Origin: Streptomycetaceae bacterium
GTDB taxonomy: Bacteria; Actinomycetota; Actinomycetes; Nanopelagicales; Nanopelagicaceae
NCBI GenBank assembly: GCA_027483765.1
Contig: JAIXTW010000002.1
Span: forward strand, 1 to 64,000
Length of the DNA stretch: 64,000 nt
Reading direction: 5' to 3'
The notes below the pieces were generated by a model. That model made no database searches and was not told where the DNA came from. It saw only the letters and a program-made list of their open reading frames with translations. Below, piece by piece: positions 1 through 64,000 of this stretch (positions are counted from its first letter, which is position 1; each line of letters begins with the position of its first letter). Position numbers and translations under genes: made by a program.

Positions 1-2621
1 AGAATCTTTGAGATAACACCCTTGTTACCGTGGCGACCAGCGAGCTTGTCACCATCTTGAATCTTGCGCTTCTGTGCAACATAAACGCGAACCAATTGGT
101 TCACTCCTGCTGGAAGCTCGAATCCTTCTTCTGATTCGAAGATCTTTACGCCGATAACTTTTCCTGATTCACCGTGTGGAACCTTGAGAGATGTATCGCG
201 AACTTCGCGAGCCTTCTCACCAAAGATTGCACGGAGCAAACGCTCCTCTGGTGTGAGTTCAGTTTCTCCCTTAGGAGTTACCTTTCCAACCAAGATATCT
301 CCTGGCACAACATCGGCGCCGACGCGGATGATTCCGCGCTCGTCGAGGTCTGCAAGAACTTCTTCAGAGACGTTCGGGATATCGCGTGTGATTTCTTCAG
401 CACCAAGCTTGGTGTCGCGAGCATCGACTTCGTACTCTTCAATGTGAATCGAAGTAAGGACATCGTCTTGCACTAGGCGCTGCGAAAGAATGATCGCATC
501 TTCGTAGTTGTGACCTTCCCATGACATAAATGCCACGAGTAGGTTCTTTCCAAGAGCCATTTCGCCGTTTTCGGTACAAGGACCATCGGCGATTACTGAG
601 CCAACTTCAAGCTTCTGACCTTCGGCAACTACAACCTTCTGGTTGTAAGAAGTTCCTTGGTTAGAACGTGTGAACTTAGCTAGTGAATATGTTTGGTAAG
701 TACCGTCATCGCCCATGACCTTTACTTCATCAGCAGCAACTTCGGTCACTACGCCAGCCTTTGTTGCAGTGACAACGTCGCCGGCATCTACAGCTGCGCG
801 GAATTCCATACCAGTACCGATAAATGGTGCTTCTGCACGCATCAAGGGAACTGACTGACGCATCATGTTAGAACCCATGAGTGCGCGGTTTGCATCATCG
901 TGCTCGAGGAACGGAATCATTGCTGTTGCAACAGAAACCATCTGACGTGGTGAAACGTCCATGTAATCCACTTCATCAGCGATGATGTATTCAACTTCGC
1001 CACCGCGACGACGTACGAGTACGCGTGCTTCTGCGAAGTGACTGTCTTCTGTGAGTGGTGCATTTGCCTGAGCAATGATGTGCTCATCTTCTTCATCAGC
1101 TGTTAGGTAATCAACCTGATCGGTGACCTTGCCCTTAACAACCTTGCGATAAGGAGTTTCAATAAATCCAAATGCAGTAACGCGACCATATGTTGCAAGC
1201 GAACCGATAAGACCAATGTTTGGTCCTTCTGGAGTTTCGATTGGACACATACGTCCGTAGTGAGATGGGTGAACGTCGCGAACTTCGAAGCCCGCGCGGT
1301 CACGTGAGAGACCACCAGGTCCGAGCGCTGAAAGGCGACGCTTGTGTGTAAGACCTGAAAGTGGGTTTGTCTGATCCATGAACTGTGACAATTGAGATGT
1401 TCCGAAGAACTCCTTGATTGATGCAACAACCGGACGGATGTTAATCAAAGTCTGCGGAGTAATTGCTTCAACATCTTGAGTTGTCATACGTTCGCGAACT
1501 ACACGTTCCATACGTGAGAGTCCGATACGTACTTGGTTCTGGATGAGCTCGCCGACTGTGCGAAGACGACGGTTACCGAAGTGATCGATATCGTCCTTTT
1601 CAACGCGAACTTCGCGGCCGTAATCCATTGTGAGATCGCCGCGGTGTAGCGCTACGAGGTAGCGAAGTGTTGCGACGATATCTGAAATTGTGAGCATGCT
1701 CTGTGAAAGCTCAAGATCAAGACCGAGCTTCTTATTTACCTTAAAGCGACCGACCTTGGCCAAGTCATAACGCTTAGGGTTGAAGTAAAGGTTTTCAATA
1801 AGGTTCTGCGCAGCTTCCTTAGTTGGAGGCTCACCGGGACGCATCTTGCGATAGATATCGAGCAGCGCTTCATCCTGTGTCTTAACAGTGTCCTTATCAA
1901 GTGTTGCCATCATTGAAGCAAAGTCACCAAATTCTTCACGGATTTGTTCATCTGTCCAACCAAGGGCCTTCAGGAATACTGTTACAGATTGCTTACGCTT
2001 GCGATCGATACGAACGCCAACGAGATCTTTCTTATCAACTTCAAATTCAAGCCATGCGCCGCGGCTAGGAATGATCTTCGAAGTAAATACATCTTTATCT
2101 GATGTCTTTTCAATCTGACGTTCAAAATAAACACCAGGTGAGCGAACAATCTGCGAAACCACTACGCGCTCTGTTCCGTTAATTACAAAAGTTCCGCGTG
2201 GTGTCATTACTGGGAAGTCGCCCATGAAGACTGTCTGAGACTTAATTTCGCCAGTTTCGTTATTTGTAAATTCTGCAGTCACGAAGAGTGGCTGCGCATA
2301 TGTCATGTCGCGCTCTTTGCAATCTGCAATTGAATACTTAGGTGGCTCGAAGCGGTGGTCACGGAATGACAGTGACATCGTTCCTTGGAAATCTTCGATT
2401 GGTGAAATCTCTTCAAAGATTTCTTCCAAACCGGACTTCGAAGGAAGTTCTCCTCGATTTGTGTTGGTTGAGTGCGCAAGACGTGCACGCCATAGATCGT
2501 TTCCTAGTAACCAGTCAACGCTTTCAACTTGCAGCGCGAGCAGGTTAGGAACTTCTAGCGGTTCACGAATCTTTGCGAACGAAATACGACGGGGGGCAGT
2601 TGAACTCTTTTTCGCGGCCAA
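1..2621 (-). CDS. rpoB: RNA polymerase beta subunit, partial (3' end outside window)
   Basis: Catalytic beta subunit of RNA polymerase. The reverse strand is open from the start to the window edge (about 873 codons, C-terminus missing). Recognisable blocks are the N-terminal [19 protein letters not shown], the rifampicin-pocket region [11 protein letters not shown]...[12 protein letters not shown] near residues 400-430 with the unmutated Ser and His, the [20 protein letters not shown] block, and [24 protein letters not shown] further on. I chose a TTG start because a GGAAGG ribosome binding site lies 7 nt before it and no ATG/GTG is better placed. It follows rplL after a 310-nt leader that contains a terminator-like hairpin, so it may have its own promoter or be reached by readthrough. 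Confidence 0.97.
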
Positions 2622-2931
2622 GAGATGTCCTTCCAGACAAAATTCACTTTTATGTGGACACGCACAACTAAAAGGTCGCCGCCGCTATATGCAATGACCT
2701 TCAGGATTTTTGTGCGAAGGGTAAGAGTAACCCCCGACCCCCCGCTGGGGCAAACCGACTGCTTATACCCCTATTCGGGAGGATTTGTCCTCGAAATCAG
2801 GAACTTTGTGAAGAACTCCCCCGCGTGAGGGTACGAAAAACCCCCTTCGGGTGGAGCGAAGAGACTTTAACGAACCAAGTCTCAAGCTCGCCAGAAGGGG
2901 GTTGATCAGTAATTAATTACTCCAAGTTGAA
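2622..2931 (-). other. rplL-rpoB intergenic leader without a gene
   Basis: About 310 nt with no supported coding sequence. In RNA order it holds the composite hairpin element (2836-2903), then a stretch with several C/G runs around 2725-2830, then an AT-richer 100 nt ending in the rpoB ribosome binding site. Its length and the terminator-like hairpin at its beginning suggest either a partial terminator that sets the ratio of L7/L12 to polymerase, or a separate rpoB promoter inside it. I cannot identify a convincing -35/-10 pair. Confidence 0.5.
2836..2903 (-). terminator. Composite hairpin terminator-like RNA element, copy 2 (after rplL)
   Basis: On the minus strand a 10-bp outer stem (AACCCCCTTC with GAAGGGGGTT) is followed by TTTTT, as in an intrinsic terminator. 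Enclosed in it are a GAGC/GCTC helix and a 7-bp apical stem GAGACTT/AAGTCTC with a GGTTCGTTA-type loop. The enclosed 40-odd nt are nearly identical to those of the element after rplA (4190-4261), and the differences keep the pairing, so the internal part appears selected as RNA structure. Confidence 0.75.
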
Positions 2932-3315
2932 TTACTTGAGGGTGACCTTTGCGCCAGCTGCTTCGAGAGCTGCCTTTGCCTTATCTGCTGTCTCCTTGTT
3001 GACCTTCTCAAGAAGTGTTGCAGGAGTTGCATCGACGAGATCCTTAGCTTCCTTGAGACCAAGAGCTGAGTTGAGGTTACGTACTTCCTTGATAACCGCA
3101 ATCTTCTGTGATCCTGCTTCTTCGAGGATAACTGTGAACTCATCTTGTGCATCTGCTGCGCCGCCTGCTGCTGCGCCGCCTGCTGCTGCAACTGCAACTG
3201 GTGCTGCTGCTGTTACATCGAACTCTGTTTCAAATGCCTTTACGAACTCTGAGAGCTCAACGAGTGTGAGTTCCTTGAACTGAGCCAAAAGGTCTGCTTG
3301 TGAGAGCTTTGCCAT
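2932..3315 (-). CDS. rplL: 50S ribosomal protein L7/L12
   Basis: Stalk protein of the large ribosomal subunit that recruits elongation factors. At 127 aa it has the family length: an N-terminal dimerisation helix ([21 protein letters not shown]), an Ala/Gly-rich hinge near residues 37-55, and the C-terminal domain with [25 protein letters not shown]. It lies 18 nt downstream of rplJ, as expected for the L10(L12)n operon, and is followed by the composite hairpin. The start ATG has AAAGGA just upstream. Confidence 0.97.
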
Positions 3316-3333
3316 TTTTTATTGTCCTTTTCT

Positions 3334-3990
3334 TTATTCCGCTGGAGTTTCTGTTGCTTCCGCAACTGGTGCATCTGTTGCTTCAGCAGCAACTTCAGCG
3401 ACTGCTTCAGCAGCTGGTGCTGCTTCTTCAGTTACAACTGTTTCTTCTACTGCAGGTGCAGCTGGTGCTTCAACCACGGCTTCTGCCACTGGTGCTGCAG
3501 CTGGTGCTCCTGCTTCCATCTTGATGCGTAGTGCATCGAATGAACGCGCTGCCTTAGCAAGCGATCCCTTCATTGCACCAGCAAGCTTTGCAAGAAGTAC
3601 TTCTCGAGACTCGAGATCTGCGAGCTTCATGATCTCCGCTGTTGTAACAAACTTTCCTTCATAGATTCCACCCTTGATAACAAGAAGTGGGTTCTCCTTC
3701 TGGAAGTTCTTTAGGTTACGAGCTGCATCGATTGCATCGCCCTTAATGAATGCAACAGCTGATGGACCAGCAAGGAGATCATCAGAGATCTCAACGCCAG
3801 CGTTCTTTGCTGCAATCTTTGTAAGAGTGTTCTTAACTACGCTGTACTTGGTATCTGCACCAAGGCTGCGGCGTAGCGCCTTCATCGATGTCACGGTAAG
3901 ACCGCGATACTCGGTGAGGTAAGTCGCTGTAGCTGACTTGAAATCTTCAGTCAGTTCAGCAACTGCTGCTGCTTTATCTGGGCGAGCCAT
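3334..3990 (-). CDS. rplJ: 50S ribosomal protein L10 with long Ala/Glu/Pro-rich tail
   Basis: L10 anchors the L7/L12 stalk and is normally the translational repressor of its own operon. The core is clear: [47 protein letters not shown], then the helix that binds L12. I chose the ATG with AAAGGTGA 5 nt upstream rather than a GTG nine bases earlier that lies inside the ribosome binding site. The protein is 218 aa, longer than the usual 165-180, because of a low-complexity acidic tail from about residue 160 on, rich in AP, EA and VAE. The tail is in frame and ends at a normal stop, so it is probably a real disordered extension. Confidence 0.96.
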
Positions 3991-4032
3991 TCGGTTCACC
4001 TTTCGCTAGTTATTTCCGGTGACCGCGGGCAA

Positions 4033-4066
4033 TAAAAAAATCCGTGACGCGTAAATGCGCACGGAT
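4033..4066 (-). terminator. Attenuator-type intrinsic terminator in rplJ leader
   Basis: Minus-strand RNA forms ATCCGTG/CACGGAT with an inner GCG/CGC extension and a 6-nt loop, immediately followed by TTTTTTTATT. It stands between the L10-leader-like region and the rplJ ribosome binding site, about 40 nt before the start codon, the position expected for a transcription attenuator that controls rplJ-rplL. Confidence 0.8.
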
Positions 4067-4165
4067 TAATGTGAACACCTACGCGGGCTGAGATTCCTCA
4101 ATTATCTTCACTCTTTCGAGTTCAGACCTGCGGTCTTTGGTTATACCCGTAGATTACGGGGCTTC
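4067..4165 (-). promoter_or_regulatory. L10-type leader (autoregulatory binding site for L10-L12)
   Basis: The leader RNA before the attenuator contains an AGACC-GCA-GGTCT hairpin followed by a purine-rich stretch (GTGAAGATAATTGAGG) and then CAGCCCGCGTAGGTGTTC. This arrangement resembles the conserved rplJ leader of Actinobacteria, where L10-L12 binds and represses. The resemblance is by eye; a covariance-model search for the L10 leader would settle it. Confidence 0.6.
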
Positions 4166-4189
4166 CCGCTCGAGGGTCAAATTGAGCGT

Positions 4190-4261
4190 AAAAAATCCGG
4201 CTCTCGGTGGAGCGAAGGGACTTTAACGAAACAAGTCCCAAGCCCGCCGAGAGCCGGATTT
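4190..4261 (-). terminator. Composite hairpin terminator-like RNA element, copy 1 (after rplA)
   Basis: It begins 9 nt after the rplA stop. A perfect 15-bp outer stem (AAATCCGGCTCTCGG with CCGAGAGCCGGATTT) is followed by a TTTTTT tract on the minus strand. Inside are a GGGC/GCTC helix (one G-U) and a 7-bp GGGACTT/AAGTCCC stem with a GTTTCGTTA loop. The G-U pair exists only in minus-strand RNA, which fits transcription in the rplA direction. It probably ends the rplK-rplA unit. Confidence 0.8.
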
Positions 4262-4270
4262 ATATAAGTG

Positions 4271-4975
4271 TCAGTTAGCTGATGGTTCGCGTGTGAGGTT
4301 TGGATCTACAGCGATTCCAGGTCCCATCGAAGATGAAACGACAGCCTTTGAGATGTAGCGACCCTTTGAAGAGTTTGGCTTTACGCGAAGAACTTCTTCG
4401 AGAGCAGCTGCATAGTTATCTGCAAGCTGATCTGCAGTAAATGATGCCTTGCCGATAATGAAGTGAAGGTTTGAATTCTTATCAACGCGGAACTCAATCT
4501 TTCCACCCTTAATGTCGTTAACAGCCTTAGTGACATCTGTTGTCACTGTTCCTGTCTTTGGGTTTGGCATAAGTCCACGTGTTCCGAGAACCTTACCGAG
4601 ACGACCAACTTTGGCCATCAAATCTGGTGTTGCAACAACTGCATCGAAATCTAGGCGACCCTTTGAAACTTCATCAATGAGTTCATCGCCACCGACGATA
4701 TCTGCACCGGCTGCGCGGGCTTCATCAGCACGTTCTCCGTTAGCAAATACCAAAACGCGAGCTGTCTTTCCTGTGCCGTGTGGCAAGTTAACAGTTGAGC
4801 GAATTGCTTGGTCAGCCTTCTTTGGATCGACACCGAGTACGAGTGCAACTTCAATAGTTGAGTCGTACTTAGTTGTTGTTGTCTCTTTAGCAAGTGTTAC
4901 TGCTTGAAGAGGTGTGTAGAGGTGGTCTTTGATGACCTTCGCTGCTACTTCGTTGTACTTCTTTGAGCGCTTCAT
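4271..4975 (-). CDS. rplA: 50S ribosomal protein L1
   Basis: L1 binds 23S rRNA at the L1 stalk and can repress translation of the L11 operon by binding its mRNA. Its 234 aa match the family. Signature parts are [14 protein letters not shown] at the N-terminus, [28 protein letters not shown] and [16 protein letters not shown]. The ATG is preceded by AAGGGGAAG. The 124-nt gap from rplK carries three hairpins, two of them adjacent to this ribosome binding site. Confidence 0.97.
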
Positions 4976-4989
4976 TTCTTCCCCTTTTT

Positions 4990-5027
4990 CTTGTATTGCT
5001 ACAAGATTGGTCTTGTATTTCTACAAG
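4990..5027 (-). promoter_or_regulatory. Two tandem GNRA-loop hairpins before rplA
   Basis: In minus-strand RNA two identical 6-bp stems, CTTGTA/TACAAG, stand 6 nt apart. One is closed by a GAAA and the other by a GCAA tetraloop. The second ends about 5 nt before the rplA ribosome binding site. Tandem stems of identical sequence with two different GNRA loops suggest an RNA receptor or protein-binding site acting on rplA translation; this function is inference. Confidence 0.6.
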
Positions 5028-5068
5028 CTAGCGGTTGTGGTTAGCGAACCAGCGCGGTTCTCCCACAT

Positions 5069-5091
5069 CTTCTCGCCACCGTGGCAAGAAG
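5069..5091 (-). promoter_or_regulatory. Hairpin following rplK
   Basis: CTTCTTGCCAC pairs with GTGGCGAGAAG (one G-U) just after the rplK stop. There is no T-tract after it, so it looks like an mRNA-stabilising or processing stem between rplK and rplA, not a terminator. Confidence 0.5.
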
Positions 5092-5099
5092 AAATTTAA

Positions 5100-5528
5100 T
5101 TACGAGACTGTGATTCCCATTGAGCGGGCAGTGCCAGCGATGATCTTTGCTGCTGCATCGATATCGTTTGCATTGAGGTCAGCCATCTTTGTTGTTGCGA
5201 TCTCCTTGACCTGAGCCATGGTGATATTTGCAACCTTAGTCTTGTGAGGAATCGCAGATCCCTTTTCAACACCAGCAGCCTTAAGGATGAGACGTGATGC
5301 TGGAGGTGTCTTTGTGATGAAGTCGAATGAACGATCTTCGTAGACAGTGATTTCGACAGGGATGATCTGGCCCTTTTGAGATTCAGTCGCAGCGTTGTAT
5401 GCCTTGACGAACTCCATGATGTTGACACCATGCTGACCGAGTGCAGGACCTACTGGTGGTGCAGGTGTCGCTGCGCCAGCCTGGATCTGCAACTTGATGA
5501 ATCCGGTGACCTTCTTCTTTGGTGCCAT
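5100..5528 (-). CDS. rplK: 50S ribosomal protein L11
   Basis: L11 sits at the GTPase-associated centre and binds the 1070 region of 23S rRNA. At 142 aa it has family length. Visible hallmarks are [40 protein letters not shown] (the proline-rich N-domain that binds factors and thiopeptides) and a C-terminal [20 protein letters not shown] segment with the terminal SMGITV. It lies 42 nt after nusG with GAAAAGAGAAAAG-type purines before the ATG, and heads the rplK-rplA unit. Confidence 0.97.
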
Positions 5529-5570
5529 TTCTTTTCTCTTTTCCTTATTGTTTTCTTAAATCTAAATTCT

Positions 5571-6353
5571 TTAGATCTTCTGGACTTGGTTAAATGAAAG
5601 TTCTACTGGAGTCTCGCGACCGAAGATTGAGACCAAAACCTTGAGCTTTGCCTGCTCTGGCATGACCTCTGAAATTGATGCTGGAAGCGTTGCAAATGGG
5701 CCATCCATAACGGTGACTGATTCGCCAACTTCGAAATCAACAAGTTTGATATCTGCTTTATCGGCAGCTTTCTTTGGACGTGGTGCAAGAATCTTTTCAA
5801 CTTCATCCATGCTTAGTGGACTTGGGTTGTGTGCATTGCCAACGAAGCCGGTAACGCCAGGAGTGTTACGCACTACTGACCAAGATTCGTCGGTAAGGTC
5901 CATGCGAACGAGGACGTAGCCAGGATAGATATTGCGCTTAACCATCTTGCGCGCACCGTTCTTAACTTCCATAACCTCTTCTTCTGGAACCTCAATCTGG
6001 AAGATGTACTCCTCCATGTTCAAGGTATGAATACGGTTGGCAAGGTTTCCCTTTACCTTCTTCTCGTATCCAGCGTAAGAGTGGATGACATACCAGTCAC
6101 CGATTGCAGCACGAAGTGTGCGGCGAAATTCTGCATTTGGATCATTCTCATCAGATTCAATATCGCCATCTTCATCGCTGGCGAGCGCCAAGTCTGAAGA
6201 TGATTGGTCTGAAGATGATTGGTCTGAAGTTGATTGGTCAGCAACGGGCTCTGCAATAACTTCGACAGGTGCCGCGAGATCATCGGCGTTTGCAGTAAGA
6301 GCTGCTTCAAACGCATCTGGCGCCGGAGTATTAGGTGTGAGTTCTTCAGTCAT
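5571..6353 (-). CDS. nusG: Transcription termination/antitermination factor NusG with acidic N-terminal extension
   Basis: NusG binds RNA polymerase and links it to Rho or the ribosome. The NGN domain begins near [18 protein letters not shown], about residue 87, and the KOW domain is at the C-terminus ([20 protein letters not shown]). Family core length is about 180, and here 260 aa because of an acidic Ser/Asp/Gln-rich N-terminal extension of some 85 residues, a known habit of actinobacterial NusG. The start is the ATG 13 nt after the secE stop with AAGGA upstream. The extension contains three tandem 15-bp units. Confidence 0.95.
6193..6237 (-). repeat. Three tandem 15-bp repeats inside nusG
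   Basis: The plus strand shows TCTGAAGATGATTGG twice and then a third copy with one change. They encode repeated S-D-Q-S-S-type units in the disordered acidic extension of NusG. Being multiples of three, changes in copy number would keep the frame. Confidence 0.9.
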
Positions 6354-6366
6354 ATCGCTCAATTCC

Positions 6367-6591
6367 TTATCCAAATACCCAGAAGACGACTTTGGTAAGA
6401 ACAAAGTCAATAACTGAGACAACGGCGATGACGAAAGTTACGAATACAAGCACAACAGCTGTGTAAGTGACCAACATGTTTTTCGTTGGCCAAACAACTT
6501 TCTTGAGCTCTGAAAGAACTTGACGGTAGAAAAGTCCAACGCGCGCAAAAAGACCGAGCTTCTCCTCGGTTACTTCAACTGCATCAGTCAT
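6367..6591 (-). CDS. secE: Preprotein translocase subunit SecE
   Basis: Essential partner of SecY in the membrane translocon. It is short (74 aa), with an amphipathic helix ([21 protein letters not shown], the conserved KVVWPT motif) followed by one membrane span ([22 protein letters not shown]). The ATG is preceded by AAGGAAG. It is directly upstream of nusG, the usual pair. Confidence 0.96.
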
Positions 6592-6653
6592 GATCTTCCT
6601 TCTCTTTCATCTTTCAATCAGTTCATTCGGTGCACTTCGTGTCGAACATCTTG

Positions 6654-6727
6654 CAGGGCAGGAGGGACTCGAACCCCCAACCGGCCGCTTTGGAGACGGC
6701 AACTCTAGCCAATTGAGCTACTGCCCT
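6654..6727 (-). tRNA. trpT: tRNA-Trp (CCA anticodon)
   Basis: The minus strand folds into a cloverleaf: acceptor AGGGCAG/CTGCCCT, D-arm AGCTCAATTGGCTAGAGT, anticodon loop CTCCAAA with anticodon CCA, T-arm GGGGGTTCGAGTCCC, discriminator G. The 3' CCA is not encoded. It stands directly before secE, as in mycobacteria. Confidence 0.96.
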
Positions 6728-6889
6728 TCGCGACGAATTTTCAGGCGCGCCAAGGCGAGGAAGAAATTCATCGTGAGCGTCGAAGTGTAAGGGCAGGGGG
6801 CTTCAGGAGTAAAACTGGCTAAATCAGGGTGCGCAGTACCACCAATTCTGAGCGTGCCAGAGATGCAGCCCATGGTGCAGACTTGGCAT

Positions 6890-8083
6890 ATGAGCAGAAT
6901 TTCCGCACGCATTGCAGCTATCGCAGAGTCCGCCACTTTGGCAGTAGATGGAAAGGCTAAGGCGCTTAAAGCTGCAGGTCGACCAGTTATTGGTTTCGGA
7001 GCTGGTGAACCTGACTTTCCAACACCTGACTACATTGTTGAAGCTGCAGCTGCAGCAACGCGCGTGGTTGCAAATCATCGCTACACGCCGACACCAGGTC
7101 TGCCTGAATTGCGCGAAGCAATTGTTGCTAAGACAAAGCGAGATTCACACTACGAAATTACTGTCGATCAAGTTCTTGTTACCAACGGTGGAAAGCAAGC
7201 GGTGTATCAGGCATTTGCCACAATTATTGATCCAGGTGATGAAGTCATTCTTCCTTCTCCGTTTTGGACAACTTACCCAGAAGCAATCAAGCTTGCTGGC
7301 GGAAAGAGCGTTGAAGTATTTGCCGACGAATCACAGAACTATTTAGTGACCGTCGAACAGTTAGAAGCTGTGCGCACGCCGAAGACCAAAGCTTTGTTGT
7401 TCTGTTCACCTTCAAACCCAACGGGTTCGGTCTACTCGGCTGAGCAAGCAAAAGCTATTGGTGAATGGGCTGTAAAGAATAATATTTGGATTGTTTCTGA
7501 TGAGATTTACGAGCATCTGCTCTACGACGGCGCGAAGGCTCCTTCCCTGCCTGTCTTAGTTCCAGCTCTTGCCGAATCTTGCATCATCATTAATGGCGTT
7601 GCCAAGACCTATGCAATGACTGGTTGGCGTGTGGGCTGGATGATTGGTCCAAAGGATGTCATCAAGGCCGCAACAAATCTGCAATCACACCTGACTTCGA
7701 ATGTATCAAACGTTTCACAGCGCGCTGCTATCGCTGCTGTTACCGGCAATCTTGATGCCGTTCATGCAATGGGCGAAGCATTTAACCGTCGTCGCAAATT
7801 AATCGTTGGATTACTCAATGAAATTCCAGGCTTTGAATGCCCAACTCCGCAGGGTGCTTTCTACGTGTATCCATCAGTTAAAGGTGCGCTAGGAAAGACT
7901 ATTCGCGGCAAGGTAGCCAATACATCGGCAGAGCTTGCAACAATTATTTTGGATGAAGTAGAAGTCGCTGCGGTTCCGGGTGAAGCATTTGGACCATCTG
8001 GATACTTGCGATTCTCTTATGCCACCAGCGATGAAGATATCGTTGAGGGTATTGGGCGAATTAAGAAATTACTTACAGAGTAA
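6890..8083 (+). CDS. aspC: Aspartate aminotransferase family protein (class I PLP)
   Basis: PLP-dependent aminotransferase of the AspC/AatA type, expected to transfer the amino group between aspartate and 2-oxoglutarate. It has [12 protein letters not shown] at the N-terminus, [42 protein letters not shown], the PLP-lysine segment [16 protein letters not shown] and the carboxylate-binding LRFSYA near the C-terminus. I start at the ATG giving [13 protein letters not shown] (397 aa), which matches family N-termini. No clear ribosome binding site precedes it, and earlier in-frame starts exist at 6854 and 6872. It is the only plus-strand gene among the minus-strand ribosomal and had/murB genes and overlaps murB tail-to-tail by 11 nt. 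Confidence 0.9.
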
Positions 8084-9089
8084 GGCCGATTAGATTTACT
8101 TCAGCCTCTAAAGTAATTCCAAACTTCTCGTAGACCTTCGCTTTAGCAACTTGCGCTAATTCAACGATATCGCTGGCGGTGGCATTGCCAGCGTTGGTAA
8201 GTGCCAATACATGTTTAGTTGAAACTCGCGCACCACCATGTTCATCACCCTTGTGAATTCCAGAATTCTCAATCAGCCAGGCCGCACTGGTCTTTACTCG
8301 ACCATCTGAAGTTGGCCACTGCGGCGCTGCTGCTGGCAGCTTTGCCGCAACTTCGGCGGAAATAATTGGGTTGGTAAAAAATGAACCAGCAGACCACGAA
8401 TCGCGATCTGTTTTATCAAGAATCATGCCCTTCATGGCGCGAAGTTCCATCACTGCTTTTCGGGTCGCCGCCACGGGCGCTTTTTCACCGATTGCGATTC
8501 CTAATTTTGTAGCTAATTCAGAGTAGGTAATTGGAGCAGTCATTTCTCCTTGACGTAAATTGAATTGCACATCAAGAATTACATAGCGCCCCGGGTTAGT
8601 TTTAAAGTGAGAATTGCGATATTCAAATTCACACTCCAGATTGGTGAAAGTCTTAATCTCTTTTTTCACTCGATCATAGGTACGCACTCGCGTAATAAAT
8701 TCTGAAACTTCATGTCCATAGGCGCCGATATTTTGTATGGGGGTGGCACCTACTGTGCCTGGAATTCCACTTAAGGTTTCAAGTCCGGCGAACCCGCGTT
8801 CCAAAGAAGTGGCCACGAAGTCATCCCAGTTTTCGCCGGCTCCAATAGTTAGCGTTGCACCGCTGCAGGCATCGACTTCAGGTTTCAGGGAGTTATTGGT
8901 AATTCGAATAACAGTGCCAGCAAAACCCGAATCTGAGACCAAGACATTTGTTCCACCGCCAATAATGAGAACTGGAGAATCTCCGGCGGCCTCAATTGCG
9001 GCAATGATTTCGGCTTCTGTTCCTACTTCTACAAATTTCTGTGCAGGGCCTCCTACACGAAGTGATGTGTAATCGCGTAGTTCGGCCAT
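8073..9089 (-). CDS. murB: UDP-N-acetylenolpyruvoylglucosamine reductase
   Basis: FAD-dependent reductase of the second committed step of peptidoglycan precursor synthesis. It has TSLRVGGPA, the FAD-binding [58 protein letters not shown] (catalytic Ser region) and a C-terminal [18 protein letters not shown] segment followed by EAEVNLIG. 338 aa is normal for the actinobacterial (type I) form. It is the last gene of the rpmG-hadA-hadB-GT operon, 9 nt after the glycosyltransferase. Confidence 0.95.
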
Positions 9090-9098
9090 GTGCTTAGG

Positions 9099-9989
9099 CT
9101 ACCTGCGAGGACTCAATATCGCGTTCTTGCCTCTAAATCGTTCGAGAATCCGGTCGTAATTCTTCTTCGATTGCGCCTCACGATACTCGGGATCACTATC
9201 GTGATAACCGTGATGGCGACCTTGTTCTAACGGAAGATCCATCTGCAGTAGACGACCATTTCCGTGACGCAGATTGAGCGAGAATTCAATATCTGCGTTG
9301 CGGTAGAAGAGCGCGCGGTTGCTAAACCCACGGACAGCGAGTGCATCTTCACGGTGCAGCGCCATGAAGTAACTAAAGAGGACATCAACTTCACCGGCAC
9401 CTTTATCGTCGGTGCTACGCCATTGATCTTCTAGATTTACCAATCCCCCACGCCAACCGACTGCGGCAAATTCACGCTTCTTCAACTCAGTGAGAACTGG
9501 AGTTATTGCATCACCAGTAAAAGTTGTGGATGGATCCATGATTACAACAAATTCACTTGTCACGTTGCGAAGCAGTGCATTTGCATTCTCGCCCCAGCCA
9601 AAGTTCTCATTTACCTGAACCAGCGAGGTGCGTGAATCTAATTGGTTAACTAATACTCCAGGGTCTCCGATTACCAATACTGCAATCGCGCATTGGCTAT
9701 GAGCCTTTACGGATTCGATACATGTCACTGCATCATCAAGGAATCCCTCAACAATAATTGCAACTGTGATTTCGAATTTTCCTGAATTAATTGGGCGAAT
9801 ATCCCGAGTGGATTCATAGACCGGAAAACGCTTCTTGGGGCGCAGTTCATATCCCCCAGCAACATCGACGACTTCAAAGCCAAGAGCTGCAATTTCATCA
9901 CGTAGTTGATCAGAGAGTGCAAAATTTCTTTCGGCGCGGGCAGCTAGTCGGGCTTTGGCTAACTCGTGTACGGAATCTGGCGCACTCAC
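9099..9989 (-). CDS. Family 2 glycosyltransferase-like protein with N-terminal CysS C-terminal-like domain
   Basis: Two parts are visible. Residues 8-50 (ELAKARLAARAERNFALSD, then DQLRDEIAALGFEVVDVAGG) resemble the small C-terminal helical domain of cysteinyl-tRNA synthetase. From residue 72 the protein resembles a GT-A family 2 glycosyltransferase: VAIIVEGFLDDAVTCIESV, NENFGWGENANALL, FVVIMDPSTTFTGD with a DPS in place of the usual DxD, and a region with RNADIEFSLNLR. The substrate is unknown, and the missing classical DxD raises doubt about activity. ATG overlaps the hadB stop by 4 nt and murB follows 9 nt later, so it belongs to the operon; cell-envelope work is plausible but unproven. Confidence 0.75.
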   Translation of the reverse strand: MSAPDSVHELAKARLAARAERNFALSDQLRDEIAALGFEVVDVAGGYELRPKKRFPVYESTRDIRPINSGKFEITVAIIVEGFLDDAVTCIESVKAHSQCAIAVLVIGDPGVLVNQLDSRTSLVQVNENFGWGENANALLRNVTSEFVVIMDPSTTFTGDAITPVLTELKKREFAAVGWRGGLVNLEDQWRSTDDKGAGEVDVLFSYFMALHREDALAVRGFSNRALFYRNADIEFSLNLRHGNGRLLQMDLPLEQGRHHGYHDSDPEYREAQSKKNYDRILERFRGKNAILSPRR

Positions 9990-10381
9990 TTTCTCACCAC
10001 CGCTTTCGCCATTCCCAAAACTTTTACTCCTGCCGAAGTCGCACTCAGTGTTAACGAAATTGAGTCATCGCCTAGCTCGCTCACGGTTGCACTGACGGTG
10101 AGATCAACTTTTTCACCCACGGGGACGATTACGGGTTTGGTAAATCGCGCGCCGTACTCAAGGACCTTTGCTGATCCGCCAGCAAAATCAGAAACATATT
10201 TTCCAACTAGAGCCATAGATAACATGCCATGTGCAATCACATTAGGTAGACCTACAGATAGTGCAAACTCTTCATTCTGGTGAATTGGGTTCTGATCACC
10301 TGATGCATCGGCGTATTGCTTCAGTAGTTCGCGATCGATATAAAAGACTTTCTCTGGCAGTACAGCTCCAACTTCCATCAT
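9986..10381 (-). CDS. hadB: MaoC-family dehydratase, HadB-like
   Basis: Hot-dog fold (R)-3-hydroxyacyl dehydratase subunit. It has the hydratase-2 motif: YADASGDQNPIHQNEEFA (Asp/His pair) followed by GLPNVIAHGMLSMALVGKYV. At 131 aa it is a single-domain form that pairs with HadA. It starts at ATGATG overlapping the hadA stop by 4 nt. In mycobacteria the equivalent pair serves FAS-II; here a role in general fatty acid or acyl-CoA metabolism is more likely because no mycolate genes are seen. Confidence 0.88.
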   Translation of the reverse strand: MMEVGAVLPEKVFYIDRELLKQYADASGDQNPIHQNEEFALSVGLPNVIAHGMLSMALVGKYVSDFAGGSAKVLEYGARFTKPVIVPVGEKVDLTVSATVSELGDDSISLTLSATSAGVKVLGMAKAVVRK

Positions 10382-10767
10382 GCGCGCACCACCAGCGTTG
10401 ACCATGCCGAAATGACTAACTCTCCCGCGCGCTGCAGGTCAGAGCGAACGGTGACAATTTCGCTTCCAGCTGCGACTCGATAGCTTTCGATTGTGGCCGC
10501 ACAAGTAAGTCCATCTCCAGCTTTTACAGGTGAAAATATTTCAAACTTCTGATCTCCATGAACTAGACGCGACCAATCGAGGCCAATTTCTGGCTGAGTA
10601 AGAATTTCTTCGAATTGGGTGAGCGTGATGCGGATTGTGAAAGTTGGAGGAGCAATCTCAGTTTCTGTTTCGCCAATGACGGCGCAGAAGGCATCGATTT
10701 CAGATTGAGAAATTGTTATTACATCTGTACCCGCGAAGGTACGCCCGACCGAATCGGGGTTGAGCAT
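10378..10767 (-). CDS. hadA: MaoC N-terminal-like dehydratase, HadA-like
   Basis: Non-catalytic partner hot-dog subunit (FAS1-like dehydratase domain): LNPDSVGRTF at the N-terminus, ITISQSEIDAFCAVIGE, PTFTIRITLTQFEEIL, LVHGDQKFEIFSPVKAGD. It binds the acyl chain while HadB supplies the catalytic Asp/His. The ATG overlaps the rpmG stop in TAATG, showing translational coupling; an upstream extension would run into rpmG. 129 aa. Confidence 0.87.
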   Translation of the reverse strand: MLNPDSVGRTFAGTDVITISQSEIDAFCAVIGETETEIAPPTFTIRITLTQFEEILTQPEIGLDWSRLVHGDQKFEIFSPVKAGDGLTCAATIESYRVAAGSEIVTVRSDLQRAGELVISAWSTLVVRA

Positions 10768-10937
10768 TAGCGGGTTTCGCGGTGAAGAGTTGAAGACTTG
10801 CAACGTGGACAGAACTTCTTGAGTTCCATGCGGTCTGGATCGTTGCGACGGTTCTTCTTTGTGATGTAGTTACGTTCTTTGCAATCTACGCATGCCATGG
10901 TGATTTTTGGACGAACGTCCGCGCTCTTACTTGCCAT
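10767..10937 (-). CDS. rpmG: 50S ribosomal protein L33
   Basis: Small (56 aa) zinc-type L33: [19 protein letters not shown]..., with Cys16-x2-Cys19 and Cys43-x2-Cys46 as metal ligands, ending [20 protein letters not shown]. The ATG is preceded by GAAGGAGT about 8 nt upstream. It heads the had operon, immediately downstream of two tRNA genes, as in mycobacteria (rpmG2). Confidence 0.94.
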
Positions 10938-11026
10938 GGTCTTAACTCCTTCGTGATTGAAGCGCTTAGATTACCCGAGCGACCTTCATTGGTGAAATCC
11001 GTGCGTATTTCGCACTTCTTTATTAG

Positions 11027-11100
11027 TAGCGGAGGCGGGATTTGAACCCACGACACAGCGATTATGAGCCGCTTGCTCTACCAAGCTGAGCTACCCCGCC
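11027..11100 (-). tRNA. metT: tRNA-Met (CAT, elongator)
   Basis: Cloverleaf on the minus strand: acceptor GGCGGGG with CTCCGCT (two G-U pairs), D-arm AGCTCAGCTTGGTAGAGC, anticodon loop CTCATAA with CAT, T-arm GTGGGTTCAAATCCCGC, discriminator A. The first acceptor pair is G-U, and the D-stem and loop look elongator-like, not initiator-like. CCA is not encoded. Confidence 0.93.
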
Positions 11101-11149
11101 AAGGGCGTGCATATTAAATTGTCGAACGTTGTACTACTTATTTACTGCG

Positions 11150-11222
11150 AGCCCCCCACCGGAATCGAACCGGTGACCTTTTCCTTACCATGGAAACACT
11201 CTACCGACTGAGCTAGGGGGGC
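11150..11222 (-). tRNA. thrT: tRNA-Thr (GGT)
   Basis: Cloverleaf on the minus strand: acceptor GCCCCCC/GGGGGGC, D-arm AGCTCAGTCGGTAGAGT, anticodon stem TTTCC/GGAAA around loop ATGGTAA with anticodon GGT, T-arm CACCGGTTCGATTCCGGTG, discriminator T. CCA is not encoded. It precedes tRNA-Met and rpmG, conserved actinobacterial order. Confidence 0.95.
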
Positions 11223-11237
11223 AATGGTAGAGAGAGA

Positions 11238-11266
11238 AGTCTAGGGCTTAAGGTCTAAAGTGAAAA
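11238..11266 (-). promoter_or_regulatory. Candidate promoter of the tRNA-Thr / tRNA-Met / rpmG unit
   Basis: Minus strand: a TTTTCA -35-like hexamer (11261-11266) and a TAGACT -10 (11238-11243) with a 17-bp spacer, about 16 nt before the tRNA-Thr 5' end. Spacing is ideal but the -35 is weak. Confidence 0.4.
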
Positions 11267-11298
11267 ATTACGTGTGAAAAATTGCCCAAATAGGTGAA

Positions 11299-11415
11299 CT
11301 AATTGCAGGAACAGCGCTCTGATTCAGGTACTCCTTGAAGTGCCTCTTCAATATGCTCACCGCATCCTTGCCAGGTTGGCTTCGCACACTTGGTGCATTG
11401 AACTTTGCTACACAT
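11299..11415 (-). CDS. 38-residue Cys-rich small protein
   Basis: An AGGAGG ribosome binding site 4 nt before ATG opens a 38-codon frame: MCSKVQCTKCAKPTWQGCG, then EHIEEALQGVPESERCSCN. Cysteines at C2, C7, C10, C18, C35 and C37, including CxxC and a terminal CxC, suggest metal binding. Short proteins with the C-x-x-C-x-K-x-T-W-x-G-C-G-x-H pattern occur widely in Actinobacteria without known function (from memory). It lies 8 nt after the FUSC gene, so it is probably the last gene of the SAM-riboswitch operon. Confidence 0.8.
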   Translation of the reverse strand: MCSKVQCTKCAKPTWQGCGEHIEEALQGVPESERCSCN

Positions 11416-11423
11416 ATTTCCTC

Positions 11424-12596
11424 CTAGAAATACTTTCGGAATACTTTTCTAATTCTATTCCAGATGGGAGAGGTCTGCTCGAGCGGAGATACTTTTAAAA
11501 CTCGATCCTTCGCTGGCTCCTCTGGAGTCATGACATCTGTGATTGCAGGAGAGTTCTGATCAAGTGAGTCAGCAATTCGGTCAATATTGGCAACGATTGA
11601 TAGGCCGCGCACAATCTGCTCTTGGTCAACATCGGTTGCATCTTCAATAAGGGATTCGGCAAGAGCAGACCCTGCTTCACGAGCATCATCTGTCGGGGTC
11701 GAATCAAAATCATTAATGTCATCAGGTGAATCGATGTGTGCGGAGATTGCATAGCTTGCAGCCGATAGCGCTACTGCAATCTGTTTCTTTCTAGATTCAG
11801 CAATTCCGCCTTCAACGGCAGAGTCAAAGAGCGTTCTTGCAATAGTGCGCACCTGCACCAAGGTGTGTTCGGCTGCAACACCAGCGATGTAAATTTCTTC
11901 AGCTTCATCTTTTTCGGCAGTAGGAAACCATCGCGCATGGCTGCGTGCTTCAACTGACTGAGCGCGAATTGCCGGAACTTCTTCTACCAATAAACGTGCA
12001 CGCGCTAACCAACTACCGGCATCTTTTTGGGTGTAACCAGCGGCAACACCTTCAGACATTTCAGCAAGGAGAGCGGCTGCCTTTGTACTTACATTTTTTA
12101 TCTGAATTTGTGCTCTGCCTACTGGGGTATTGGGATGTGAGAAGTAGGAGAAGAAAATTGCGATTGCGGCTCCAATAAGAGTGGAACCAAGTCGATGAAG
12201 TGCTGTGCTCTCTGAAATTCCAGGACCGATAACAATGAGCGCCGTCACTGGAACGTTCACCGAAGCTACCTCGCCAAGATGGAGCGCTCTTGCAATCACT
12301 GCGCAGGCAATAATTGTTGTTGCTACCGCTAAAAATCCGAAGTTGAAGAGAGTGACAGTCAGGAGTGCGATACCGGCACCGATTGCTGTTCCTACAATTT
12401 GGCCAAAACCTTCTCGTACTGACTTTTGGAGCGATATGCGAATGCTCAGCGTGCATACGATCGCGGCGACCACGCCACCATCTTCAATAAGTAGATCTCC
12501 AACAAACCAGGAGACGCCACCGGCTAAACCGGCAACAAAAATCTGGCGAACCCAGTTCTTCCGGTTCTTAAAGAGGTAATAGAATTTCTTAAACAT
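11424..12596 (-). CDS. FUSC-family (aromatic acid exporter-like) membrane protein
   Basis: 390-residue membrane protein. The N-terminal half (to about residue 165) has about six hydrophobic spans, such as IFVAGLAGGVSWFVGDLLI, TVTLFNFGFLAVATTIIACAVIARAL and LGSTLIGAAIAIFFSYFSH. The remainder is helical and cytoplasmic with a charged acidic C-terminal part. This layout fits FUSC/ArAE-type proteins, which are often small-anion exporters. The start is the ATG 18 nt after the permease stop; a TTG 9 nt earlier is possible. Its place behind an importer under a SAM riboswitch suggests a link to sulfur compounds, which is inference. Confidence 0.75.
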   Translation of the reverse strand: MFKKFYYLFKNRKNWVRQIFVAGLAGGVSWFVGDLLIEDGGVVAAIVCTLSIRISLQKSVREGFGQIVGTAIGAGIALLTVTLFNFGFLAVATTIIACAVIARALHLGEVASVNVPVTALIVIGPGISESTALHRLGSTLIGAAIAIFFSYFSHPNTPVGRAQIQIKNVSTKAAALLAEMSEGVAAGYTQKDAGSWLARARLLVEEVPAIRAQSVEARSHARWFPTAEKDEAEEIYIAGVAAEHTLVQVRTIARTLFDSAVEGGIAESRKKQIAVALSAASYAISAHIDSPDDINDFDSTPTDDAREAGSALAESLIEDATDVDQEQIVRGLSIVANIDRIADSLDQNSPAITDVMTPEEPAKDRVLKVSPLEQTSPIWNRIRKVFRKYF

Positions 12597-12614
12597 TAAG
12601 AGCAAGTTTACGCT

Positions 12615-13370
12615 CTACTTGTTCCAGGCGAGGACTCTCTTTTCAATTGTCGCCAGAATAAAGTCAGATGTTTTTCCTAAAATCGCCAGCGCCAAGATGG
12701 AAAAGATCACGATATCTGTGCGGGCCGAGCTCTGACTATCAATCAGGAGGAATCCCAATCCCTTGGCACTAGCAATTAGCTCGGCAGCAACAAGGAAGAG
12801 CCAACTCTGTGCCAACCCTAAGCGAAGACCAGAAAAGATTTGTGGGGCTGCTGCTGGAAGATAAATTCCTTTAATGATTGCCCAACGCTTAAGTCCATAA
12901 GCACGGCCAACCTCTACTAAGTGGCGATCAACGTTATTGATTCCAGAGACCACGGTTGTGAATACCGGGAAAAATGCCCCGATTCCGATGAGTGTGAGTT
13001 TTGAACCCTCACCGATTCCAATCCAAATGATTAGAAGCGGAACCCACGCAAGTGAGGGCACTGCGCGAATAGCTTGAAGTAGTGGTGTTACTAATCTGTT
13101 GACGATTTTATTAAGTCCGGCTGCAGATCCAAGAGCGAGTGCAATCAAGGTTCCGAAGAAGTAACCGAGTGCAACTCTTTGAATGCTGGCGCCAATATTC
13201 AACCAAAGTTGATCGCGCTCATTGAGCTCAGAGATGACCTTAAAGACAGAAGAAGGCTTGGGAAGCTCGCTCTCTGCGAAAGACCCATTGCTGCTGAAAT
13301 AAATCCAAGCCGCAAAAAGTGCAATCGGGAGAATGAGTCCCAGAAGGAAATTCCCAAGCCGTCTCTGCAT
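12615..13370 (-). CDS. ABC transporter permease, SsuC/TauC type
   Basis: Inner-membrane permease of a nitrate/sulfonate/taurine-type importer. 251 aa with about six spans. The cytoplasmic coupling loop is visible as EVGRAYGLKRWAIIKGIYLPAAAPQIFSGLRLG, the EAA-like motif with the conserved G and LP. It follows the binding protein by 14 nt. Substrate class comes from family and from the SAM riboswitch at the head of the operon. Confidence 0.9.
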   Translation of the reverse strand: MQRRLGNFLLGLILPIALFAAWIYFSSNGSFAESELPKPSSVFKVISELNERDQLWLNIGASIQRVALGYFFGTLIALALGSAAGLNKIVNRLVTPLLQAIRAVPSLAWVPLLIIWIGIGEGSKLTLIGIGAFFPVFTTVVSGINNVDRHLVEVGRAYGLKRWAIIKGIYLPAAAPQIFSGLRLGLAQSWLFLVAAELIASAKGLGFLLIDSQSSARTDIVIFSILALAILGKTSDFILATIEKRVLAWNK

Positions 13371-13384
13371 TACTTATTCGTCTC

Positions 13385-14365
13385 TTACTTCAGCGCTCGT
13401 AGCGCATATGAAGTGTCATAAAGGCTAGTCAGAGCAGAGTCTGCGTCAGCCTGTGATCGAACCTGGGCATCGCTAACCAAGATTGGTTTAATAGCTGCCA
13501 AGACTCCCGATTGCAATGAGCCGGGCACCAATGGAACTCTCACTTTGGTGCGATTTACCAAGACGTTCTTTGCAACATCGAGATCAATCTTTGCTGAATC
13601 AGCAAGAATCTTCGCAGCTTTATCTGGGTTAGCAAGAATCCAGGTACGTGCCTTTTGGTAATTCTTCAACACCGCAATGGCGATATCTCGATTGCTCTTC
13701 AAGAAATCTTCACGGGCGCTAATGATTCCCCATGTGTTAAGAGCTTTATTCTCGTAAATTACCTTGCTGCCATCGACCTTTACAGTCTGTGAAGTAATCG
13801 GATCAAGACCTGACCACACATCGACATCGCCACGAAGAAGTGCTGCTTTACCATCGGCATGAGCCAAGTTAACAATAGTGACATCCTTAAATGGGTCGAG
13901 CCCCTTGTTATTCAATACTTGCAACAAGAAGAAGTAAGGATCTGTTCCCTTTTGAGCTGCAATCTTCTTTCCTTTGAGCTGTCCAGGTCTGATGGTTGAA
14001 CCCTTCTTCACAACAAGGGCAGCCCAATTTGGCTGGCTAAATACTGCGATTGATTTAATTGCTACTCCGTTTGCACGGGCAACGTACGCCGCAACTCCAG
14101 CAGATGATCCAAGCTGAATTGCATTCGCATTTAAGTTCTGAATAGCAGCCGCTGAACCAGCTGAATAAACCCAGTTCACCTTTGTATCAAGGGCTTTAAG
14201 ATCTGTCTCCAGCCAACCCTGATCCTTAATGACCAAACTAAGTGGATTCCAGTTAGCGTAATCGAGGTTAAGTGTGCGCTCTGCCGCCTGCGCCGGTGAA
14301 GCAGCAACACCAAGAGCTACTAGAGCTCCGACGATTACTGAGATTACAAGATTCTTTCTTTTCAT
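13385..14365 (-). CDS. ABC transporter substrate-binding protein, SsuA/NMT1-like
   Basis: Secreted binding protein: start at the ATG giving MKRKNLVISVIVGALVALGV, a signal peptide ending AQAAE. The mature part has the SsuA-like layout: LNLDYANWNPLSLVIKDQGW, a ligand segment AGSAAAIQNLNANAIQLGSS, LKGKKIAAQKGTD and DVDVWSGLDP. 326 aa is normal. Members bind aliphatic sulfonates, taurine, nitrate or thiamine precursors. With metY divergent and a SAM riboswitch in front, an organosulfur ligand is the best guess. Confidence 0.88.
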   Translation of the reverse strand: MKRKNLVISVIVGALVALGVAASPAQAAERTLNLDYANWNPLSLVIKDQGWLETDLKALDTKVNWVYSAGSAAAIQNLNANAIQLGSSAGVAAYVARANGVAIKSIAVFSQPNWAALVVKKGSTIRPGQLKGKKIAAQKGTDPYFFLLQVLNNKGLDPFKDVTIVNLAHADGKAALLRGDVDVWSGLDPITSQTVKVDGSKVIYENKALNTWGIISAREDFLKSNRDIAIAVLKNYQKARTWILANPDKAAKILADSAKIDLDVAKNVLVNRTKVRVPLVPGSLQSGVLAAIKPILVSDAQVRSQADADSALTSLYDTSYALRALK

Positions 14366-14400
14366 TCTAATGATGCCTCTCAAATTTATCTAAAAGTTAA

Positions 14401-15177
14401 TTAAGCGTGGATTCCGAAGATGGAATAGAGCTCGGTACGAACCGATGCCACTGCCGCGTCTTTGCGATCACGTGGATGTGCAAGATTTAACTCGAATGTG
14501 CGCTTCACACCTTGGCCGCGTTCACCCAATACAACGATTCGATCTGCTAAATACAAGGCCTCATCAATGTCATGAGTGACAAGAATTATTGTCACTCCTG
14601 TTGTCGCAACTACCTGCGACAAAAGGTCCTGCATCTGCAATCGAGTAAGTGCATCGAGTGCGGCTAGCGGTTCATCAAGCAGTAGAACTTGTGGCTCAGA
14701 GATCAGTGCCCGAGAGAGTGCGGCACGTTGTGCCATTCCACCGGAAACCTGTCGCGGCAAACATGCCGCGAAATCTCCTAAGCCAACTTCTGCCAGAAGC
14801 TGTAGCGCTTTTGCTTTGTCCTTACGCCCTCTTAATCCAAGCTCAACATTTTCAACAATGGTGCGCCATGGAAGGAGCCGAGGCTCTTGGAATACGATCG
14901 AACATCGCTCATCGAGGCCGGTGATTTTTCTATCATCAATTCTTACTTCGCCACCTGTTGGTACTTCAAGACCAGCAATAAGTCGCAAAAGTGTTGACTT
15001 ACCGCAGCCGCTCGGGCCGAGAAGTGCAACTATTTCTCCAGACTTGATATCAAGATTTACATCTTTGATAACAGAGAGTTCTTTACCTTTGCGAGTAAAT
15101 GACTTAGATAGATTCTTTAGTGAAACGTTTGCAGCATCAGTCTTATGAATGACCGATTGCGCATATGTAGTACTCAT
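14401..15177 (-). CDS. ABC transporter ATP-binding protein, SsuB/TauB type
   Basis: ATPase that drives the importer. Walker A GPSGCGKSTLLRLIAG (about residue 55), Q-loop IVFQEPRLLPWRT, signature VSGGMAQRAALSRAL, Walker B VLLLDEPLAALD and the H-loop VTHDIDEAL are all intact in 258 aa. It is the first gene of the operon. The start codon is 11 nt after the closing stem of the SAM-riboswitch-like fold and its AGGGGG ribosome binding site abuts that stem, so translation is probably repressed by SAM. Confidence 0.93.
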   Translation of the reverse strand: MSTTYAQSVIHKTDAANVSLKNLSKSFTRKGKELSVIKDVNLDIKSGEIVALLGPSGCGKSTLLRLIAGLEVPTGGEVRIDDRKITGLDERCSIVFQEPRLLPWRTIVENVELGLRGRKDKAKALQLLAEVGLGDFAACLPRQVSGGMAQRAALSRALISEPQVLLLDEPLAALDALTRLQMQDLLSQVVATTGVTIILVTHDIDEALYLADRIVVLGERGQGVKRTFELNLAHPRDRKDAAVASVRTELYSIFGIHA

Positions 15178-15180
15178 ACT

Positions 15181-15267
15181 TCCCCCTCATCGTTACTAGC
15201 ATTAGCACCGTTTTGGTTATCGGTTGCTGCGACTTCACTGAGCTAGTTCTCTCAGTCGCTCTTGATG
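15181..15267 (-). promoter_or_regulatory. SAM riboswitch of the SAM-I/IV clan
   Basis: RNA read on the minus strand contains S-box core features in order: CATC-AAGAG (P1 and J1/2), P2 GCGACT/AGTCGC with a GA/AGTGA kink-turn-like interruption, a GAG/CTC tip with loop AACTAG, then GCAACC, P3 ACCG/CGGT, GTGCTAAT, and P1 closure GATG. The P2 loop ACTAG can pair with CTAGT in J3/4, the pseudoknot of SAM-I riboswitches (there usually ACTGG with CCAG). No P4 hairpin fits between J3/4 and P1, so it is closer to the compact SAM-I/IV variants. P1 abuts the ribosome binding site AGGGGGA, implying translational control. Confidence 0.85.
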
Positions 15268-15386
15268 TGTGGCAAAAATTAGCGTTTAATACGCACAATT
15301 GCAAATTAACGTAAGAGTCTTGTTGCGAAAAGATTGCAACAACTAATCAAGCGCAGCACTACTAATTTTGAACGGGAGAAGTTCCA

Positions 15387-16697
15387 ATGTCTGAACGTCA
15401 ATGGGGATTTAAGACCCGCTCATTACATGCAGGTGCCTCCCCGGATCCTCAGACTGGCGCCCGCGCCGTTCCGATTTACCAGACCTCTGCGTTCGTGTTT
15501 GAAAATACCGAGGATGCCGGAAATCTTTTTGCGCTACAAAAGTATGGAAATATCTACAGCCGAATTGGAAACCCAACAGTTGCTGCCTTTGAAGAGAAGA
15601 TTGCAAGTCTTGAAGGTGGCATTGGCGCAGTTGCAACCGCGTCCGGAATGTCTGCCCAGTTTTTAGTTTTCGCCGCACTCCTTGAAGCTGGTGATCATGT
15701 TGTCTCTACCTCTGCGCTATACGGTGGAACAGTTACGCAACTCGATGTCACTCTTCGCCGCTTTGGTGTTAATACTGAATTCGTCTCTAGCGACAAGCCA
15801 GAAGATTTTGCAGCAAAGATTACGGATAAAACAAAATTTATTTATGCTGAGATGGTCTCTAACCCGGCATCGATGGTCGCAGATATCGAAGGACTTGCAA
15901 AGGTCGCCCGCGAAGCAGGCATTCCGCTGGTTGTCGATTCAACATGTGCAACTCCCTATCTTGCGCGTCCCATTGAATTTGGCGCAGACATCGTCATTCA
16001 CTCTGCAACAAAGTTCTTGGGTGGCCATGGAACAACGCTCGGTGGAGTAATCGTTGATTCTGGAAAATTTAACTGGGGTAATGGAAAATTTCCTTCAATG
16101 GTGGCACCAGTTGCCTCTTATGGCGGAGTCTCATGGTGGGAAAACTTTGGCGAGTATGGATTCCTGACAAAGATTCGCTCAGAACAACTACGTGATATCG
16201 GACCTGTTCTTGCACCTCACTCTGCATTCCTTCTTATTCAAGGTGTTGAGACGCTCTCTCAGCGTATGGCGGATCACGTCAAGAATGCGAAGGCAGTTGC
16301 TGAATATCTTGCATCTGATCCGCGCGTGGAATGGGTGAAGTACGCCGGACTTAAAGATCATCCACATTATTCACGTGCTCAGAAGTATCTACCTGAAGGA
16401 CCGGGTGCGGTCTTCTCATTCGGCGTAAAGGGCGCTGGCGAACTCAGTGGGCGCGCAGCTGGTGAGAAATTTATTAACTCAGTGAAGTTGGCAAGCCACT
16501 TGGCCAATATTGGCGATGTACGCACGCTAGTGATTCACCCAGCAAGTACCACGCACCGACAATTAACAGATGACCAACTTATTGAAGCTGGTGTTCCGCA
16601 AGATTTGGTGCGCATCAGTGTGGGCATTGAAGATATCGAGGATATTTTGTGGGATCTCGACCAAGCCCTGGCTATTGCAACAGGTCGTGGCCGCTAA
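15387..16697 (+). CDS. metY: O-acetylhomoserine sulfhydrylase
   Basis: PLP enzyme of the Cys/Met metabolism family that makes homocysteine from O-acetylhomoserine and sulfide. 436 aa is the long MetY length, against about 390 for MetB/MetC. It has FKTRSLHAGASPDPQTGARAVPIYQTSAFVF, YSRIGNPTVAAFEEKIASLEGG, the PLP-lysine block HSATKFLGGHGTTLGGV, and SLASHLANIGDVRTLVIHPAS (here KLASHLAN). GGGAGAAG precedes the ATG by 7 nt. It is divergent from the SAM-riboswitch importer, which fits a methionine locus. Confidence 0.95.
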   Translation: MSERQWGFKTRSLHAGASPDPQTGARAVPIYQTSAFVFENTEDAGNLFALQKYGNIYSRIGNPTVAAFEEKIASLEGGIGAVATASGMSAQFLVFAALLEAGDHVVSTSALYGGTVTQLDVTLRRFGVNTEFVSSDKPEDFAAKITDKTKFIYAEMVSNPASMVADIEGLAKVAREAGIPLVVDSTCATPYLARPIEFGADIVIHSATKFLGGHGTTLGGVIVDSGKFNWGNGKFPSMVAPVASYGGVSWWENFGEYGFLTKIRSEQLRDIGPVLAPHSAFLLIQGVETLSQRMADHVKNAKAVAEYLASDPRVEWVKYAGLKDHPHYSRAQKYLPEGPGAVFSFGVKGAGELSGRAAGEKFINSVKLASHLANIGDVRTLVIHPASTTHRQLTDDQLIEAGVPQDLVRISVGIEDIEDILWDLDQALAIATGRGR

Positions 16698-17185
16698 TGA
16701 CATGGAGTGAACCATCTGCTCGCGCACGACTAGACATCATGAAGAACGCCCAAACCGTGGCGATTGTTGGTGCTTCAGATAATGCTGCCCGAGCAAGTTA
16801 CTTTGTTTCAACCTATTTGATGTCGAGCTCACACTTTAAACTTTTCTTTGTAAATCCGCGTTTAGAGACCTTGCTTGGTCAGCCTGTCTATAAATCATTG
16901 GCCGATATCCCTGAGCACGTTGATATTGTCGACGTCTTTAGAAAACCTGCCGATTGTTTGGGAATTCTCGACGAAGCAATCGCGATTAAAGCCGGTACCG
17001 TATGGCTACAACTAGGAATTTCAGTTCCTGAGGTTGCCGAAAAAGGTAGCGCTGCTGGAATCAATGTGGTGATGAATCGTTGCTTGAAGATTGAACATGC
17101 TCGGTTCCATGGCGGACTTCATTTAGCTGGATTTAATACTGGCGTAATTTCTTCACAGCGAAATGCAAAAAAGGGCGAAAACTAA
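16697..17185 (+). CDS. CoA-binding domain protein (YccU-like)
   Basis: 162-residue single-domain Rossmann protein: NAQTVAIVGASDNAARASYFVSTYLM near the N-terminus (GASD dinucleotide/CoA motif), FFVNPRLETLLGQPVYKSLADIP, DVFRKPADCLGILDEAI and VWLQLGI, then VVMNRCLKIEHARF. The family is related to the CoA-binding half of succinyl-CoA synthetase; its function is unknown. Its ATG overlaps the metY stop in TAATG, so it is translationally coupled to metY. It ends one base before the converging SDR gene. Confidence 0.88.
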   Translation: MTWSEPSARARLDIMKNAQTVAIVGASDNAARASYFVSTYLMSSSHFKLFFVNPRLETLLGQPVYKSLADIPEHVDIVDVFRKPADCLGILDEAIAIKAGTVWLQLGISVPEVAEKGSAAGINVVMNRCLKIEHARFHGGLHLAGFNTGVISSQRNAKKGEN

Positions 17186-17923
17186 TTACTTAGGGATTCG
17201 CAAACCTTGCATGCCGCCATCTACCGCCAGTGAAGTTCCTGTTGTCGATGCTTGTAACGGGCTTGCTAAATAGCAGAGTGCTCGTGCAACTTCTTCGGCG
17301 CTAACTAAACGGCCAAGCGGTTGGCGTGCCTCCAACGCCTTACGTTCTGCAACTGGATCAGCAGCTTGTGCCAATAGTCGCTGAACCCATGGAGTATCAG
17401 CAGTTCCAGGATTTACACAGTTCACGCGCACGCCATCTTGCAGATGGTCATTTGCCATGGCAAGAGTGAGAGAGAGAACTGCGCCTTTGGTAGCGCTGTA
17501 GAGCGCGCGCTTTGGAATGCCGGCAGTTGCTGCGATTGAACAGACGTTGGTAACGGATGCGGCGCTGCTCTTGCGCAGCAAGGGAAGCGCCAAACGAACT
17601 GTGCGCACAATGCCAACTACGTTGATATTCATTACCTTGTGCCACTCTTCTGATGAGTTGGTTTCTACGGTACCGGTGGCACTAATGGCAGCACTATTAA
17701 TCAAGATATCTAGTTGTGAAATCTTTGCAAAGGCAGCAGTAACTGACTCATCATCACCAACATCGCATTGCAGCCAAGTGCCGAATTCAGTGATTCCGCC
17801 TTCGGCAATATCTAATCCGAAGACGGTAGCTCCGCCATCGTGCAATAACTTAAGTGTTGCTAATCCGATTCCAGAACCTGCGCCAGTAACCGCAGCGGTG
17901 AGGCCTTTAAATTCTTGACTCAT
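17186..17923 (-). CDS. SDR-family dehydrogenase, probably 2-keto-3-deoxy-L-fuconate or L-fucose dehydrogenase
   Basis: Classical short-chain dehydrogenase, 245 aa: TGAGSGIGLATLKLL (NAD(P) motif), LDILINSAAIS, VTNVCSIAATAGI, and the catalytic YSATKGA (Tyr-x3-Lys); the C-terminal part has VNCVNPGTADTPW. Its ATG overlaps the fuconate dehydratase stop by 4 nt. In the non-phosphorylating fucose pathway an SDR acts either on L-fucose or on 2-keto-3-deoxy-L-fuconate; the position directly after the dehydratase favours the latter. Confidence 0.82.
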   Translation of the reverse strand: MSQEFKGLTAAVTGAGSGIGLATLKLLHDGGATVFGLDIAEGGITEFGTWLQCDVGDDESVTAAFAKISQLDILINSAAISATGTVETNSSEEWHKVMNINVVGIVRTVRLALPLLRKSSAASVTNVCSIAATAGIPKRALYSATKGAVLSLTLAMANDHLQDGVRVNCVNPGTADTPWVQRLLAQAADPVAERKALEARQPLGRLVSAEEVARALCYLASPLQASTTGTSLAVDGGMQGLRIPK

Positions 17924-19218
17924 GCATTTGCCCATTCTTTACCGTGCGGGAATGTGAAGTCCGCAATTGATTGTGCGTGCATCTCACCACCCGCACCTGG
18001 TTCAGTAGGCGGCATGTAATGAGCATTTTTAATATTGGTTGGCACAACAAAGTGCTCGTGCAGATGATCCACAAATTCAACAACACGCCCTGGATGGTGG
18101 CCTGATACCGCAACGGCATCAAACATTGCTAAGTGCTGGACCAGCTCACAGAGTCCGACTCCGCCTGCGTGCGGGCAGACAGGAACGCCAAACTTTGCCG
18201 CCATCAAGATATTTGCAATGTTTTCATTGACACCAGCTACTCGCGTGGCATCAATTTGCATAAATGAAAAAGATTTAGCTTGCAGCATCTGCTTAAAGAG
18301 AATGCGGTTCATCCCGTGCTCACCAGTGGCAACGCGCACTGGCGCAATAGCTTTTGCAATTGCTGCGTGGCCAAGCACGTCATCAGGATTTGTTGGTTCT
18401 TCAATCCAATGAAGATTGACATCGCCAATGCCCTTAATCCATTCGATAGCTTGATTGACATCCCACACCTGGTTGGCATCAATCGAAATTTTGATATCTG
18501 GCCCAACGGCTTCGCGCGCTAATCTGAGTCTGCGCTTGTCATCTTCAAGAGATCCGCCGCATTTGAGTTTAATTAAGGTGTACCCATCAGCGACAGCTTC
18601 TTTCGCTAAACGAACCATCTTCTCATCCGAATAACCAAGCCAACCCGGAGTTGTTGTATATGCCGGTAGGCCTTCAGCCATCATCTTCGCTTCATTTGCA
18701 GCGCGGTCTGGCAGAGTCTTGCGCAAAATTTCAAGTGCTTCCTCAGGAGTGAGCGCATCTGTGATGTAGCGGAAGTCAACGAGCTCAACAATTTCTTCTG
18801 GAGATAAATCTGAAAGGAATTTCCATAGCGGCTTCTTTGCATGCTTTGTGACTAAATCCCACGCAGCGGTAATTACAGCACCGGCTGCCATTTGTGTAAC
18901 ACCTTTTTCAGGTCCGAGCCATCTAATTTGTGAATCGCGCACCAAGCTTCGCGCAAAATCTCCCATGCTCTTTGATAAATCATCGAGATCGCGGCCAACT
19001 GCATATGGTGCAAGTTGCTCAATGGTCTGGCACTGCAGATCGTTTCCGCGTCCACATGTAAATACAAATCCATGTCCCTGCAGATTCGGATCATCTGTCT
19101 CTAAGATAACAAGTGCGGCAGAATAATCTGGCTCCTTATTCATTGCATCAGATCCATCTAACCCACGTGAAGTTGGAAAGCGGACATCTACAGTTCTGAA
19201 CCCAGTTATCTTCGGCAT
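17920..19218 (-). CDS. L-fuconate dehydratase (enolase superfamily)
   Basis: Mandelate-racemase-type dehydratase turning L-fuconate into 2-keto-3-deoxy-L-fuconate. 432 aa as in characterised FucD/ENOSF1. Diagnostic segments: RFPTSRGLDGSDAMNKEPDYS, LIKLKCGG (general base Lys), SIDANQVWDV and WIEEPTNPDDVLGHA (metal ligands), VATGEHGMNR, and CPHAGGVGLCELVQHL with the catalytic His. The first gene of a two-gene minus unit, divergent from the lactonase/transporter genes across a region with a palindrome. Confidence 0.92.
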   Translation of the reverse strand: MPKITGFRTVDVRFPTSRGLDGSDAMNKEPDYSAALVILETDDPNLQGHGFVFTCGRGNDLQCQTIEQLAPYAVGRDLDDLSKSMGDFARSLVRDSQIRWLGPEKGVTQMAAGAVITAAWDLVTKHAKKPLWKFLSDLSPEEIVELVDFRYITDALTPEEALEILRKTLPDRAANEAKMMAEGLPAYTTTPGWLGYSDEKMVRLAKEAVADGYTLIKLKCGGSLEDDKRRLRLAREAVGPDIKISIDANQVWDVNQAIEWIKGIGDVNLHWIEEPTNPDDVLGHAAIAKAIAPVRVATGEHGMNRILFKQMLQAKSFSFMQIDATRVAGVNENIANILMAAKFGVPVCPHAGGVGLCELVQHLAMFDAVAVSGHHPGRVVEFVDHLHEHFVVPTNIKNAHYMPPTEPGAGGEMHAQSIADFTFPHGKEWANA

Positions 19219-19274
19219 CGTTATCCCTGTTCTGAATTACTTATTGTGCAAAGAAAAACGCTCTTCGCTTGGAC

Positions 19275-19300
19275 AGAAAAATCATATATGATGATTTTCT
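19275..19300. promoter_or_regulatory. Palindromic candidate operator in the fucose divergent region
   Basis: The 12-bp perfect palindrome ATCATATATGAT (19281-19292) is flanked by AGAAAA and, after a 2-nt insert, TTTTCT, making a longer imperfect inverted repeat. It contains a TATGAT -10-like hexamer. It is about 60 bp from the dehydratase start and 40 bp from the lactonase start, so one regulator could act on both. GntR- or LacI-type binding is possible; no regulator gene is nearby. Confidence 0.5.
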
Positions 19301-19331
19301 GGAGCGATACAGGAATCTCTTAGGGGAAAAG

Positions 19332-20183
19332 ATGAAGATTGATTCACACCATCACCTATGGGATCTAGCTGCACGGCCACAGACCTGGATGGTTGGCGAT
19401 AATCTCGATGCTGTTCGTCGCAACTTCGATACCAACGATTTACGTGAAGCTATCGCGGGTACCGACATTGAGAAGACAATTCTTGTTCACGCTACATCGA
19501 CCCACGATGAGACCTACGAAATGCTCGCACTGGCTGAGGCAGACCCGATGCTTATTGGCGTCGTAGGCTGGCTTCAGATCGATTCACCCGATGCAATCAA
19601 AGATTGTGAAAAGTACTTGCGGGCCCCTGGTGCAAGTTATCTCAAAGGAATTCGTGATGTTGCCCAGGATTTACCAGACTCAAGTTTCCTAGCCAAGCCA
19701 CAGTCAATTGCAACTGTAAGAGAACTTGGCAAACTCGGATTGACCTATGACATTTTGACAAAGACTCCAGAACTTAGAGCAGCTATCGAATTAGTGCGTG
19801 CATGTCCCGATGTTTCATTTGTTCTCGACCACATTTCAAAACCGTATATTGCAAAACAGGAAATGGAACCTTGGAAATCACTCATTACCGAACTTGCATC
19901 GTTTGACAATGTTGTGTGCAAGATTTCTGGAATGGTGACCGAAGCAAAATGGAATGCTTGGGAAGTATCCGACTTTGCACCTTATGTTGATCACATCATT
20001 GAAAGTTTCACGCCGCAGCGCCTGATGTTTGGATCTGATTGGCCGGTAGCTTTATTGGGCACTTCAACTTATTCACAGGTCGTTCAGCTAGCCGAAGCAG
20101 TGACCCAGGGATTTTCAAAGTCGGAAAATGAGCAGTTCTGGAGTAAAACCGCGATTCACGCATACCAGATAACGAATCTGTAA
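19332..20183 (+). CDS. L-fuconolactonase / amidohydrolase
   Basis: COG3618-type amidohydrolase expected to open L-fucono-lactone to L-fuconate. The N-terminal metal motif is KIDSHHHLWD, followed by AGTDIEKTILVHAT, VVGWLQIDS, FVLDHISKPYI, a VCKISGMVTEA segment and RLMFGSDWPVALL, which carries the catalytic Asp. I start at the ATG preceded by AGGGGAAAAG (283 aa). It supplies the step before the fuconate dehydratase encoded divergently. Confidence 0.88.
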   Translation: MKIDSHHHLWDLAARPQTWMVGDNLDAVRRNFDTNDLREAIAGTDIEKTILVHATSTHDETYEMLALAEADPMLIGVVGWLQIDSPDAIKDCEKYLRAPGASYLKGIRDVAQDLPDSSFLAKPQSIATVRELGKLGLTYDILTKTPELRAAIELVRACPDVSFVLDHISKPYIAKQEMEPWKSLITELASFDNVVCKISGMVTEAKWNAWEVSDFAPYVDHIIESFTPQRLMFGSDWPVALLGTSTYSQVVQLAEAVTQGFSKSENEQFWSKTAIHAYQITNL

Positions 20184-20288
20184 CAATCACCACCAAATCC
20201 CGACTTTCTTCGATTAAATCTTGCCGGCACCAAGGCCCATCGCCTAGATTGCGCTTACAGCAATTCGGCTGCTTTCGAAAGGAAACAC

Positions 20289-21287
20289 ATGAAGAAAGGT
20301 CTACTTTCAGTAGCTGCAGTAGCAGCACTGGCGCTGGTAGCTGGCGTTAACGCTCCAGTACAAGCTGCAGACAAGACCCTTAAGATTGAACTGATCTCAA
20401 AGGGCGAAACTCACCAATTTTGGCAGGCAGTAAAGAAGGGTGCTCAAGATCAAGCTAAGAAGATGAACGCAGAAATTAACTTCGTCGGACCAGCAGCAGA
20501 AACAATGATCGACAAGCAACTTGAAATGCTTGACACAGCAATTGCAAAGAAGCCAGATGCAATCGGCTACGCAGCACTTGGAACAACACAGTCATTGACA
20601 CGTCTCAAGGCTGCTAAGGATGCAGGAATCCCTGTGTACCAGTTCGATACAGCAGCTGATACACCTGGTGGAGTCAAGGCACTTGGTCCAAAGTCTGACT
20701 ACGCACTTGGCGTTGCATACACAAACAGCACAGCTGCAGGTTCACTTGCTGCTGACAAGATGGCTGCACTGATCGGTAACAAGGGTAAAGTCCTAGTTGT
20801 TGGTCACTCACAGACAAACCAGACTGGTATTGATCGCGCAAACGGATTTACAAACCGCATCAAGGCTAAGCACAAGGGCATCACACTCCTCACAGTTCAG
20901 TACGCTGAAGGTGGAGACGCTCTTAAGGCTCAGGAAATCGTAAGCGCAGCACTTGTTGCTAACAAAGACCTCAAGGGTGTTTACGGAACTAACGAAGGCG
21001 TTTCAATCGGAGCTGGCCAGGCATTCAAGGCAGCTAAGTTGAAGAACGGCGCAGTTAAGTTGATCGGCTTCGACTCAGGAAAGCAGCAGATGGCAAACAT
21101 CAAGTCTGGTCTTCAGACTGGTGCTATCACACAGAGCCCAATGGGTATCGGTGCTAAGACTGTAGAAGCTCTTGTTAACTACGTACGTAACAAGACAGTT
21201 CCAAAGAACCTTATCGATACAGGTTTCTACTACTACGATAAGAGCAACATCGCAAAGCCAGAAATCGCTGGAAACCTTTACGAATAA
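20289..21287 (+). CDS. Sugar ABC transporter substrate-binding protein (RbsB-like)
   Basis: Periplasmic-binding-protein type 1 solute receptor. Signal peptide MKKGLLSVAAVAALALVAG...VQAAD, then LKIELISKGETHQFWQAVKKGAQDQAKKM, DAIGYAALG, DAGIPVYQFDTAAD and LIGFDSGKQQMANIKSG with TGAITQSPMGIG at the C-terminus. 332 aa. AAAGGAAA stands 4 nt before the ATG. Family members carry ribose, xylose, fucose, rhamnose and others; context points to L-fucose or a related deoxysugar. Confidence 0.9.
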   Translation: MKKGLLSVAAVAALALVAGVNAPVQAADKTLKIELISKGETHQFWQAVKKGAQDQAKKMNAEINFVGPAAETMIDKQLEMLDTAIAKKPDAIGYAALGTTQSLTRLKAAKDAGIPVYQFDTAADTPGGVKALGPKSDYALGVAYTNSTAAGSLAADKMAALIGNKGKVLVVGHSQTNQTGIDRANGFTNRIKAKHKGITLLTVQYAEGGDALKAQEIVSAALVANKDLKGVYGTNEGVSIGAGQAFKAAKLKNGAVKLIGFDSGKQQMANIKSGLQTGAITQSPMGIGAKTVEALVNYVRNKTVPKNLIDTGFYYYDKSNIAKPEIAGNLYE

Positions 21288-21288
21288 G

Positions 21289-21353
21289 TCGAATTTTCGA
21301 CTCTTTTGTAATAAATGAAGAGATGATGGCCGGGAGAAATCTCGGCCATCATC
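21289..21353 (+). terminator. Hairpins between binding-protein and ATPase genes
   Basis: Two structures: AGTCGAA/TTCGACT with a TT loop followed by CTTTTG right after the stop codon, and a perfect 11-bp stem GATGATGGCCG/CGGCCATCATC (21322-21353) with a 10-nt loop followed by CTTTATT. Neither has a strong T-tract. They probably cause partial termination or protect the upstream mRNA, giving more binding protein than ATPase or permease. Confidence 0.65.
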
Positions 21354-21406
21354 CTTTATTGTTGGTCAATCTGCTTCACATCAACTTTAGTTTTCGGGGT
21401 AAATAA

Positions 21407-22930
21407 ATGGCATCAGCACAACTCCTCTCCCTCACTGGAATAAGCAAGGAATTTCCGGGAGTAAAAGCCCTTCAAAATGTGCGCTTTGATCTCAATGAAG
21501 GTGAAGTCCATGCGATTGTGGGCGAGAACGGTGCCGGCAAATCAACACTGATGAAAATCATCTCTGGAATTTATAAGAAAGATTCTGGCGAGATTCTCTA
21601 CAAAGGTAAGTCAGTCTCAATCTCGAGCCCATTTGAAGCACAAAAACTTGGGATTAGCATTATTCACCAAGAACTTAACCTAATGCCGCACCTGACCGTG
21701 GCAGAAAATATCTTTATTGGGCGTGAAGATCGCCGTCCTGGACGAGTTTTTCTTGATAATTCAAAGTTAGTCGATGGTGCGACAAAGTTACTGAAAGAAC
21801 TGGACCTTAACCTGGACCCAAATGCAATCGTTGGCGAGCTCACTATCGCCAAGCAGCAGATGGTAGAAATCGCAAAGGCAGTTTCTTATCGTGGCTCGGT
21901 AATCATTATGGATGAGCCAACTTCTTCACTGACGCCGGCTGAGACCGAGTCTCTCTTTAAGATTATTCGTACACTCAAAGCTTCCGGCAAAGGTGTTGTC
22001 TACATCTCCCACCGCCTAGAAGAACTTGAGAAGATTACAGATCGAATCTCTGTCTTGCGTGATGGTGAATATGTGCAGACCTTAAAGACTTCAGAGACCA
22101 GCATCCCTGAGGTCATTTCGCTAATGGTGGGAAGAAAAGTTGCACAGGACCAGCGTCCTGAAAATCGCAAGGTTAGCTCAGAAGTTGTCCTGCGCGTTGC
22201 GAACATCTCAGATCGCCACTTACTTAAAGACATTTCTTTCGAGCTTCGCAAGGGTGAAATTCTTGGTTTTGCCGGCCTTATGGGTGCAGGACGTACTGAA
22301 CTTGCTCGCGTAATCATGGGCGCTGACCCGAAGAATGTTGGAGAGATTTACCTGCACGGTAAAGAGGTAAAGATTAAGGGACCATCTGATGCCGTAGCTG
22401 CAGGAATTGGATACCTATCAGAAGATAGAAAGCGCTTTGGTTTGCTGCTTGGGCAAGACATCACCTTCAATGTAATTCTCTCTTCAATTCCACGATTCTC
22501 AAATAAATTCGGATTCCTCAAGGTCAAATCTGCTACCGGAATTGCACGTGGAGCAATCGACCAATTGCGTGTTCGTACACCCTCTGAACGCCAGTATGTA
22601 AAGAATCTTTCCGGTGGTAACCAGCAGAAAGTGGTCATTGCAAAGTGGCTCACTCGTGACTGTGACGTATTGATATTTGATGAACCCACACGCGGTATCG
22701 ATGTCGGCGCCAAAGATGAGATCTATCGTCTGCTGACCAAGCTAGCTGAAGAAGGTAAATCAATCATCATGATTTCATCTGAGCTGCCAGAAGTCCTACG
22801 TCTCTCAGATCGCATCGCGGTAATGTGCAACGGCCGCCTGACTGCAATTCTTGATAATAAAGATGCAACGCAGACCAACATTATGGAATATGCAACAAAA
22901 TTCAGCGAAGACTTAACGGCAGTTAACTAA
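21407..22930 (+). CDS. Sugar ABC transporter ATPase (RbsA-like, duplicated)
   Basis: 507-residue protein with two ABC domains. First half: Walker A GENGAGKSTLMK, degenerate signature ELTIAKQQMVEIAKA, Walker B VIIMDEPTSSLTP. Second half: degenerate Walker A GLMGAGRTELARV, canonical signature LSGGNQQKVVIAKWL, FDEPTRGIDVGAK and ISSELPEVL. This is the normal asymmetry of the family. It energises the permease that follows 19 nt later. Confidence 0.93.
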   Translation: MASAQLLSLTGISKEFPGVKALQNVRFDLNEGEVHAIVGENGAGKSTLMKIISGIYKKDSGEILYKGKSVSISSPFEAQKLGISIIHQELNLMPHLTVAENIFIGREDRRPGRVFLDNSKLVDGATKLLKELDLNLDPNAIVGELTIAKQQMVEIAKAVSYRGSVIIMDEPTSSLTPAETESLFKIIRTLKASGKGVVYISHRLEELEKITDRISVLRDGEYVQTLKTSETSIPEVISLMVGRKVAQDQRPENRKVSSEVVLRVANISDRHLLKDISFELRKGEILGFAGLMGAGRTELARVIMGADPKNVGEIYLHGKEVKIKGPSDAVAAGIGYLSEDRKRFGLLLGQDITFNVILSSIPRFSNKFGFLKVKSATGIARGAIDQLRVRTPSERQYVKNLSGGNQQKVVIAKWLTRDCDVLIFDEPTRGIDVGAKDEIYRLLTKLAEEGKSIIMISSELPEVLRLSDRIAVMCNGRLTAILDNKDATQTNIMEYATKFSEDLTAVN

Positions 22931-22949
22931 CACGGGAAAAGAGAGAGAC

Positions 22950-23966
22950 ATGTCAGAAGCAACCAAGAGCGCGAATCAGCCTGAAGGCGGAAGTAAAGTG
23001 GCAGCACTTGTTCGCCGTGAACTAGGCAGACTTACTGCGGTCGCCAGCCTTGTGGTGATCTTTACCTTCTTCACCATCATGCGCCCCGTGTTTGCCTCTT
23101 GGCAAAATGTTTCAGGCGGTATTTTGATGTCGACAACAGTTATTGGCTTACTAGCCATTGGTAGTACCTTTGTGATTATCACCGGTGGAATCGATCTATC
23201 TGTTGGTACATCCATGGCACTCGTTGCAATCATTACCGGTAAAACAGTTATGGCCCTTGACCTCAATGTATGGAGCGGAATTCTCTTTGGTATGGTCGTA
23301 GGAGGACTTTTGGGCGCAGTCAACGGATTGCTCATCACACTCCTTAAACTGCCACCATTTATTGCGACTCTTGCAACTATGAAGGGTGCACAAGGACTTG
23401 CACTTATCGTCTCTGATCTCAAGCCAATTCTCTTCACAACAGATGTAAAGGGTTGGGACTCCATCGCCCAGGGAAATATCATTCCAAACTTCCCTAACGG
23501 CGTACTCATTCTCTTGGTCGCAGCAATTGTGGGTTCAATCATTCTTAATAAGACAGTGCTTGGCCGATACACATTTGCAATCGGATCAAACACTGAAGCG
23601 ACAAAGCTTTCGGGCGTCAAGGTTAATCACTGGCTTGTTGCCATCTATGCCCTCTGCGGCGTTTATGTCGGCCTTGCTGCAGTGGTGATGACATCGCGCC
23701 TTGGTTCAGCGCAACCTGACCTCGGACTTGGCTATGAACTCGAAGCTATTGCTGCGGTAATTATTGGTGGAACTTCACTTCTTGGCGGCAAAGGAACAAT
23801 CTCAGGAACCATCATTGGTGCGCTCATCATGTCTGTACTAATCAACGGACTACGTATCCTTGAATTGCAGCAAGAGTGGCAGTACGTAGTAGTTGGCGCA
23901 GTAATTCTTCTCGCAGTGTACGGAGATAACGTACGTCGTCGCCGCGCAGGTGAATCTGTTAACTAG
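22950..23966 (+). CDS. Sugar ABC transporter permease (RbsC-like)
   Basis: 338 aa with around 8-10 hydrophobic spans; hallmarks are TGGIDLSVGTSMALVAI, LPPFIATLATM, AIGSNTEATKLSGVKV (coupling loop) and EAIAAVIIGGTSLLGGKGTISGT. A single permease gene implies a homodimer. GAGAGAGACATG provides the start. It closes the transporter operon and ends 14 nt from the converging msrB. Confidence 0.93.
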   Translation: MSEATKSANQPEGGSKVAALVRRELGRLTAVASLVVIFTFFTIMRPVFASWQNVSGGILMSTTVIGLLAIGSTFVIITGGIDLSVGTSMALVAIITGKTVMALDLNVWSGILFGMVVGGLLGAVNGLLITLLKLPPFIATLATMKGAQGLALIVSDLKPILFTTDVKGWDSIAQGNIIPNFPNGVLILLVAAIVGSIILNKTVLGRYTFAIGSNTEATKLSGVKVNHWLVAIYALCGVYVGLAAVVMTSRLGSAQPDLGLGYELEAIAAVIIGGTSLLGGKGTISGTIIGALIMSVLINGLRILELQQEWQYVVVGAVILLAVYGDNVRRRRAGESVN

Positions 23967-23980
23967 TTGCTGTTAACTAG

Positions 23981-24379
23981 TTACTTTTTCTCCTCGAGGT
24001 ACATCGCTACCGAGTTTATGCACCAACGCTCATCTGTTGGAACGTCATAGCCTTCGCCTGAAAATACGTGGCCGAGGTGCGAATCGCACTTGGCGCAACG
24101 CACCTCTGTACGAATGCGTGGTGCCAACGAACGGTCTTCAATAAGTGTTACTGCATCATCGGCAGTTGGCGCGTAAAAAGATGGCCATCCGCATCCTGAG
24201 TGGAACTTTGTCTCAGAGGTGAAAAGTACGCTCTGGCAGACTTTGCAGCGATAGCTTCCAACCTTGTCAGTGTCGTTGTATTCACCGGTAAATGGACGTT
24301 CTGTGGCACCTTCGCGCAGCACTGAGTAAGAGAGTGGATCAAGACGAGCCTTGAGTTCTTCTTCGTTAATTGGTTCCAT
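23981..24379 (-). CDS. msrB: Peptide methionine (R)-S-oxide reductase
   Basis: Repairs oxidised methionine (R form) in proteins. 132 aa: TERPFTGEYND, zinc-binding CKVCQSV and VRCAKCDSHLGHVF, substrate region FHSGCGWPSFY, and RWCINSVAM with the catalytic Cys. I use the ATG with AGGAGATTG upstream, not an in-frame start 33 nt before it. Confidence 0.95.
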   Translation of the reverse strand: MEPINEEELKARLDPLSYSVLREGATERPFTGEYNDTDKVGSYRCKVCQSVLFTSETKFHSGCGWPSFYAPTADDAVTLIEDRSLAPRIRTEVRCAKCDSHLGHVFSGEGYDVPTDERWCINSVAMYLEEKK

Positions 24380-24498
24380 CTCAATCTCCTCACGCGCACG
24401 ATAGGTGGGCAAAAATACCCCAGCGTGCCGGATTTGGGTAATCCTTGCGAATGCCTATACCTGCACCTACCCTTAGATACAACGAAAAGGTGGCGGCG

Positions 24499-24984
24499 AT
24501 GAAATACAAGTCAGTAAAGGGATTGCTCACGGGAGATGATTCTTTAATCCCGGTAACCTTCATCGATAAGCTTGAAGACATCCTGCATGGCTTTCTGGGC
24601 ATCGTCCTCTTTGTCATCTCGATCTTGGCGGCCGGATATACCGTGCAACGCCTGATTGAGACCCGGCCATTTTTTCCACTCGGAATGATTCAGGCGATCA
24701 ATGACATTCTATTTGTCGTCATCATTCTCGAAATCATGCGCACGGTAATTGTGCGATTTACCGATGGAATTTTCCAACTAGAGAACTTCCTCATTATTGG
24801 CGTGATTGCAGCCGTCCGTCACATTCTCACCGTGGGTGCATCGCTTACGATGCAAGAAGAGAAGACAGATCAATACTTCAACCGTGCACTCATTGAAATG
24901 GGAGTAAATACCGGAATTGTGCTGGCACTTGTCTTTGGACTATTTCTAGCAAGAGCGGCGAGAAAGCCAAATAAGAATTCCTAG
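24499..24984 (+). CDS. PsiE-like small membrane protein
   Basis: 161 aa with four hydrophobic spans: FLGIVLFVISILAAGYTV, IQAINDILFVVIILEIMRTVI, LIIGVIAAVRHILTVGASL and MGVNTGIVLALVFGLFLARA. The EIMRTV...AAVRHILTV pattern is that of the phosphate-starvation-inducible PsiE family, of unknown biochemical role. ATG with AAGGTGG 5 nt upstream; an in-frame start 54 nt before lacks a binding site. Confidence 0.8.
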   Translation: MKYKSVKGLLTGDDSLIPVTFIDKLEDILHGFLGIVLFVISILAAGYTVQRLIETRPFFPLGMIQAINDILFVVIILEIMRTVIVRFTDGIFQLENFLIIGVIAAVRHILTVGASLTMQEEKTDQYFNRALIEMGVNTGIVLALVFGLFLARAARKPNKNS

Positions 24985-25005
24985 GGTTTCCTACGGGCAG
25001 AACTG

Positions 25006-26256
25006 CTAAAAAGCCCGGATGGGGCGTACACGCGCCAACGTCTCTTTAAAATAATATGCTTGCGTTCCAACCGGGAATTGAATTGACCAACCAAAATCGG
25101 CGCCAATCTGATAGGAAGCCCAATAAAGGTCAGATTGAAACCCTCCGACTACGGTGCTTTGACCTACAAGTTGCTCAAGTTCCTTATTCGAGGGCAAATA
25201 CCAGTCGTTAATAACAGTTGAGCCAACAGTAACTGTATACGCGTCAGATAGCGCGGCAGCAGAGGTCGGATTTCCTTGCGCCACAATTGCTCGAGTATTG
25301 CGATATCCCATTCCAATCGATTCGCCAATCCCACTGACTTCAGTAGCCATATTTACATCGTCCGACCATGGCGTTAGTGGGTCGATACCACCATTCCAAC
25401 CATTAGGCGCAGCCTCTAGATACCTACAGGTTAAATTCAGTGAGGGACCGCATGCGAATGGGGTAACAACTTCGAAGAAGATAACTCCACCTCCAGGCCC
25501 ACGATCTCCGACGGCGCATGTGCCTCCATCAGCGCAAGAAAGCGCTGGTGCTGCAGTTGGTGCTGGCGCAATATAAATCTGTGTTGTCACCGGTAGCGAT
25601 GCCGCAGAAAGTGGTGATGTTCCATCCGCATTTGTGGCACTGACGGTGAATGTATAGGAAGTCGACGAACGAAGTCCACTGATGGTCAGTGTCAGATCCT
25701 TCCAAGAATGAACCCTCTTGACTTCACCTTTACTACTTGTGATCGTGTAATAGGTAATCGGCGCATCGGTGCTCGTTGCCGAGTCGGCAGCCAGTGCAAG
25801 GGATGCGCTCTCATGGCTTAGCGAGATAACTCGAGTGATCACAGGCTTTGCAGGTAGGAATGCAGATCGGGTGTAGCGGTTTGTCTGCATATGTTTAGCG
25901 CACTTAGCTCGAATCAGCTGATAGGTGAAAGGTGAGCCCTCTTTATTGGAGCAGATGATCAATGACTTAGTGGTACTTCCAATTGCAAGTGCAGAGTCAT
26001 CGGGAACAATGCGCCAATTAGCTACCGCCTCTTGCGGAGTGCGACAGGTACCATTCTTGGAGATTCGCTCTTTGAGTGTTGCCAGATCTATGCAGGTGGT
26101 CAATAAAGTCTTGGCCCTGGCAGGTGCCGATAAATGTACGGTTAATGAAAAGAGCATCAAGATTGCTAATGGGATAGAAAGCCAGCGGAAATGAGTACCT
26201 CGCAGGTTCGCATGAAGATAAGGACGCTTGCTTGTCATGATGCGATGAGTCTTCAT
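25006..26256 (-). CDS. Secreted protein with fibronectin type III and Lcl-like C-terminal domain
   Basis: A signal peptide or anchor (LSIPLAILMLFSLTVHLSAPARA) starts about residue 25. A Cys-containing N-terminal region follows, then an FN3-like domain near residues 135-232 (PVITRVISLSHESASLALA ... LRSSTSYTFTVSATNADGTS) and a C-terminal domain starting CAVGDRGPGGGVIFFEV that ends DWYLPSNKELEQL...YWASYQ...VRPIRAF, typical of Lcl/DUF1566-type domains. Extracellular binding or adhesion is likely; the ligand is unknown. It lies head-to-head with the two-component system, which may regulate it. Confidence 0.8.
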   Translation of the reverse strand: MKTHRIMTSKRPYLHANLRGTHFRWLSIPLAILMLFSLTVHLSAPARAKTLLTTCIDLATLKERISKNGTCRTPQEAVANWRIVPDDSALAIGSTTKSLIICSNKEGSPFTYQLIRAKCAKHMQTNRYTRSAFLPAKPVITRVISLSHESASLALAADSATSTDAPITYYTITSSKGEVKRVHSWKDLTLTISGLRSSTSYTFTVSATNADGTSPLSAASLPVTTQIYIAPAPTAAPALSCADGGTCAVGDRGPGGGVIFFEVVTPFACGPSLNLTCRYLEAAPNGWNGGIDPLTPWSDDVNMATEVSGIGESIGMGYRNTRAIVAQGNPTSAAALSDAYTVTVGSTVINDWYLPSNKELEQLVGQSTVVGGFQSDLYWASYQIGADFGWSIQFPVGTQAYYFKETLARVRPIRAF

Positions 26257-26340
26257 GAGTAAGCGTTAATAGTGATGTTCAGCGAGGAATTCCCCTAGGT
26301 ATTAGGTGACAGATTTTCTGGGGACCTTCATAATCTAGGG

Positions 26341-26982
26341 GTGGCCCTGGCGAGCGTATTACTGGTTGAAGACGACATTTTTACTCGTTCGACCATGGCT
26401 GCTGCCCTGTTGGGCGCAAACTTTGAGGTGAAAGATCAGGTAGCAAAAGCAAGTGATGCAATTCGTGCGGTTAAGAAATTCTCAATAGATGTTGCGATTC
26501 TTGATTTGGATCTTGGGCCTGGCGCAAATGGGATTGATATTGCGATTGCACTGCGAGAACTAAATCCTAGAATTGGAATTGTCATCTTAACTAGTTATTC
26601 AGATCCACGAGTTGCAGATCCTCGTTCACTTCCACTGCCTAAGGGTTCGAAATTCATTACGAAATCACAACTCACGGATTTTGGTCCGCTAGTTAAAACG
26701 ATTCTGGAGCTTAAAGCATTTCCAGTTTCTGGCAAGACTGTCACCAGAACAGAGAAAGTTGCTTTTTCGGAGAACCAATTAATGGTGCTGCAAGGTGTGG
26801 CTGAAGGACTCACGACGCGAGAGATTGCAACTCGTGCAGGAGTATCAGAAAAAGCCGTGGAAGGAACTATTACACGATTGCATTCAATGTTAGATCTGCC
26901 AAAGAAGCCAACACTCAACCCCCGAGTCCAGCTGGCTCGAGCATATTTTCAACTCTCAGGTAAGAAGCCGCCGGGTGTTTAA
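26341..26982 (+). CDS. Response regulator, NarL/LuxR-type
   Basis: 213 aa: receiver domain ALASVLLVEDDIFTRSTMAAAL with phospho-acceptor Asp in VAILDLDLGPGANGID and Thr/Lys in VILTSYSD and SKFITKSQ, followed by a LuxR HTH (SENQLMVLQGVAEGLTTRE, IATRAGVSEKAVEGTITRLH). Start GTG has no ribosome binding site, but CATAAT stands 6 nt before it, so it may be leaderless. The histidine kinase gene begins 8 nt before its stop, so they form a pair. Confidence 0.92.
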   Translation: MALASVLLVEDDIFTRSTMAAALLGANFEVKDQVAKASDAIRAVKKFSIDVAILDLDLGPGANGIDIAIALRELNPRIGIVILTSYSDPRVADPRSLPLPKGSKFITKSQLTDFGPLVKTILELKAFPVSGKTVTRTEKVAFSENQLMVLQGVAEGLTTREIATRAGVSEKAVEGTITRLHSMLDLPKKPTLNPRVQLARAYFQLSGKKPPGV

Positions 26983-28642
26983 ATCAGCGTATCGATATCT
27001 TTATGAAAATTTTCATCTTTCATTAACTGCCTTCTACTTCTTTATTCCCACATCAATCCTCGCTGTACCTATTGTCTTTTGGACAGAGGCGCTTCCGGCC
27101 TCGATTGCAGCACTGATCCTTGTGGGAGTATTGGTAACTGCTCTCACCTTCATGGTCTATTGGCTCCTGATTTCGATTGCTAGCAGATTCAGTAACGTCA
27201 ACCGGCTGGTTAGCGGTGTTGTGATTCTGCTTGGCACGGGAATTGCCCGGGGATTGATTATTTTCTCTCTCTTTGACGTATTTGGCTTTCAAAATCCAAC
27301 TCCTCTGGCTGGTCGTATATTTAACTCAGTTTTCAATGTCTTTATTTGGCTAGGGTTAGGCTCAATTCTGTTAGAGAGTAATCGAAGATTTACCAGACGG
27401 TATCGCGCTCTGATGACTCAAATTCTCGTCTTAAAGCTTCGGGAAAGTTCTGATCCTCAAGATGGGTTTAGCCACATCGCTCAGCAGATTTTGCAGATGC
27501 AGATGCGAATTAGGGGCGTCGTCGAAAAAATACAGAGTTCATCTCCGGGTTCGCCTCCTGAAAAAGTCTTGGCCATGACCTTGCGCAAAGAAGTGGAAGA
27601 GGAACTGAGACCCCTTAGTCAACGACTCTGGGTCAAGAGCATTTTTGATCCACCGGCTGTGCGAATTGGCTCTTCGGCAAAAACAGCAATCAAGGACCTT
27701 AAGGTGAGATTTCATCTCATTGCCATTATCTATCTTGTAGTAATCATTCTGAATGTCTTTTTACTTACCGGTCCTACGGTTGCAATCTCTTACGGAGTAC
27801 TGACTTACCTTACTTTCTTGCTTCTTAATGAGTTACGAAAAGAAATCATTCGGCGATTGAATTCGCATGTTGCAAAAGCAAATGTAGTTTTTGTGGTCTT
27901 TGTGGGTTTCGCCGTCAATCTTGGAAGTACTTACGTACTCGACTTACTTGGACTTAATCACTCATACTCAGCGGCTATCTTGATTGCCCCAACCCTCTCG
28001 ATACTTGTTATCTCCGCGTCATTTATCGAACTGGCGCTAGGCGATAGAGAGACATTAATAGGAATTCTCTCCACAGAAACCAAGGCTCAAGATAGTGAGC
28101 ATCTTGAGCGAGTCCGTCGCGGTAATGCCGCCTCCTATATTCACAATTCCCTACAGTCGGAGTTGACATCGCTGGTTTTCCAGCTGGATTCAATAGCCGA
28201 GAATCCAGACCCAATCCGAAGTAAATTAATTATGGAGAAAGTCGAATCATTTATCTCGAGGTCGCGAAGTGAGGACTTTAGGAATTTCTTAGAGACTCCA
28301 GAAGTGCGCCTCAAAAGGGTCGCTCAGTCTTGGGAAGGGATTGCCGCAATTGAGTTTTACGTAGATCAAGAAATATATACGGATCCAGTTCGGGCATCAC
28401 TCATGGTTCAACTAATTGAGGAGTCCATCGCCAATGCAGTCAGAAGTGGTCGTGCTAACAAAGTAGATATTCGCGCTGAGTTTTCCGCGGAAACTCTAAA
28501 AATAACTGTTCGTGATAACGGAAGTGCGCCTATGACAAATATGAAACAGGGCTTTGGCTCTAAATGGATTGATAGCGTCGCGATTTCGCATTGGACTCTC
28601 GAGGAGTCTGAAAAGGGACGAACCTTGACAGTTGAGATTTAA
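26975..28642 (+). CDS. Membrane sensor histidine kinase
   Basis: 555 aa. Around five spans occupy residues 13-135, a helical linker follows, then a second set of about four to five spans lies near residues 248-350. The cytoplasmic end holds a divergent DHp helix with SYIHNSLQSELTSL (candidate phospho-His) and a HATPase domain: LIEESIANAVRSGRANKVDI (N box), ITVRDNGSAP (G1) and KQGFGSKWID (G2). GTG start overlapping the response regulator stop by 8 nt. The signal is unknown; the membrane part carries no recognisable sensor domain. Confidence 0.85.
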   Translation: MFKSAYRYLYENFHLSLTAFYFFIPTSILAVPIVFWTEALPASIAALILVGVLVTALTFMVYWLLISIASRFSNVNRLVSGVVILLGTGIARGLIIFSLFDVFGFQNPTPLAGRIFNSVFNVFIWLGLGSILLESNRRFTRRYRALMTQILVLKLRESSDPQDGFSHIAQQILQMQMRIRGVVEKIQSSSPGSPPEKVLAMTLRKEVEEELRPLSQRLWVKSIFDPPAVRIGSSAKTAIKDLKVRFHLIAIIYLVVIILNVFLLTGPTVAISYGVLTYLTFLLLNELRKEIIRRLNSHVAKANVVFVVFVGFAVNLGSTYVLDLLGLNHSYSAAILIAPTLSILVISASFIELALGDRETLIGILSTETKAQDSEHLERVRRGNAASYIHNSLQSELTSLVFQLDSIAENPDPIRSKLIMEKVESFISRSRSEDFRNFLETPEVRLKRVAQSWEGIAAIEFYVDQEIYTDPVRASLMVQLIEESIANAVRSGRANKVDIRAEFSAETLKITVRDNGSAPMTNMKQGFGSKWIDSVAISHWTLEESEKGRTLTVEI

Positions 28643-28670
28643 GTTGAGCTCTATCAAGGGTTAAACCTGC

Positions 28671-28755
28671 TGGTGGCGGGTGAAGGATTTGAACCTTCGA
28701 AGGCAGAGCCGGGGGATTTACAGTCCCCTCCCATTGGCCGCTCGGGCAACCCGCC
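28671..28755 (-). tRNA. tRNA-Tyr (GTA)
   Basis: Class II tRNA on the minus strand: acceptor GGCGGGT/ACCCGCC, D-arm GCCCGAGCGGCCAATGGG, anticodon loop with GTA (GACTGTAAATC), a long variable arm (CCGGCTCTGCCTTCG), T-arm GAAGGTTCAAATCCTTC, discriminator A and an encoded CCA. It is the only one of the four tRNAs here whose CCA is in the DNA. Confidence 0.95.
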
Positions 28756-28862
28756 AGGGTCGTACAAGTCTTACGGCGCTTTGGTAGTGCGAGCGGCAAA
28801 CGATACCTTAGGCACTGGAACTTTAAAAATCACAAGCACACTCAAGAAGGAGCCTCATAACA

Positions 28863-29351
28863 ATGGCTGATAGCAGTTTCGACGTAGTCTCGAAGATTGA
28901 CCGGATGGAGCTAGATAACGCCATTAACCAGGCTATCCGTGAGATAGATACCCGCTTTGACTTTAAAAACACTGGCGCGAAGATTGAACTCTCTGGTGAC
29001 AAGATTGCTATCGAGGCCGATACTGAAGAGCGCGCAAAGGCCACCCTCGATGTTGTCAAAGATAAGTTGATTAAGCGCGGAGTATCACTCAAGCACCTAG
29101 ATGCAGCTGAGCCACAACTCTCGGGCAAAATCTACAAGATTGCATGCACCTTAAAAGAGGGAATTTCAACTGAGAATGCGAAGAAGGTAGCAAAGTTCCT
29201 ACGTGATGAGGGTCCTAAATCAATTAAGACGCAGATTCAAGGAGATGAACTTCGAGTCACTTCCAAGAGTCGCGATGATTTACAAGAGGCGATCGAGCAA
29301 ATTAAGAACGGCAAATTTGATTTTGCGGTTCAGTTTGTTAACTTCCGCTAA
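28863..29351 (+). CDS. YajQ-family nucleotide-binding protein
   Basis: 162 aa: [36 protein letters not shown] at the N-terminus, with GVSLKHLD and [21 protein letters not shown] toward the C-terminus, all family landmarks. In Xanthomonas the homologue binds cyclic di-GMP; here only nucleotide or RNA binding can be presumed. AAGGAG is found about 10 nt before ATG. rarD starts directly after its stop. Confidence 0.92.
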
Positions 29352-30263
29352 GTGGCAGGTAAACGCAGCGAGTATTCACTAGGGCTTTTCTTCGGAATTA
29401 GTTCTTATGTTATTTGGGGGCTACTACCCTTGTATTGGCCGCTACTTCAACCTGCAAACGCGCTAGAAATAGTTGCTCATCGCGCAGTCTGGACTCTGGT
29501 TTTTTGTCTGATAGTTCTGGCGCTTACGAAACAGATTTACTCCACTGTGAAAGTCCTGAAGAATCCGAAGATAGTGGGAGTGCTACTGGTCAGCACGATG
29601 TTGATTTCTATCAACTGGATTACCTATATCTGGGCCGTTAATCATGGGCACGTAGTTGAGGCAGCTCTGGGTTACTACATCAGCCCGCTCGTGATCATCG
29701 CATTTGGCATCATTATTCTGCGCGAAAAAATGCGACCACTTCAATGGGTGTCAGTAGCAATAGCTGCCATTGGTGTATTGGTTCTGACTATTGATTACGG
29801 CCGGCTCCCTTGGATAGCACTCGCACTCTCACTTTCGTGGGGTAGCTACGGATTAGTAAAGAAGAAACTCAACCTGGGCGCCGTTGAAGGAATAGCCATT
29901 GAGACGCTCATTTCATTGCTGCCTTACGCTGGATATTTAATCTATCTGGGCCAACAAGGCACCGGAGAGTTTGGCCAATCCCCTGGGCTAACGCTGCTCT
30001 TGATTAGCGCAGGAGCGGTGACCGCTATTCCACTGCTCTTGTTTAATGGATCTACCACTCGTCTTCCCTATAGCACCATCGGTCTCTTGCAATACATCAC
30101 GCCAACAATTTTGTTTTCAATCGGAGTCTGGGTACGTCACGAAGCTATGCCTACTGCCCGCTGGATTGGCTTCTTCCTCATCTGGTGTGCACTAATCGCA
30201 CTGTGTATTGACCTGGTGCGATCAAGCAGAACGGTCGATGATCGCGTCACAGAGCGAAAATAG
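29352..30263 (+). CDS. rarD: RarD-type EamA family transporter
   Basis: 303 aa, ten predicted spans in two EamA repeats: LGLFFGISSYVIWGLLPLYW, EIVAHRAVWTLVFCLIV, WAVNHGHVVEAALGYYISPL, LSLSWGSYGLVKK and LQYITPTILFSIGVW, landmarks of RarD (chloramphenicol-sensitive protein). Substrate unknown. The GTG start directly abuts the yajQ stop. Its 3' end overlaps the converging prenyl synthase gene by 42 nt. Confidence 0.88.
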   Translation: MAGKRSEYSLGLFFGISSYVIWGLLPLYWPLLQPANALEIVAHRAVWTLVFCLIVLALTKQIYSTVKVLKNPKIVGVLLVSTMLISINWITYIWAVNHGHVVEAALGYYISPLVIIAFGIIILREKMRPLQWVSVAIAAIGVLVLTIDYGRLPWIALALSLSWGSYGLVKKKLNLGAVEGIAIETLISLLPYAGYLIYLGQQGTGEFGQSPGLTLLLISAGAVTAIPLLLFNGSTTRLPYSTIGLLQYITPTILFSIGVWVRHEAMPTARWIGFFLIWCALIALCIDLVRSSRTVDDRVTERK

Positions 30264-31211
30264 CGCACCTGTCACATCATTAACCGGCAGTGGCCCCAAC
30301 GCTGCTCGTGCATCGCGTGCAATCTCCAGTAGCTGTTCGCGCGATTGGCCAAGGGCATCATGAGTGCGAAGAGTTTTCAATACCTCTGAAACTACAACTT
30401 CATCTTTAATGGGTGCCTTAAGAAGTTTAATCAGCTCGCGATCAGCAGGGTTAGTTGAATTCATGACATTGAGAGTTACCAAAGTCGGTACACCTTCTCG
30501 GAGATCTGTTCCTGGCGTCTTTCCGGACTCATGTGATTCACTTGCGATATCGATGATGTCATCAGCTAATTGAAAAGCGATACCAATTTTCTCGCCAAAG
30601 ATAGTCAGCGTCTCTTTCACTTCATCTGGTGCTCCTGAGACCATTGCACCAAAACGTGCACTCGCTGAAATAAGTGAGCCAGTTTTATCTGCCACCACCT
30701 GCATGTAGTGAGCTAGCGGTTCCTGTCCGTTCTGCGGCCCCTGCGTCTCCATAATCTGACCTATAACGAGTCGTTCAAATGTTGATGCTTGTAGTCGCAC
30801 CGCTTCCGGACCGATATCTGCAAGAAGTGCTGATACTTTCGCGAAGAGGTAGTCACCAGTAAGAATGGCAACTGTATTTCCCCAACGATTATTGGCACTT
30901 TCCACTCCACGGCGAAGCGGCGCTTCATCCATAACATCATCGTGATAGAGAGTTGCCACGTGCGTTAACTCGCAGACAGCGGCTGATTCAATAATTCCAA
31001 ACTTATTCTTATCCCCATAATGCGATGCCAGGATCGTCAGCAAGGGACGCAGTCGCTTGCCTCCGGCTGCAACAAGATGGCGTGATGTCTCTTCTACGAG
31101 CGGGTAATCACCCTGGATATGGCTAAAGAGAAGGTCTTCAACCTTCTTCATACTCTCTTTGAGTTCTACCTCTAGCGCTGGCGCTAGGCCAGGAATTCCG
31201 AAGGAGGACAT
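30222..31211 (-). CDS. Polyprenyl diphosphate synthase
   Basis: Long-chain trans-prenyltransferase, 329 aa. It has GGKRLRPLL, the first Asp-rich motif YHDDVMDEAPLRRG, GDYLFAKV, and the second motif FQLADDIIDIASE, with KTPGTDLREGVPTL. Probably makes the isoprenoid side chain of menaquinone, which fits its place as the last gene of the nuo operon: its ATG overlaps the nuoN stop (TGATG). Chain length cannot be read from sequence. Confidence 0.92.
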   Translation of the reverse strand: MSSFGIPGLAPALEVELKESMKKVEDLLFSHIQGDYPLVEETSRHLVAAGGKRLRPLLTILASHYGDKNKFGIIESAAVCELTHVATLYHDDVMDEAPLRRGVESANNRWGNTVAILTGDYLFAKVSALLADIGPEAVRLQASTFERLVIGQIMETQGPQNGQEPLAHYMQVVADKTGSLISASARFGAMVSGAPDEVKETLTIFGEKIGIAFQLADDIIDIASESHESGKTPGTDLREGVPTLVTLNVMNSTNPADRELIKLLKAPIKDEVVVSEVLKTLRTHDALGQSREQLLEIARDARAALGPLPVNDVTGALFSLCDAIIDRSA

Positions 31212-32728
31212 CAGCGGATAAATGTTGCAGTTGTTGCGATGAAGTCAATCAGCGGCGCAGGATAAATTCCTAGAATCAGCGTCACTGCTGCAGATACTGT
31301 GATTGTGATCGTTGTCAGTGCAGATGGAATGATGACCGAAGTTCCATCTTCCACTGAATCCTTAAAGAACATCAAGACAATCACGCGGATGTAGAAGAAC
31401 GCCGCAATCGCTGATGAGAGCACACCAGCAATAAGAATTGATGTGCTACCTGATTCATATGCGGCAGAGAAGATTGAGAACTTTCCAATAAACCCTGATG
31501 TAAGTGGAATTCCAGCAAAAGCGAGTAAGAAGAGTGCAAAGGTCGAAGCCAAGAGCGGCGAACGCTTACCTAGTCCACTCCAGCGATTGAGGTCGCCAAC
31601 TTCACCTGAAGAATCGCGCACCAGTGTGACAATTCCGAATGCACCAACAGTGGCAACGCCATAGGCAAAGAGGTAGAAGATTGAGGCTTCAAGTCCAGAT
31701 TTGCTTAAGGCAATTACGCCAGCGAGTAGGAACCCGGCATGAGCAATCGACGAGTAAGCCAACATACGCTTGACGTCCCGTTGTGTAATTGCAACGACTG
31801 ATCCAAAGACCATAGTGATGATGGCGATAATTACCATTGCTGGTCTCCATTGCCACTCAGCATTTGCAAAGGAGACATAGAAGATGCGAAGAATTGCACC
31901 GAATGCTGCAACCTTGGTTGCCGCCGCCATAAAGCCGGTAATAGCTGTTGGAGCGCCTTGGTACACATCTGGAGACCACGCGTGGAATGGAACTGCGCCA
32001 ACTTTAAAGAGAAGTCCTACAGAAATGAAGGCAACTCCTAGTAGTAGGAATACATCGTTACCCGCACCACCAACAACGCTCTCTTGAATTCCAGATAGCG
32101 TGATTGAGCCTGAATATCCGTAGAGATAAGCAATGCCCAGAAGGAAGAAAGCGGAGGCGAAGGCACCAAGTAAGAAGTACTTCAGCGCCGCTTCTTGTGA
32201 CATCAATCTACGACGGCGTGAAAGTCCGGCCATGAGATAGAGCGGTAGCGAAAGCATTTCTAGCGCAACAAAGAGCGTGATGAGGTCACTAGCAACCGGG
32301 AATAGGAGCATTCCAGCAATTGCAAAGAGGGTAAGTGGAAATACCTCAGTGACGCGAAGATCTGCTTGAACAGCTTCACGTTCTTCATCAGAACCAGGAA
32401 CAGATGCAGCAAGTGCGGTAAAGTTCTCTTGATCTGCGATGAGAAAGATTGCAAGTATCGCGATCACAAGTATTGAAGCTTGGAAGAGAACTCCTGCTCC
32501 ATCAAATGCAACTGAGCCCATGGCTGCATCAACCGAAGACTGATTGCGTACTTGAAATAGCGCGGCAAGTGATGCCACGAGTGCGAATAGCGTGATGAAG
32601 AGCTGGGATGAAAAACGTGAGGCGCGTGGGGCAAATGCCTCAATCAGCACGCCAATCAGTGCGCCAGCAAGAACAATCAGCATTGGCGCAAGCTGGGCGT
32701 AATTTAAGGAAGGTGCTATAAATTCCAT
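31211..32728 (-). CDS. nuoN: NADH-quinone oxidoreductase subunit N
   Basis: Proton-pumping antiporter-like membrane subunit of complex I, 505 aa with about 14 spans. It has FVALEMLSLPLYLMAGLSRRR, EAALKYFLLGAFASAFFLLG, KVGAVPFHAWSPDVYQGAP (conserved Lys/His in the channel) and RDVKRMLAYSSIAHAGF. It starts directly after the nuoM stop. Confidence 0.96.
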   Translation of the reverse strand: MEFIAPSLNYAQLAPMLIVLAGALIGVLIEAFAPRASRFSSQLFITLFALVASLAALFQVRNQSSVDAAMGSVAFDGAGVLFQASILVIAILAIFLIADQENFTALAASVPGSDEEREAVQADLRVTEVFPLTLFAIAGMLLFPVASDLITLFVALEMLSLPLYLMAGLSRRRRLMSQEAALKYFLLGAFASAFFLLGIAYLYGYSGSITLSGIQESVVGGAGNDVFLLLGVAFISVGLLFKVGAVPFHAWSPDVYQGAPTAITGFMAAATKVAAFGAILRIFYVSFANAEWQWRPAMVIIAIITMVFGSVVAITQRDVKRMLAYSSIAHAGFLLAGVIALSKSGLEASIFYLFAYGVATVGAFGIVTLVRDSSGEVGDLNRWSGLGKRSPLLASTFALFLLAFAGIPLTSGFIGKFSIFSAAYESGSTSILIAGVLSSAIAAFFYIRVIVLMFFKDSVEDGTSVIIPSALTTITITVSAAVTLILGIYPAPLIDFIATTATFIR

Positions 32729-34246
32729 TTATTTGCCTGCGCTATCTGACGGTAGTGGATCGGTAAATCCTTGGACTTCCAAAATGTGTGCAGATGTCGG
32801 GTTAATGACATTGAGCAGCGGCGCTGGATAGAAACCGAGCGCAATGATTACTGCCATTACAGGTGCAATTGCAACCTTCTCCCGGATATTTAAATCCGGA
32901 AGGTTTTCATTTCCAGGAGTAGTAGGTCCATGTAGCGCCTTCTGCACTGGAATCAAAATGTATAGCGCAGCAAGAACAATTCCGAAGGTGGCAATCACGG
33001 CAGCAACTGGGTAGCGCGTAAATGTTCCGACTAGGACTAAGAACTCACTGACGAAGCTGGAGAGACCAGGAAGAGCAAGTGATGACATTCCCGCAATAAA
33101 GAATGACCATGCCATTACTGGAGTCACGCGTTGTAAGCCACCGAAATCAGCAATCTTTGATGAGCCACGGCGGGAAGCCATCCACCCGGCAACGATGAAC
33201 AGCGCCGCAGTAGAGAATCCGTGGTTAAACATATAAAGCGTTGATCCGCTATGACCTTGGGTGGTCATGGCAAAGATTCCCATTGTGATAAATCCAAAGT
33301 GAGAAATGGATGTGTAGGCAATAAGTCGTTTAATGTCGGTTGCACCAATTGCCAAAAATGCGCCGTAGATAATTGAAATGACGGCAAGGGTAATGATTAC
33401 TGGCGTAAAGGTTCTGCTCGCATCTGGAAAGAGTGTGAGACAGAATCTAATCATTCCAAATGTTCCGACCTTATCGAGCACACCGAGCAAGAGCACCGAT
33501 GTGCCAGGAGTTCCGGAGGCGGCAGCACCTGGCAGCCAGGTGTGCAGTGGCCAAAGCGGAGCCTTGATAGCAAAAGCGATAAAGAAGCCAAGGAATAACA
33601 GGTTCTGCGTTGTTGAACTCATGTAGTTATGCATTTCAGATAACTTAGCGATATCAAAAGTATGTCCGCCGTTGGCTCCTGAAATTACATAGAGTCCAAT
33701 GATTGAAGCGAGCATCAATAGACCGCCGAAGAGGCTGTAGAGCAAGAACTTCACAGCTGCGGCCGCGCGATCGCCACTGCCGTATCCACCAATAAGGAAG
33801 TAGACCGGAATCAACATCGCCTCAAAAATTACATAGAAGAGGAAGACATCGGTTGCTGCAAAGACACCAATCATCATGGTTTCAAGAACAAGGATGAGAA
33901 TGTAGAAGACTTTTGCTGACCAGCGGCCACCTTCAGATTCATTCCATCCGGCTAAAACAACAATTGGAGTGAGAAGAACTGACATCAAAATGAGCACGAG
34001 TGAGAGGCCATCTACACCGACCGCATAATTAATTCCGAATGACGGAATCCACTCCACTGATTGCACAAACTGGAATGCGGTATCTGCAGAATCGAAGTTA
34101 AACCAGGTAAGAACTCCGGTCACAGCAACTAATAGCGTGACAGCTAGGGCCGCCTGCTTAATTCGCAAGACCTGATCACTGGGAATGACAGCGATTAAAA
34201 GAGATCCCAAGATGGGAAGCAGCATCATTGTTGTCAGTGCGTTCAT
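32729..34246 (-). CDS. nuoM: NADH-quinone oxidoreductase subunit M
   Basis: Second antiporter-like subunit, 505 aa: [34 protein letters not shown] (channel Glu), [49 protein letters not shown]. The ATG overlaps the nuoL stop by 4 nt; a longer in-frame start 15 nt earlier would lie inside nuoL. Confidence 0.96.
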
Positions 34247-36132
34247 TGTGTGATCACCCAAATTCCGGCAATGAGCACAAGTGCTCCGATTAGTATCAGC
34301 GCGGAATAACTACGCGCAAAGCCTGTCTGTGTGCGTCGAAGTTCAGCTCCAGCGCCAAGTGCGGTGCGACCTACAAGGCGAACTGTGCCATCGACAACGT
34401 TGTCATCGCCTTTAACCAGCCATCGCGTAAGTACTTGTCCGGGACGCATAAATACTGACTCGTTAAATGAATCCTGAAGTAAATCTTTACGTGCAAGTCG
34501 AGTCAATATCGAAACCTTATTAGGTGCTTCTGCATCGACCTCAGAGAATTGATATTTCACAAGGGCAATGCTTGCTCCAATAATTACCGCTGTTATTGCT
34601 AGCGCCGACACAACCTTGTGCGGTAGCAATTCAGTGTGTTCGCCATGTTCACCAAAGACTGGCTCGAGCCAATGAACCAGAGCATCTCCTCGAGTGAAGA
34701 GGTATCCCGTTGTTACAGAACCAATAGCCAAAACAACCATTGGCAACCACATCAAAATTGGCGACTCGTGTGGGTGTTGATCTTCTTCCCAGCGTTCAGG
34801 CGATGTAAATGTCAGAACCATGACGCGGGTCATGTAGAAAGCGGTAAGAATTGCACCGAAGAGGGTCATTGAGCCTAAGAGAATTCCCTTTACTCCGCCT
34901 GCGTTAAATGCAGTTTCAATAATCAAATCTTTCGAGTAGAAACCTGCGAAGGGAGGTACGCCGATAATCGCAAGGTAACCGAGTCCAAATGTTACGAAAG
35001 TAATCGGCATAAATTTACCTAGCGCACCATAGCGACGCATATTTACTTGGTCTTTCATTCCATGCATTACCGAACCTGCACCCAAGAACATGCCGGCTTT
35101 AAAGAATCCATGAGTAAGTAGATGCATGATTGCAATTGCATATCCTGCCGGTCCAAGGCCAGCCGCCAAAGTCATGTAACCAATTTGAGACATGGTCGAA
35201 GCCGCTAGCGCTTTCTTGATGTCATCTTTTGCAGTACCGATTAACGCACCAAAAATCAAAGTTACTGCGCCGACAATAACAACAAGAAGTTGCGCAGTCG
35301 GTGCAGCATCAAAGATAAAGTTCGATCGAGTAATGAGATAAACGCCGGCAGTAACCATCGTTGCTGCGTGGATCAGCGCTGACACCGGTGTTGGTCCAGC
35401 CATCGCATCGCCAAGCCATGCCTGCAGCGGGAATTGGGCTGACTTACCAGCTGCAGCAATCAGAAGCATTATTCCGATTCCGGTCAGCGTTGCAGTTGAT
35501 GCAGACTCTGATGCTTCTTTTACTCCGGCAAATGTGACAGTGCCAAGTGTTGCGAAGGCAATCATGATGGCGAATGAAAGACCCATATCGCCGATACGGT
35601 TCATGACAAATGCCTTCTTAGAAGCGGTGGCATATGCCGGTTTTTGATTCCAGAAACCGATCAATAGATAGGAAGCAAGGCCCACGCCTTCCCAGCCAAC
35701 GTAAAGATTGAGGTAGGAATCTCCAAGAACAAGGAGCAGCATGGCTGCGATAAAGAGGTTGAGATAGGCAAAGAAGCGACGGCGATCTCGATCATGTGAC
35801 ATGTAGGAAATCGAGTAGATATGAATCAGAGTGCCCACACCTGTGATGAGGAGTACGAAACAGATAGAAAGTTGATCGAGCAAGAGCCCGGCATCAACGT
35901 TAAATGTTCCGACACTTATCCAGGAGAAAAGTTTTTGAGTAAATGCGCGCTCTTCTGGTTCAAGTCTAAGCATCTGGGAAAGTTGGTAGAGCCCCAACCC
36001 GAATGAACTTGCAGATAGCGCGGTAGCTAATAGGTGGCCCCACTTATCTGCTTTGCGTCCAGCAAGTAACAAAATTATTGACCCTGCCAGCGGCAAGGCA
36101 ATGAGATACCCCAGTGATGTAGAAGTTGTCAT
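34243..36132 (-). CDS. nuoL: NADH-quinone oxidoreductase subunit L
   Basis: Distal antiporter-like subunit, 629 aa, with the long C-terminal lateral helix. It has [67 protein letters not shown] and [18 protein letters not shown]; the C-terminal segment after residue 500 carries the traverse helix and a final anchor span. Starts 2 nt after nuoK. Confidence 0.96.
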
Positions 36133-36134
36133 GG

Positions 36135-36434
36135 CTATCGCTTCAACAAACTAGCGTCATCGACAGACGCTGAACGGCGTGATCGATAAATCGTCACGAT
36201 AATTGCCAGACCCACTACTACTTCACATGCGGCTACGACCATCGTGAAGAAGGCGACTACTTGGCCATCGAGAGTGCCATTGATTCGGGAGAAAGTTACG
36301 AGAGTTAGATTTGCGGCATTGAGCATAAGTTCAATACACATAAAGACAACAATTGCGTTGCGTCGGACAACAACTCCGACTGCACCGATTGTGAAGAGCA
36401 GGGCAGCGAGGTAGAGATAGTTATACGGATTCAT
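36135..36434 (-). CDS. nuoK: NADH-quinone oxidoreductase subunit K
   Basis: Small membrane subunit, 99 aa with three spans: [38 protein letters not shown] (conserved membrane Glu) and [23 protein letters not shown] (second Glu). The ATG overlaps the nuoJ stop in TAATG. Confidence 0.95.
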
Positions 36435-37204
36435 TACTTCTCCTCCGTCACTGTGTTATCAACTTCGCCAAGTTCAAATGATCGAGATTCCAACATATCT
36501 CCGCGAGCTTTAAGTGTGGCTGAGATCGACGTTGGTGCTGCGCTGCCATCAGGAAGTAACGCCGGAACATCGACTGCATTGTGACGGGCAAATACTCCTG
36601 GGCTAGGAAGTCCAGCTGCGCCGGCAAGTGAACCCGAACGGAAACGAGCAATTGACTGCTGGCGTTGTGTAGGGCGAGCAACGCTACGTTGATGATGAGC
36701 AAGCACCATTGCACCTAGCGCTGCCGTAATCAAAAGTGCTGAAACAACTTCAAAAGGCCAGACATAAGTAGAGAAGAGTTTCTGCGCCAAGCCTTGAACA
36801 TTTCCATCGGCGTTTGCGGCTTGTAATCCGACCGCTTCGCGACCCAGCGTTGCCCGACTGATCAGAGCAACGAATAAACCACCAAAACCAACTGCAGCGG
36901 TAATGGCAATCGGGCGAAGTCCAGCGATTGTTTCGGTGAGTGAATCAGAGGCATCGACACCGACCAACATCAGAATAAAGAGGAAGAGCATCATGACTGC
37001 CCCGGTGTAAACAACAATCTGAACAATGCCCAGGAAGAGTGCATCCTGTGCGATATAGAAGATAGCGAGGGTAACCATCACCCACGCTAGTAATAGCGCC
37101 GAGTGCACAGCCTTCTTTACCAATAACATTCCGAGCGCTGCAATAACAGAAAGTGGGGCTAGCACCCAGAACATCACCGCTTCAGGTGTTTGGATTTCTA
37201 ACAT
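36434..37204 (-). CDS. nuoJ: NADH-quinone oxidoreductase subunit J
   Basis: Membrane subunit of complex I, 256 aa. Five spans are in the first 175 residues ([45 protein letters not shown], the conserved pi-bulge helix). A hydrophilic tail of about 80 residues follows, longer than in E. coli (184 aa) but usual for Actinobacteria. Translationally coupled to nuoI (TAATG). Confidence 0.94.
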
Positions 37205-37818
37205 TAGTTCTGCCCCTGCTGTGATGGGTGTGCTTCCTTTACATCACCGTTGTAATAATTTGTATCAGTCATTCCTGGATACATTGGGTGTGGTGGAGCA
37301 AGCATTCCCTGACGTAGTGGAGCAAGTAGATCTTCTTTCTCGAAGATTAATTTCTCGCGTTTATCATCTGCAAGTTCGTATTCATTTGTCATGGTGAGTG
37401 CACGTGTAGGACATGCCTCAACGCAAAGCCCGCAAAAAATACAACGCAGGTAATTTATTTGATAAACCGCACCATGGCGCTCTCCCGGAGATAACTGATT
37501 CCCTGGGGTGTTATTTCCACCTTCTACATAAATTGCATCCGCTGGGCAGGCCCAAGCGCAGAGCTCACACCCGATACATTTTTCAAGACCGTCAGGGTGG
37601 CGATTAAGTTGGTGGCGACCATGAAAACGCGGTGCAGTAGGAGCTTTCACATCGGGATATTGCACGGTCTGGTTCTTCTTAAACATGGTTGAGAAGGTGA
37701 CCCAGAATCCCTTTGCTTGGGTTAGCAAAGATGCCGGCCCTGGTTGGTTAACCTCGACAAATGGAACTGAGTTGATATCGAGTTCTGAGCTCTTACGTGG
37801 CTCAATGAAATCACTCAT
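37204..37818 (-). CDS. nuoI: NADH-quinone oxidoreductase subunit I
   Basis: Carries iron-sulfur clusters N6a and N6b in two ferredoxin motifs, [18 protein letters not shown] and [18 protein letters not shown]; 204 aa. Between them is the NYLR segment. [17 protein letters not shown] precedes the first motif, a known actinobacterial form. ATG overlaps the nuoH stop by 4 nt. Confidence 0.96.
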
Positions 37819-39050
37819 TGCTGGCCTCCTGAAACGTTGATAGATCGAAGGTGCGGAAGTGAAGGGACTGGGAAATCTGGTGCCTCGTTATCGATATCAG
37901 CAATTGGCTCTTGTGACTTTGCCTTGTTGCGATCCACAAGTGATGAGACAGCCATCAGAAGTAAAACGATGCCAGCGGTAAAGGCAATCACAACTGCGCG
38001 GTTGGCACCCTGTTGTTGCATAACGCGAAGTGTTGCCACGATCAAAATCCATGCAAGCGAAGAAGGTATCAAAACTTTCCAACCAAATTTCATAAATTGG
38101 TCGTAGCGAAGACGAGGAAGCGTGCCGCGTAGCCACATGAAAATAAAGAAGAACAAATTAACTTTGGCAATAAACCAGAAGAATGTGAACCATCCACCTA
38201 GCCATTGCTCGGTAAATCCAAGTCCCGGAGGTGCGTGGTAGCCACCAAGGAATAGTGTGGCTGCTAGCGCCGAGACTGCAATGATATTTACATATTCAGC
38301 CAGGAAGAAGAGTGCGAATTTAAGTGATGAGTACTCAGTGTGGAATCCACCGACAAGTTCACCCTCAGCTTCAGCTAAATCGAATGGAGCACGGTTTGTC
38401 TCTCCCACCATTGAAATTACATAGATAATAAATGATGGAAAGAGTACGACCGCATTCCAGATGTTCTGGTGTTGGGAATCCACAATGACCGAAGTCGACA
38501 TTGATCCGGCATAGATAAATACTGCGACGAGCGATAGCCCCATTGCGATTTCATAGGAAATCACTTGCGCACTTGAGCGCAATCCACCGAGAAGTGGGTA
38601 TGTCGAACCAGATGACCAACCAGCGAGTACTACGCCGTATACGCCGATAGAAGTAACGGCAAGAATGTAGAGAACTCCAACTGGAAGATCAGTGAGTTGC
38701 AGGGCTGTTTGGTGACCAAAGAGATTAACTTCCCCGGTCATCGGAATTACCGCAAAAGACATAAAGCACATTGCGGTTGCGATGATCGGAGCAATGATGA
38801 AAACGACTTTATCTGCCGCTGCCGGGATGATGTCCTCTTTGAGCGCGAGCTTAACGCCATCAGAAAGTGATTGAAGTAAACCGAATTTTCCTACCCGGTT
38901 AGGTCCTGTGCGCAGCTGCATTTTTGCCAGTACTCGACGCTCAGTCCAGACCGCCATCAGAGTAGAGATGACGCAAATACCAAATACAAGAACTGCCTTT
39001 ACCCCGATAATCCAACCTGGATCAGTTCCTAATAGCTCTGCTGTTGTCAT
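37815..39050 (-). CDS. nuoH: NADH-quinone oxidoreductase subunit H
   Basis: Membrane subunit that forms the quinone site, 411 aa, about eight spans. It has [66 protein letters not shown] and [17 protein letters not shown]. The C-terminal tail is longer than in enterobacteria, as usual in this phylum. Overlaps the nuoG stop by 4 nt. Confidence 0.96.
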
Positions 39051-41410
39051 GCCTTCACCACCGTTACTACATCGCCATGCACCGCATCAAGTGAAACGAG
39101 AGTTTGAGATGCAAAAGAATTACGTGGTAGCCAGATGGCATCATCGTGAATGTCATCTACCAGCGCTGGAATTGTTATTGAACCGCGAGAATTCGAAATG
39201 CGGAGTTGATCTCCTGATGTAACACCAAGAGCAGTTGCACGTTGTGCCGAAATAACAGCAACAGTTGGGCGACGTGTGCCAGCTAAATTATCTTCACCCT
39301 TTTGCAACGCACCCATATCTAGCAGACGGCGCCAAGAAGTAATGAGCGCTTCGTTGCCATTAACAGATTTCGCTGTTCCTGCAGAAACCGGTGCGAACTG
39401 GACGCGCGATCCGTCCCACTTACCGAGTTGGTTAAATTCACGAGCAGCAGCGGTAACTGTGCCGAGCATGATGGACTCACCCATCGCGTCGGCAATCATG
39501 GAAAGAATGCGAACATCACTGCGATTTTGGGAATCGGCAACAGCCTCGTCAAATGCACGAGCACGGCCTTCCCAATTGAGGAAGCTTCCACTCTTTTCGG
39601 TAATTGCAGCTACCGGCAAGACAACATCTGCAACGCCAGTAACAGCACTTGGAGCGATTTCAAGTGAGACAACAAATGATTTCTTCAGTGCATCGAGTGC
39701 GGCTGCTGAATCTGGTAGATCTTGAATTTCTACGCCGCCAACAACCACAGCTTCTAGTTGTTGAGAAGCAAGGCCAGCAAAAATTTCAGATGTAGTGCGA
39801 CCGGGTTCACTTGGAAGTGAGGCAACGCCCCAGGCAGCTGCAATATCAACTCGCGCAGCGGCATCTGCAACTGGTCGTCCGCCTGGAAGAAGTGAGCCCA
39901 GTGCACCAGCTTCTAGAGCTCCACGTTCGCCTGCGCGACGAGGAATATAGGCAATCTTTGCGCCCGTCTGTGCAGCGAGAGCAGCAACAGCTGAGAAGAG
40001 TCCAGCGCTTTCAGAAGCTCGTTCACCAATAAGAATGAGAGATTTTGCGGTGAGCGAGAGACCTGCAACTGCAGCTGCTTCCGAACCTGGAGCCACCTTA
40101 ATGAACTCAGCTTTGAGTTTGTTCATGGCAATAGATCTTGTGGCTGCAACTGCTGAAACTTTGAGACCACGCTTCTTGAAATTCTTATTTAGTCGCAGGA
40201 ATACAATTGGTGATTCTTCTTCTGGTTCAAATGCAATCAGCGCAACGTGATCGGCCAGATCGATATCTCGGTAGGTGGTAGCTGACCCAACTACATGAGC
40301 TGCAAGGAAGTCGCGCTCTTCATCTGAAGTAACCCGAGCGCGGAAATCAATATCGTTGGTGTTAAGTGCGATACGAGCAAACTTTGAGTAACCATATGCA
40401 TCTTCAGTAGTTACACGCCCACCAGTGATTACTGCAGCACGCTTACCCTTTAGCCCTGCAGCAGCTGCGGCGAGTGCTTCCGGCCAGGATGCTTGCACAA
40501 GTACACCTTCTGCATTTCGCACCAATGGATGAGTCAAACGATCTAGCGCGGTAACGTACTTAAATGCCCAGCGACCCTTGTCGCAATTCCACTCTTCATT
40601 AACTGATGCGTCATCGCCAGCTAAGCGGCGCAGCGTCTTTCCACGGCGGACATCTGTACGCATATCGCAACCTGATGCGCAGTGTTCGCAAGCAGATGGG
40701 GTGGAGACTAAATCAAATGGACGTGCACGGAATCGGTAAGAAGCACCTGTGAGTGCACCGACTGGACAAATCTGCACAGTGTTTCCAGAGAAATAAGATT
40801 TAAACGGATCGTTTTCGTAGATACCAACTTGTTGTAGGGCGCCACGTTCGTTCAAAGTAATAAATGGATCAGATGCGATCTGCTCTGAGAAACGTGTGCA
40901 ACGAGCACATAAGACGCAACGCTCACGATCAAGAAGTACCGATGAAGAGATATTTATTGGCTTTTCAAAGGTGCGCTTATACCCATCTAGGCGTGCATCT
41001 GCGCGACCATTGCTCATCGCCTGATTCTGTAGTGGACATTCGCCACCTTTATCGCACACTGGGCAATCAAGCGGGTGGTTGCCAAGCAGAAGTTCCATGA
41101 CACCTTTCTGCGCTTTATCTGCAACAGGAGATGTGAGCTGTGTCTTTACGATCATGTTCGGTTCAACTGGAATTGTGCAAGAAGCTTGTGGTTTAGGAAA
41201 TGCCCGTCCATTGATTTCGACATCAACAAGACACTGACGACAAGCGCCCACAGGATCAAGAAGTGGGTGATCACAGAAACGCGGAATCTGAATTCCTAAT
41301 TTTTCTGCGGCACGAATAATGAGAGTGCCTTTTGGAACAGAGACTTCAAAGCCATCAATGATGACAGTGATGAGTTCTACTGCGACTGCTGAATCTTGAG
41401 TTGTAGTCAC
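39047..41410 (-). CDS. nuoG: NADH-quinone oxidoreductase subunit G
   Basis: Large peripheral subunit, 787 aa. The N-terminal region binds N1b ([20 protein letters not shown]), N5 (H-x3-C...[15 protein letters not shown]) and N4 ([13 protein letters not shown]...C). An additional C-x2-C-x3-C...C set ([12 protein letters not shown] and [10 protein letters not shown]) corresponds to N7. The rest is a molybdopterin-oxidoreductase-like fold without cofactor ligands visible. GTG start overlapping the nuoF stop in TAGTG. Confidence 0.95.
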
Positions 41411-42690
41411 TAGTTGACCGCCCCAACAAAGAGAGTTGATTTCACTGGGTCAAATGGACATGCACCATGTGTTACATGTGCGATGTACTCGTCCCGGAAA
41501 TACCTAATTGATGATGTGATTGGGCTAGTTGCGCCATCACCAAGAGCACAGAATGAGCGGCCCATGATGTTGTCGCAGAGATCGAGCAACTTCTCAAGGT
41601 CTGCCTCTGTTCCGGTTCCATTTTCGAGATCGCGCAAGATCTGTACCAGCCACCACGTGCCTTCGCGACATGGTGTGCACTTTCCGCAAGATTCATGCTT
41701 ATAGAACTCGGTCCATCGAAGTACCGCGCGAACAACGCAAGTTGTTTCATCGAAAATTTGTAGCGCTTTGGTTCCGAGCATTGAACCAGCAGCAGATACA
41801 CCTTCATAATCCAACGGAATATCAAGGTGAGCATCGGTGAAAAGTGGAGTAGATGAACCACCCGGTGTCCAGAACTTGAGCTTATGACCGTTGCGAATCC
41901 CGCCAGCAAGGTCAAGAATCTCGCGGAGTGTGATTCCTAATGGTGCTTCAAACTGTCCTGGATTATTTACATGGCCAGAGAGTGAATAAAGAGTGGCGCC
42001 CTTTGATTTTTCGGTACCCATTGATTGATACCACTCTGCGCCGTTGCTGATAATTGCTGGAACAGATGAGATTGATTCGACGTTATTAACCACAGTTGGG
42101 CGCGCATAAAGACCGGCAATTGCCGGAAATGGTGGGCGCAAACGAGGTTGGCCGCGGAAACCTTCAAGTGAATCAAGGAGTGCTGTCTCTTCACCGCAGA
42201 TATATGCACCGGCTCCGATGTGAAGAGTCACATCGATTCCATTACCAAGATGTCCAGCCTTGTAAGCATCTGCAATTGCAGCGTTCACGCGACGAACAAC
42301 GTGTGTGACTTCGCCGCGAATATAGATAAATGCGCGCTCAGCGCGAATTGCATGACAAGCAATGATGCACCCTTCAATGAGCACATGTGGATTTGCCATA
42401 AGTAGCGGCGTATCTTTACAAGTGCCTGGCTCGGATTCATCGGCGTTTACAACTAAGTAGTGATCCTTGTTATCTCCTTGTGGGATAAAGCCCCACTTCA
42501 TTCCGGTAGGAAATCCTGCGCCACCGCGTCCGCGAAGTCCTGAATCCTTTACAAGTTGAATAACAGCGTCGGGATCCATTGCTAAAGCTTTCTTGGAAGC
42601 TGTGTAACCACCATGGCGCGTGTATGCCTCGATCGTAAATGAATCTGCTTCATCCCAATGTGCCGAAAGGACAGGAGTTAACTTTGACAT
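41410..42690 (-). CDS. nuoF: NADH-quinone oxidoreductase subunit F
   Basis: NADH- and FMN-binding subunit with cluster N3, 426 aa: GLRGRGGAGFPTGMKWGF (NADH/FMN), ICGEETALLDSLEGFRGQPR, and the 4Fe-4S motif ESCGKCTPCREG with a distal Cys in GRSFCALGDGA. The ATG overlaps the nuoE stop (TAATG). Confidence 0.96.
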   Translation of the reverse strand: MSKLTPVLSAHWDEADSFTIEAYTRHGGYTASKKALAMDPDAVIQLVKDSGLRGRGGAGFPTGMKWGFIPQGDNKDHYLVVNADESEPGTCKDTPLLMANPHVLIEGCIIACHAIRAERAFIYIRGEVTHVVRRVNAAIADAYKAGHLGNGIDVTLHIGAGAYICGEETALLDSLEGFRGQPRLRPPFPAIAGLYARPTVVNNVESISSVPAIISNGAEWYQSMGTEKSKGATLYSLSGHVNNPGQFEAPLGITLREILDLAGGIRNGHKLKFWTPGGSSTPLFTDAHLDIPLDYEGVSAAGSMLGTKALQIFDETTCVVRAVLRWTEFYKHESCGKCTPCREGTWWLVQILRDLENGTGTEADLEKLLDLCDNIMGRSFCALGDGATSPITSSIRYFRDEYIAHVTHGACPFDPVKSTLFVGAVN

Positions 42691-43319
42691 TACTTACCTT
42701 CCTTTGAAAGTTTAAGTCCAAGAAGTGTTGGTCCGCCGGCCTGAACGCCCTCACGCGCCAGTCCGTCATCGAGACCGGCAAGAACAGCAGATGCTTCCTT
42801 GTAAGTTACAAGTCGATTTGGGCCACGTGTAGGTGCTGGAGGATTTCCAGAGCGCGCTCCATCGACTAGTGATTTTGCAGATTCAACTGTTTGATTATCG
42901 TAGAACTCCCAGTTGGCCATAACCACAGGTGCGTAATCGCAGGCAGCGTTGCACTCAATGTGTTCGAGTGAAACCTTTCCATCGGCAGTAACGCCATCAT
43001 TTTCAATATCAAGGTGTTCTTTTAGCGCAGCGAAGATGGCATCTCCACCCATGACAGCACACAAAGTATTGGTGCATACGCCCACGTGGTACTCACCGAC
43101 TGGCTTGCGCTTATATTGAGTATAGAAAGTAGCCACTGCAGATACTTCAGCAGTTTCAATCTCTAACAACTCTGAGATTAATTCGATTCCGTCGTTTGTT
43201 ACGTAGCCTGAAATAGATTGCACGTAGTGAAGTAGCGGCATGATTGCAGAACGGCTACGTGGGTAACGCTTGATGATGCTCTGCATTACCTCTTGATTAA
43301 GTCTCTGATCAGCAGCCAT
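42690..43319 (-). CDS. nuoE: NADH-quinone oxidoreductase subunit E
   Basis: Thioredoxin-like 2Fe-2S subunit carrying N1a, 209 aa. Ligands lie in VCTNTLCAVMGG and ECNAACDYAPVVMANWEFYDN; the N-terminal helical bundle (IMPLLHYVQSISGYVTNDGI) precedes. A C-terminal region of about 50 residues with low similarity to the family is actinobacterial. TAATG coupling to nuoD. Confidence 0.95.
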   Translation of the reverse strand: MAADQRLNQEVMQSIIKRYPRSRSAIMPLLHYVQSISGYVTNDGIELISELLEIETAEVSAVATFYTQYKRKPVGEYHVGVCTNTLCAVMGGDAIFAALKEHLDIENDGVTADGKVSLEHIECNAACDYAPVVMANWEFYDNQTVESAKSLVDGARSGNPPAPTRGPNRLVTYKEASAVLAGLDDGLAREGVQAGGPTLLGLKLSKEGK

Positions 43320-44659
43320 TAGCGGTCCACTCCTCCCATAACAGGATCAATAGATGCAACCGCACCGATAATGTCAGAAATCATTCCGCCTTCACTCATG
43401 GCAGAAGTTGCTTGCAGATTATTAAATGATGGTTCACGGAAATGAACGCGATATGGACGTGTTCCACCATCGGAGACAACGTGTGCTCCGAGTTCGCCAC
43501 GTGGCGATTCGATAGCAACGTATGCCTGACCTGCTGGAACTCGGAATCCTTCTGTAACAAGTTTGAAGTGGTGAATAAGTGATTCCATCGAAGATCCCAT
43601 GATTTCGCGGATGTGATCAAGAGAGTTGCCAAGACCATCAGCGCCAAGTGCAAGCTGCGCCGGCCAGGCAATCTTCTTATCTGCCACCATCACTGGCTCT
43701 CCTTCGAGAGCGTCCAACTTATCTACTGCTTGCTCGATGATGCGAAGTGATTGTTCTAGTTCTGCCATGCGAACTAAGAAGCGACCATAGACATCTGCAG
43801 TATCTGCGGTGATGACATCAAATTCATAATTCTCATAACCACAATAAGGCTGAGTCTTTCGAAGATCCCAAGGAAGTCCGGTGGAGCGAAGTACTGGTCC
43901 GGTAATTCCAAGAGTGGTGCATCCCGCTAAATCGAGGTAACCAATACCCACAGTGCGCTTCATCCAAATGGTGTTACCAATAAGCAACTTGGCATTGTCC
44001 TCAAAATTCTTTCGCAGCGACTTTACGAGTTCGCGCAGCTTTACACCCATTCCAGCAGGCAGATCTTGCGATACTCCCCCGGGGCGTACATAGGCCATAT
44101 TCATACGCAGGCCGGTGATTTCTTCAAAGGCATCAAGGACAATCTCGCGATCGCGGAAGGCAAAGAACATTGGCCCCATAGCGCCGAGTTCTAGCGCTCC
44201 GGTACCAAGTGCGACCATGTGAGACGAGATGCGGTTGAGCTCCATCATCAGAACGCGAATTACTGATGCGCGCTCTGGCACATCTTGGGTAATTCCAAGA
44301 AGTTTTTCAACTGCTAAACAATAAGCAGTTTCATTGAAGATTGGCGATAAATAATCCATACGGGTAACGAATGTGACCGCTTGAGTCCAGTTGCGGAATT
44401 CAATGTTCTTTTCAATTCCAGTGTGCAGGTAACCAATACCTGTTCGCACTTCAGTAATCGTTTCGCCTTCGAGTTCTAAGACCAGGCGAAGTACTCCGTG
44501 AGTAGATGGGTGTTGTGGACCCATATTCACGATGATGCGTTCTTCTTTTGATTCGCCAATCTCTGAAACGAGAGAATCCCAATCGCCGCCGGTAACAGAG
44601 AAGACTGTACCTTCAGTGGTTTCGCGTGAAGATGCGTATGGATCAAATGTTGTGGTCAC
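43319..44659 (-). CDS. nuoD: NADH-quinone oxidoreductase subunit D
   Basis: 49-kDa-type subunit forming the quinone pocket with NuoB, 446 aa: [23 protein letters not shown] (conserved His), [44 protein letters not shown] and the C-terminal [14 protein letters not shown] start overlapping the nuoC stop by 4 nt. Confidence 0.96.
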
Positions 44660-45291
44660 TGGTAGCTCCTACGCTGTGAAGGCGCCGGAGTGGTTGCGCC
44701 CTTGTACTCAACAGAGATTCCACCCAGTGGGTAATCCTTACGTTGCGGATGTCCATCCCAATCATCGGGCATCAAAATTCGAGTGAGCCCTGGATGTCCA
44801 TCAAAAATTATTCCAAACATGTCGAATGCTTCGCGTTCGTGCCAATTGTTTCCAGCCCATACTTCAACAACTGATGGAATATGTGGATCCAGATCTGATG
44901 TTGCAACTTCTAGTCGGATACGTTGATTCTTTGTCATCGAAAGCAATGGGTAGAGCGCAACTAGTTCGGCACCGGTGCGATCTGGATAGTGCACACCAGA
45001 AACTCCCATACACATTTCAAATTTCAATTTATCGCGCAGAATAAATGCGACCTCAACGAGGCGGGCTTTCTTGATATGTAATGTGAGTTCGCCACGGTCT
45101 ACGACAACGCGAGTAATTGCATCGGCAAAATCTGGATATGCGCGCTCTAGATCATCGGCAACTTCATCAAAGTAGCCGCCATAAGGGCGCTCTGTTGAAC
45201 CAGTGGATGCAGCTGTGCGAACCAGGCCGCCGTATCCCGATGTATCTCCGGTGCCGCTTGCTCCGAACATACCTTTCTGCTCTTCGCTCAT
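44656..45291 (-). CDS. nuoC: NADH-quinone oxidoreductase subunit C
   Basis: 30-kDa-type subunit, 211 aa, with [37 protein letters not shown] and the signature [41 protein letters not shown]. An N-terminal Gly/Ser-rich tail of 35 residues precedes. It starts directly after nuoB. Confidence 0.96.
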
Positions 45292-45849
45292 TTACGCCAG
45301 TAGCCCCTTCATAGAAATCGTAGGCTTGGCATTAAGAGCGGCAAGTTCTACCTCTTTAATCACTGCTTCACGATTAGGTCCGAGCTTGGTATCGCTAATG
45401 AGAGTGTGTAGCTTGATGATTGCATCCATTAATTGTTCTGGGCGCGGTGGGCAACCTGGAAGATAAATATCAACTGGAACAACGTGATCAACACCTTGCA
45501 CGATTGCGTAGTTGTTAAACATTCCGCCAGAAGATGCGCATGCACCCATTGAGATAACCCACTTTGGCGCTGTCATTTGATCATAAATCTGTCGAAGTAC
45601 TGGTGCCATCTTCTGAGAAACGCGACCAGCAACAATCATGAGATCTGCTTGACGAGGCGAGGCAGAGAAACGTTCCATTCCGAAACGAGAAATATCATGT
45701 TTAGGAGCTGAACCCAGCGCCATCATTTCAATTGCGCAGCAGGCAAGGCCAAAGGTTGCTGGCCAGAGCGAACTCTTGCGCATGTAACCTGCAAGACCTT
45801 CGACAGTGGAAAGCAAAACACCGCTCGGTAACTTATCTTCTAAACCCAC
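45292..45849 (-). CDS. nuoB: NADH-quinone oxidoreductase subunit B
   Basis: Carries the terminal N2 cluster next to the quinone pocket, 185 aa. Ligands: the tandem Cys in [12 protein letters not shown], the Cys in [11 protein letters not shown] and the Cys in [19 protein letters not shown] start with AAGGAG 7 nt upstream, 34 nt after nuoA. Confidence 0.96.
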
Positions 45850-45883
45850 TGTGTAAACTCCTTCAACGCTTTAAGCTCCATCA

Positions 45884-46249
45884 TTAATCCCATTCCAATC
45901 CGCCGCGGCGCCAGACATATGCAAATGCAACAAACACTGTGCCGATAAAAATAGCCATCTCAACCAAACCAAAGAGTCCTAGTTGGTCGAATGCGACAGC
46001 CCATGGATAGAGAAATACAATTTCTATATCAAAGATAATGAAGAGCATTGCTGTGAGAAAGTACTTAACTGGAAAACGTCCACCTTCGAGCGCTTGTGGA
46101 GAAGGTTCGATTCCACATTCGTACGCCTCTAACTTGGCGCGGTTGTAGCGAGCTGGCCCAGTAACGGCGGCGATACCAACCGAAAAAGCGGCAAATCCAA
46201 AGCCAATCGCGAAAATCACGATAATTGGGATATATGGATTCGCGCTCAC
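45884..46249 (-). CDS. nuoA: NADH-quinone oxidoreductase subunit A
   Basis: Small membrane subunit, 121 aa with three spans: PIIVIFAIGFGFAAFSVGI, then the loop KLEAYECGIEPSP (conserved Cys) and FPVKYFLTAMLFIIFDIEIVFLYPWA. The frame is open far upstream into menG, but family length points to the GTG giving MSANPYIPIIV. No ribosome binding site is seen; TAGTAT stands 7 nt before the GTG, so the nuo transcript may begin leaderless here, 40 nt after the menG stop. Confidence 0.92.
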   Translation of the reverse strand: MSANPYIPIIVIFAIGFGFAAFSVGIAAVTGPARYNRAKLEAYECGIEPSPQALEGGRFPVKYFLTAMLFIIFDIEIVFLYPWAVAFDQLGLFGLVEMAIFIGTVFVAFAYVWRRGGLEWD

Positions 46250-46289
46250 GAGCGAAATACTAAAGGTTTTCCAGCGTGGGAAAAAACCG

Positions 46290-46982
46290 CTAGGCCTTGG
46301 TGGCTTTGTGAACTGCGACAACCCCACCAGTGAGGTTGGTCCAGGAAACCCCACTCCATCCGGCCGCTGCAATCCTGGCGGCGAGCGCCTTCTGATCTGG
46401 CCATGCCCGAATCGATTCAGCGAGATAGATGTAGGCATCGGGATTGGAAGAGGTCTTGCGCGCCACCCACGGAAGAGCCCGCATCAGGTAGTTGGTGTAA
46501 ATCGTGCGAAATGGGGCCCAGGTAGGGCTGGAGAATTCACAGACCACGAGCTGCCCACCGGATTTAGTCACTCGCAGCAGTTGGGCTAGGGCAAGGTCGA
46601 TATCGGCGGTATTGCGAAGGCCGAAAGAGATGGTGACGAGGTCGAATTCGCCCTCCTTAAAGGGCAGATTCAAGGCATCGGCCTTGGTAAAGGCTAGATG
46701 CGGGCGGGCTTTGCGCCCGGCAGCGAGCATTCCATCGGAGAAATCGGCCGGAATCACATCTGCGCCAGCGGCAGCAAGCGGCTCTGAGCTAGAACCCGTG
46801 CCAGCGGCTAGATCCAGAATCTTCATCCCAGGCTTAGGGCCAATAATCTTGGTGGTGGCCCGGCGCCAAGCTTTGGTCTGCCCCAGGCTCAATAAGTCAT
46901 TAACTAGGTCGTAGCGCTTGGCCACACCATCGAACATCGCCGCGACTTCATCGGGATTCTTATCCATACTGGCGCGTGACAT
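46290..46982 (-). CDS. menG: Demethylmenaquinone methyltransferase
   Basis: SAM-dependent C-methyltransferase, last step of menaquinone synthesis (UbiE/MenG family). 230 aa: [29 protein letters not shown], the SAM motif [46 protein letters not shown], and [29 protein letters not shown] start at the second of two close ATGs, 9 nt after GGGGAG; the first would be only 3 nt from it. The gene is directly before nuoA. Confidence 0.93.
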
Positions 46983-47051
46983 AGCCATATTCTCCCCGAA
47001 GGTAGGCTTCGGGCACAACTTGTATTAGCTGGCAGATGAGAGGCTTCACCG

Positions 47052-47651
47052 ATGTCGATTCAATCAGGATCATTACGCGCCACTGTCTTTCCGCGCAGCA
47101 CAGCCCTTACCCAAGCCCTCTTTATTCTCGGCGGAGTCGGCTTTATCGCACTCCTTGCACAGATTGCGATTCCTGTTCCTGGCTCTCCGGTTCCCGTCAC
47201 AGGCCAAACACTTGCTGTGCTCTTAATCGGAACAACATACGGCGCTCGCTTAGGAGTTCTTACATTTGCAACGTATCTCCTAGCTGGCGTTGCAGGTGCG
47301 CCAATTTTTGCTCCCTCTGGAACATCTGCCAATCATGGAATTGATCGCCTCATCGGTGCAACTGGTGGTTATCTGGTTGGAATGTTGGTGGCATCGCTAG
47401 TACTTGGTTACTTAGCTGATCGCAAAGCAGATCAGAAATTTAGAACTTCATTTCCCGCTCTTCTTCTTGGAGATGCAATCATCTTCACCTTCGGATTACT
47501 TTGGTTACAGCAGACGCTTAACCTTTCTTGGTCACAGACAATTGCCGCCGGCTTCACACCGTTTATTTTGGGTGAGGCGCTCAAGATTGCAATCACTGCA
47601 ACGTCGTTGCCGCTTGTATGGCGCAGAATTTCCCGCACTCTTAATAAATAG
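47052..47651 (+). CDS. bioY: BioY biotin transporter
   Basis: Substrate-specific S component of an ECF transporter for biotin, 199 aa with six spans: LAQIAIPVPGSPVPVTGQTLAVLLIG (family signature), GARLGVLTFATYLLAGVAGAPIFA, GGYLVGMLVASLVLGYLAD and GFTPFILGEALKIAIT. No energising EcfA/T genes are in the window. A GAGAGG stands 8 nt before the ATG. The menF start follows its stop immediately. Confidence 0.94.
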   Translation: MSIQSGSLRATVFPRSTALTQALFILGGVGFIALLAQIAIPVPGSPVPVTGQTLAVLLIGTTYGARLGVLTFATYLLAGVAGAPIFAPSGTSANHGIDRLIGATGGYLVGMLVASLVLGYLADRKADQKFRTSFPALLLGDAIIFTFGLLWLQQTLNLSWSQTIAAGFTPFILGEALKIAITATSLPLVWRRISRTLNK

Positions 47652-48875
47652 ATGGCGAATCTAATTCCAGTCACCACTACTCGAATTGGTGAACATCTTC
47701 CGCTTCTCGATTTATTGCCAGCGACGTCACCTATCTCGTGGGTGCGCAATGGCGAGGGTCTGGTCGGATGGGGTGTACATGCAACGACAAGTGTCAGCGG
47801 AAAAAATCGCTTCGAACAAGCGCGCGCATGGTGGCATCAGCAACTAGAAACTTTCTCTATCTCTAACTCGGTACACGGAAGCGGTACTGGGCCAGTTCTC
47901 TTTACCTCATTCTCATTCGATCGAAATGAAGAGTCGGTAATGGTTATTCCACAGGTAGTTGTGGGTAAGAAGGGTAAGAGTTCCTGGATCACCTGGATTG
48001 GCGACCAGCCCCAACCCACCTTGCCGCATAGCGCTCCACAAACCAGCTCAGCCACATTCACTTTTGGCGAAGGCACTCTCTCTTCCGCTGAATGGATGAA
48101 GCGAGTTGGAGATGCAGTCTCGCGAGTGAGTACCACTGCAGTTGAAAAAGTCGTGCTGGCGCGAGACCTCATTGCAACTGCAGATTCAGAAATCGATCCA
48201 AGACCAGTTCTGAAAAAACTTGCCGCCGAATATCCAACAACCTGGACATTTGCAGTTGATGGTCTTGTCGGTGCAACACCAGAACTTCTGCTCCGACTTT
48301 CACGCGGAATGGTGACATCACGCGTATTGGCCGGAACTATTTCAAAAACTGGTCAAGATGAAAAGGATTTAGCCCTTGCCGCCTCCCTTGCTCGTTCATC
48401 TAAAGATTTAGAAGAACACGAATACGCAGTGCGCTCTGTTGCAGATGCACTGGATCCATTTTGTTCTTCCACAAATGTGCCCGACTCCCCATACGTTCTG
48501 CATTTAGCAAATGTGATGCACCTTGCCACCGATGTGACTGGCGCCTTAATTGAATCTAAGCAACATGTCGATGCATTCTCATTGCTGCAAGCGCTACATC
48601 CATCGGCTGCAGTCTGCGGGACGCCACGAAACATTGCATTCGACATCATCGATGAAATCGAAGGTATGAACCGCGGGCGCTATGCCGGCCCAGTTGGTTG
48701 GATCGATGCCAGCGGCGATGGCGAACTCGGCATCGCACTACGTACTGGTCAAATTACAGATCGAAGCATTCGTATTTTTGCTGGCTGTGGAATTGTTGCA
48801 GCTTCAACACCTGAGAAAGAACTTGAAGAGAGTGCGGCAAAGATGATTCCGATGCGCTCAGCTTTACAGCACTAG
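47652..48875 (+). CDS. menF: Isochorismate synthase (menaquinone branch)
   Basis: Chorismate-utilising enzyme, 407 aa. The catalytic half has AVEKVVLARDLIATADSEIDP, WTFAVDGLVGATPELLLRLS, VLAGTISKTGQDE, DVTGALIESKQHVDAFSLLQALHPSAAVCGTP and MNRGRYAGPVGWIDASGDGE, IFAGCGIV. It begins directly after bioY, so they are co-transcribed. With menD nearby, the product is taken to feed menaquinone, not siderophores (entC is the other name). Confidence 0.92.
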   Translation: MANLIPVTTTRIGEHLPLLDLLPATSPISWVRNGEGLVGWGVHATTSVSGKNRFEQARAWWHQQLETFSISNSVHGSGTGPVLFTSFSFDRNEESVMVIPQVVVGKKGKSSWITWIGDQPQPTLPHSAPQTSSATFTFGEGTLSSAEWMKRVGDAVSRVSTTAVEKVVLARDLIATADSEIDPRPVLKKLAAEYPTTWTFAVDGLVGATPELLLRLSRGMVTSRVLAGTISKTGQDEKDLALAASLARSSKDLEEHEYAVRSVADALDPFCSSTNVPDSPYVLHLANVMHLATDVTGALIESKQHVDAFSLLQALHPSAAVCGTPRNIAFDIIDEIEGMNRGRYAGPVGWIDASGDGELGIALRTGQITDRSIRIFAGCGIVAASTPEKELEESAAKMIPMRSALQH

Positions 48876-48888
48876 CCCCAGATAGCGC

Positions 48889-49029
48889 TTATTTGCGTGA
48901 CTTCTTAACTACCTTCTTTGGTTTCTTGGGGGCTGAAGATTTACGAGTCTTTGGTTTTCCTTCAAAGGACAACTCTTCAGCATGAGCGTTAAGAATCTTT
49001 AGTGCTTGCTGAACCCGTGAAGCTTTCAT
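48889..49029 (-). CDS. 46-residue basic small protein
   Basis: Reading frame MKASRVQQALKILNAHAEEL followed by SFEGKPKTRKSSAPKKPKKV and VKKSRK. An amphipathic N-terminal helix is followed by a Lys/Pro/Ala-rich tail like the tails of nucleoid or nucleic-acid-binding proteins. The ribosome binding site is poor (AAGAA). It stands alone in a 340-nt space between menF and the TetR gene. I do not recognise it. Confidence 0.55.
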   Translation of the reverse strand: MKASRVQQALKILNAHAEELSFEGKPKTRKSSAPKKPKKVVKKSRK

Positions 49030-49219
49030 TTCTTAATTCAAGACCAATCTAATAGCTGCATGCGCTCGAACAAAGGGTGACTGCAGCGTGATTTTCATGG
49101 GTGAAATGTAGCGAAGATTGGAATAACATTCCAAATTTGGATTCTTGGACCGCCTGAAGATCAGCCGCCCGGTTGTTGCGCTCAGCGCCACACCTGTCCT
49201 TGGGTTCTAGACTGCGACA
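49030..49219. other. Intergenic region before the TetR gene, with palindromes
   Basis: No gene seen. It contains TTGGAAT-AAC-ATTCCAA (49118-49134), an inverted repeat with 7-bp arms and 3-nt spacer, overlapping the palindrome CCAAATTTGG (49131-49140). This is the kind of site a TetR dimer binds, and lies about 85 bp before the regulator start. TAGACT stands 6 nt before the GTG. Confidence 0.45.
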
Positions 49220-49882
49220 GTGGCAGTTAAGAAGCAGGCAGTTAAGCAGCAGACGGGCGTAGATTCCAATTCTCGGCAAGCCGCCTATAGCGCCCGCAAT
49301 CGAGCCCGGCTAATCAAAGATGCCCAGATGGTTTTGGCTGAGATTGGACCATCGGCCACCATCGAACAGATTGCGGCTCATGCCGAAGTTTCACCGACAA
49401 CAATTTATAAGTATTTTGAAAACAAGGACCAGTTATTTCTCGAAGCCCTGAGCGAGGCTTGGGATGATTTTATTCTCTGGGCGATCTCGACCATCATTCC
49501 CGGCGATTTGCTCGAGGTTACATTAGATACTGGACGCAAACTATTTTGGGCGAGAAAATCGCACCCGCTTTTTGCAGACATGCTTCACAACTCTTTAGAT
49601 CAAATACCGGATTTTGTTTATCAAGCAGATAAAGGTGAGGGTAAGAGCAGATTTAAAGAACTCGTTAAAGCGGAATTATTGAAGCCGGAAGATTTTGATG
49701 AGAGATGGGCTTTATGGGTAAGTATTTATTCCGGGCTGTTGAGGTCTGTATTTGTCTCTGAAGAGCTCACACCTGCGCAAGCGAATGTTGCCTTAGGAAT
49801 CGGGCTCTCTATCTGGGGTGTCAGTGATGTAAAGGCCAAGAAGCTGATTTCACGCCAAGTCCTGTTTGAGGCTGTGAACTAA
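49220..49882 (+). CDS. TetR-family transcriptional regulator
   Basis: 220 aa: basic N-terminal tail, then a TetR HTH (RARLIKDAQMVLAEIGPSATIEQIAAHAEVSPTTIYKYFENKDQLFLEAL) and a helical ligand domain without recognisable class. GTG start without a ribosome binding site; a leaderless transcript from TAGACT is possible. The target is unknown; autoregulation through the upstream palindrome is the first guess. Ends 3 nt from the converging menD. Confidence 0.9.
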   Translation: MAVKKQAVKQQTGVDSNSRQAAYSARNRARLIKDAQMVLAEIGPSATIEQIAAHAEVSPTTIYKYFENKDQLFLEALSEAWDDFILWAISTIIPGDLLEVTLDTGRKLFWARKSHPLFADMLHNSLDQIPDFVYQADKGEGKSRFKELVKAELLKPEDFDERWALWVSIYSGLLRSVFVSEELTPAQANVALGIGLSIWGVSDVKAKKLISRQVLFEAVN

Positions 49883-49885
49883 AGC

Positions 49886-51460
49886 TTACATAGAAGAGAT
49901 ATTGCTATAAATTTCTTTCAGGAAATCTGCATTGGTATTTCGATCTGGTGCATTTATCACCACGACACTAATCCCTTGCACCGGCGCTGAAAGTTCACTG
50001 ATTAATTGAACCTGTGAGTTAACTGTGCTTGCAGTGATTCCCATTGAGGTGGCAATCGCTGCCGGATCTAATCCATGAGGAGTTCCGAATACTTCTTCAA
50101 AGCCATCAACCCCGCGTTGCGAAAGGGTTGAAAAGATTCCGCCGCCATCATTATTGATAACAAAAATTTTAAGATTGATTTTCTCTTTCTGAATCAAACC
50201 AGTTAAGTCGTGCAAGAAGCCGAGATCACCGAGCACGGCTATGGTCGCTTTGCGTTGGGATGCGATACCAAGCGCTGTTGAGATATTGCCATCAATACCG
50301 GCAAGACCACGATTGGCAAATGTTTCTACTCCTGTGCGCGCGGAAGCAAAACCCTCGAGATCACGAATCGGGCGTGAGGAGGAGATAAACAGTGATGTTC
50401 CGACAGGGGTATTGGCTGCGATTTCTCGGGCAATGAGAGCTTCAGACCAGGTGGAGATATCGCCAATCATCTTGGATGCGCGAAGTGAGTACTTATTCCA
50501 CTTCTCTGCATAATCAGCATCACCCGGTTGCACTTCAACAACTGGTAGCTGTGTAAATTTCTGAGCTGCCATGCGATCACTGTCAACCGTTGCCAAACGT
50601 GGATCAATCACAATCTCTTTCCGTGCCATTTTGATAAATGCGTTGATAGAACGAGAAAGAGTTGTACGACCAATCACAACAACGGTATCAGGGGCCAAAT
50701 CATCTGTAATCGCCTTCGATGTGAGAAAGACGCTGGCATGAGAGATTGCATTGCTAAAGCTGAGTGGATCCTCGGCGATGACAGGCCAGCCGAGATCTTC
50801 GGAAAACTTTCTTACAGATTCTGCACTGAGGCCGCCACGGTCATGACCAATGATCAGAACACCACGTGTTGATTTTGTGTAGAAAGTTCCGGGACTCTTA
50901 CGAGCGAAAATCTTTGGAGTTGAGATAGTTAATCCATTAAGCCATTCATCATCACCATCTCCGATAAGCGGTTCTTCAAATTGAATGTTGAGATGCACCG
51001 GACCTGTATGAAGAGCATTAAACGGAAGTTCCATGGGATATGCCGAACCCGAAACATCGGCAAAGTAACGAACTGCTTTGCCAAAAATTCGAGCTTGCTC
51101 TGTTGTTTGGTTAGCTCCGGTCTTGCGCATAGAAGCAGGGCGATCTGCGGTGAGCACAAGCAATGGCTGGTTTGTATGTGAAGCTTCCAAAACTGCCGGG
51201 TGGTAATTAGCCACTGCCGTTCCGCTCGTGCAAAGAATTGGTACCGGAAGCCCAGATGCCTTTGCAATCCCAAGTGCAAAGAAAGCTGCTGCGCGCTCAT
51301 CGATACGTACATGAAGATTGATCAAGCCCTTCTTGCTCGCCTGATAAAAGGCTAAAGAAAGAGGTGCGTTACGTGATCCCGGGGAGATGACAACATCTTT
51401 GACGCCGGCTTCGAGAATTTGGCGAACAATCACACGAGCTAATTGAGTTGAAGGATTCAT
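49886..51460 (-). CDS. menD: 2-succinyl-5-enolpyruvyl-6-hydroxy-3-cyclohexene-1-carboxylate synthase
   Basis: ThDP-dependent enzyme joining isochorismate and 2-oxoglutarate. 524 aa: DVVISPGSRNAPLSLAF, IDERAAAFFALGIAKASG, LCTSGTAVANYHPAVLEAS, RPASMRKTGANQT and the ThDP motif GDLGFLHDLTGL...NNDGGGIFSTL. The ATG overlaps the menC stop (TGATG); a GTG three bases earlier is also possible. Last gene of the menB-menC-menD unit. Confidence 0.95.
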   Translation of the reverse strand: MNPSTQLARVIVRQILEAGVKDVVISPGSRNAPLSLAFYQASKKGLINLHVRIDERAAAFFALGIAKASGLPVPILCTSGTAVANYHPAVLEASHTNQPLLVLTADRPASMRKTGANQTTEQARIFGKAVRYFADVSGSAYPMELPFNALHTGPVHLNIQFEEPLIGDGDDEWLNGLTISTPKIFARKSPGTFYTKSTRGVLIIGHDRGGLSAESVRKFSEDLGWPVIAEDPLSFSNAISHASVFLTSKAITDDLAPDTVVVIGRTTLSRSINAFIKMARKEIVIDPRLATVDSDRMAAQKFTQLPVVEVQPGDADYAEKWNKYSLRASKMIGDISTWSEALIAREIAANTPVGTSLFISSSRPIRDLEGFASARTGVETFANRGLAGIDGNISTALGIASQRKATIAVLGDLGFLHDLTGLIQKEKINLKIFVINNDGGGIFSTLSQRGVDGFEEVFGTPHGLDPAAIATSMGITASTVNSQVQLISELSAPVQGISVVVINAPDRNTNADFLKEIYSNISSM

Positions 51461-52398
51461 CACACGAGCTCAGCAGTCTTCATAACCCGATTCTTCCACC
51501 ATTCAAAGCGAGTAGGTGCCACTTCATAAGCGCTCATCCCTGGTTCAAAGTCTCTTATTTCAATCTCACCATTAACGATGGGCATCTGGGCTACATCAGA
51601 GCTGAGAAGTGCTCCGGTTCCTAATCCGCAATCGAAGTTCACTTCTGGAAATGACGCCGCCAGGATTAATCCGTAATTGATTCCGACCGCGCTCTCAAGT
51701 GCGCTAGAGATAACAACCGGCAACTTATGGTGTTCGGCTAGTGCATGTGCGCGCGCAATGCCACCTAATGGCTGCACTTTGAGCATCAGAATATCGACTG
51801 CGCCATTGAGATCTACTGCGAATGGATCTTTCGCTTTCCGAAGTACCTCATCGCCAGCAATCAAAATATCTATCTTTTCCTTAAGTTCACGCAACTCATC
51901 AATCGTGGCACAGGGTTGCTCGACATACTCAAGTTCACCAATAGCGCCATAGATCGCTCGAAGATTTGTAACAGCCTCTGCGACCGACCAATTGCCATTC
52001 ACATCAATACGTATCTTTGCTTGGGGACGTAGCGACTTAATCCACGTAAGGCGAGCGATATCTTCGTCAAGGTTTTCGCCAACTTTTACTTTAAAGGTTT
52101 TAACTAGCGGAAAAGCGTCAACGATCTGTTCAATCTCTTTCCGGTCATTAAGTGCCGGAATCGTGCCGTTAATCTTGATTGATTTCCGATACAACGTGGG
52201 GCGAGGCTTTGTTGCCGCTTCTATCGTGCACGCAAGCCATGGTGCACACTCTGCGTCAGTGTATTCAAGAAATGGCGAGAACTCTGCCCAGCCATATTCA
52301 CCTTTAAACAGTGCAACTTCTCGAACGTTTATCCCGCGAAAGTTACTCTTTGTGGGCAGCGCAACTACGCGCATCGTTTCGAGCAGAGATTGATCCAT
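51460..52398 (-). CDS. menC: o-Succinylbenzoate synthase
   Basis: Enolase-superfamily dehydratase, 312 aa: FKVKVGENLDED (catalytic Lys pair), RIDVNGNWSVAEA, EYVEQPCATIDEL, IAGDEVLRK (metal ligands D, E, D), LMLKVQPLGG (second Lys) and VISSALESAVGINYGL. An internal start at residue 9 is possible. 3 nt after menB. Confidence 0.93.
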   Translation of the reverse strand: MDQSLLETMRVVALPTKSNFRGINVREVALFKGEYGWAEFSPFLEYTDAECAPWLACTIEAATKPRPTLYRKSIKINGTIPALNDRKEIEQIVDAFPLVKTFKVKVGENLDEDIARLTWIKSLRPQAKIRIDVNGNWSVAEAVTNLRAIYGAIGELEYVEQPCATIDELRELKEKIDILIAGDEVLRKAKDPFAVDLNGAVDILMLKVQPLGGIARAHALAEHHKLPVVISSALESAVGINYGLILAASFPEVNFDCGLGTGALLSSDVAQMPIVNGEIEIRDFEPGMSAYEVAPTRFEWWKNRVMKTAELV

Positions 52399-52401
52399 AA
52401 A

Positions 52402-53280
52402 TTAAGGACGCTTGGGAAACTTTCCAAAATCAGGTTTGCGCTTCTCTTTATAGGCATCGCGACCTTCTTGGCCTTCTTGCGATAAGTAAAAGAGAAGAGT
52501 GGCATCGCCAGCAAGTTGCTGAACTCCGGCTAACCCATCGTCGGCTGCGTTCATAGATGCCTTAATCAAGCGAAGCGCCATTGGAGAGTTCTGCAACATC
52601 TCGCGGCACCAAGAAACTGTTTCTGCCTCTAACTCTTTGAGCGGAACAACAGTGTTAACCAGCCCCATTGATAGGGCTTCTTGCGCATCGTATTGACGAG
52701 TCAGGAACCAAATCTCGCGCGCTTTCTTCTGACCAACACTTGCCGCCAGTAAACCAGAGCCATATCCGCCATCGAATGAACCCACCATCGGTCCGGTCTG
52801 ACCAAATTTTGCATTATCTGCAGCGATGGAAAGATCGCAGACAACGTGAAGTACATGTCCGCCACCAATAGCCCAACCTGCAATCATGGCAACAACTGGT
52901 TTTGGTGTGCGACGAATCTGCACCTGTAGATCTAGAACATTAAGTCGACCAACTCCCTGCTGTGAAAGTGAATCATCACCTAAATATCCATCATCACCAC
53001 GGACGCTGATATCTCCGCCGGAACAGAATGCTTCATCGCCTTTACCGGTAAGAATAATGACGCCGACTTCTGCGTTGTCGCGTGCTAAATCAAAAGCGGA
53101 TTTCAATTCAATAATTGTTTGTGGACGAAATGCGTTTCGCAGCTCTGGTCGGTTAATTGTGATCTTTGCAATGCCGTCGGCAACTTCATAAGTGATGTCA
53201 GTAAATGCTTCACCACCAGGGCCGGTCGCCCATGCTGGGATGCTCCGGTCACCAAAATCACGCTTAATCGGCTTGCTCAC
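52402..53280 (-). CDS. menB: 1,4-Dihydroxy-2-naphthoyl-CoA synthase
   Basis: Crotonase-fold cyclase of menaquinone synthesis, 292 aa: [90 protein letters not shown] and the C-terminal [18 protein letters not shown]. Complete. Divergent from menE with about 40 bp between. Confidence 0.95.
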
Positions 53281-53321
53281 GGTTCCTCCATTTGGTCTAC
53301 GGGCGATAGCCTACGCGGGCA

Positions 53322-54416
53322 ATGGAGCCAAATGCACAACGAGAACTTTCCGCAGCCAATCCCGAGTGGAGTGCGCGCGAATTAATGGCGTGCCTTGCCA
53401 GCGCCCTGAAATACCAGGGCCCGGCGCTATCTCTGGGTCAATCACAATCCAAACTTGTTGATGGCGATATCAGTCTTGTCGTTGCTACCACCGGCAGCAC
53501 TGGGATCGCGAAAGAGGTTGGACTTACCGCAGCTGCACTTATTGCTTCTGCTCAGGCTTCGAATAAATATCTAGGTGCGGCCGTTGGTGATACCTGGTCA
53601 CTACTACTGCCAACTACTCATGTTGCAGGAATTAACGTATTAATCCGCTGTCTGGAACTTAAGACAGAAGCGGTGGATCTGCGAAAACACCAAGGGGAAT
53701 ATCCGCAGGTAGATTTCACTTCGATTGTTCCTACACATTTATTTAGGGCACTCAACGGTGATGCTCACTTGCTCAAGCATTTGGTAGATGCGAAAGCAGT
53801 TCTTGTTGGTGGAGCTGCTTTACCTGATGCACTGCGGCAAAAAGCGGCTGCTGCCGGAATCAATATTGTTACTACTTATGGAATGACAGAAACTTCTGGT
53901 GGCTGTGTCTATAACGGTCAGGTGCTAGATGGAGTTGAAGTAAAGACTATGGAAGATGATCGAATCGCAATTAGCGGCCCAGTATTAGCTAAGAGTTACC
54001 TTAATGATGAATCACTATGGAATGAACAGATGCAAGATGGCTGGTTTCTTACCTCTGATTTTGGCCGAATTGAAGGTGGCAAGTTAATTGTTGAAGGTAG
54101 AGTCGATGATGTTCTCATCGTCGGCGGAGTAAATCTGTCGATTGCTGCGATTGAACGCTTTGTGCAGAATAGATATCCGGCACTTACCTTCGCTGCATTC
54201 GGAGTTAAAGATGCGCAATGGGGCGATTCGCTGCACCTTGCTATCGCCGGCGATGTATTAGCCGATGAAACGAAAATTACCGAATTTCTCATTGAAGGTT
54301 TCGGACCGGAAGCAAAGCCGAGAGGGTTCTTATCTATTCCAGAGTTGCCGCTCATTGGAATCGGTAAAGTTGATCGGAAGAAACTAGCGCAGTTGCAGCA
54401 GGAGGCTACTCATTAA
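53322..54416 (+). CDS. menE: o-Succinylbenzoate-CoA ligase
   Basis: Acyl-adenylating enzyme activating OSB, 364 aa, the compact actinobacterial MenE. AMP motif VATTGSTGIAKEVGLT, then LLPTTHVAGINVLIRC, VLVGGAALPDALRQ, NIVTTYGMTETSGGCVYNG, WFLTSDFGRIEGGKLIVEGRVDDVLIVGG and C-terminal IGIGKVDRKKL with the catalytic Lys. No ribosome binding site is seen before the ATG. Confidence 0.93.
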   Translation: MEPNAQRELSAANPEWSARELMACLASALKYQGPALSLGQSQSKLVDGDISLVVATTGSTGIAKEVGLTAAALIASAQASNKYLGAAVGDTWSLLLPTTHVAGINVLIRCLELKTEAVDLRKHQGEYPQVDFTSIVPTHLFRALNGDAHLLKHLVDAKAVLVGGAALPDALRQKAAAAGINIVTTYGMTETSGGCVYNGQVLDGVEVKTMEDDRIAISGPVLAKSYLNDESLWNEQMQDGWFLTSDFGRIEGGKLIVEGRVDDVLIVGGVNLSIAAIERFVQNRYPALTFAAFGVKDAQWGDSLHLAIAGDVLADETKITEFLIEGFGPEAKPRGFLSIPELPLIGIGKVDRKKLAQLQQEATH

Positions 54417-55257
54417 GATTTGGATTCAGGGTGCACGCCCTCGCACACTGCCAGCTGCCATCGCTCCAGTTGTGGTTGCCACTGTCTTAGCGGGTGCCGA
54501 TTTCAAACCGGTACAAGCGCTCTTGGCGCTCTTTGTCAGTGTGAGTCTTCAGGTTGCAGTCAATTACTCCAATGATTACTCAGATGGAATTCGCGGAACA
54601 GATGACAATCGCATCGGTCCTATTCGCTTAACGGCTTCCGGTTTAGCGCCAGCTGAATCTGTAAAGCGCGCCGCCATACTTTCATTTGCTGCTGCCTCGA
54701 TTGCAGGACTAGCCCTTGCTGCACTTTCTTCCTGGTGGGTAATTCTCATCGGGGGTGCCGCGATTGCGGCAGCATGGGGATATACCGGTGGCAAGAATCC
54801 ATATGGATATAAAGGTTTGGGCGAGATGTCTGTCTTTATCTTTTTTGGAGTTGTCGCGACCATGGGAAGTTATTACGTGCAAACGCTGGAAGTTAATTGG
54901 CTTGCCTTTGCCGTATCGGTTCCGATGGGTTCACTATCGTGCGCACTGCTTGCAATAAACAATATTCGTGATCGAGCCCAAGATGTGCTGGTCGGAAAAC
55001 AAACGCTCGCAGTGCGACTAGGTGATCGCGGATCCCGAATATTCTTTGTTTTCTTAATCACATCCGCCTACCTTGTTGCCTTTCTCACTGGCCGGATCTG
55101 GGTTCTCTTAACACTGATAACCCTGCCAATGGCTTTTAGCCTTGCAAAGTTAGTACTTCGGGGGGCTGCTGGCGCTGAACTGATTCCACTGCTGGGGAAA
55201 ACGGGCAAGTTGCAACTTTTCTTTGCGATAACATTTGCTATCGCGCTAGCGCTTTAA
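54412..55257 (+). CDS. menA: 1,4-Dihydroxy-2-naphthoate polyprenyltransferase, probable ATT start
   Basis: UbiA-family membrane prenyltransferase attaching the side chain. It has GARPRTLPAAIAPVVVA, the Asp-rich motif NYSNDYSDGIRGTDD, RLTASGLAPAESVK, GYTGGKNPYGYKGLGEMSVF (a second, DxxxD-poor, loop), and NNIRDRAQDVLVGKQTLAVRLG; about eight spans. An in-frame TAG at 54385 and the absence of ATG, GTG or TTG before 54472 leave ATT at 54412 as the best start: AGGAGG stands 6 nt before it. The GTG at 54472 would remove the conserved GARPRTLP segment. 281 aa from ATT. It overlaps the menE stop by 5 nt. Confidence 0.9.
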   Translation: MKIWIQGARPRTLPAAIAPVVVATVLAGADFKPVQALLALFVSVSLQVAVNYSNDYSDGIRGTDDNRIGPIRLTASGLAPAESVKRAAILSFAAASIAGLALAALSSWWVILIGGAAIAAAWGYTGGKNPYGYKGLGEMSVFIFFGVVATMGSYYVQTLEVNWLAFAVSVPMGSLSCALLAINNIRDRAQDVLVGKQTLAVRLGDRGSRIFFVFLITSAYLVAFLTGRIWVLLTLITLPMAFSLAKLVLRGAAGAELIPLLGKTGKLQLFFAITFAIALAL

Positions 55258-55274
55258 GAGATTACAATTGGAGC

Positions 55275-55538
55275 ATGATTAAGTTGACAGGTTTCCTCCT
55301 AATTTTGTCGGTCGCTCTTACTCTTTACACTTTCATTGACTGCGCTCGACGAGATGAAACTCAAATTCAAAAATTACCCAAGTGGGGTTGGTTGCTCATT
55401 ATTCTCTTTACCGGCATCTTTGGGCCGATTGCATATTTGATTATCGGAAGAAATCCACTTAAGAACTTGCCAAAGAGAAAGCCACAGAAGCGAATCTTGC
55501 CTCCTGATGATGACCCAGATTTCTTGCGAAAAATCTAA
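55275..55538 (+). CDS. PLDc_N-domain small membrane protein
   Basis: 87 aa: span LTGFLLILSVALTLYTFIDCA, loop RRDETQIQKLPKWGW, span LLIILFTGIFGPIAYLIIGRNP, basic/acidic tail. This is the phospholipase D/cardiolipin synthase N-terminal membrane hairpin found alone. Such a gene commonly accompanies menA/resC in Actinobacteria; its function is unknown. Confidence 0.85.
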   Translation: MIKLTGFLLILSVALTLYTFIDCARRDETQIQKLPKWGWLLIILFTGIFGPIAYLIIGRNPLKNLPKRKPQKRILPPDDDPDFLRKI

Positions 55539-55544
55539 AGGTTT

Positions 55545-56459
55545 CTATAAGCCGGAGTAAGTGTGCTTTCCAGTTCCCCATACGTTTACATATACGTAGT
55601 TAAATAAGAATGTAGATCCAGCAAAAATACAGAGCCATGCAGCTCGGCGTCCGCGCCAACCGACTGTTACCCGCGCATGTAAGTAAGCGGCGTAGGCAAC
55701 CCAGGTAATAAATGCCCAGGTCTCTTTTGGATCCCAGCCCCAGTAACGACCCCATGCACTTTCGGCCCAGATTGCACCGGCGATGACAGAGAAAGTCCAG
55801 AGCGGAAATACAAACGCGACCAGACGGTATGAAAGTTGATCCAGTAATTCAAGGCTTGGTACCCGTTGCAGCCAGCCAGGCCGGGCGCTCTTATCTTCGA
55901 ATCGCTCCAAGTAAAGATAGGCACCCGCAACTACATTTGCCAATAGGAAGACTCCGCCAGAAATAATTGCCGCAATCACATGGATGACAAGCCACGGTGA
56001 CTGTAAGGCCGGCACAAGCGGGGCGCTATCTCGGTAGAGCAATGTCACGGCAGTTCCGAGAGTGAGTAGCGCAGAAATTGAGATAAAGAGTCCGAGCCAG
56101 CGAAGGTCATGCTTTCGAAGTGCAATCAAATATGCACCAGTAAATGCAAGTGCACCGGTAATTGAAAATTCATACATGTTTCCCCAAGGAACATGCTTTG
56201 CCGAAATTCCGCGAGCGACCACCCCTACGAGCAAGAGGAAAAATGCCAAAATCATTAGCGCAGTTGCAATACGTGCAGCTTTTTCGGTTCGTTTATAGTC
56301 AAGTGTCTTGACCAGTAAGTTTCCTTCTGTCTTATCTGCGTTCTCGGGTGTGCGCACAGCGAAAGCTGTTTCGAAGGCATGAGCGACAAATGAAAGAGCA
56401 AAGACGAGCATCGCAGAATAGACAAAGTAATTTGAGATGTAGGCCCACGTTGTCAGCAT
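55545..56459 (-). CDS. resC: Cytochrome c biogenesis protein ResC/CcsA-like
   Basis: Heme handling subunit of system II synthetase, 304 aa, eight or so spans. The WWD heme domain is plain (GAIWAESAWGRYWGWDPKETWAFITW), and conserved His residues lie in WLVIHVIAAI and ARVTVGWRG context. Overlaps the resB stop (TAATG), last gene of the operon. Confidence 0.94.
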   Translation of the reverse strand: MLTTWAYISNYFVYSAMLVFALSFVAHAFETAFAVRTPENADKTEGNLLVKTLDYKRTEKAARIATALMILAFFLLLVGVVARGISAKHVPWGNMYEFSITGALAFTGAYLIALRKHDLRWLGLFISISALLTLGTAVTLLYRDSAPLVPALQSPWLVIHVIAAIISGGVFLLANVVAGAYLYLERFEDKSARPGWLQRVPSLELLDQLSYRLVAFVFPLWTFSVIAGAIWAESAWGRYWGWDPKETWAFITWVAYAAYLHARVTVGWRGRRAAWLCIFAGSTFLFNYVYVNVWGTGKHTYSGL

Positions 56460-57925
56460 TACTTCTCTCCCTTAACAAAACTAATAAACTTATCTACTTC
56501 ATCTTCTAGCCCTGGAGCGCTATTTCTTGCTAGCCCCGCAACTTCGACTCCACTATCGCTCACGCGAATCCAGATTCTGCGACGTCGTCCATAGAGAGAA
56601 GTAAGCAACCCTGCGATGGCAAGAATACCGCCGATAAGCGCATAACTCTTTCCGGGATCTTGCACTACCTGCAGGTTGACCCAAGGAACTACGGTTTCTA
56701 GTGTGATGGAGCCGTTGGAATAGTTAAATGTGTCACCTGGCTTTACTGAGCCAAGTCCAATCTGTGTCATGTTCTCGGTATCCATCTTGTATACCGATTG
56801 CGGGACGCCTGAATCCAAACCTAGATCTCCCTGCCAAATTGAGAAGAGAAGTTTCGGATCCAATAGTTCTGGGTAGATAGAAACCGAGCCCTGCGAAGCT
56901 GTTCGAGCATTGGTTGGAAGAAAAGAAACTACAAAGCCAATCGCTGGATCTGCATCAGGAACTTTGATGACACCGATAGACCGCAAATTTCCATCTTGTG
57001 GCAACAGTGGAACAGGACCTTGAAGCACGACATTCTTATTGCTGTCCCTGACAGTAACTACAGGGCTATACCCATTGGCTTGCAAGTAGACGCGAGTACT
57101 ACCAAAGGTAAGGGGCTGATTAACTTTTACAACTTGCTTGCTAATTTTTCCTTCATCTTCGACCGTTACCCATGCGGTGTAATCGAGTGGGGCACTGGTC
57201 TTTGGATCGTACTCTGCATCAAATTTATCCACTGTGATTTGAAAAGGTTGCAATGAGTTATCGCCCTTTAATTTTCCAAAGGAGAGAGTGTCGTAGGTTG
57301 TGGGGATATTAATAAATCGCTCACCCACATTCACGATGGCATAGCCATTCATGCCAAAGAGTGAACCGAAGCTAACGCCGACGAGAACTAAGATCAACGA
57401 TAAGTGGAAGAGTAGATTTCCAGTTTCGCGTAGGTAGCCTTTTTCAGCCGAAATCGAATTACCTTCGGCTCGAACCCTAAAACGGTTCTTCCTAAACCAT
57501 TGGGTAGCTCGATCTAACGATTCATCTTCCTTCGCAAATTGTTGATAATGGGAAAGTCGAGATAAGTTCTTAGGTGTGGCAGGTGGCTTAGCCAGCATTG
57601 CTTTGTAGTGCTCAACACTTCGCGGTAGTACGCACCCTATGAGTGAGATAAAGAGCAGAATGTAGATAGCGCTAAACCATGGCGAGGCATACACATCAAA
57701 GAGGGATGCTCGGTCATACCAAGGTGCAAGTTCGGGATTATTTCGATAGAACTCACGGACAGCCATTGGATTAAGAGGTCGTTGTGGAATCAGCGAACCT
57801 GGAATAGCGGCAACTCCCAGAAGCAGCAACAGAATCAGTGCGGTGCGCATACTTGTCAGTTGTCGCCACGCAAATCTACTTAAGGCTAGGAAACCTAACT
57901 CTGGCAACTCTCTCTGTTCGCTCAT
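56459..57925 (-). CDS. resB: Cytochrome c biogenesis protein ResB/Ccs1-like
   Basis: Partner of ResC in heme attachment, 488 aa. Four spans: LILLLLLGVAAIPGSLIPQ, FSAIYILLFISLIGCVLPR, LLFHLSLILVLVGVSFGSLFG, and near the C-terminus ALIGGILAIAGLLTSLYGRRRR, with a large extracytoplasmic domain between spans 3 and 4. Overlaps the ccdA stop (TGATG). Confidence 0.94.
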   Translation of the reverse strand: MSEQRELPELGFLALSRFAWRQLTSMRTALILLLLLGVAAIPGSLIPQRPLNPMAVREFYRNNPELAPWYDRASLFDVYASPWFSAIYILLFISLIGCVLPRSVEHYKAMLAKPPATPKNLSRLSHYQQFAKEDESLDRATQWFRKNRFRVRAEGNSISAEKGYLRETGNLLFHLSLILVLVGVSFGSLFGMNGYAIVNVGERFINIPTTYDTLSFGKLKGDNSLQPFQITVDKFDAEYDPKTSAPLDYTAWVTVEDEGKISKQVVKVNQPLTFGSTRVYLQANGYSPVVTVRDSNKNVVLQGPVPLLPQDGNLRSIGVIKVPDADPAIGFVVSFLPTNARTASQGSVSIYPELLDPKLLFSIWQGDLGLDSGVPQSVYKMDTENMTQIGLGSVKPGDTFNYSNGSITLETVVPWVNLQVVQDPGKSYALIGGILAIAGLLTSLYGRRRRIWIRVSDSGVEVAGLARNSAPGLEDEVDKFISFVKGEK

Positions 57926-58650
57926 CAGATCACCGGACTAAAGTCTGAAATAAGTGAACGAAGAGAAATCATAAGGTCGGACCAGAACCCTAGAAGTTGT
58001 AGCAGCCCAATCAGAATCAAAAGTGAGCCGCCGAGTTTGGTAATCACGTCACCTCTTTTTACTAGGATTCTTCTCAGAGATTCGGACTTGTCTAAGTACA
58101 GACCAGTTGCGATAAATGGTATTCCAAGTCCAAGACAGTAGCCGAGTGAAAGTATTGCCCCTCGGATCGCACTTGATTCTTGAAATGCAAGTGTCTGCAC
58201 AGTTGCTAGCGCCGGGCCAATACATGGCGTCCAGCCAACGCCAAAGAGGAATCCCAGCAACGGAGCGCCAATGAGCCCACCTGTTGTTGAAATCTTTGGT
58301 TTAAGTGTTGGCATCATTGGAAATCGACCGAGAAAAATTAGCCCCATCAGTAAGGTAAATATGCCCAGTACTCGAGTGATTACCTCTTCATTAGTTGCAA
58401 CTCGCGCACCGAGCGCTCCGAAGAGTGCGCCGTATGAAACGAAGAGTGCGCTAAATCCGCAGACAAATAAGAATGAGCCGAGCAACACTCTTCCGCGAGA
58501 TTGTGAGAAACCAGCGGCAAATGCCAAGTAACCGGGAACAAGTGGAAGGACGCAAGGCGATAAGAACGAGACCACGCCGGCCACTATTGCAAGCGGTATC
58601 GCTGTGAGCAAAAATCCACTCATAATCTGTTCAACGATGAAGTCTGTCAT
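57925..58650 (-). CDS. ccdA: Cytochrome c biogenesis protein CcdA
   Basis: Membrane thiol-disulfide transporter passing reductant outward, 241 aa, six spans. Redox cysteines stand in SFLSPCVLPLVPGYLAFAAG and in GVGWTPCIGPALATVQTL. It reduces TlpA, whose gene overlaps it by 4 nt, and so keeps apocytochrome c thiols reduced. Confidence 0.95.
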   Translation of the reverse strand: MTDFIVEQIMSGFLLTAIPLAIVAGVVSFLSPCVLPLVPGYLAFAAGFSQSRGRVLLGSFLFVCGFSALFVSYGALFGALGARVATNEEVITRVLGIFTLLMGLIFLGRFPMMPTLKPKISTTGGLIGAPLLGFLFGVGWTPCIGPALATVQTLAFQESSAIRGAILSLGYCLGLGIPFIATGLYLDKSESLRRILVKRGDVITKLGGSLLILIGLLQLLGFWSDLMISLRSLISDFSPVI

Positions 58651-59183
58651 TCTGCAGACACCTTCTCAATCAGATCTTTCAGTGAGGCTACTGTGACAGC
58701 GCCGGAAATGCGTGCAGCTACATTGCCATTCTTATCAATCAGGACAGTGGAAGGAATGGCATTGGCAGGGAGTGATTTTCTAAAGCCGATGAGTATCGAG
58801 TCGTCAATCAACGTTGGGTAAGGAATATTGCGTTTTCGCACAAATGCTTCAGCATTGACTGGATTATCACGCGTTAAGATTCCGATAAATGCCACATCTG
58901 GATACATCAACGCCAGCGCTGAAAGTGCCGGTTCCTCTGCTCTGCATGGTGAACACCACGATGCCCACACATTGACTACCGCAACTTTGCCAACTGAAAA
59001 TCTGTAATCGGTACCAAGTAAGGTCATACCTGAAATCTCTGGCGCCGGAATTCGATTAGCGCTATCGATAAAGGTGACAGCTCCACTTCCGGAGATAAAG
59101 CTTTCTTCAGCTTTTGAATCCCCAGCATTGCCACACCCAACTAAAATTAATAGTGAGATAAGAGCAGGAATAATTTTTTTCAT
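58647..59183 (-). CDS. resA: TlpA/ResA-like thioredoxin lipoprotein
   Basis: Secreted thiol-disulfide protein, 178 aa. Lipobox at ALISLLILVGCGN; thioredoxin fold with VNVWASWCSPCRAEEPAL (CxxC), VAFIGILTRDNPVNAEAFV and AIPSTVLIDKNGNVAARISG (cis-Pro). I start at the ATG giving MKKIIPAL, 1 nt after the mutase stop; an in-frame start 39 nt upstream would precede the signal peptide unnaturally. Confidence 0.94.
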   Translation of the reverse strand: MKKIIPALISLLILVGCGNAGDSKAEESFISGSGAVTFIDSANRIPAPEISGMTLLGTDYRFSVGKVAVVNVWASWCSPCRAEEPALSALALMYPDVAFIGILTRDNPVNAEAFVRKRNIPYPTLIDDSILIGFRKSLPANAIPSTVLIDKNGNVAARISGAVTVASLKDLIEKVSAE

Positions 59184-59184
59184 A

Positions 59185-59805
59185 TCATTTTTGAGGTAAG
59201 AGGTGTTTAGCTGGCTCAGCATATGAAGTTCCAGAGATCATTCCCTCATCATCGAAGTGAACGCTGGTTACAGAGGCGAGTGTGCACTCGCGCTTACGTG
59301 GATCGTGAATCAATCTGCGCCCCTCAATGGCACTTCTTAAAATCCAAATAGGTAACTGATGTGAAACGACGATTGCATCTTTTCCTTGTGCAGCGTCTCG
59401 TGCAGCAAAGACAGCAGCTAACATTCGAGCAATCTGCTCTTCGTATGGCTCGCCCCACGATGGTTTCCACGGGTTGTATAAATATTTCCAGGATGCTGGG
59501 TGGCGCAGAACTCCGCTACCGAGTTCGAATTTTTTACCTTCAAAAATATTTGCGGCTTCAATCAATTTTTCATCGGTGGTAATCGCCATCGAATGAGCAC
59601 GAGATATTGGAGCGGCTGTCTCTTGTGCGCGCTGTAACGGCGAGACGTGCAACGCACCTAAATCAATTGCTTTAGACCATTGGCCGATTACTTCTGCCAT
59701 CTCTTGTCCACGGGCAGATAGCCGCCAACCTGGTTGGCGTCCGTAGAGAATTTTCTCAGGATTCTCTACCTCTCCATGTCGGATGACGTGAACAATCGAA
59801 CTCAT
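59185..59805 (-). CDS. Histidine phosphatase / phosphoglycerate mutase family protein
   Basis: 206 aa: catalytic VIRHGEVENPEKILYGRQ, HVSPLQRAQETAAPI, and DAIVVSHQLPIWILRS with the second His. Substrate is not determined; in mycobacteria the same position before tlpA is held by a similar gene. No ribosome binding site before ATG, while TATGAT is 7 nt upstream, so a leaderless mRNA is likely. The frame is open upstream past the promoter, so the longer reading is rejected. Confidence 0.9.
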   Translation of the reverse strand: MSSIVHVIRHGEVENPEKILYGRQPGWRLSARGQEMAEVIGQWSKAIDLGALHVSPLQRAQETAAPISRAHSMAITTDEKLIEAANIFEGKKFELGSGVLRHPASWKYLYNPWKPSWGEPYEEQIARMLAAVFAARDAAQGKDAIVVSHQLPIWILRSAIEGRRLIHDPRKRECTLASVTSVHFDDEGMISGTSYAEPAKHLLPQK

Positions 59806-59856
59806 AGTGCCAATCATAAAGCGTCTATTTCTGCCGCTTATCGCTAGGGTAGTGAC
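59806..59856. promoter_or_regulatory. Divergent promoters with leaderless starts
   Basis: Fifty-one bp separate two divergent ATGs. On the minus strand TATGAT ends 7 nt before ATG; on the plus strand TAGGGT ends 6 nt before ATG. Both are where a -10 must be if transcription begins at the start codon. Neither gene has a ribosome binding site. Confidence 0.55.
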
Positions 59857-60618
59857 ATGGCCCTCACCTCTCATCGTGCTGCTTTTTTCGATGTAGATAA
59901 CACCCTCGTGCGCGGCTCCACCCTCTACTTCCTCGGAAGAGGCATGTACCAGCGCGGCTTCTTTACCAAGGCCGATATCTCTCGCTTCGTAGTGGCCAAC
60001 ATTCGTTTTCGTATGACAGGTACCGAGAAGAAAGAAGTTATTGAGAAGTTCCAAAGCGCTGCTACCGATTTTATTGGGGGGCACAAAGTTGATGACATTA
60101 AGCGGATTGGCGAAGAAATCTACGATGAATTCGTATCGCCAAAACTTTGGCAAGGAACATTTGAGATTGCGAAATCTCACCTCGATCGTGGCGAAGAAGT
60201 CTGGTTAGTAACAGCTGCACCACAAGATATGGCTGACATCATCGCGCAGCGACTAGGTTTAACAGGGGCGCTAGGAAGTAAGGCGATGATTAAAGATGGT
60301 ATCTATACCGGAGAGCTAGAAGGAAAACTGCTACACGGGATTGAGAAAGCAAAAGCGATTCAGAAACTATCGCAAGAACATGGTTTTATTCTGGAAGATT
60401 GTTACTCCTATTCAGATAGTCACAATGACATTCCACTACTGCAAGCCGTCGGTCATCCTTGTGCAATTAATCCTGATGCAATTCTTCGAATCCGAGCGCT
60501 TGCCGAAGGTTGGCCAATTCACGATTTTCGCAGAGCGCGCTTTATGAACCGATTGCTTGGGCCAGCCGTCAGTCGGATTGCAGCTCTTGCCACCCTGCTC
60601 TCTCCTCGCAAACGCTAA
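59857..60618 (+). CDS. HAD-IB family phosphatase
   Basis: SerB-like hydrolase, 253 aa: motif I AAFFDVDNTLVRGSTL (two Asp), a helical cap region, motif II WLVTAAPQDM, motif III Lys near GIEKAKAIQKL and motif IV YSDSHNDIPLL. The substrate is unknown; actinobacterial relatives are annotated HAD-IB. Start ATG appears leaderless. Confidence 0.9.
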   Translation: MALTSHRAAFFDVDNTLVRGSTLYFLGRGMYQRGFFTKADISRFVVANIRFRMTGTEKKEVIEKFQSAATDFIGGHKVDDIKRIGEEIYDEFVSPKLWQGTFEIAKSHLDRGEEVWLVTAAPQDMADIIAQRLGLTGALGSKAMIKDGIYTGELEGKLLHGIEKAKAIQKLSQEHGFILEDCYSYSDSHNDIPLLQAVGHPCAINPDAILRIRALAEGWPIHDFRRARFMNRLLGPAVSRIAALATLLSPRKR

Positions 60619-60663
60619 CCCGATTGGCACATGCAGCCTGCTAACGGCTATCGTTGGCAGGTT

Positions 60664-62865
60664 ATGGAAATTCGCTCTTACGCCGATTATTTGCGCGCAC
60701 TTGATGATGCCGCACTGATCTCCATATTTTCTTATCGCCCTGATCTGATTACTCCGGTTCCGCCAGATATCGCCAGTCTTGCAGTGCGAGCATCTTCAGC
60801 TCCAAGTCTTGCCCGCGCAGTTGATGCACTAAACCAGTGGCAGCTACAAGTGCTCGAAGCTTGTGCAGTATTAACCGAACCATTTTCGGAGAAAGAGATT
60901 GCGGCCGTGACCGATAAGTCCGCGCTCTTCGTGCTGCCCGGTCTGATTGATCGAGGACTTCTGTATCACGATAAAGATGGTCTTCGGATTCCCACAACGC
61001 TCCGGGAAGTCTTAGGAAATGAAATCGCTGGTCTGGGTCCAGCTTCGCTTGGAACCTTGAAGTTAAAGAAATTAGAGGAAGCACCCGCTGCGGCGAAGAA
61101 AGTACTTGATGCAATGGTCTGGGGACCGCCACGTGGTGCCATCACTGATATTAAGAAGCCTAGTGCTGGTGTTCAGTGGTTACTCGATGAAAAGTTTCTG
61201 ATTGCATTTAATCAACAGACCGTTGTGATGCCTCGAGAAGTTGCTATCTACCTACGTGGAAATAAGGTTCATCGCCAATTAGAAATCTCACAGCCACCAG
61301 TCTCGGGTGCAAAACGCGATTCTCGTAGCGTGCAACTTGCAGCAATTGCAAATATCACCACATTCCTTCGTTGGACCGAAGAGATTCTAAATTTTTGGGC
61401 GCAAGAGCCAGCAACCGCACTTCGTTCTGGCGGTTTAGGTGTTCGTGAGCTAAAAGATCTTGCTGCTCATTTAGGTGTCGATGAAACGTGTGCAGCATTC
61501 GTCGCCGAAGTCTCATACCTAGCGGGACTTCTTACAATCGATTCTGACGATAAAATTTTGCCAACTCACCAATTTGATATCTGGTTGACGCAGAGCGTAT
61601 CTGTGCGATGGCAATCACTATCTTCAGCCTGGTACAGCTCTTCTCGTATGTCAGGACTTGTCGGAAAAGAAGGACAGAAAAATGTTGCACCGCTGGGTCC
61701 AGAGTTGGATCGATCGCTGGCTGCCAGCACCAGAGCGTTAGTGCTCCAACTGCTCACCGAAAATTCTGAAATCGCACCTGAACTAGATTCCATATTCGCT
61801 GCAGCGCAATGGCTTGCGCCCACAAAGCGCTCTGGCGGTGTACAGCGCGATTACGTGTCATGGACTTTGCGCGAAGCTGAGTGGCTGGGTATTACGGGTC
61901 AAGGTGTGATCTCTACTTATGGCGCTGATTTCTTGCAAGGTGGCGATAATGAATCAATTGATTCTGATCTTCCAAAGCCGGTAGATCACATCCTGATTCA
62001 AAGTGATAACACCGCCATCGCACCAGGACCGCTCGAACATGAAGTTGCGCAAGATTTGGCGCTTATTGCAGATGTCGAATCACGCGGTGGAGCAACTGTC
62101 TATCGATTCTCGGAAAGCTCAATTCGCAGAGGGCTCGATCATGGTCGCACCGGTGAAGAGATCACTAAATTTTTAACTAAAACCTCTAAGACGCCAATGC
62201 CGCAGCCACTTGAATACTTAATCGCCGATGTCGCAAAGAAACATGGAAAGTTAAGAGTAGGTAATACCGCTTCTTTTATTCGTTGTGAAGATTCTGCGTT
62301 AATCACGCAAATCATCGGCGATAAGCGCCTAGAAATTTTGGGTCTGCGCAAAATTGCTCCGGAAGTTCTGATTTGTAACCACGACGCAGCAGAGGCAATG
62401 AATGTGTTGCGAAGTTGCGGTTACCTACCTGCCGCCGAAGACTCGCGGGGGTTGCTCTTGAGTGGGCCGCGAATTCAACGCGCCCAAAGTAAAGCTCGCC
62501 CTCCTAGAACTATTGGCGAGATTGATCGCCCTGATGAAATTCAAATCGAAGGTGCTTTGCGAGCGCTTCGCACGGGTGAGAAATCAAGTCGCAAACAGAG
62601 CACGATGCGCAACATCGCAACTGAAGCCCTTGGTTCACTTCCTCGTACCACTGCAAATGAAACGCTCGAACTCTTAAGTGATTACTTGCAGAACCAGCCA
62701 TCGACATCACTTTCTATCGGTTACGCCGATAACAATGGCCTGGTCTCTCATCGCATCATCGATCCGCTCAAACTTTCGGCTGGCTCTCTGATTGCGCGAG
62801 ATCACGCCACCGGTGAAGTGCAGACATTTAGAATCGCTCGAATCACGGGGGTAGCAGCGCTATGA
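60664..62865 (+). CDS. Helicase-associated protein (XPB partner, Rv0862c-like)
   Basis: 733 aa of the actinobacterial helicase-associated family. The N-terminus MEIRSYADYLRALDDAALISIFSYRPDL is typical, winged-helix-like segments run through residues 60-210, the Helicase_C_3-type region lies near 440-620 (VDHILIQSDNTAIAPGPL) and the C-terminal 60 residues (SLSIGYADNNGLVSHRIIDPLKLSAGSLIARD) look like a WYL-type fold. No helicase motifs of its own. I start at the second in-frame ATG to match the family. It stands two genes before XPB, so a DNA repair or transcription role is likely. Confidence 0.85.
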   Translation: MEIRSYADYLRALDDAALISIFSYRPDLITPVPPDIASLAVRASSAPSLARAVDALNQWQLQVLEACAVLTEPFSEKEIAAVTDKSALFVLPGLIDRGLLYHDKDGLRIPTTLREVLGNEIAGLGPASLGTLKLKKLEEAPAAAKKVLDAMVWGPPRGAITDIKKPSAGVQWLLDEKFLIAFNQQTVVMPREVAIYLRGNKVHRQLEISQPPVSGAKRDSRSVQLAAIANITTFLRWTEEILNFWAQEPATALRSGGLGVRELKDLAAHLGVDETCAAFVAEVSYLAGLLTIDSDDKILPTHQFDIWLTQSVSVRWQSLSSAWYSSSRMSGLVGKEGQKNVAPLGPELDRSLAASTRALVLQLLTENSEIAPELDSIFAAAQWLAPTKRSGGVQRDYVSWTLREAEWLGITGQGVISTYGADFLQGGDNESIDSDLPKPVDHILIQSDNTAIAPGPLEHEVAQDLALIADVESRGGATVYRFSESSIRRGLDHGRTGEEITKFLTKTSKTPMPQPLEYLIADVAKKHGKLRVGNTASFIRCEDSALITQIIGDKRLEILGLRKIAPEVLICNHDAAEAMNVLRSCGYLPAAEDSRGLLLSGPRIQRAQSKARPPRTIGEIDRPDEIQIEGALRALRTGEKSSRKQSTMRNIATEALGSLPRTTANETLELLSDYLQNQPSTSLSIGYADNNGLVSHRIIDPLKLSAGSLIARDHATGEVQTFRIARITGVAAL

Positions 62866-63962
62866 CAAGCGAGAAGGTGGCCCAATACGGCAGACTTGAG
62901 CCTATGTTGGCAGCCCTAGAAGCACTCGTTCGCTGTGAATCCCCCAGCGATGATTTAGCGGCATGCCGTTCGGTTGTTTCGCTGGCAAGTGATATCGCCA
63001 CCCGCGTTCTTGGTGTGCCGGCGCAGATAAAAGAGATTGAAGGACGACCAGTTTTTTGGTGGGGCGCTGAATCACCTGATGTTGTCATTCTTGCCCACCT
63101 CGACACGGTCTGGCCAAAAGGTTCTTACCAACCACTCTGGGAAGTTAACGGCGATGTTCTACGCGGTCCTGGAACATTTGATATGAAGGCAGGATTTATT
63201 CAAGCGCTGTATGCACTTAAAGGTATTGAAGGTTCGGTCGCACTGATCGCAACAACCGATGAGGAAACCGGAAGTCATTCATCGAAGGCGCTCATCAAAG
63301 AAGTTTCCTCCAAGGCAAAGGCGGTCTTGGTACTAGAAGCCTCCCTCAACGGCAAAGTAAAAACTGGTCGTAAAGGAACTGCGATGTATCAGATTGCAGT
63401 CCACGGCTTGGCATCACATGCTGGGCTGGAACCTGAAAAGGGAATCAACGCAACGACCGAAATCGCACATATTATTTTGAAGCTTTCTGCCCTTGAAAAT
63501 TCTGAGCATGGAACAACAGTGGTTCCAACGCTGCTCAGTTCTGGAAATACAACTAATACAGTTCCAGATTTAGCGACCCTTGATATTGATGCCCGCTCAT
63601 TCTCACAATCAGAACTTGAACGTGTTGATCGTGAAATTCGCACCATCGTTGCCGTAAATCCACAAGCTCGCATTGAAGTCACCGGTGGTCTTAATCGTCC
63701 ACCACTGCAACCTGCAGCAACTGCTGCCCTCTATGAGCAAGCAGAGAAAGTTGCGGCAGCAATTGGAATGCCACCTTTGGGATCAGCAGAAGTTGGCGGC
63801 GCAAGTGATGGAAATTTTGCAGCTGCAGCAGGAGCTCAAGTTCTTGATGGGCTTGGCGCAGTAGGCGGCGGGGCGCATGCACCAACTGAGTGGGTCAGTA
63901 TTTCTTCGATGCAACCTCGCAGCGATTTTCTTCATGCTTTTATTAAGGATCTGCTCTCATGA
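62862..63962 (+). CDS. M20-family metallopeptidase (carboxypeptidase G2-like)
   Basis: 366 aa zinc hydrolase: VVILAHLDTVWPKGSY (zinc His-x-Asp), RGPGTFDMKAGFIQALYAL (bridging Asp), IATTDEETGSHSSK (catalytic Glu-Glu), a dimerisation domain with GLASHAGLEPEKGINATTEIAHIIL, and GGASDGNFAAAAG plus GGGAHAPTEWV (zinc His). Substrate likely a C-terminal Glu/Asp peptide or acyl-amino acid. Overlaps the preceding stop by 4 nt and the next gene by 4 nt, so it is translated within the XPB operon. Confidence 0.9.
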   Translation: MTSEKVAQYGRLEPMLAALEALVRCESPSDDLAACRSVVSLASDIATRVLGVPAQIKEIEGRPVFWWGAESPDVVILAHLDTVWPKGSYQPLWEVNGDVLRGPGTFDMKAGFIQALYALKGIEGSVALIATTDEETGSHSSKALIKEVSSKAKAVLVLEASLNGKVKTGRKGTAMYQIAVHGLASHAGLEPEKGINATTEIAHIILKLSALENSEHGTTVVPTLLSSGNTTNTVPDLATLDIDARSFSQSELERVDREIRTIVAVNPQARIEVTGGLNRPPLQPAATAALYEQAEKVAAAIGMPPLGSAEVGGASDGNFAAAAGAQVLDGLGAVGGGAHAPTEWVSISSMQPRSDFLHAFIKDLLS

Positions 63963-64000
63963 CCGATGGCCCACTTATTGTTCAGAGCGATAAAACGCTG
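63959..64000 (+). CDS. DNA repair helicase XPB, first 14 codons only
   Basis: The ATG overlaps the M20 stop by 4 nt. The fragment reads MTDGPLIVQSDKTL, which is the characteristic opening of actinobacterial XPB/ERCC3 helicases (Rv0861c-like). The window ends here. Identification rests on 14 residues plus the helicase-associated neighbour. Confidence 0.85.
   Translation, partial: MTDGPLIVQSDKTL

Follow-up and report, generated by a model that had tools for sequence, protein, structure and literature searches.

The window, by which we mean the whole 64,000-nt stretch of DNA analysed, carries on its minus strand genes for an SsuABC-like ABC importer, directly preceded by a compact S-box riboswitch, and on its plus strand, divergent from both, metY and the gene of a CoA-binding-domain protein (Table 1). 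Counted down from the ATPase gene, the intergenic gaps are 17, 14, 9 and 8 nt, spacings that make an operon reaching through the FUSC-type gene and the Cys-rich ORF plausible; judged by these gaps, control by the switch could extend to both of the latter. The 38-aa Cys-rich protein had no match in Pfam, and among the loci compared this genome (G000) and its sister (G001) are the only two with a FUSC gene beside the importer. The structure model of the substrate-binding protein (SBP; mean pLDDT 88.3) has its nearest folds in the SsuA proteins of Xanthomonas and E. coli (3ksx, 2x26), and SsuA is also the top PDB match by sequence. With the aliphatic sulfonate importer SsuABC the system shares the SBP subfamily (TIGR01728) and fold and the ATPase-SBP-permease operon; it differs in that no SsuD-type monooxygenase or sulfite reductase was found in the genome, and metY is linked instead.

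Table 1. Features of the riboswitch, importer and metY locus, with positions in the window.
Feature	Position	Strand	Evidence and remarks
38-aa Cys-rich protein (MCSKVQCTKCAKPTWQGCGEH...)	11299..11415	minus	8 nt after FUSC; conserved in sister genome (76%)
FUSC/ArAE-type membrane protein	11424..12605	minus	PF13515 38.2 bits; 9 nt after permease
ABC permease, SsuC/TauC-like	12615..13370	minus	PF00528 105.1 bits
Substrate-binding protein, SsuA family	13385..14383	minus	TIGR01728 SsuA_fam 180.8 > 163.5; fold
ABC transporter ATPase, SsuB-like	14401..15177	minus	PF00005 123.9 bits; best NCBIfam is sulfonate ATPase, below cut-off
Shine-Dalgarno AGGGGG adjoining P1	15182..15187	minus	sequence; P1-flank/SD-flank pairing test
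SAM-I (S-box) riboswitch aptamer without P4	15184..15271	minus	RF00162 59.0 bits; R1 101.7 bits
P1 3' strand core GAUG, Shine-Dalgarno directly next	15188..15191	minus	
J3/4 pseudoknot strand CUAGU	15195..15199	minus	3 nt from P1, no space for P4
P3 hairpin, AGCAACCG/CGGUGCU	15204..15228	minus	
P2: P2a GCGAC/GUCGC, kink-turn loop UGA/AGUGAA, P2b GAG/CUC	15229..15259	minus	
L2 pseudoknot strand ACUAG	15243..15247	minus	pseudoknot covariation
P1 5' strand core CAUC	15264..15267	minus	pairs with 15191-15188; P1 covaries in 31 relatives
Putative promoter TTGCAA - 17 nt - TAATTT or TATTAA	15272..15312	minus	kept in sister genome; predicted only
metY, O-acetylhomoserine sulfhydrylase	15387..16697	plus	TIGR01326 602.3 > 495.1; divergent, outside switch control
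CoA-binding-domain protein after metY	16724..17185	plus	PF13380 127.3 bits; pair kept across loci

In a cmscan of the whole 64-kb window the element matched RF00162 (SAM, S box leader) over the full model (positions 1-108) with 59.0 bits (E 4.2e-11), and 15271-15184 on the minus strand is the single RF00162 place in the whole 1.29-Mb genome. The Rfam search that the initial annotation had proposed therefore gives a match above the gathering score of 44.4 bits, and the S-box core lies ahead of the ATPase gene as that annotation had it. It had also described a P1 abutting the ribosome binding site and a missing P4, both of which hold: P1 has four core pairs (CAUC/GAUG) and an A.A mismatch, the Shine-Dalgarno (SD) sequence follows directly, the ATG of the ATPase gene (15177) comes 10 nt past P1, and just 3 nt separate the pseudoknot from P1, leaving P4 absent. 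A consensus scan for a sigma-70 promoter and a terminator found neither.

Relatives were gathered by taking SBP homologues, with their flanks, from the class and from named genomes and scanning them with Rfam. Compact SAM-I elements lie directly upstream of importer ATPase genes in two loci (L045, L051); in L034 such an element stands upstream of a short leader ORF followed by the ATPase gene, and L036 has one before the ATPase gene plus another elsewhere in the locus. A covariance model, R1, was built from an alignment of six compact elements (A2) and searched over 394 genomes of the class. It gave a strong group scoring more than 54 bits, followed by a long tail between 30 and 50 bits, presumably SAM-IV and further members of the clan. 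Alignment A3 is made up of the 31 strong places, and its lowest-scoring rows (L098, L100 and L101) are less certain members; the compact switch is common to about 20 other actinobacteria. Across the 31 sequences P1-P3 are 96.5% paired, with covariation equalled by 0 of 500 shuffles, and P2a is 100% paired with three doubly changed pairs. The ACTAG/CTAGT pseudoknot that the initial annotation had called covarying is paired in 98.7% of cells in these relatives, with changes on both sides at four of its five pairs; 0-2 of 500 shuffles were as high, and the test is independent because the pseudoknot is not part of R1. Such shuffles overstate significance because the sequences are kin, and a slid-partner control, which keeps kinship, agrees with the shuffle result. 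The distance from pseudoknot to P1 is 3 nt in 30 of the 31 and 4 nt in one, which makes a P4 impossible in all of them, and the kink-turn GA is found on both strands in 30-31 of 31. For the ligand contacts, crystal numbering was carried over to alignment columns by way of the SAM-I sequence, a mapping we assume to be right. On that mapping, the columns for the SAM contacts given in PMC6890682 are identical in 30-31 of 31.

Methionine and sulfur genes make up most of those downstream of compact switches. MetN/MetQ, metE, metF, O-succinylhomoserine sulfhydrylase, a NirA-type reductase with CysG, a monooxygenase and an AcsA-like gene follow switches elsewhere. Compact SAM-I-like elements also stand before genes outside methionine metabolism, namely those of a GNAT acetyltransferase (L089, L093), a 2OG oxygenase (L098) and a peroxiredoxin (L084, L085). 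Short ORFs lie directly 3' of the SAM-I element, before the first structural gene, in L034 (about 7520-7425, minus strand), L086, L090 and L091; that of L034 is Cys/Met-rich (MSIEPTAHTPLLLVSCLEMDCMRMSSALCLR) and that of L091 contains Cys; leader-peptide attenuation stacked on the riboswitch is possible.

That the element is a genuine SAM-I riboswitch lacking P4 is well supported, and its class is where we depart from the initial annotation, which had named it SAM-I/IV-like and likened its loss of P4 to SAM-I/IV. By published definition, P2 of the SAM-I/IV variants has no internal loop (PMC2864571); these RNAs possess P4 but not PK-1, and in SAM-IV P4 is absent and P5 and PK-2 are present (PMC6890682). 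The likeness had therefore been drawn the wrong way round. In the window RNA the P2 internal loop and PK-1 are present and P4, P5 and PK-2 are absent, an anatomy that makes it a SAM-I without P4. Membership of SAM-I/IV (RF01725) or SAM-IV (RF00634) would be in keeping with the SAM clan core common to all, with the absence of P4 from SAM-IV and with a weak RF01725 match, yet that match reaches 27.2 bits against a cut-off of 41.1, RF00634 has no match at the switch though on another contig of the genome it detects a SAM-IV of 98.6 bits (before metX, and so a positive control for the search), and between P1 and the start codon there is no space for P5 or PK-2. Scores and anatomy alike contradict either identity, which we consider extremely unlikely and have rejected. 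The core sequence, P1, kink-turn P2, P3, the L2/J3-4 pseudoknot and the SD beside the 3' side of P1 are as in SAM-I (RF00162), from which the compact form differs by the missing P4 and the 3-nt link between pseudoknot and P1 seen in 30 of 31 relatives. SAM-IV resembles it in lacking P4, in PK-1, in a short P1 and in being actinobacterial, and is set apart by P5 and PK-2, which the compact form lacks, and by the longer SAM-I kink-turn loop of the latter; SAM-I/IV shares the clan's binding core and is otherwise its reverse, without P2 internal loop and PK-1 and with P4. Of the features by which SAM-I is recognised, the covariance score, the GA/GA kink-turn loop of P2 and the L2/J3-4 pseudoknot were found and the P4 helix was not, so we file the element as a SAM-I variant rather than as canonical SAM-I. 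L004, a full-length SAM-I from the same bacterial family, has a P4-like hairpin at the place of P4. A literature search for P4-less SAM-I found no description, and since the key structural papers lie outside its scope, novelty is provisional.

Given a SAM-I fold, one could still envision an aptamer that in its compact form senses another ligand, for example SAH. The missing P4, with its contacts, would fit such a shift, as would the few relatives that precede GNAT acetyltransferase, peroxiredoxin and 2OG oxygenase genes; the near invariance of the SAM-contact columns in 31 sequences and the predominance of methionine and sulfur genes downstream make it highly unlikely, and SAM is the probable ligand on sequence grounds. 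A further possibility is that the importer cassette was transferred and brought the element with it as a relic without function. The importer is sporadic (of the 201 genomes of the order, only G000 and G001 have its SBP, and both carry the switch), and P1 contains the A.A mismatch; RF00162 is found in 3 of 151 genomes of the order, the third having longer SAM-I elements, of which one precedes metH. Decay sits poorly, however, with the comparison of G000 and G001, in which identity is 85% in the ATPase gene and 80% in metY but just two bases have changed between the putative promoter and the start codon, and with a lone change inside the aptamer that turns a P1 A.G mismatch into U.G, so we give the relic very little credence. 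Genus members that have metY and lack the importer carry a cupin-type gene opposite or close to metY.

We consider it very probable that the element is a compact P4-less, cis-acting SAM-I switch through which SAM keeps the SsuB-like ATPase gene, and with it the importer operon, from being translated; it would probably shut off importer translation when methionine is plentiful. Abundant SAM would fill the pocket formed by P1, P3, J1-2 and J3-4, and the SAM-bound RNA would lock P1, together with the extension on its outer side, onto the neighbouring SD, blocking translation of the ATPase and, by coupling, of the rest of the importer operon. At low SAM, a P1 weakened by its short core and mismatch would let the ribosome bind and the importer be made, and the imported reduced organosulfur compound would feed methionine synthesis through MetY/MetH. 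In the 31 sequences the 5' flank of P1 pairs with the SD-bearing 3' flank at a mean of -9.55 kcal/mol, against -7.73 +/- 0.39 kcal/mol for shuffled partners (0/200), a covariation that supports translational OFF control. In SAM-I riboswitches whose aptamer itself sequesters the ribosome binding site, that site forms part of the 3' side of P1 (PMC2258182). RNAfold prefers another structure (-34.0 kcal/mol, as compared to -15.3 for the pseudoknot-free aptamer) and leaves the SD unpaired even with the aptamer forced, so we dropped it as proof of SD occlusion, the flank-shuffle test having shown pairing instead; occlusion would then rest on the extension of P1 and on steric blocking.

The initial annotation had proposed an organosulfur compound or methionine precursor, not nitrate, as the substrate, and the SBP bears this out, exceeding the TIGR01728 cut-off and folding as SsuA; a nitrate importer is rejected because the SBP is SsuA-type, not nitrate-type, by both family model and fold. 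Standard alkanesulfonate use is likewise rejected. The genome, which has MetH, metX and metY, contains no sulfite reductase domain (PF01077), no luciferase-type monooxygenase (PF00296) and no MetQ, absences that are provisional because it is 96% complete; ordinary alkanesulfonate use is thus unlikely, and sulfite, if released, would not be reducible by any known enzyme. A reduced organosulfur compound is the likeliest cargo, and streamlined Nanopelagicales need reduced sulfur (PMC7527133); judged by its size, this genome probably belongs to that group. The SAM-IV element mentioned above (98.6 bits; G000:C7:148246-148355, or L003 1501-1610, minus strand) precedes metX, encoding homoserine O-acetyltransferase, so that a single methionine pathway has switches from two classes of the SAM clan. 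An MsrB-like methionine sulfoxide reductase gene, recognised by eye, lies at 23981-24412 (minus strand) of the window and not beside the switch.

The gene order ATPase-SBP-permease-AcsA-like-metY-CoA-binding recurs in actinobacteria (L043, L047 and L048, and L052 within the sequence compared); in L034 metY directly follows the permease, and in Chloroflexota (L029, L030, L032) importer, metY and CoA-binding gene occur together. In the loci of families f36, f17 and f4 no switch motif was seen upstream of the importer, which means that SAM control of this importer is not universal. Genes for an AcsA-like acyl-CoA ligase recur between the importer or a SAM-I switch and metY (L036, L039, L042, L043, L045, L047, L048, L052, L083). 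A parallel is Ca. Pelagibacter ubique, likewise a streamlined genome without sulfate reduction in which SAM switches on sulfur genes, metY included, block the ribosome binding site; there the switches are SAM-V on biosynthetic genes, whereas here a SAM-I switch sits on an importer and metY is divergent (PMC5069961).

We put forward only tentatively, as somewhat less probable than its contrary, that the compact elements form a separate P4-less SAM-I subclass acting by SD occlusion in actinobacteria and marking a sulfur-scavenging module. The module would consist of importer, MetY and CoA-binding protein, in many cases joined by an AcsA-like CoA ligase and a DmoA-like monooxygenase. Were this so, the module would import an organosulfur acid or sulfide, with methanethiol or sulfide passing to MetY for direct methionine synthesis. 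The compact form indicates that SAM-I can lose P4, one of the standard helices of its class, and yet keep kink-turn and pseudoknot, and in structure it bridges the gap from SAM-I to SAM-IV. An SsuABC-like importer that recurs beside metY in two phyla would be tied to methionine status, which offers a lead on sulfur acquisition by streamlined bacteria without sulfate reduction.

In L045 two elements stand divergently, back to back: a SAM-IV (3282-3390, minus strand) that precedes the gene of a DmoA/NtaA-like flavin monooxygenase, and the SAM-I (3566-3662, plus strand) that precedes the importer. Beyond the CoA-binding gene, positions 17186-23966 of the window hold in a row genes for an SDR, an enolase-superfamily dehydratase, an amidohydrolase and a ribose-type ABC importer, which by eye look like a sugar catabolic cluster, possibly of the fucose type.
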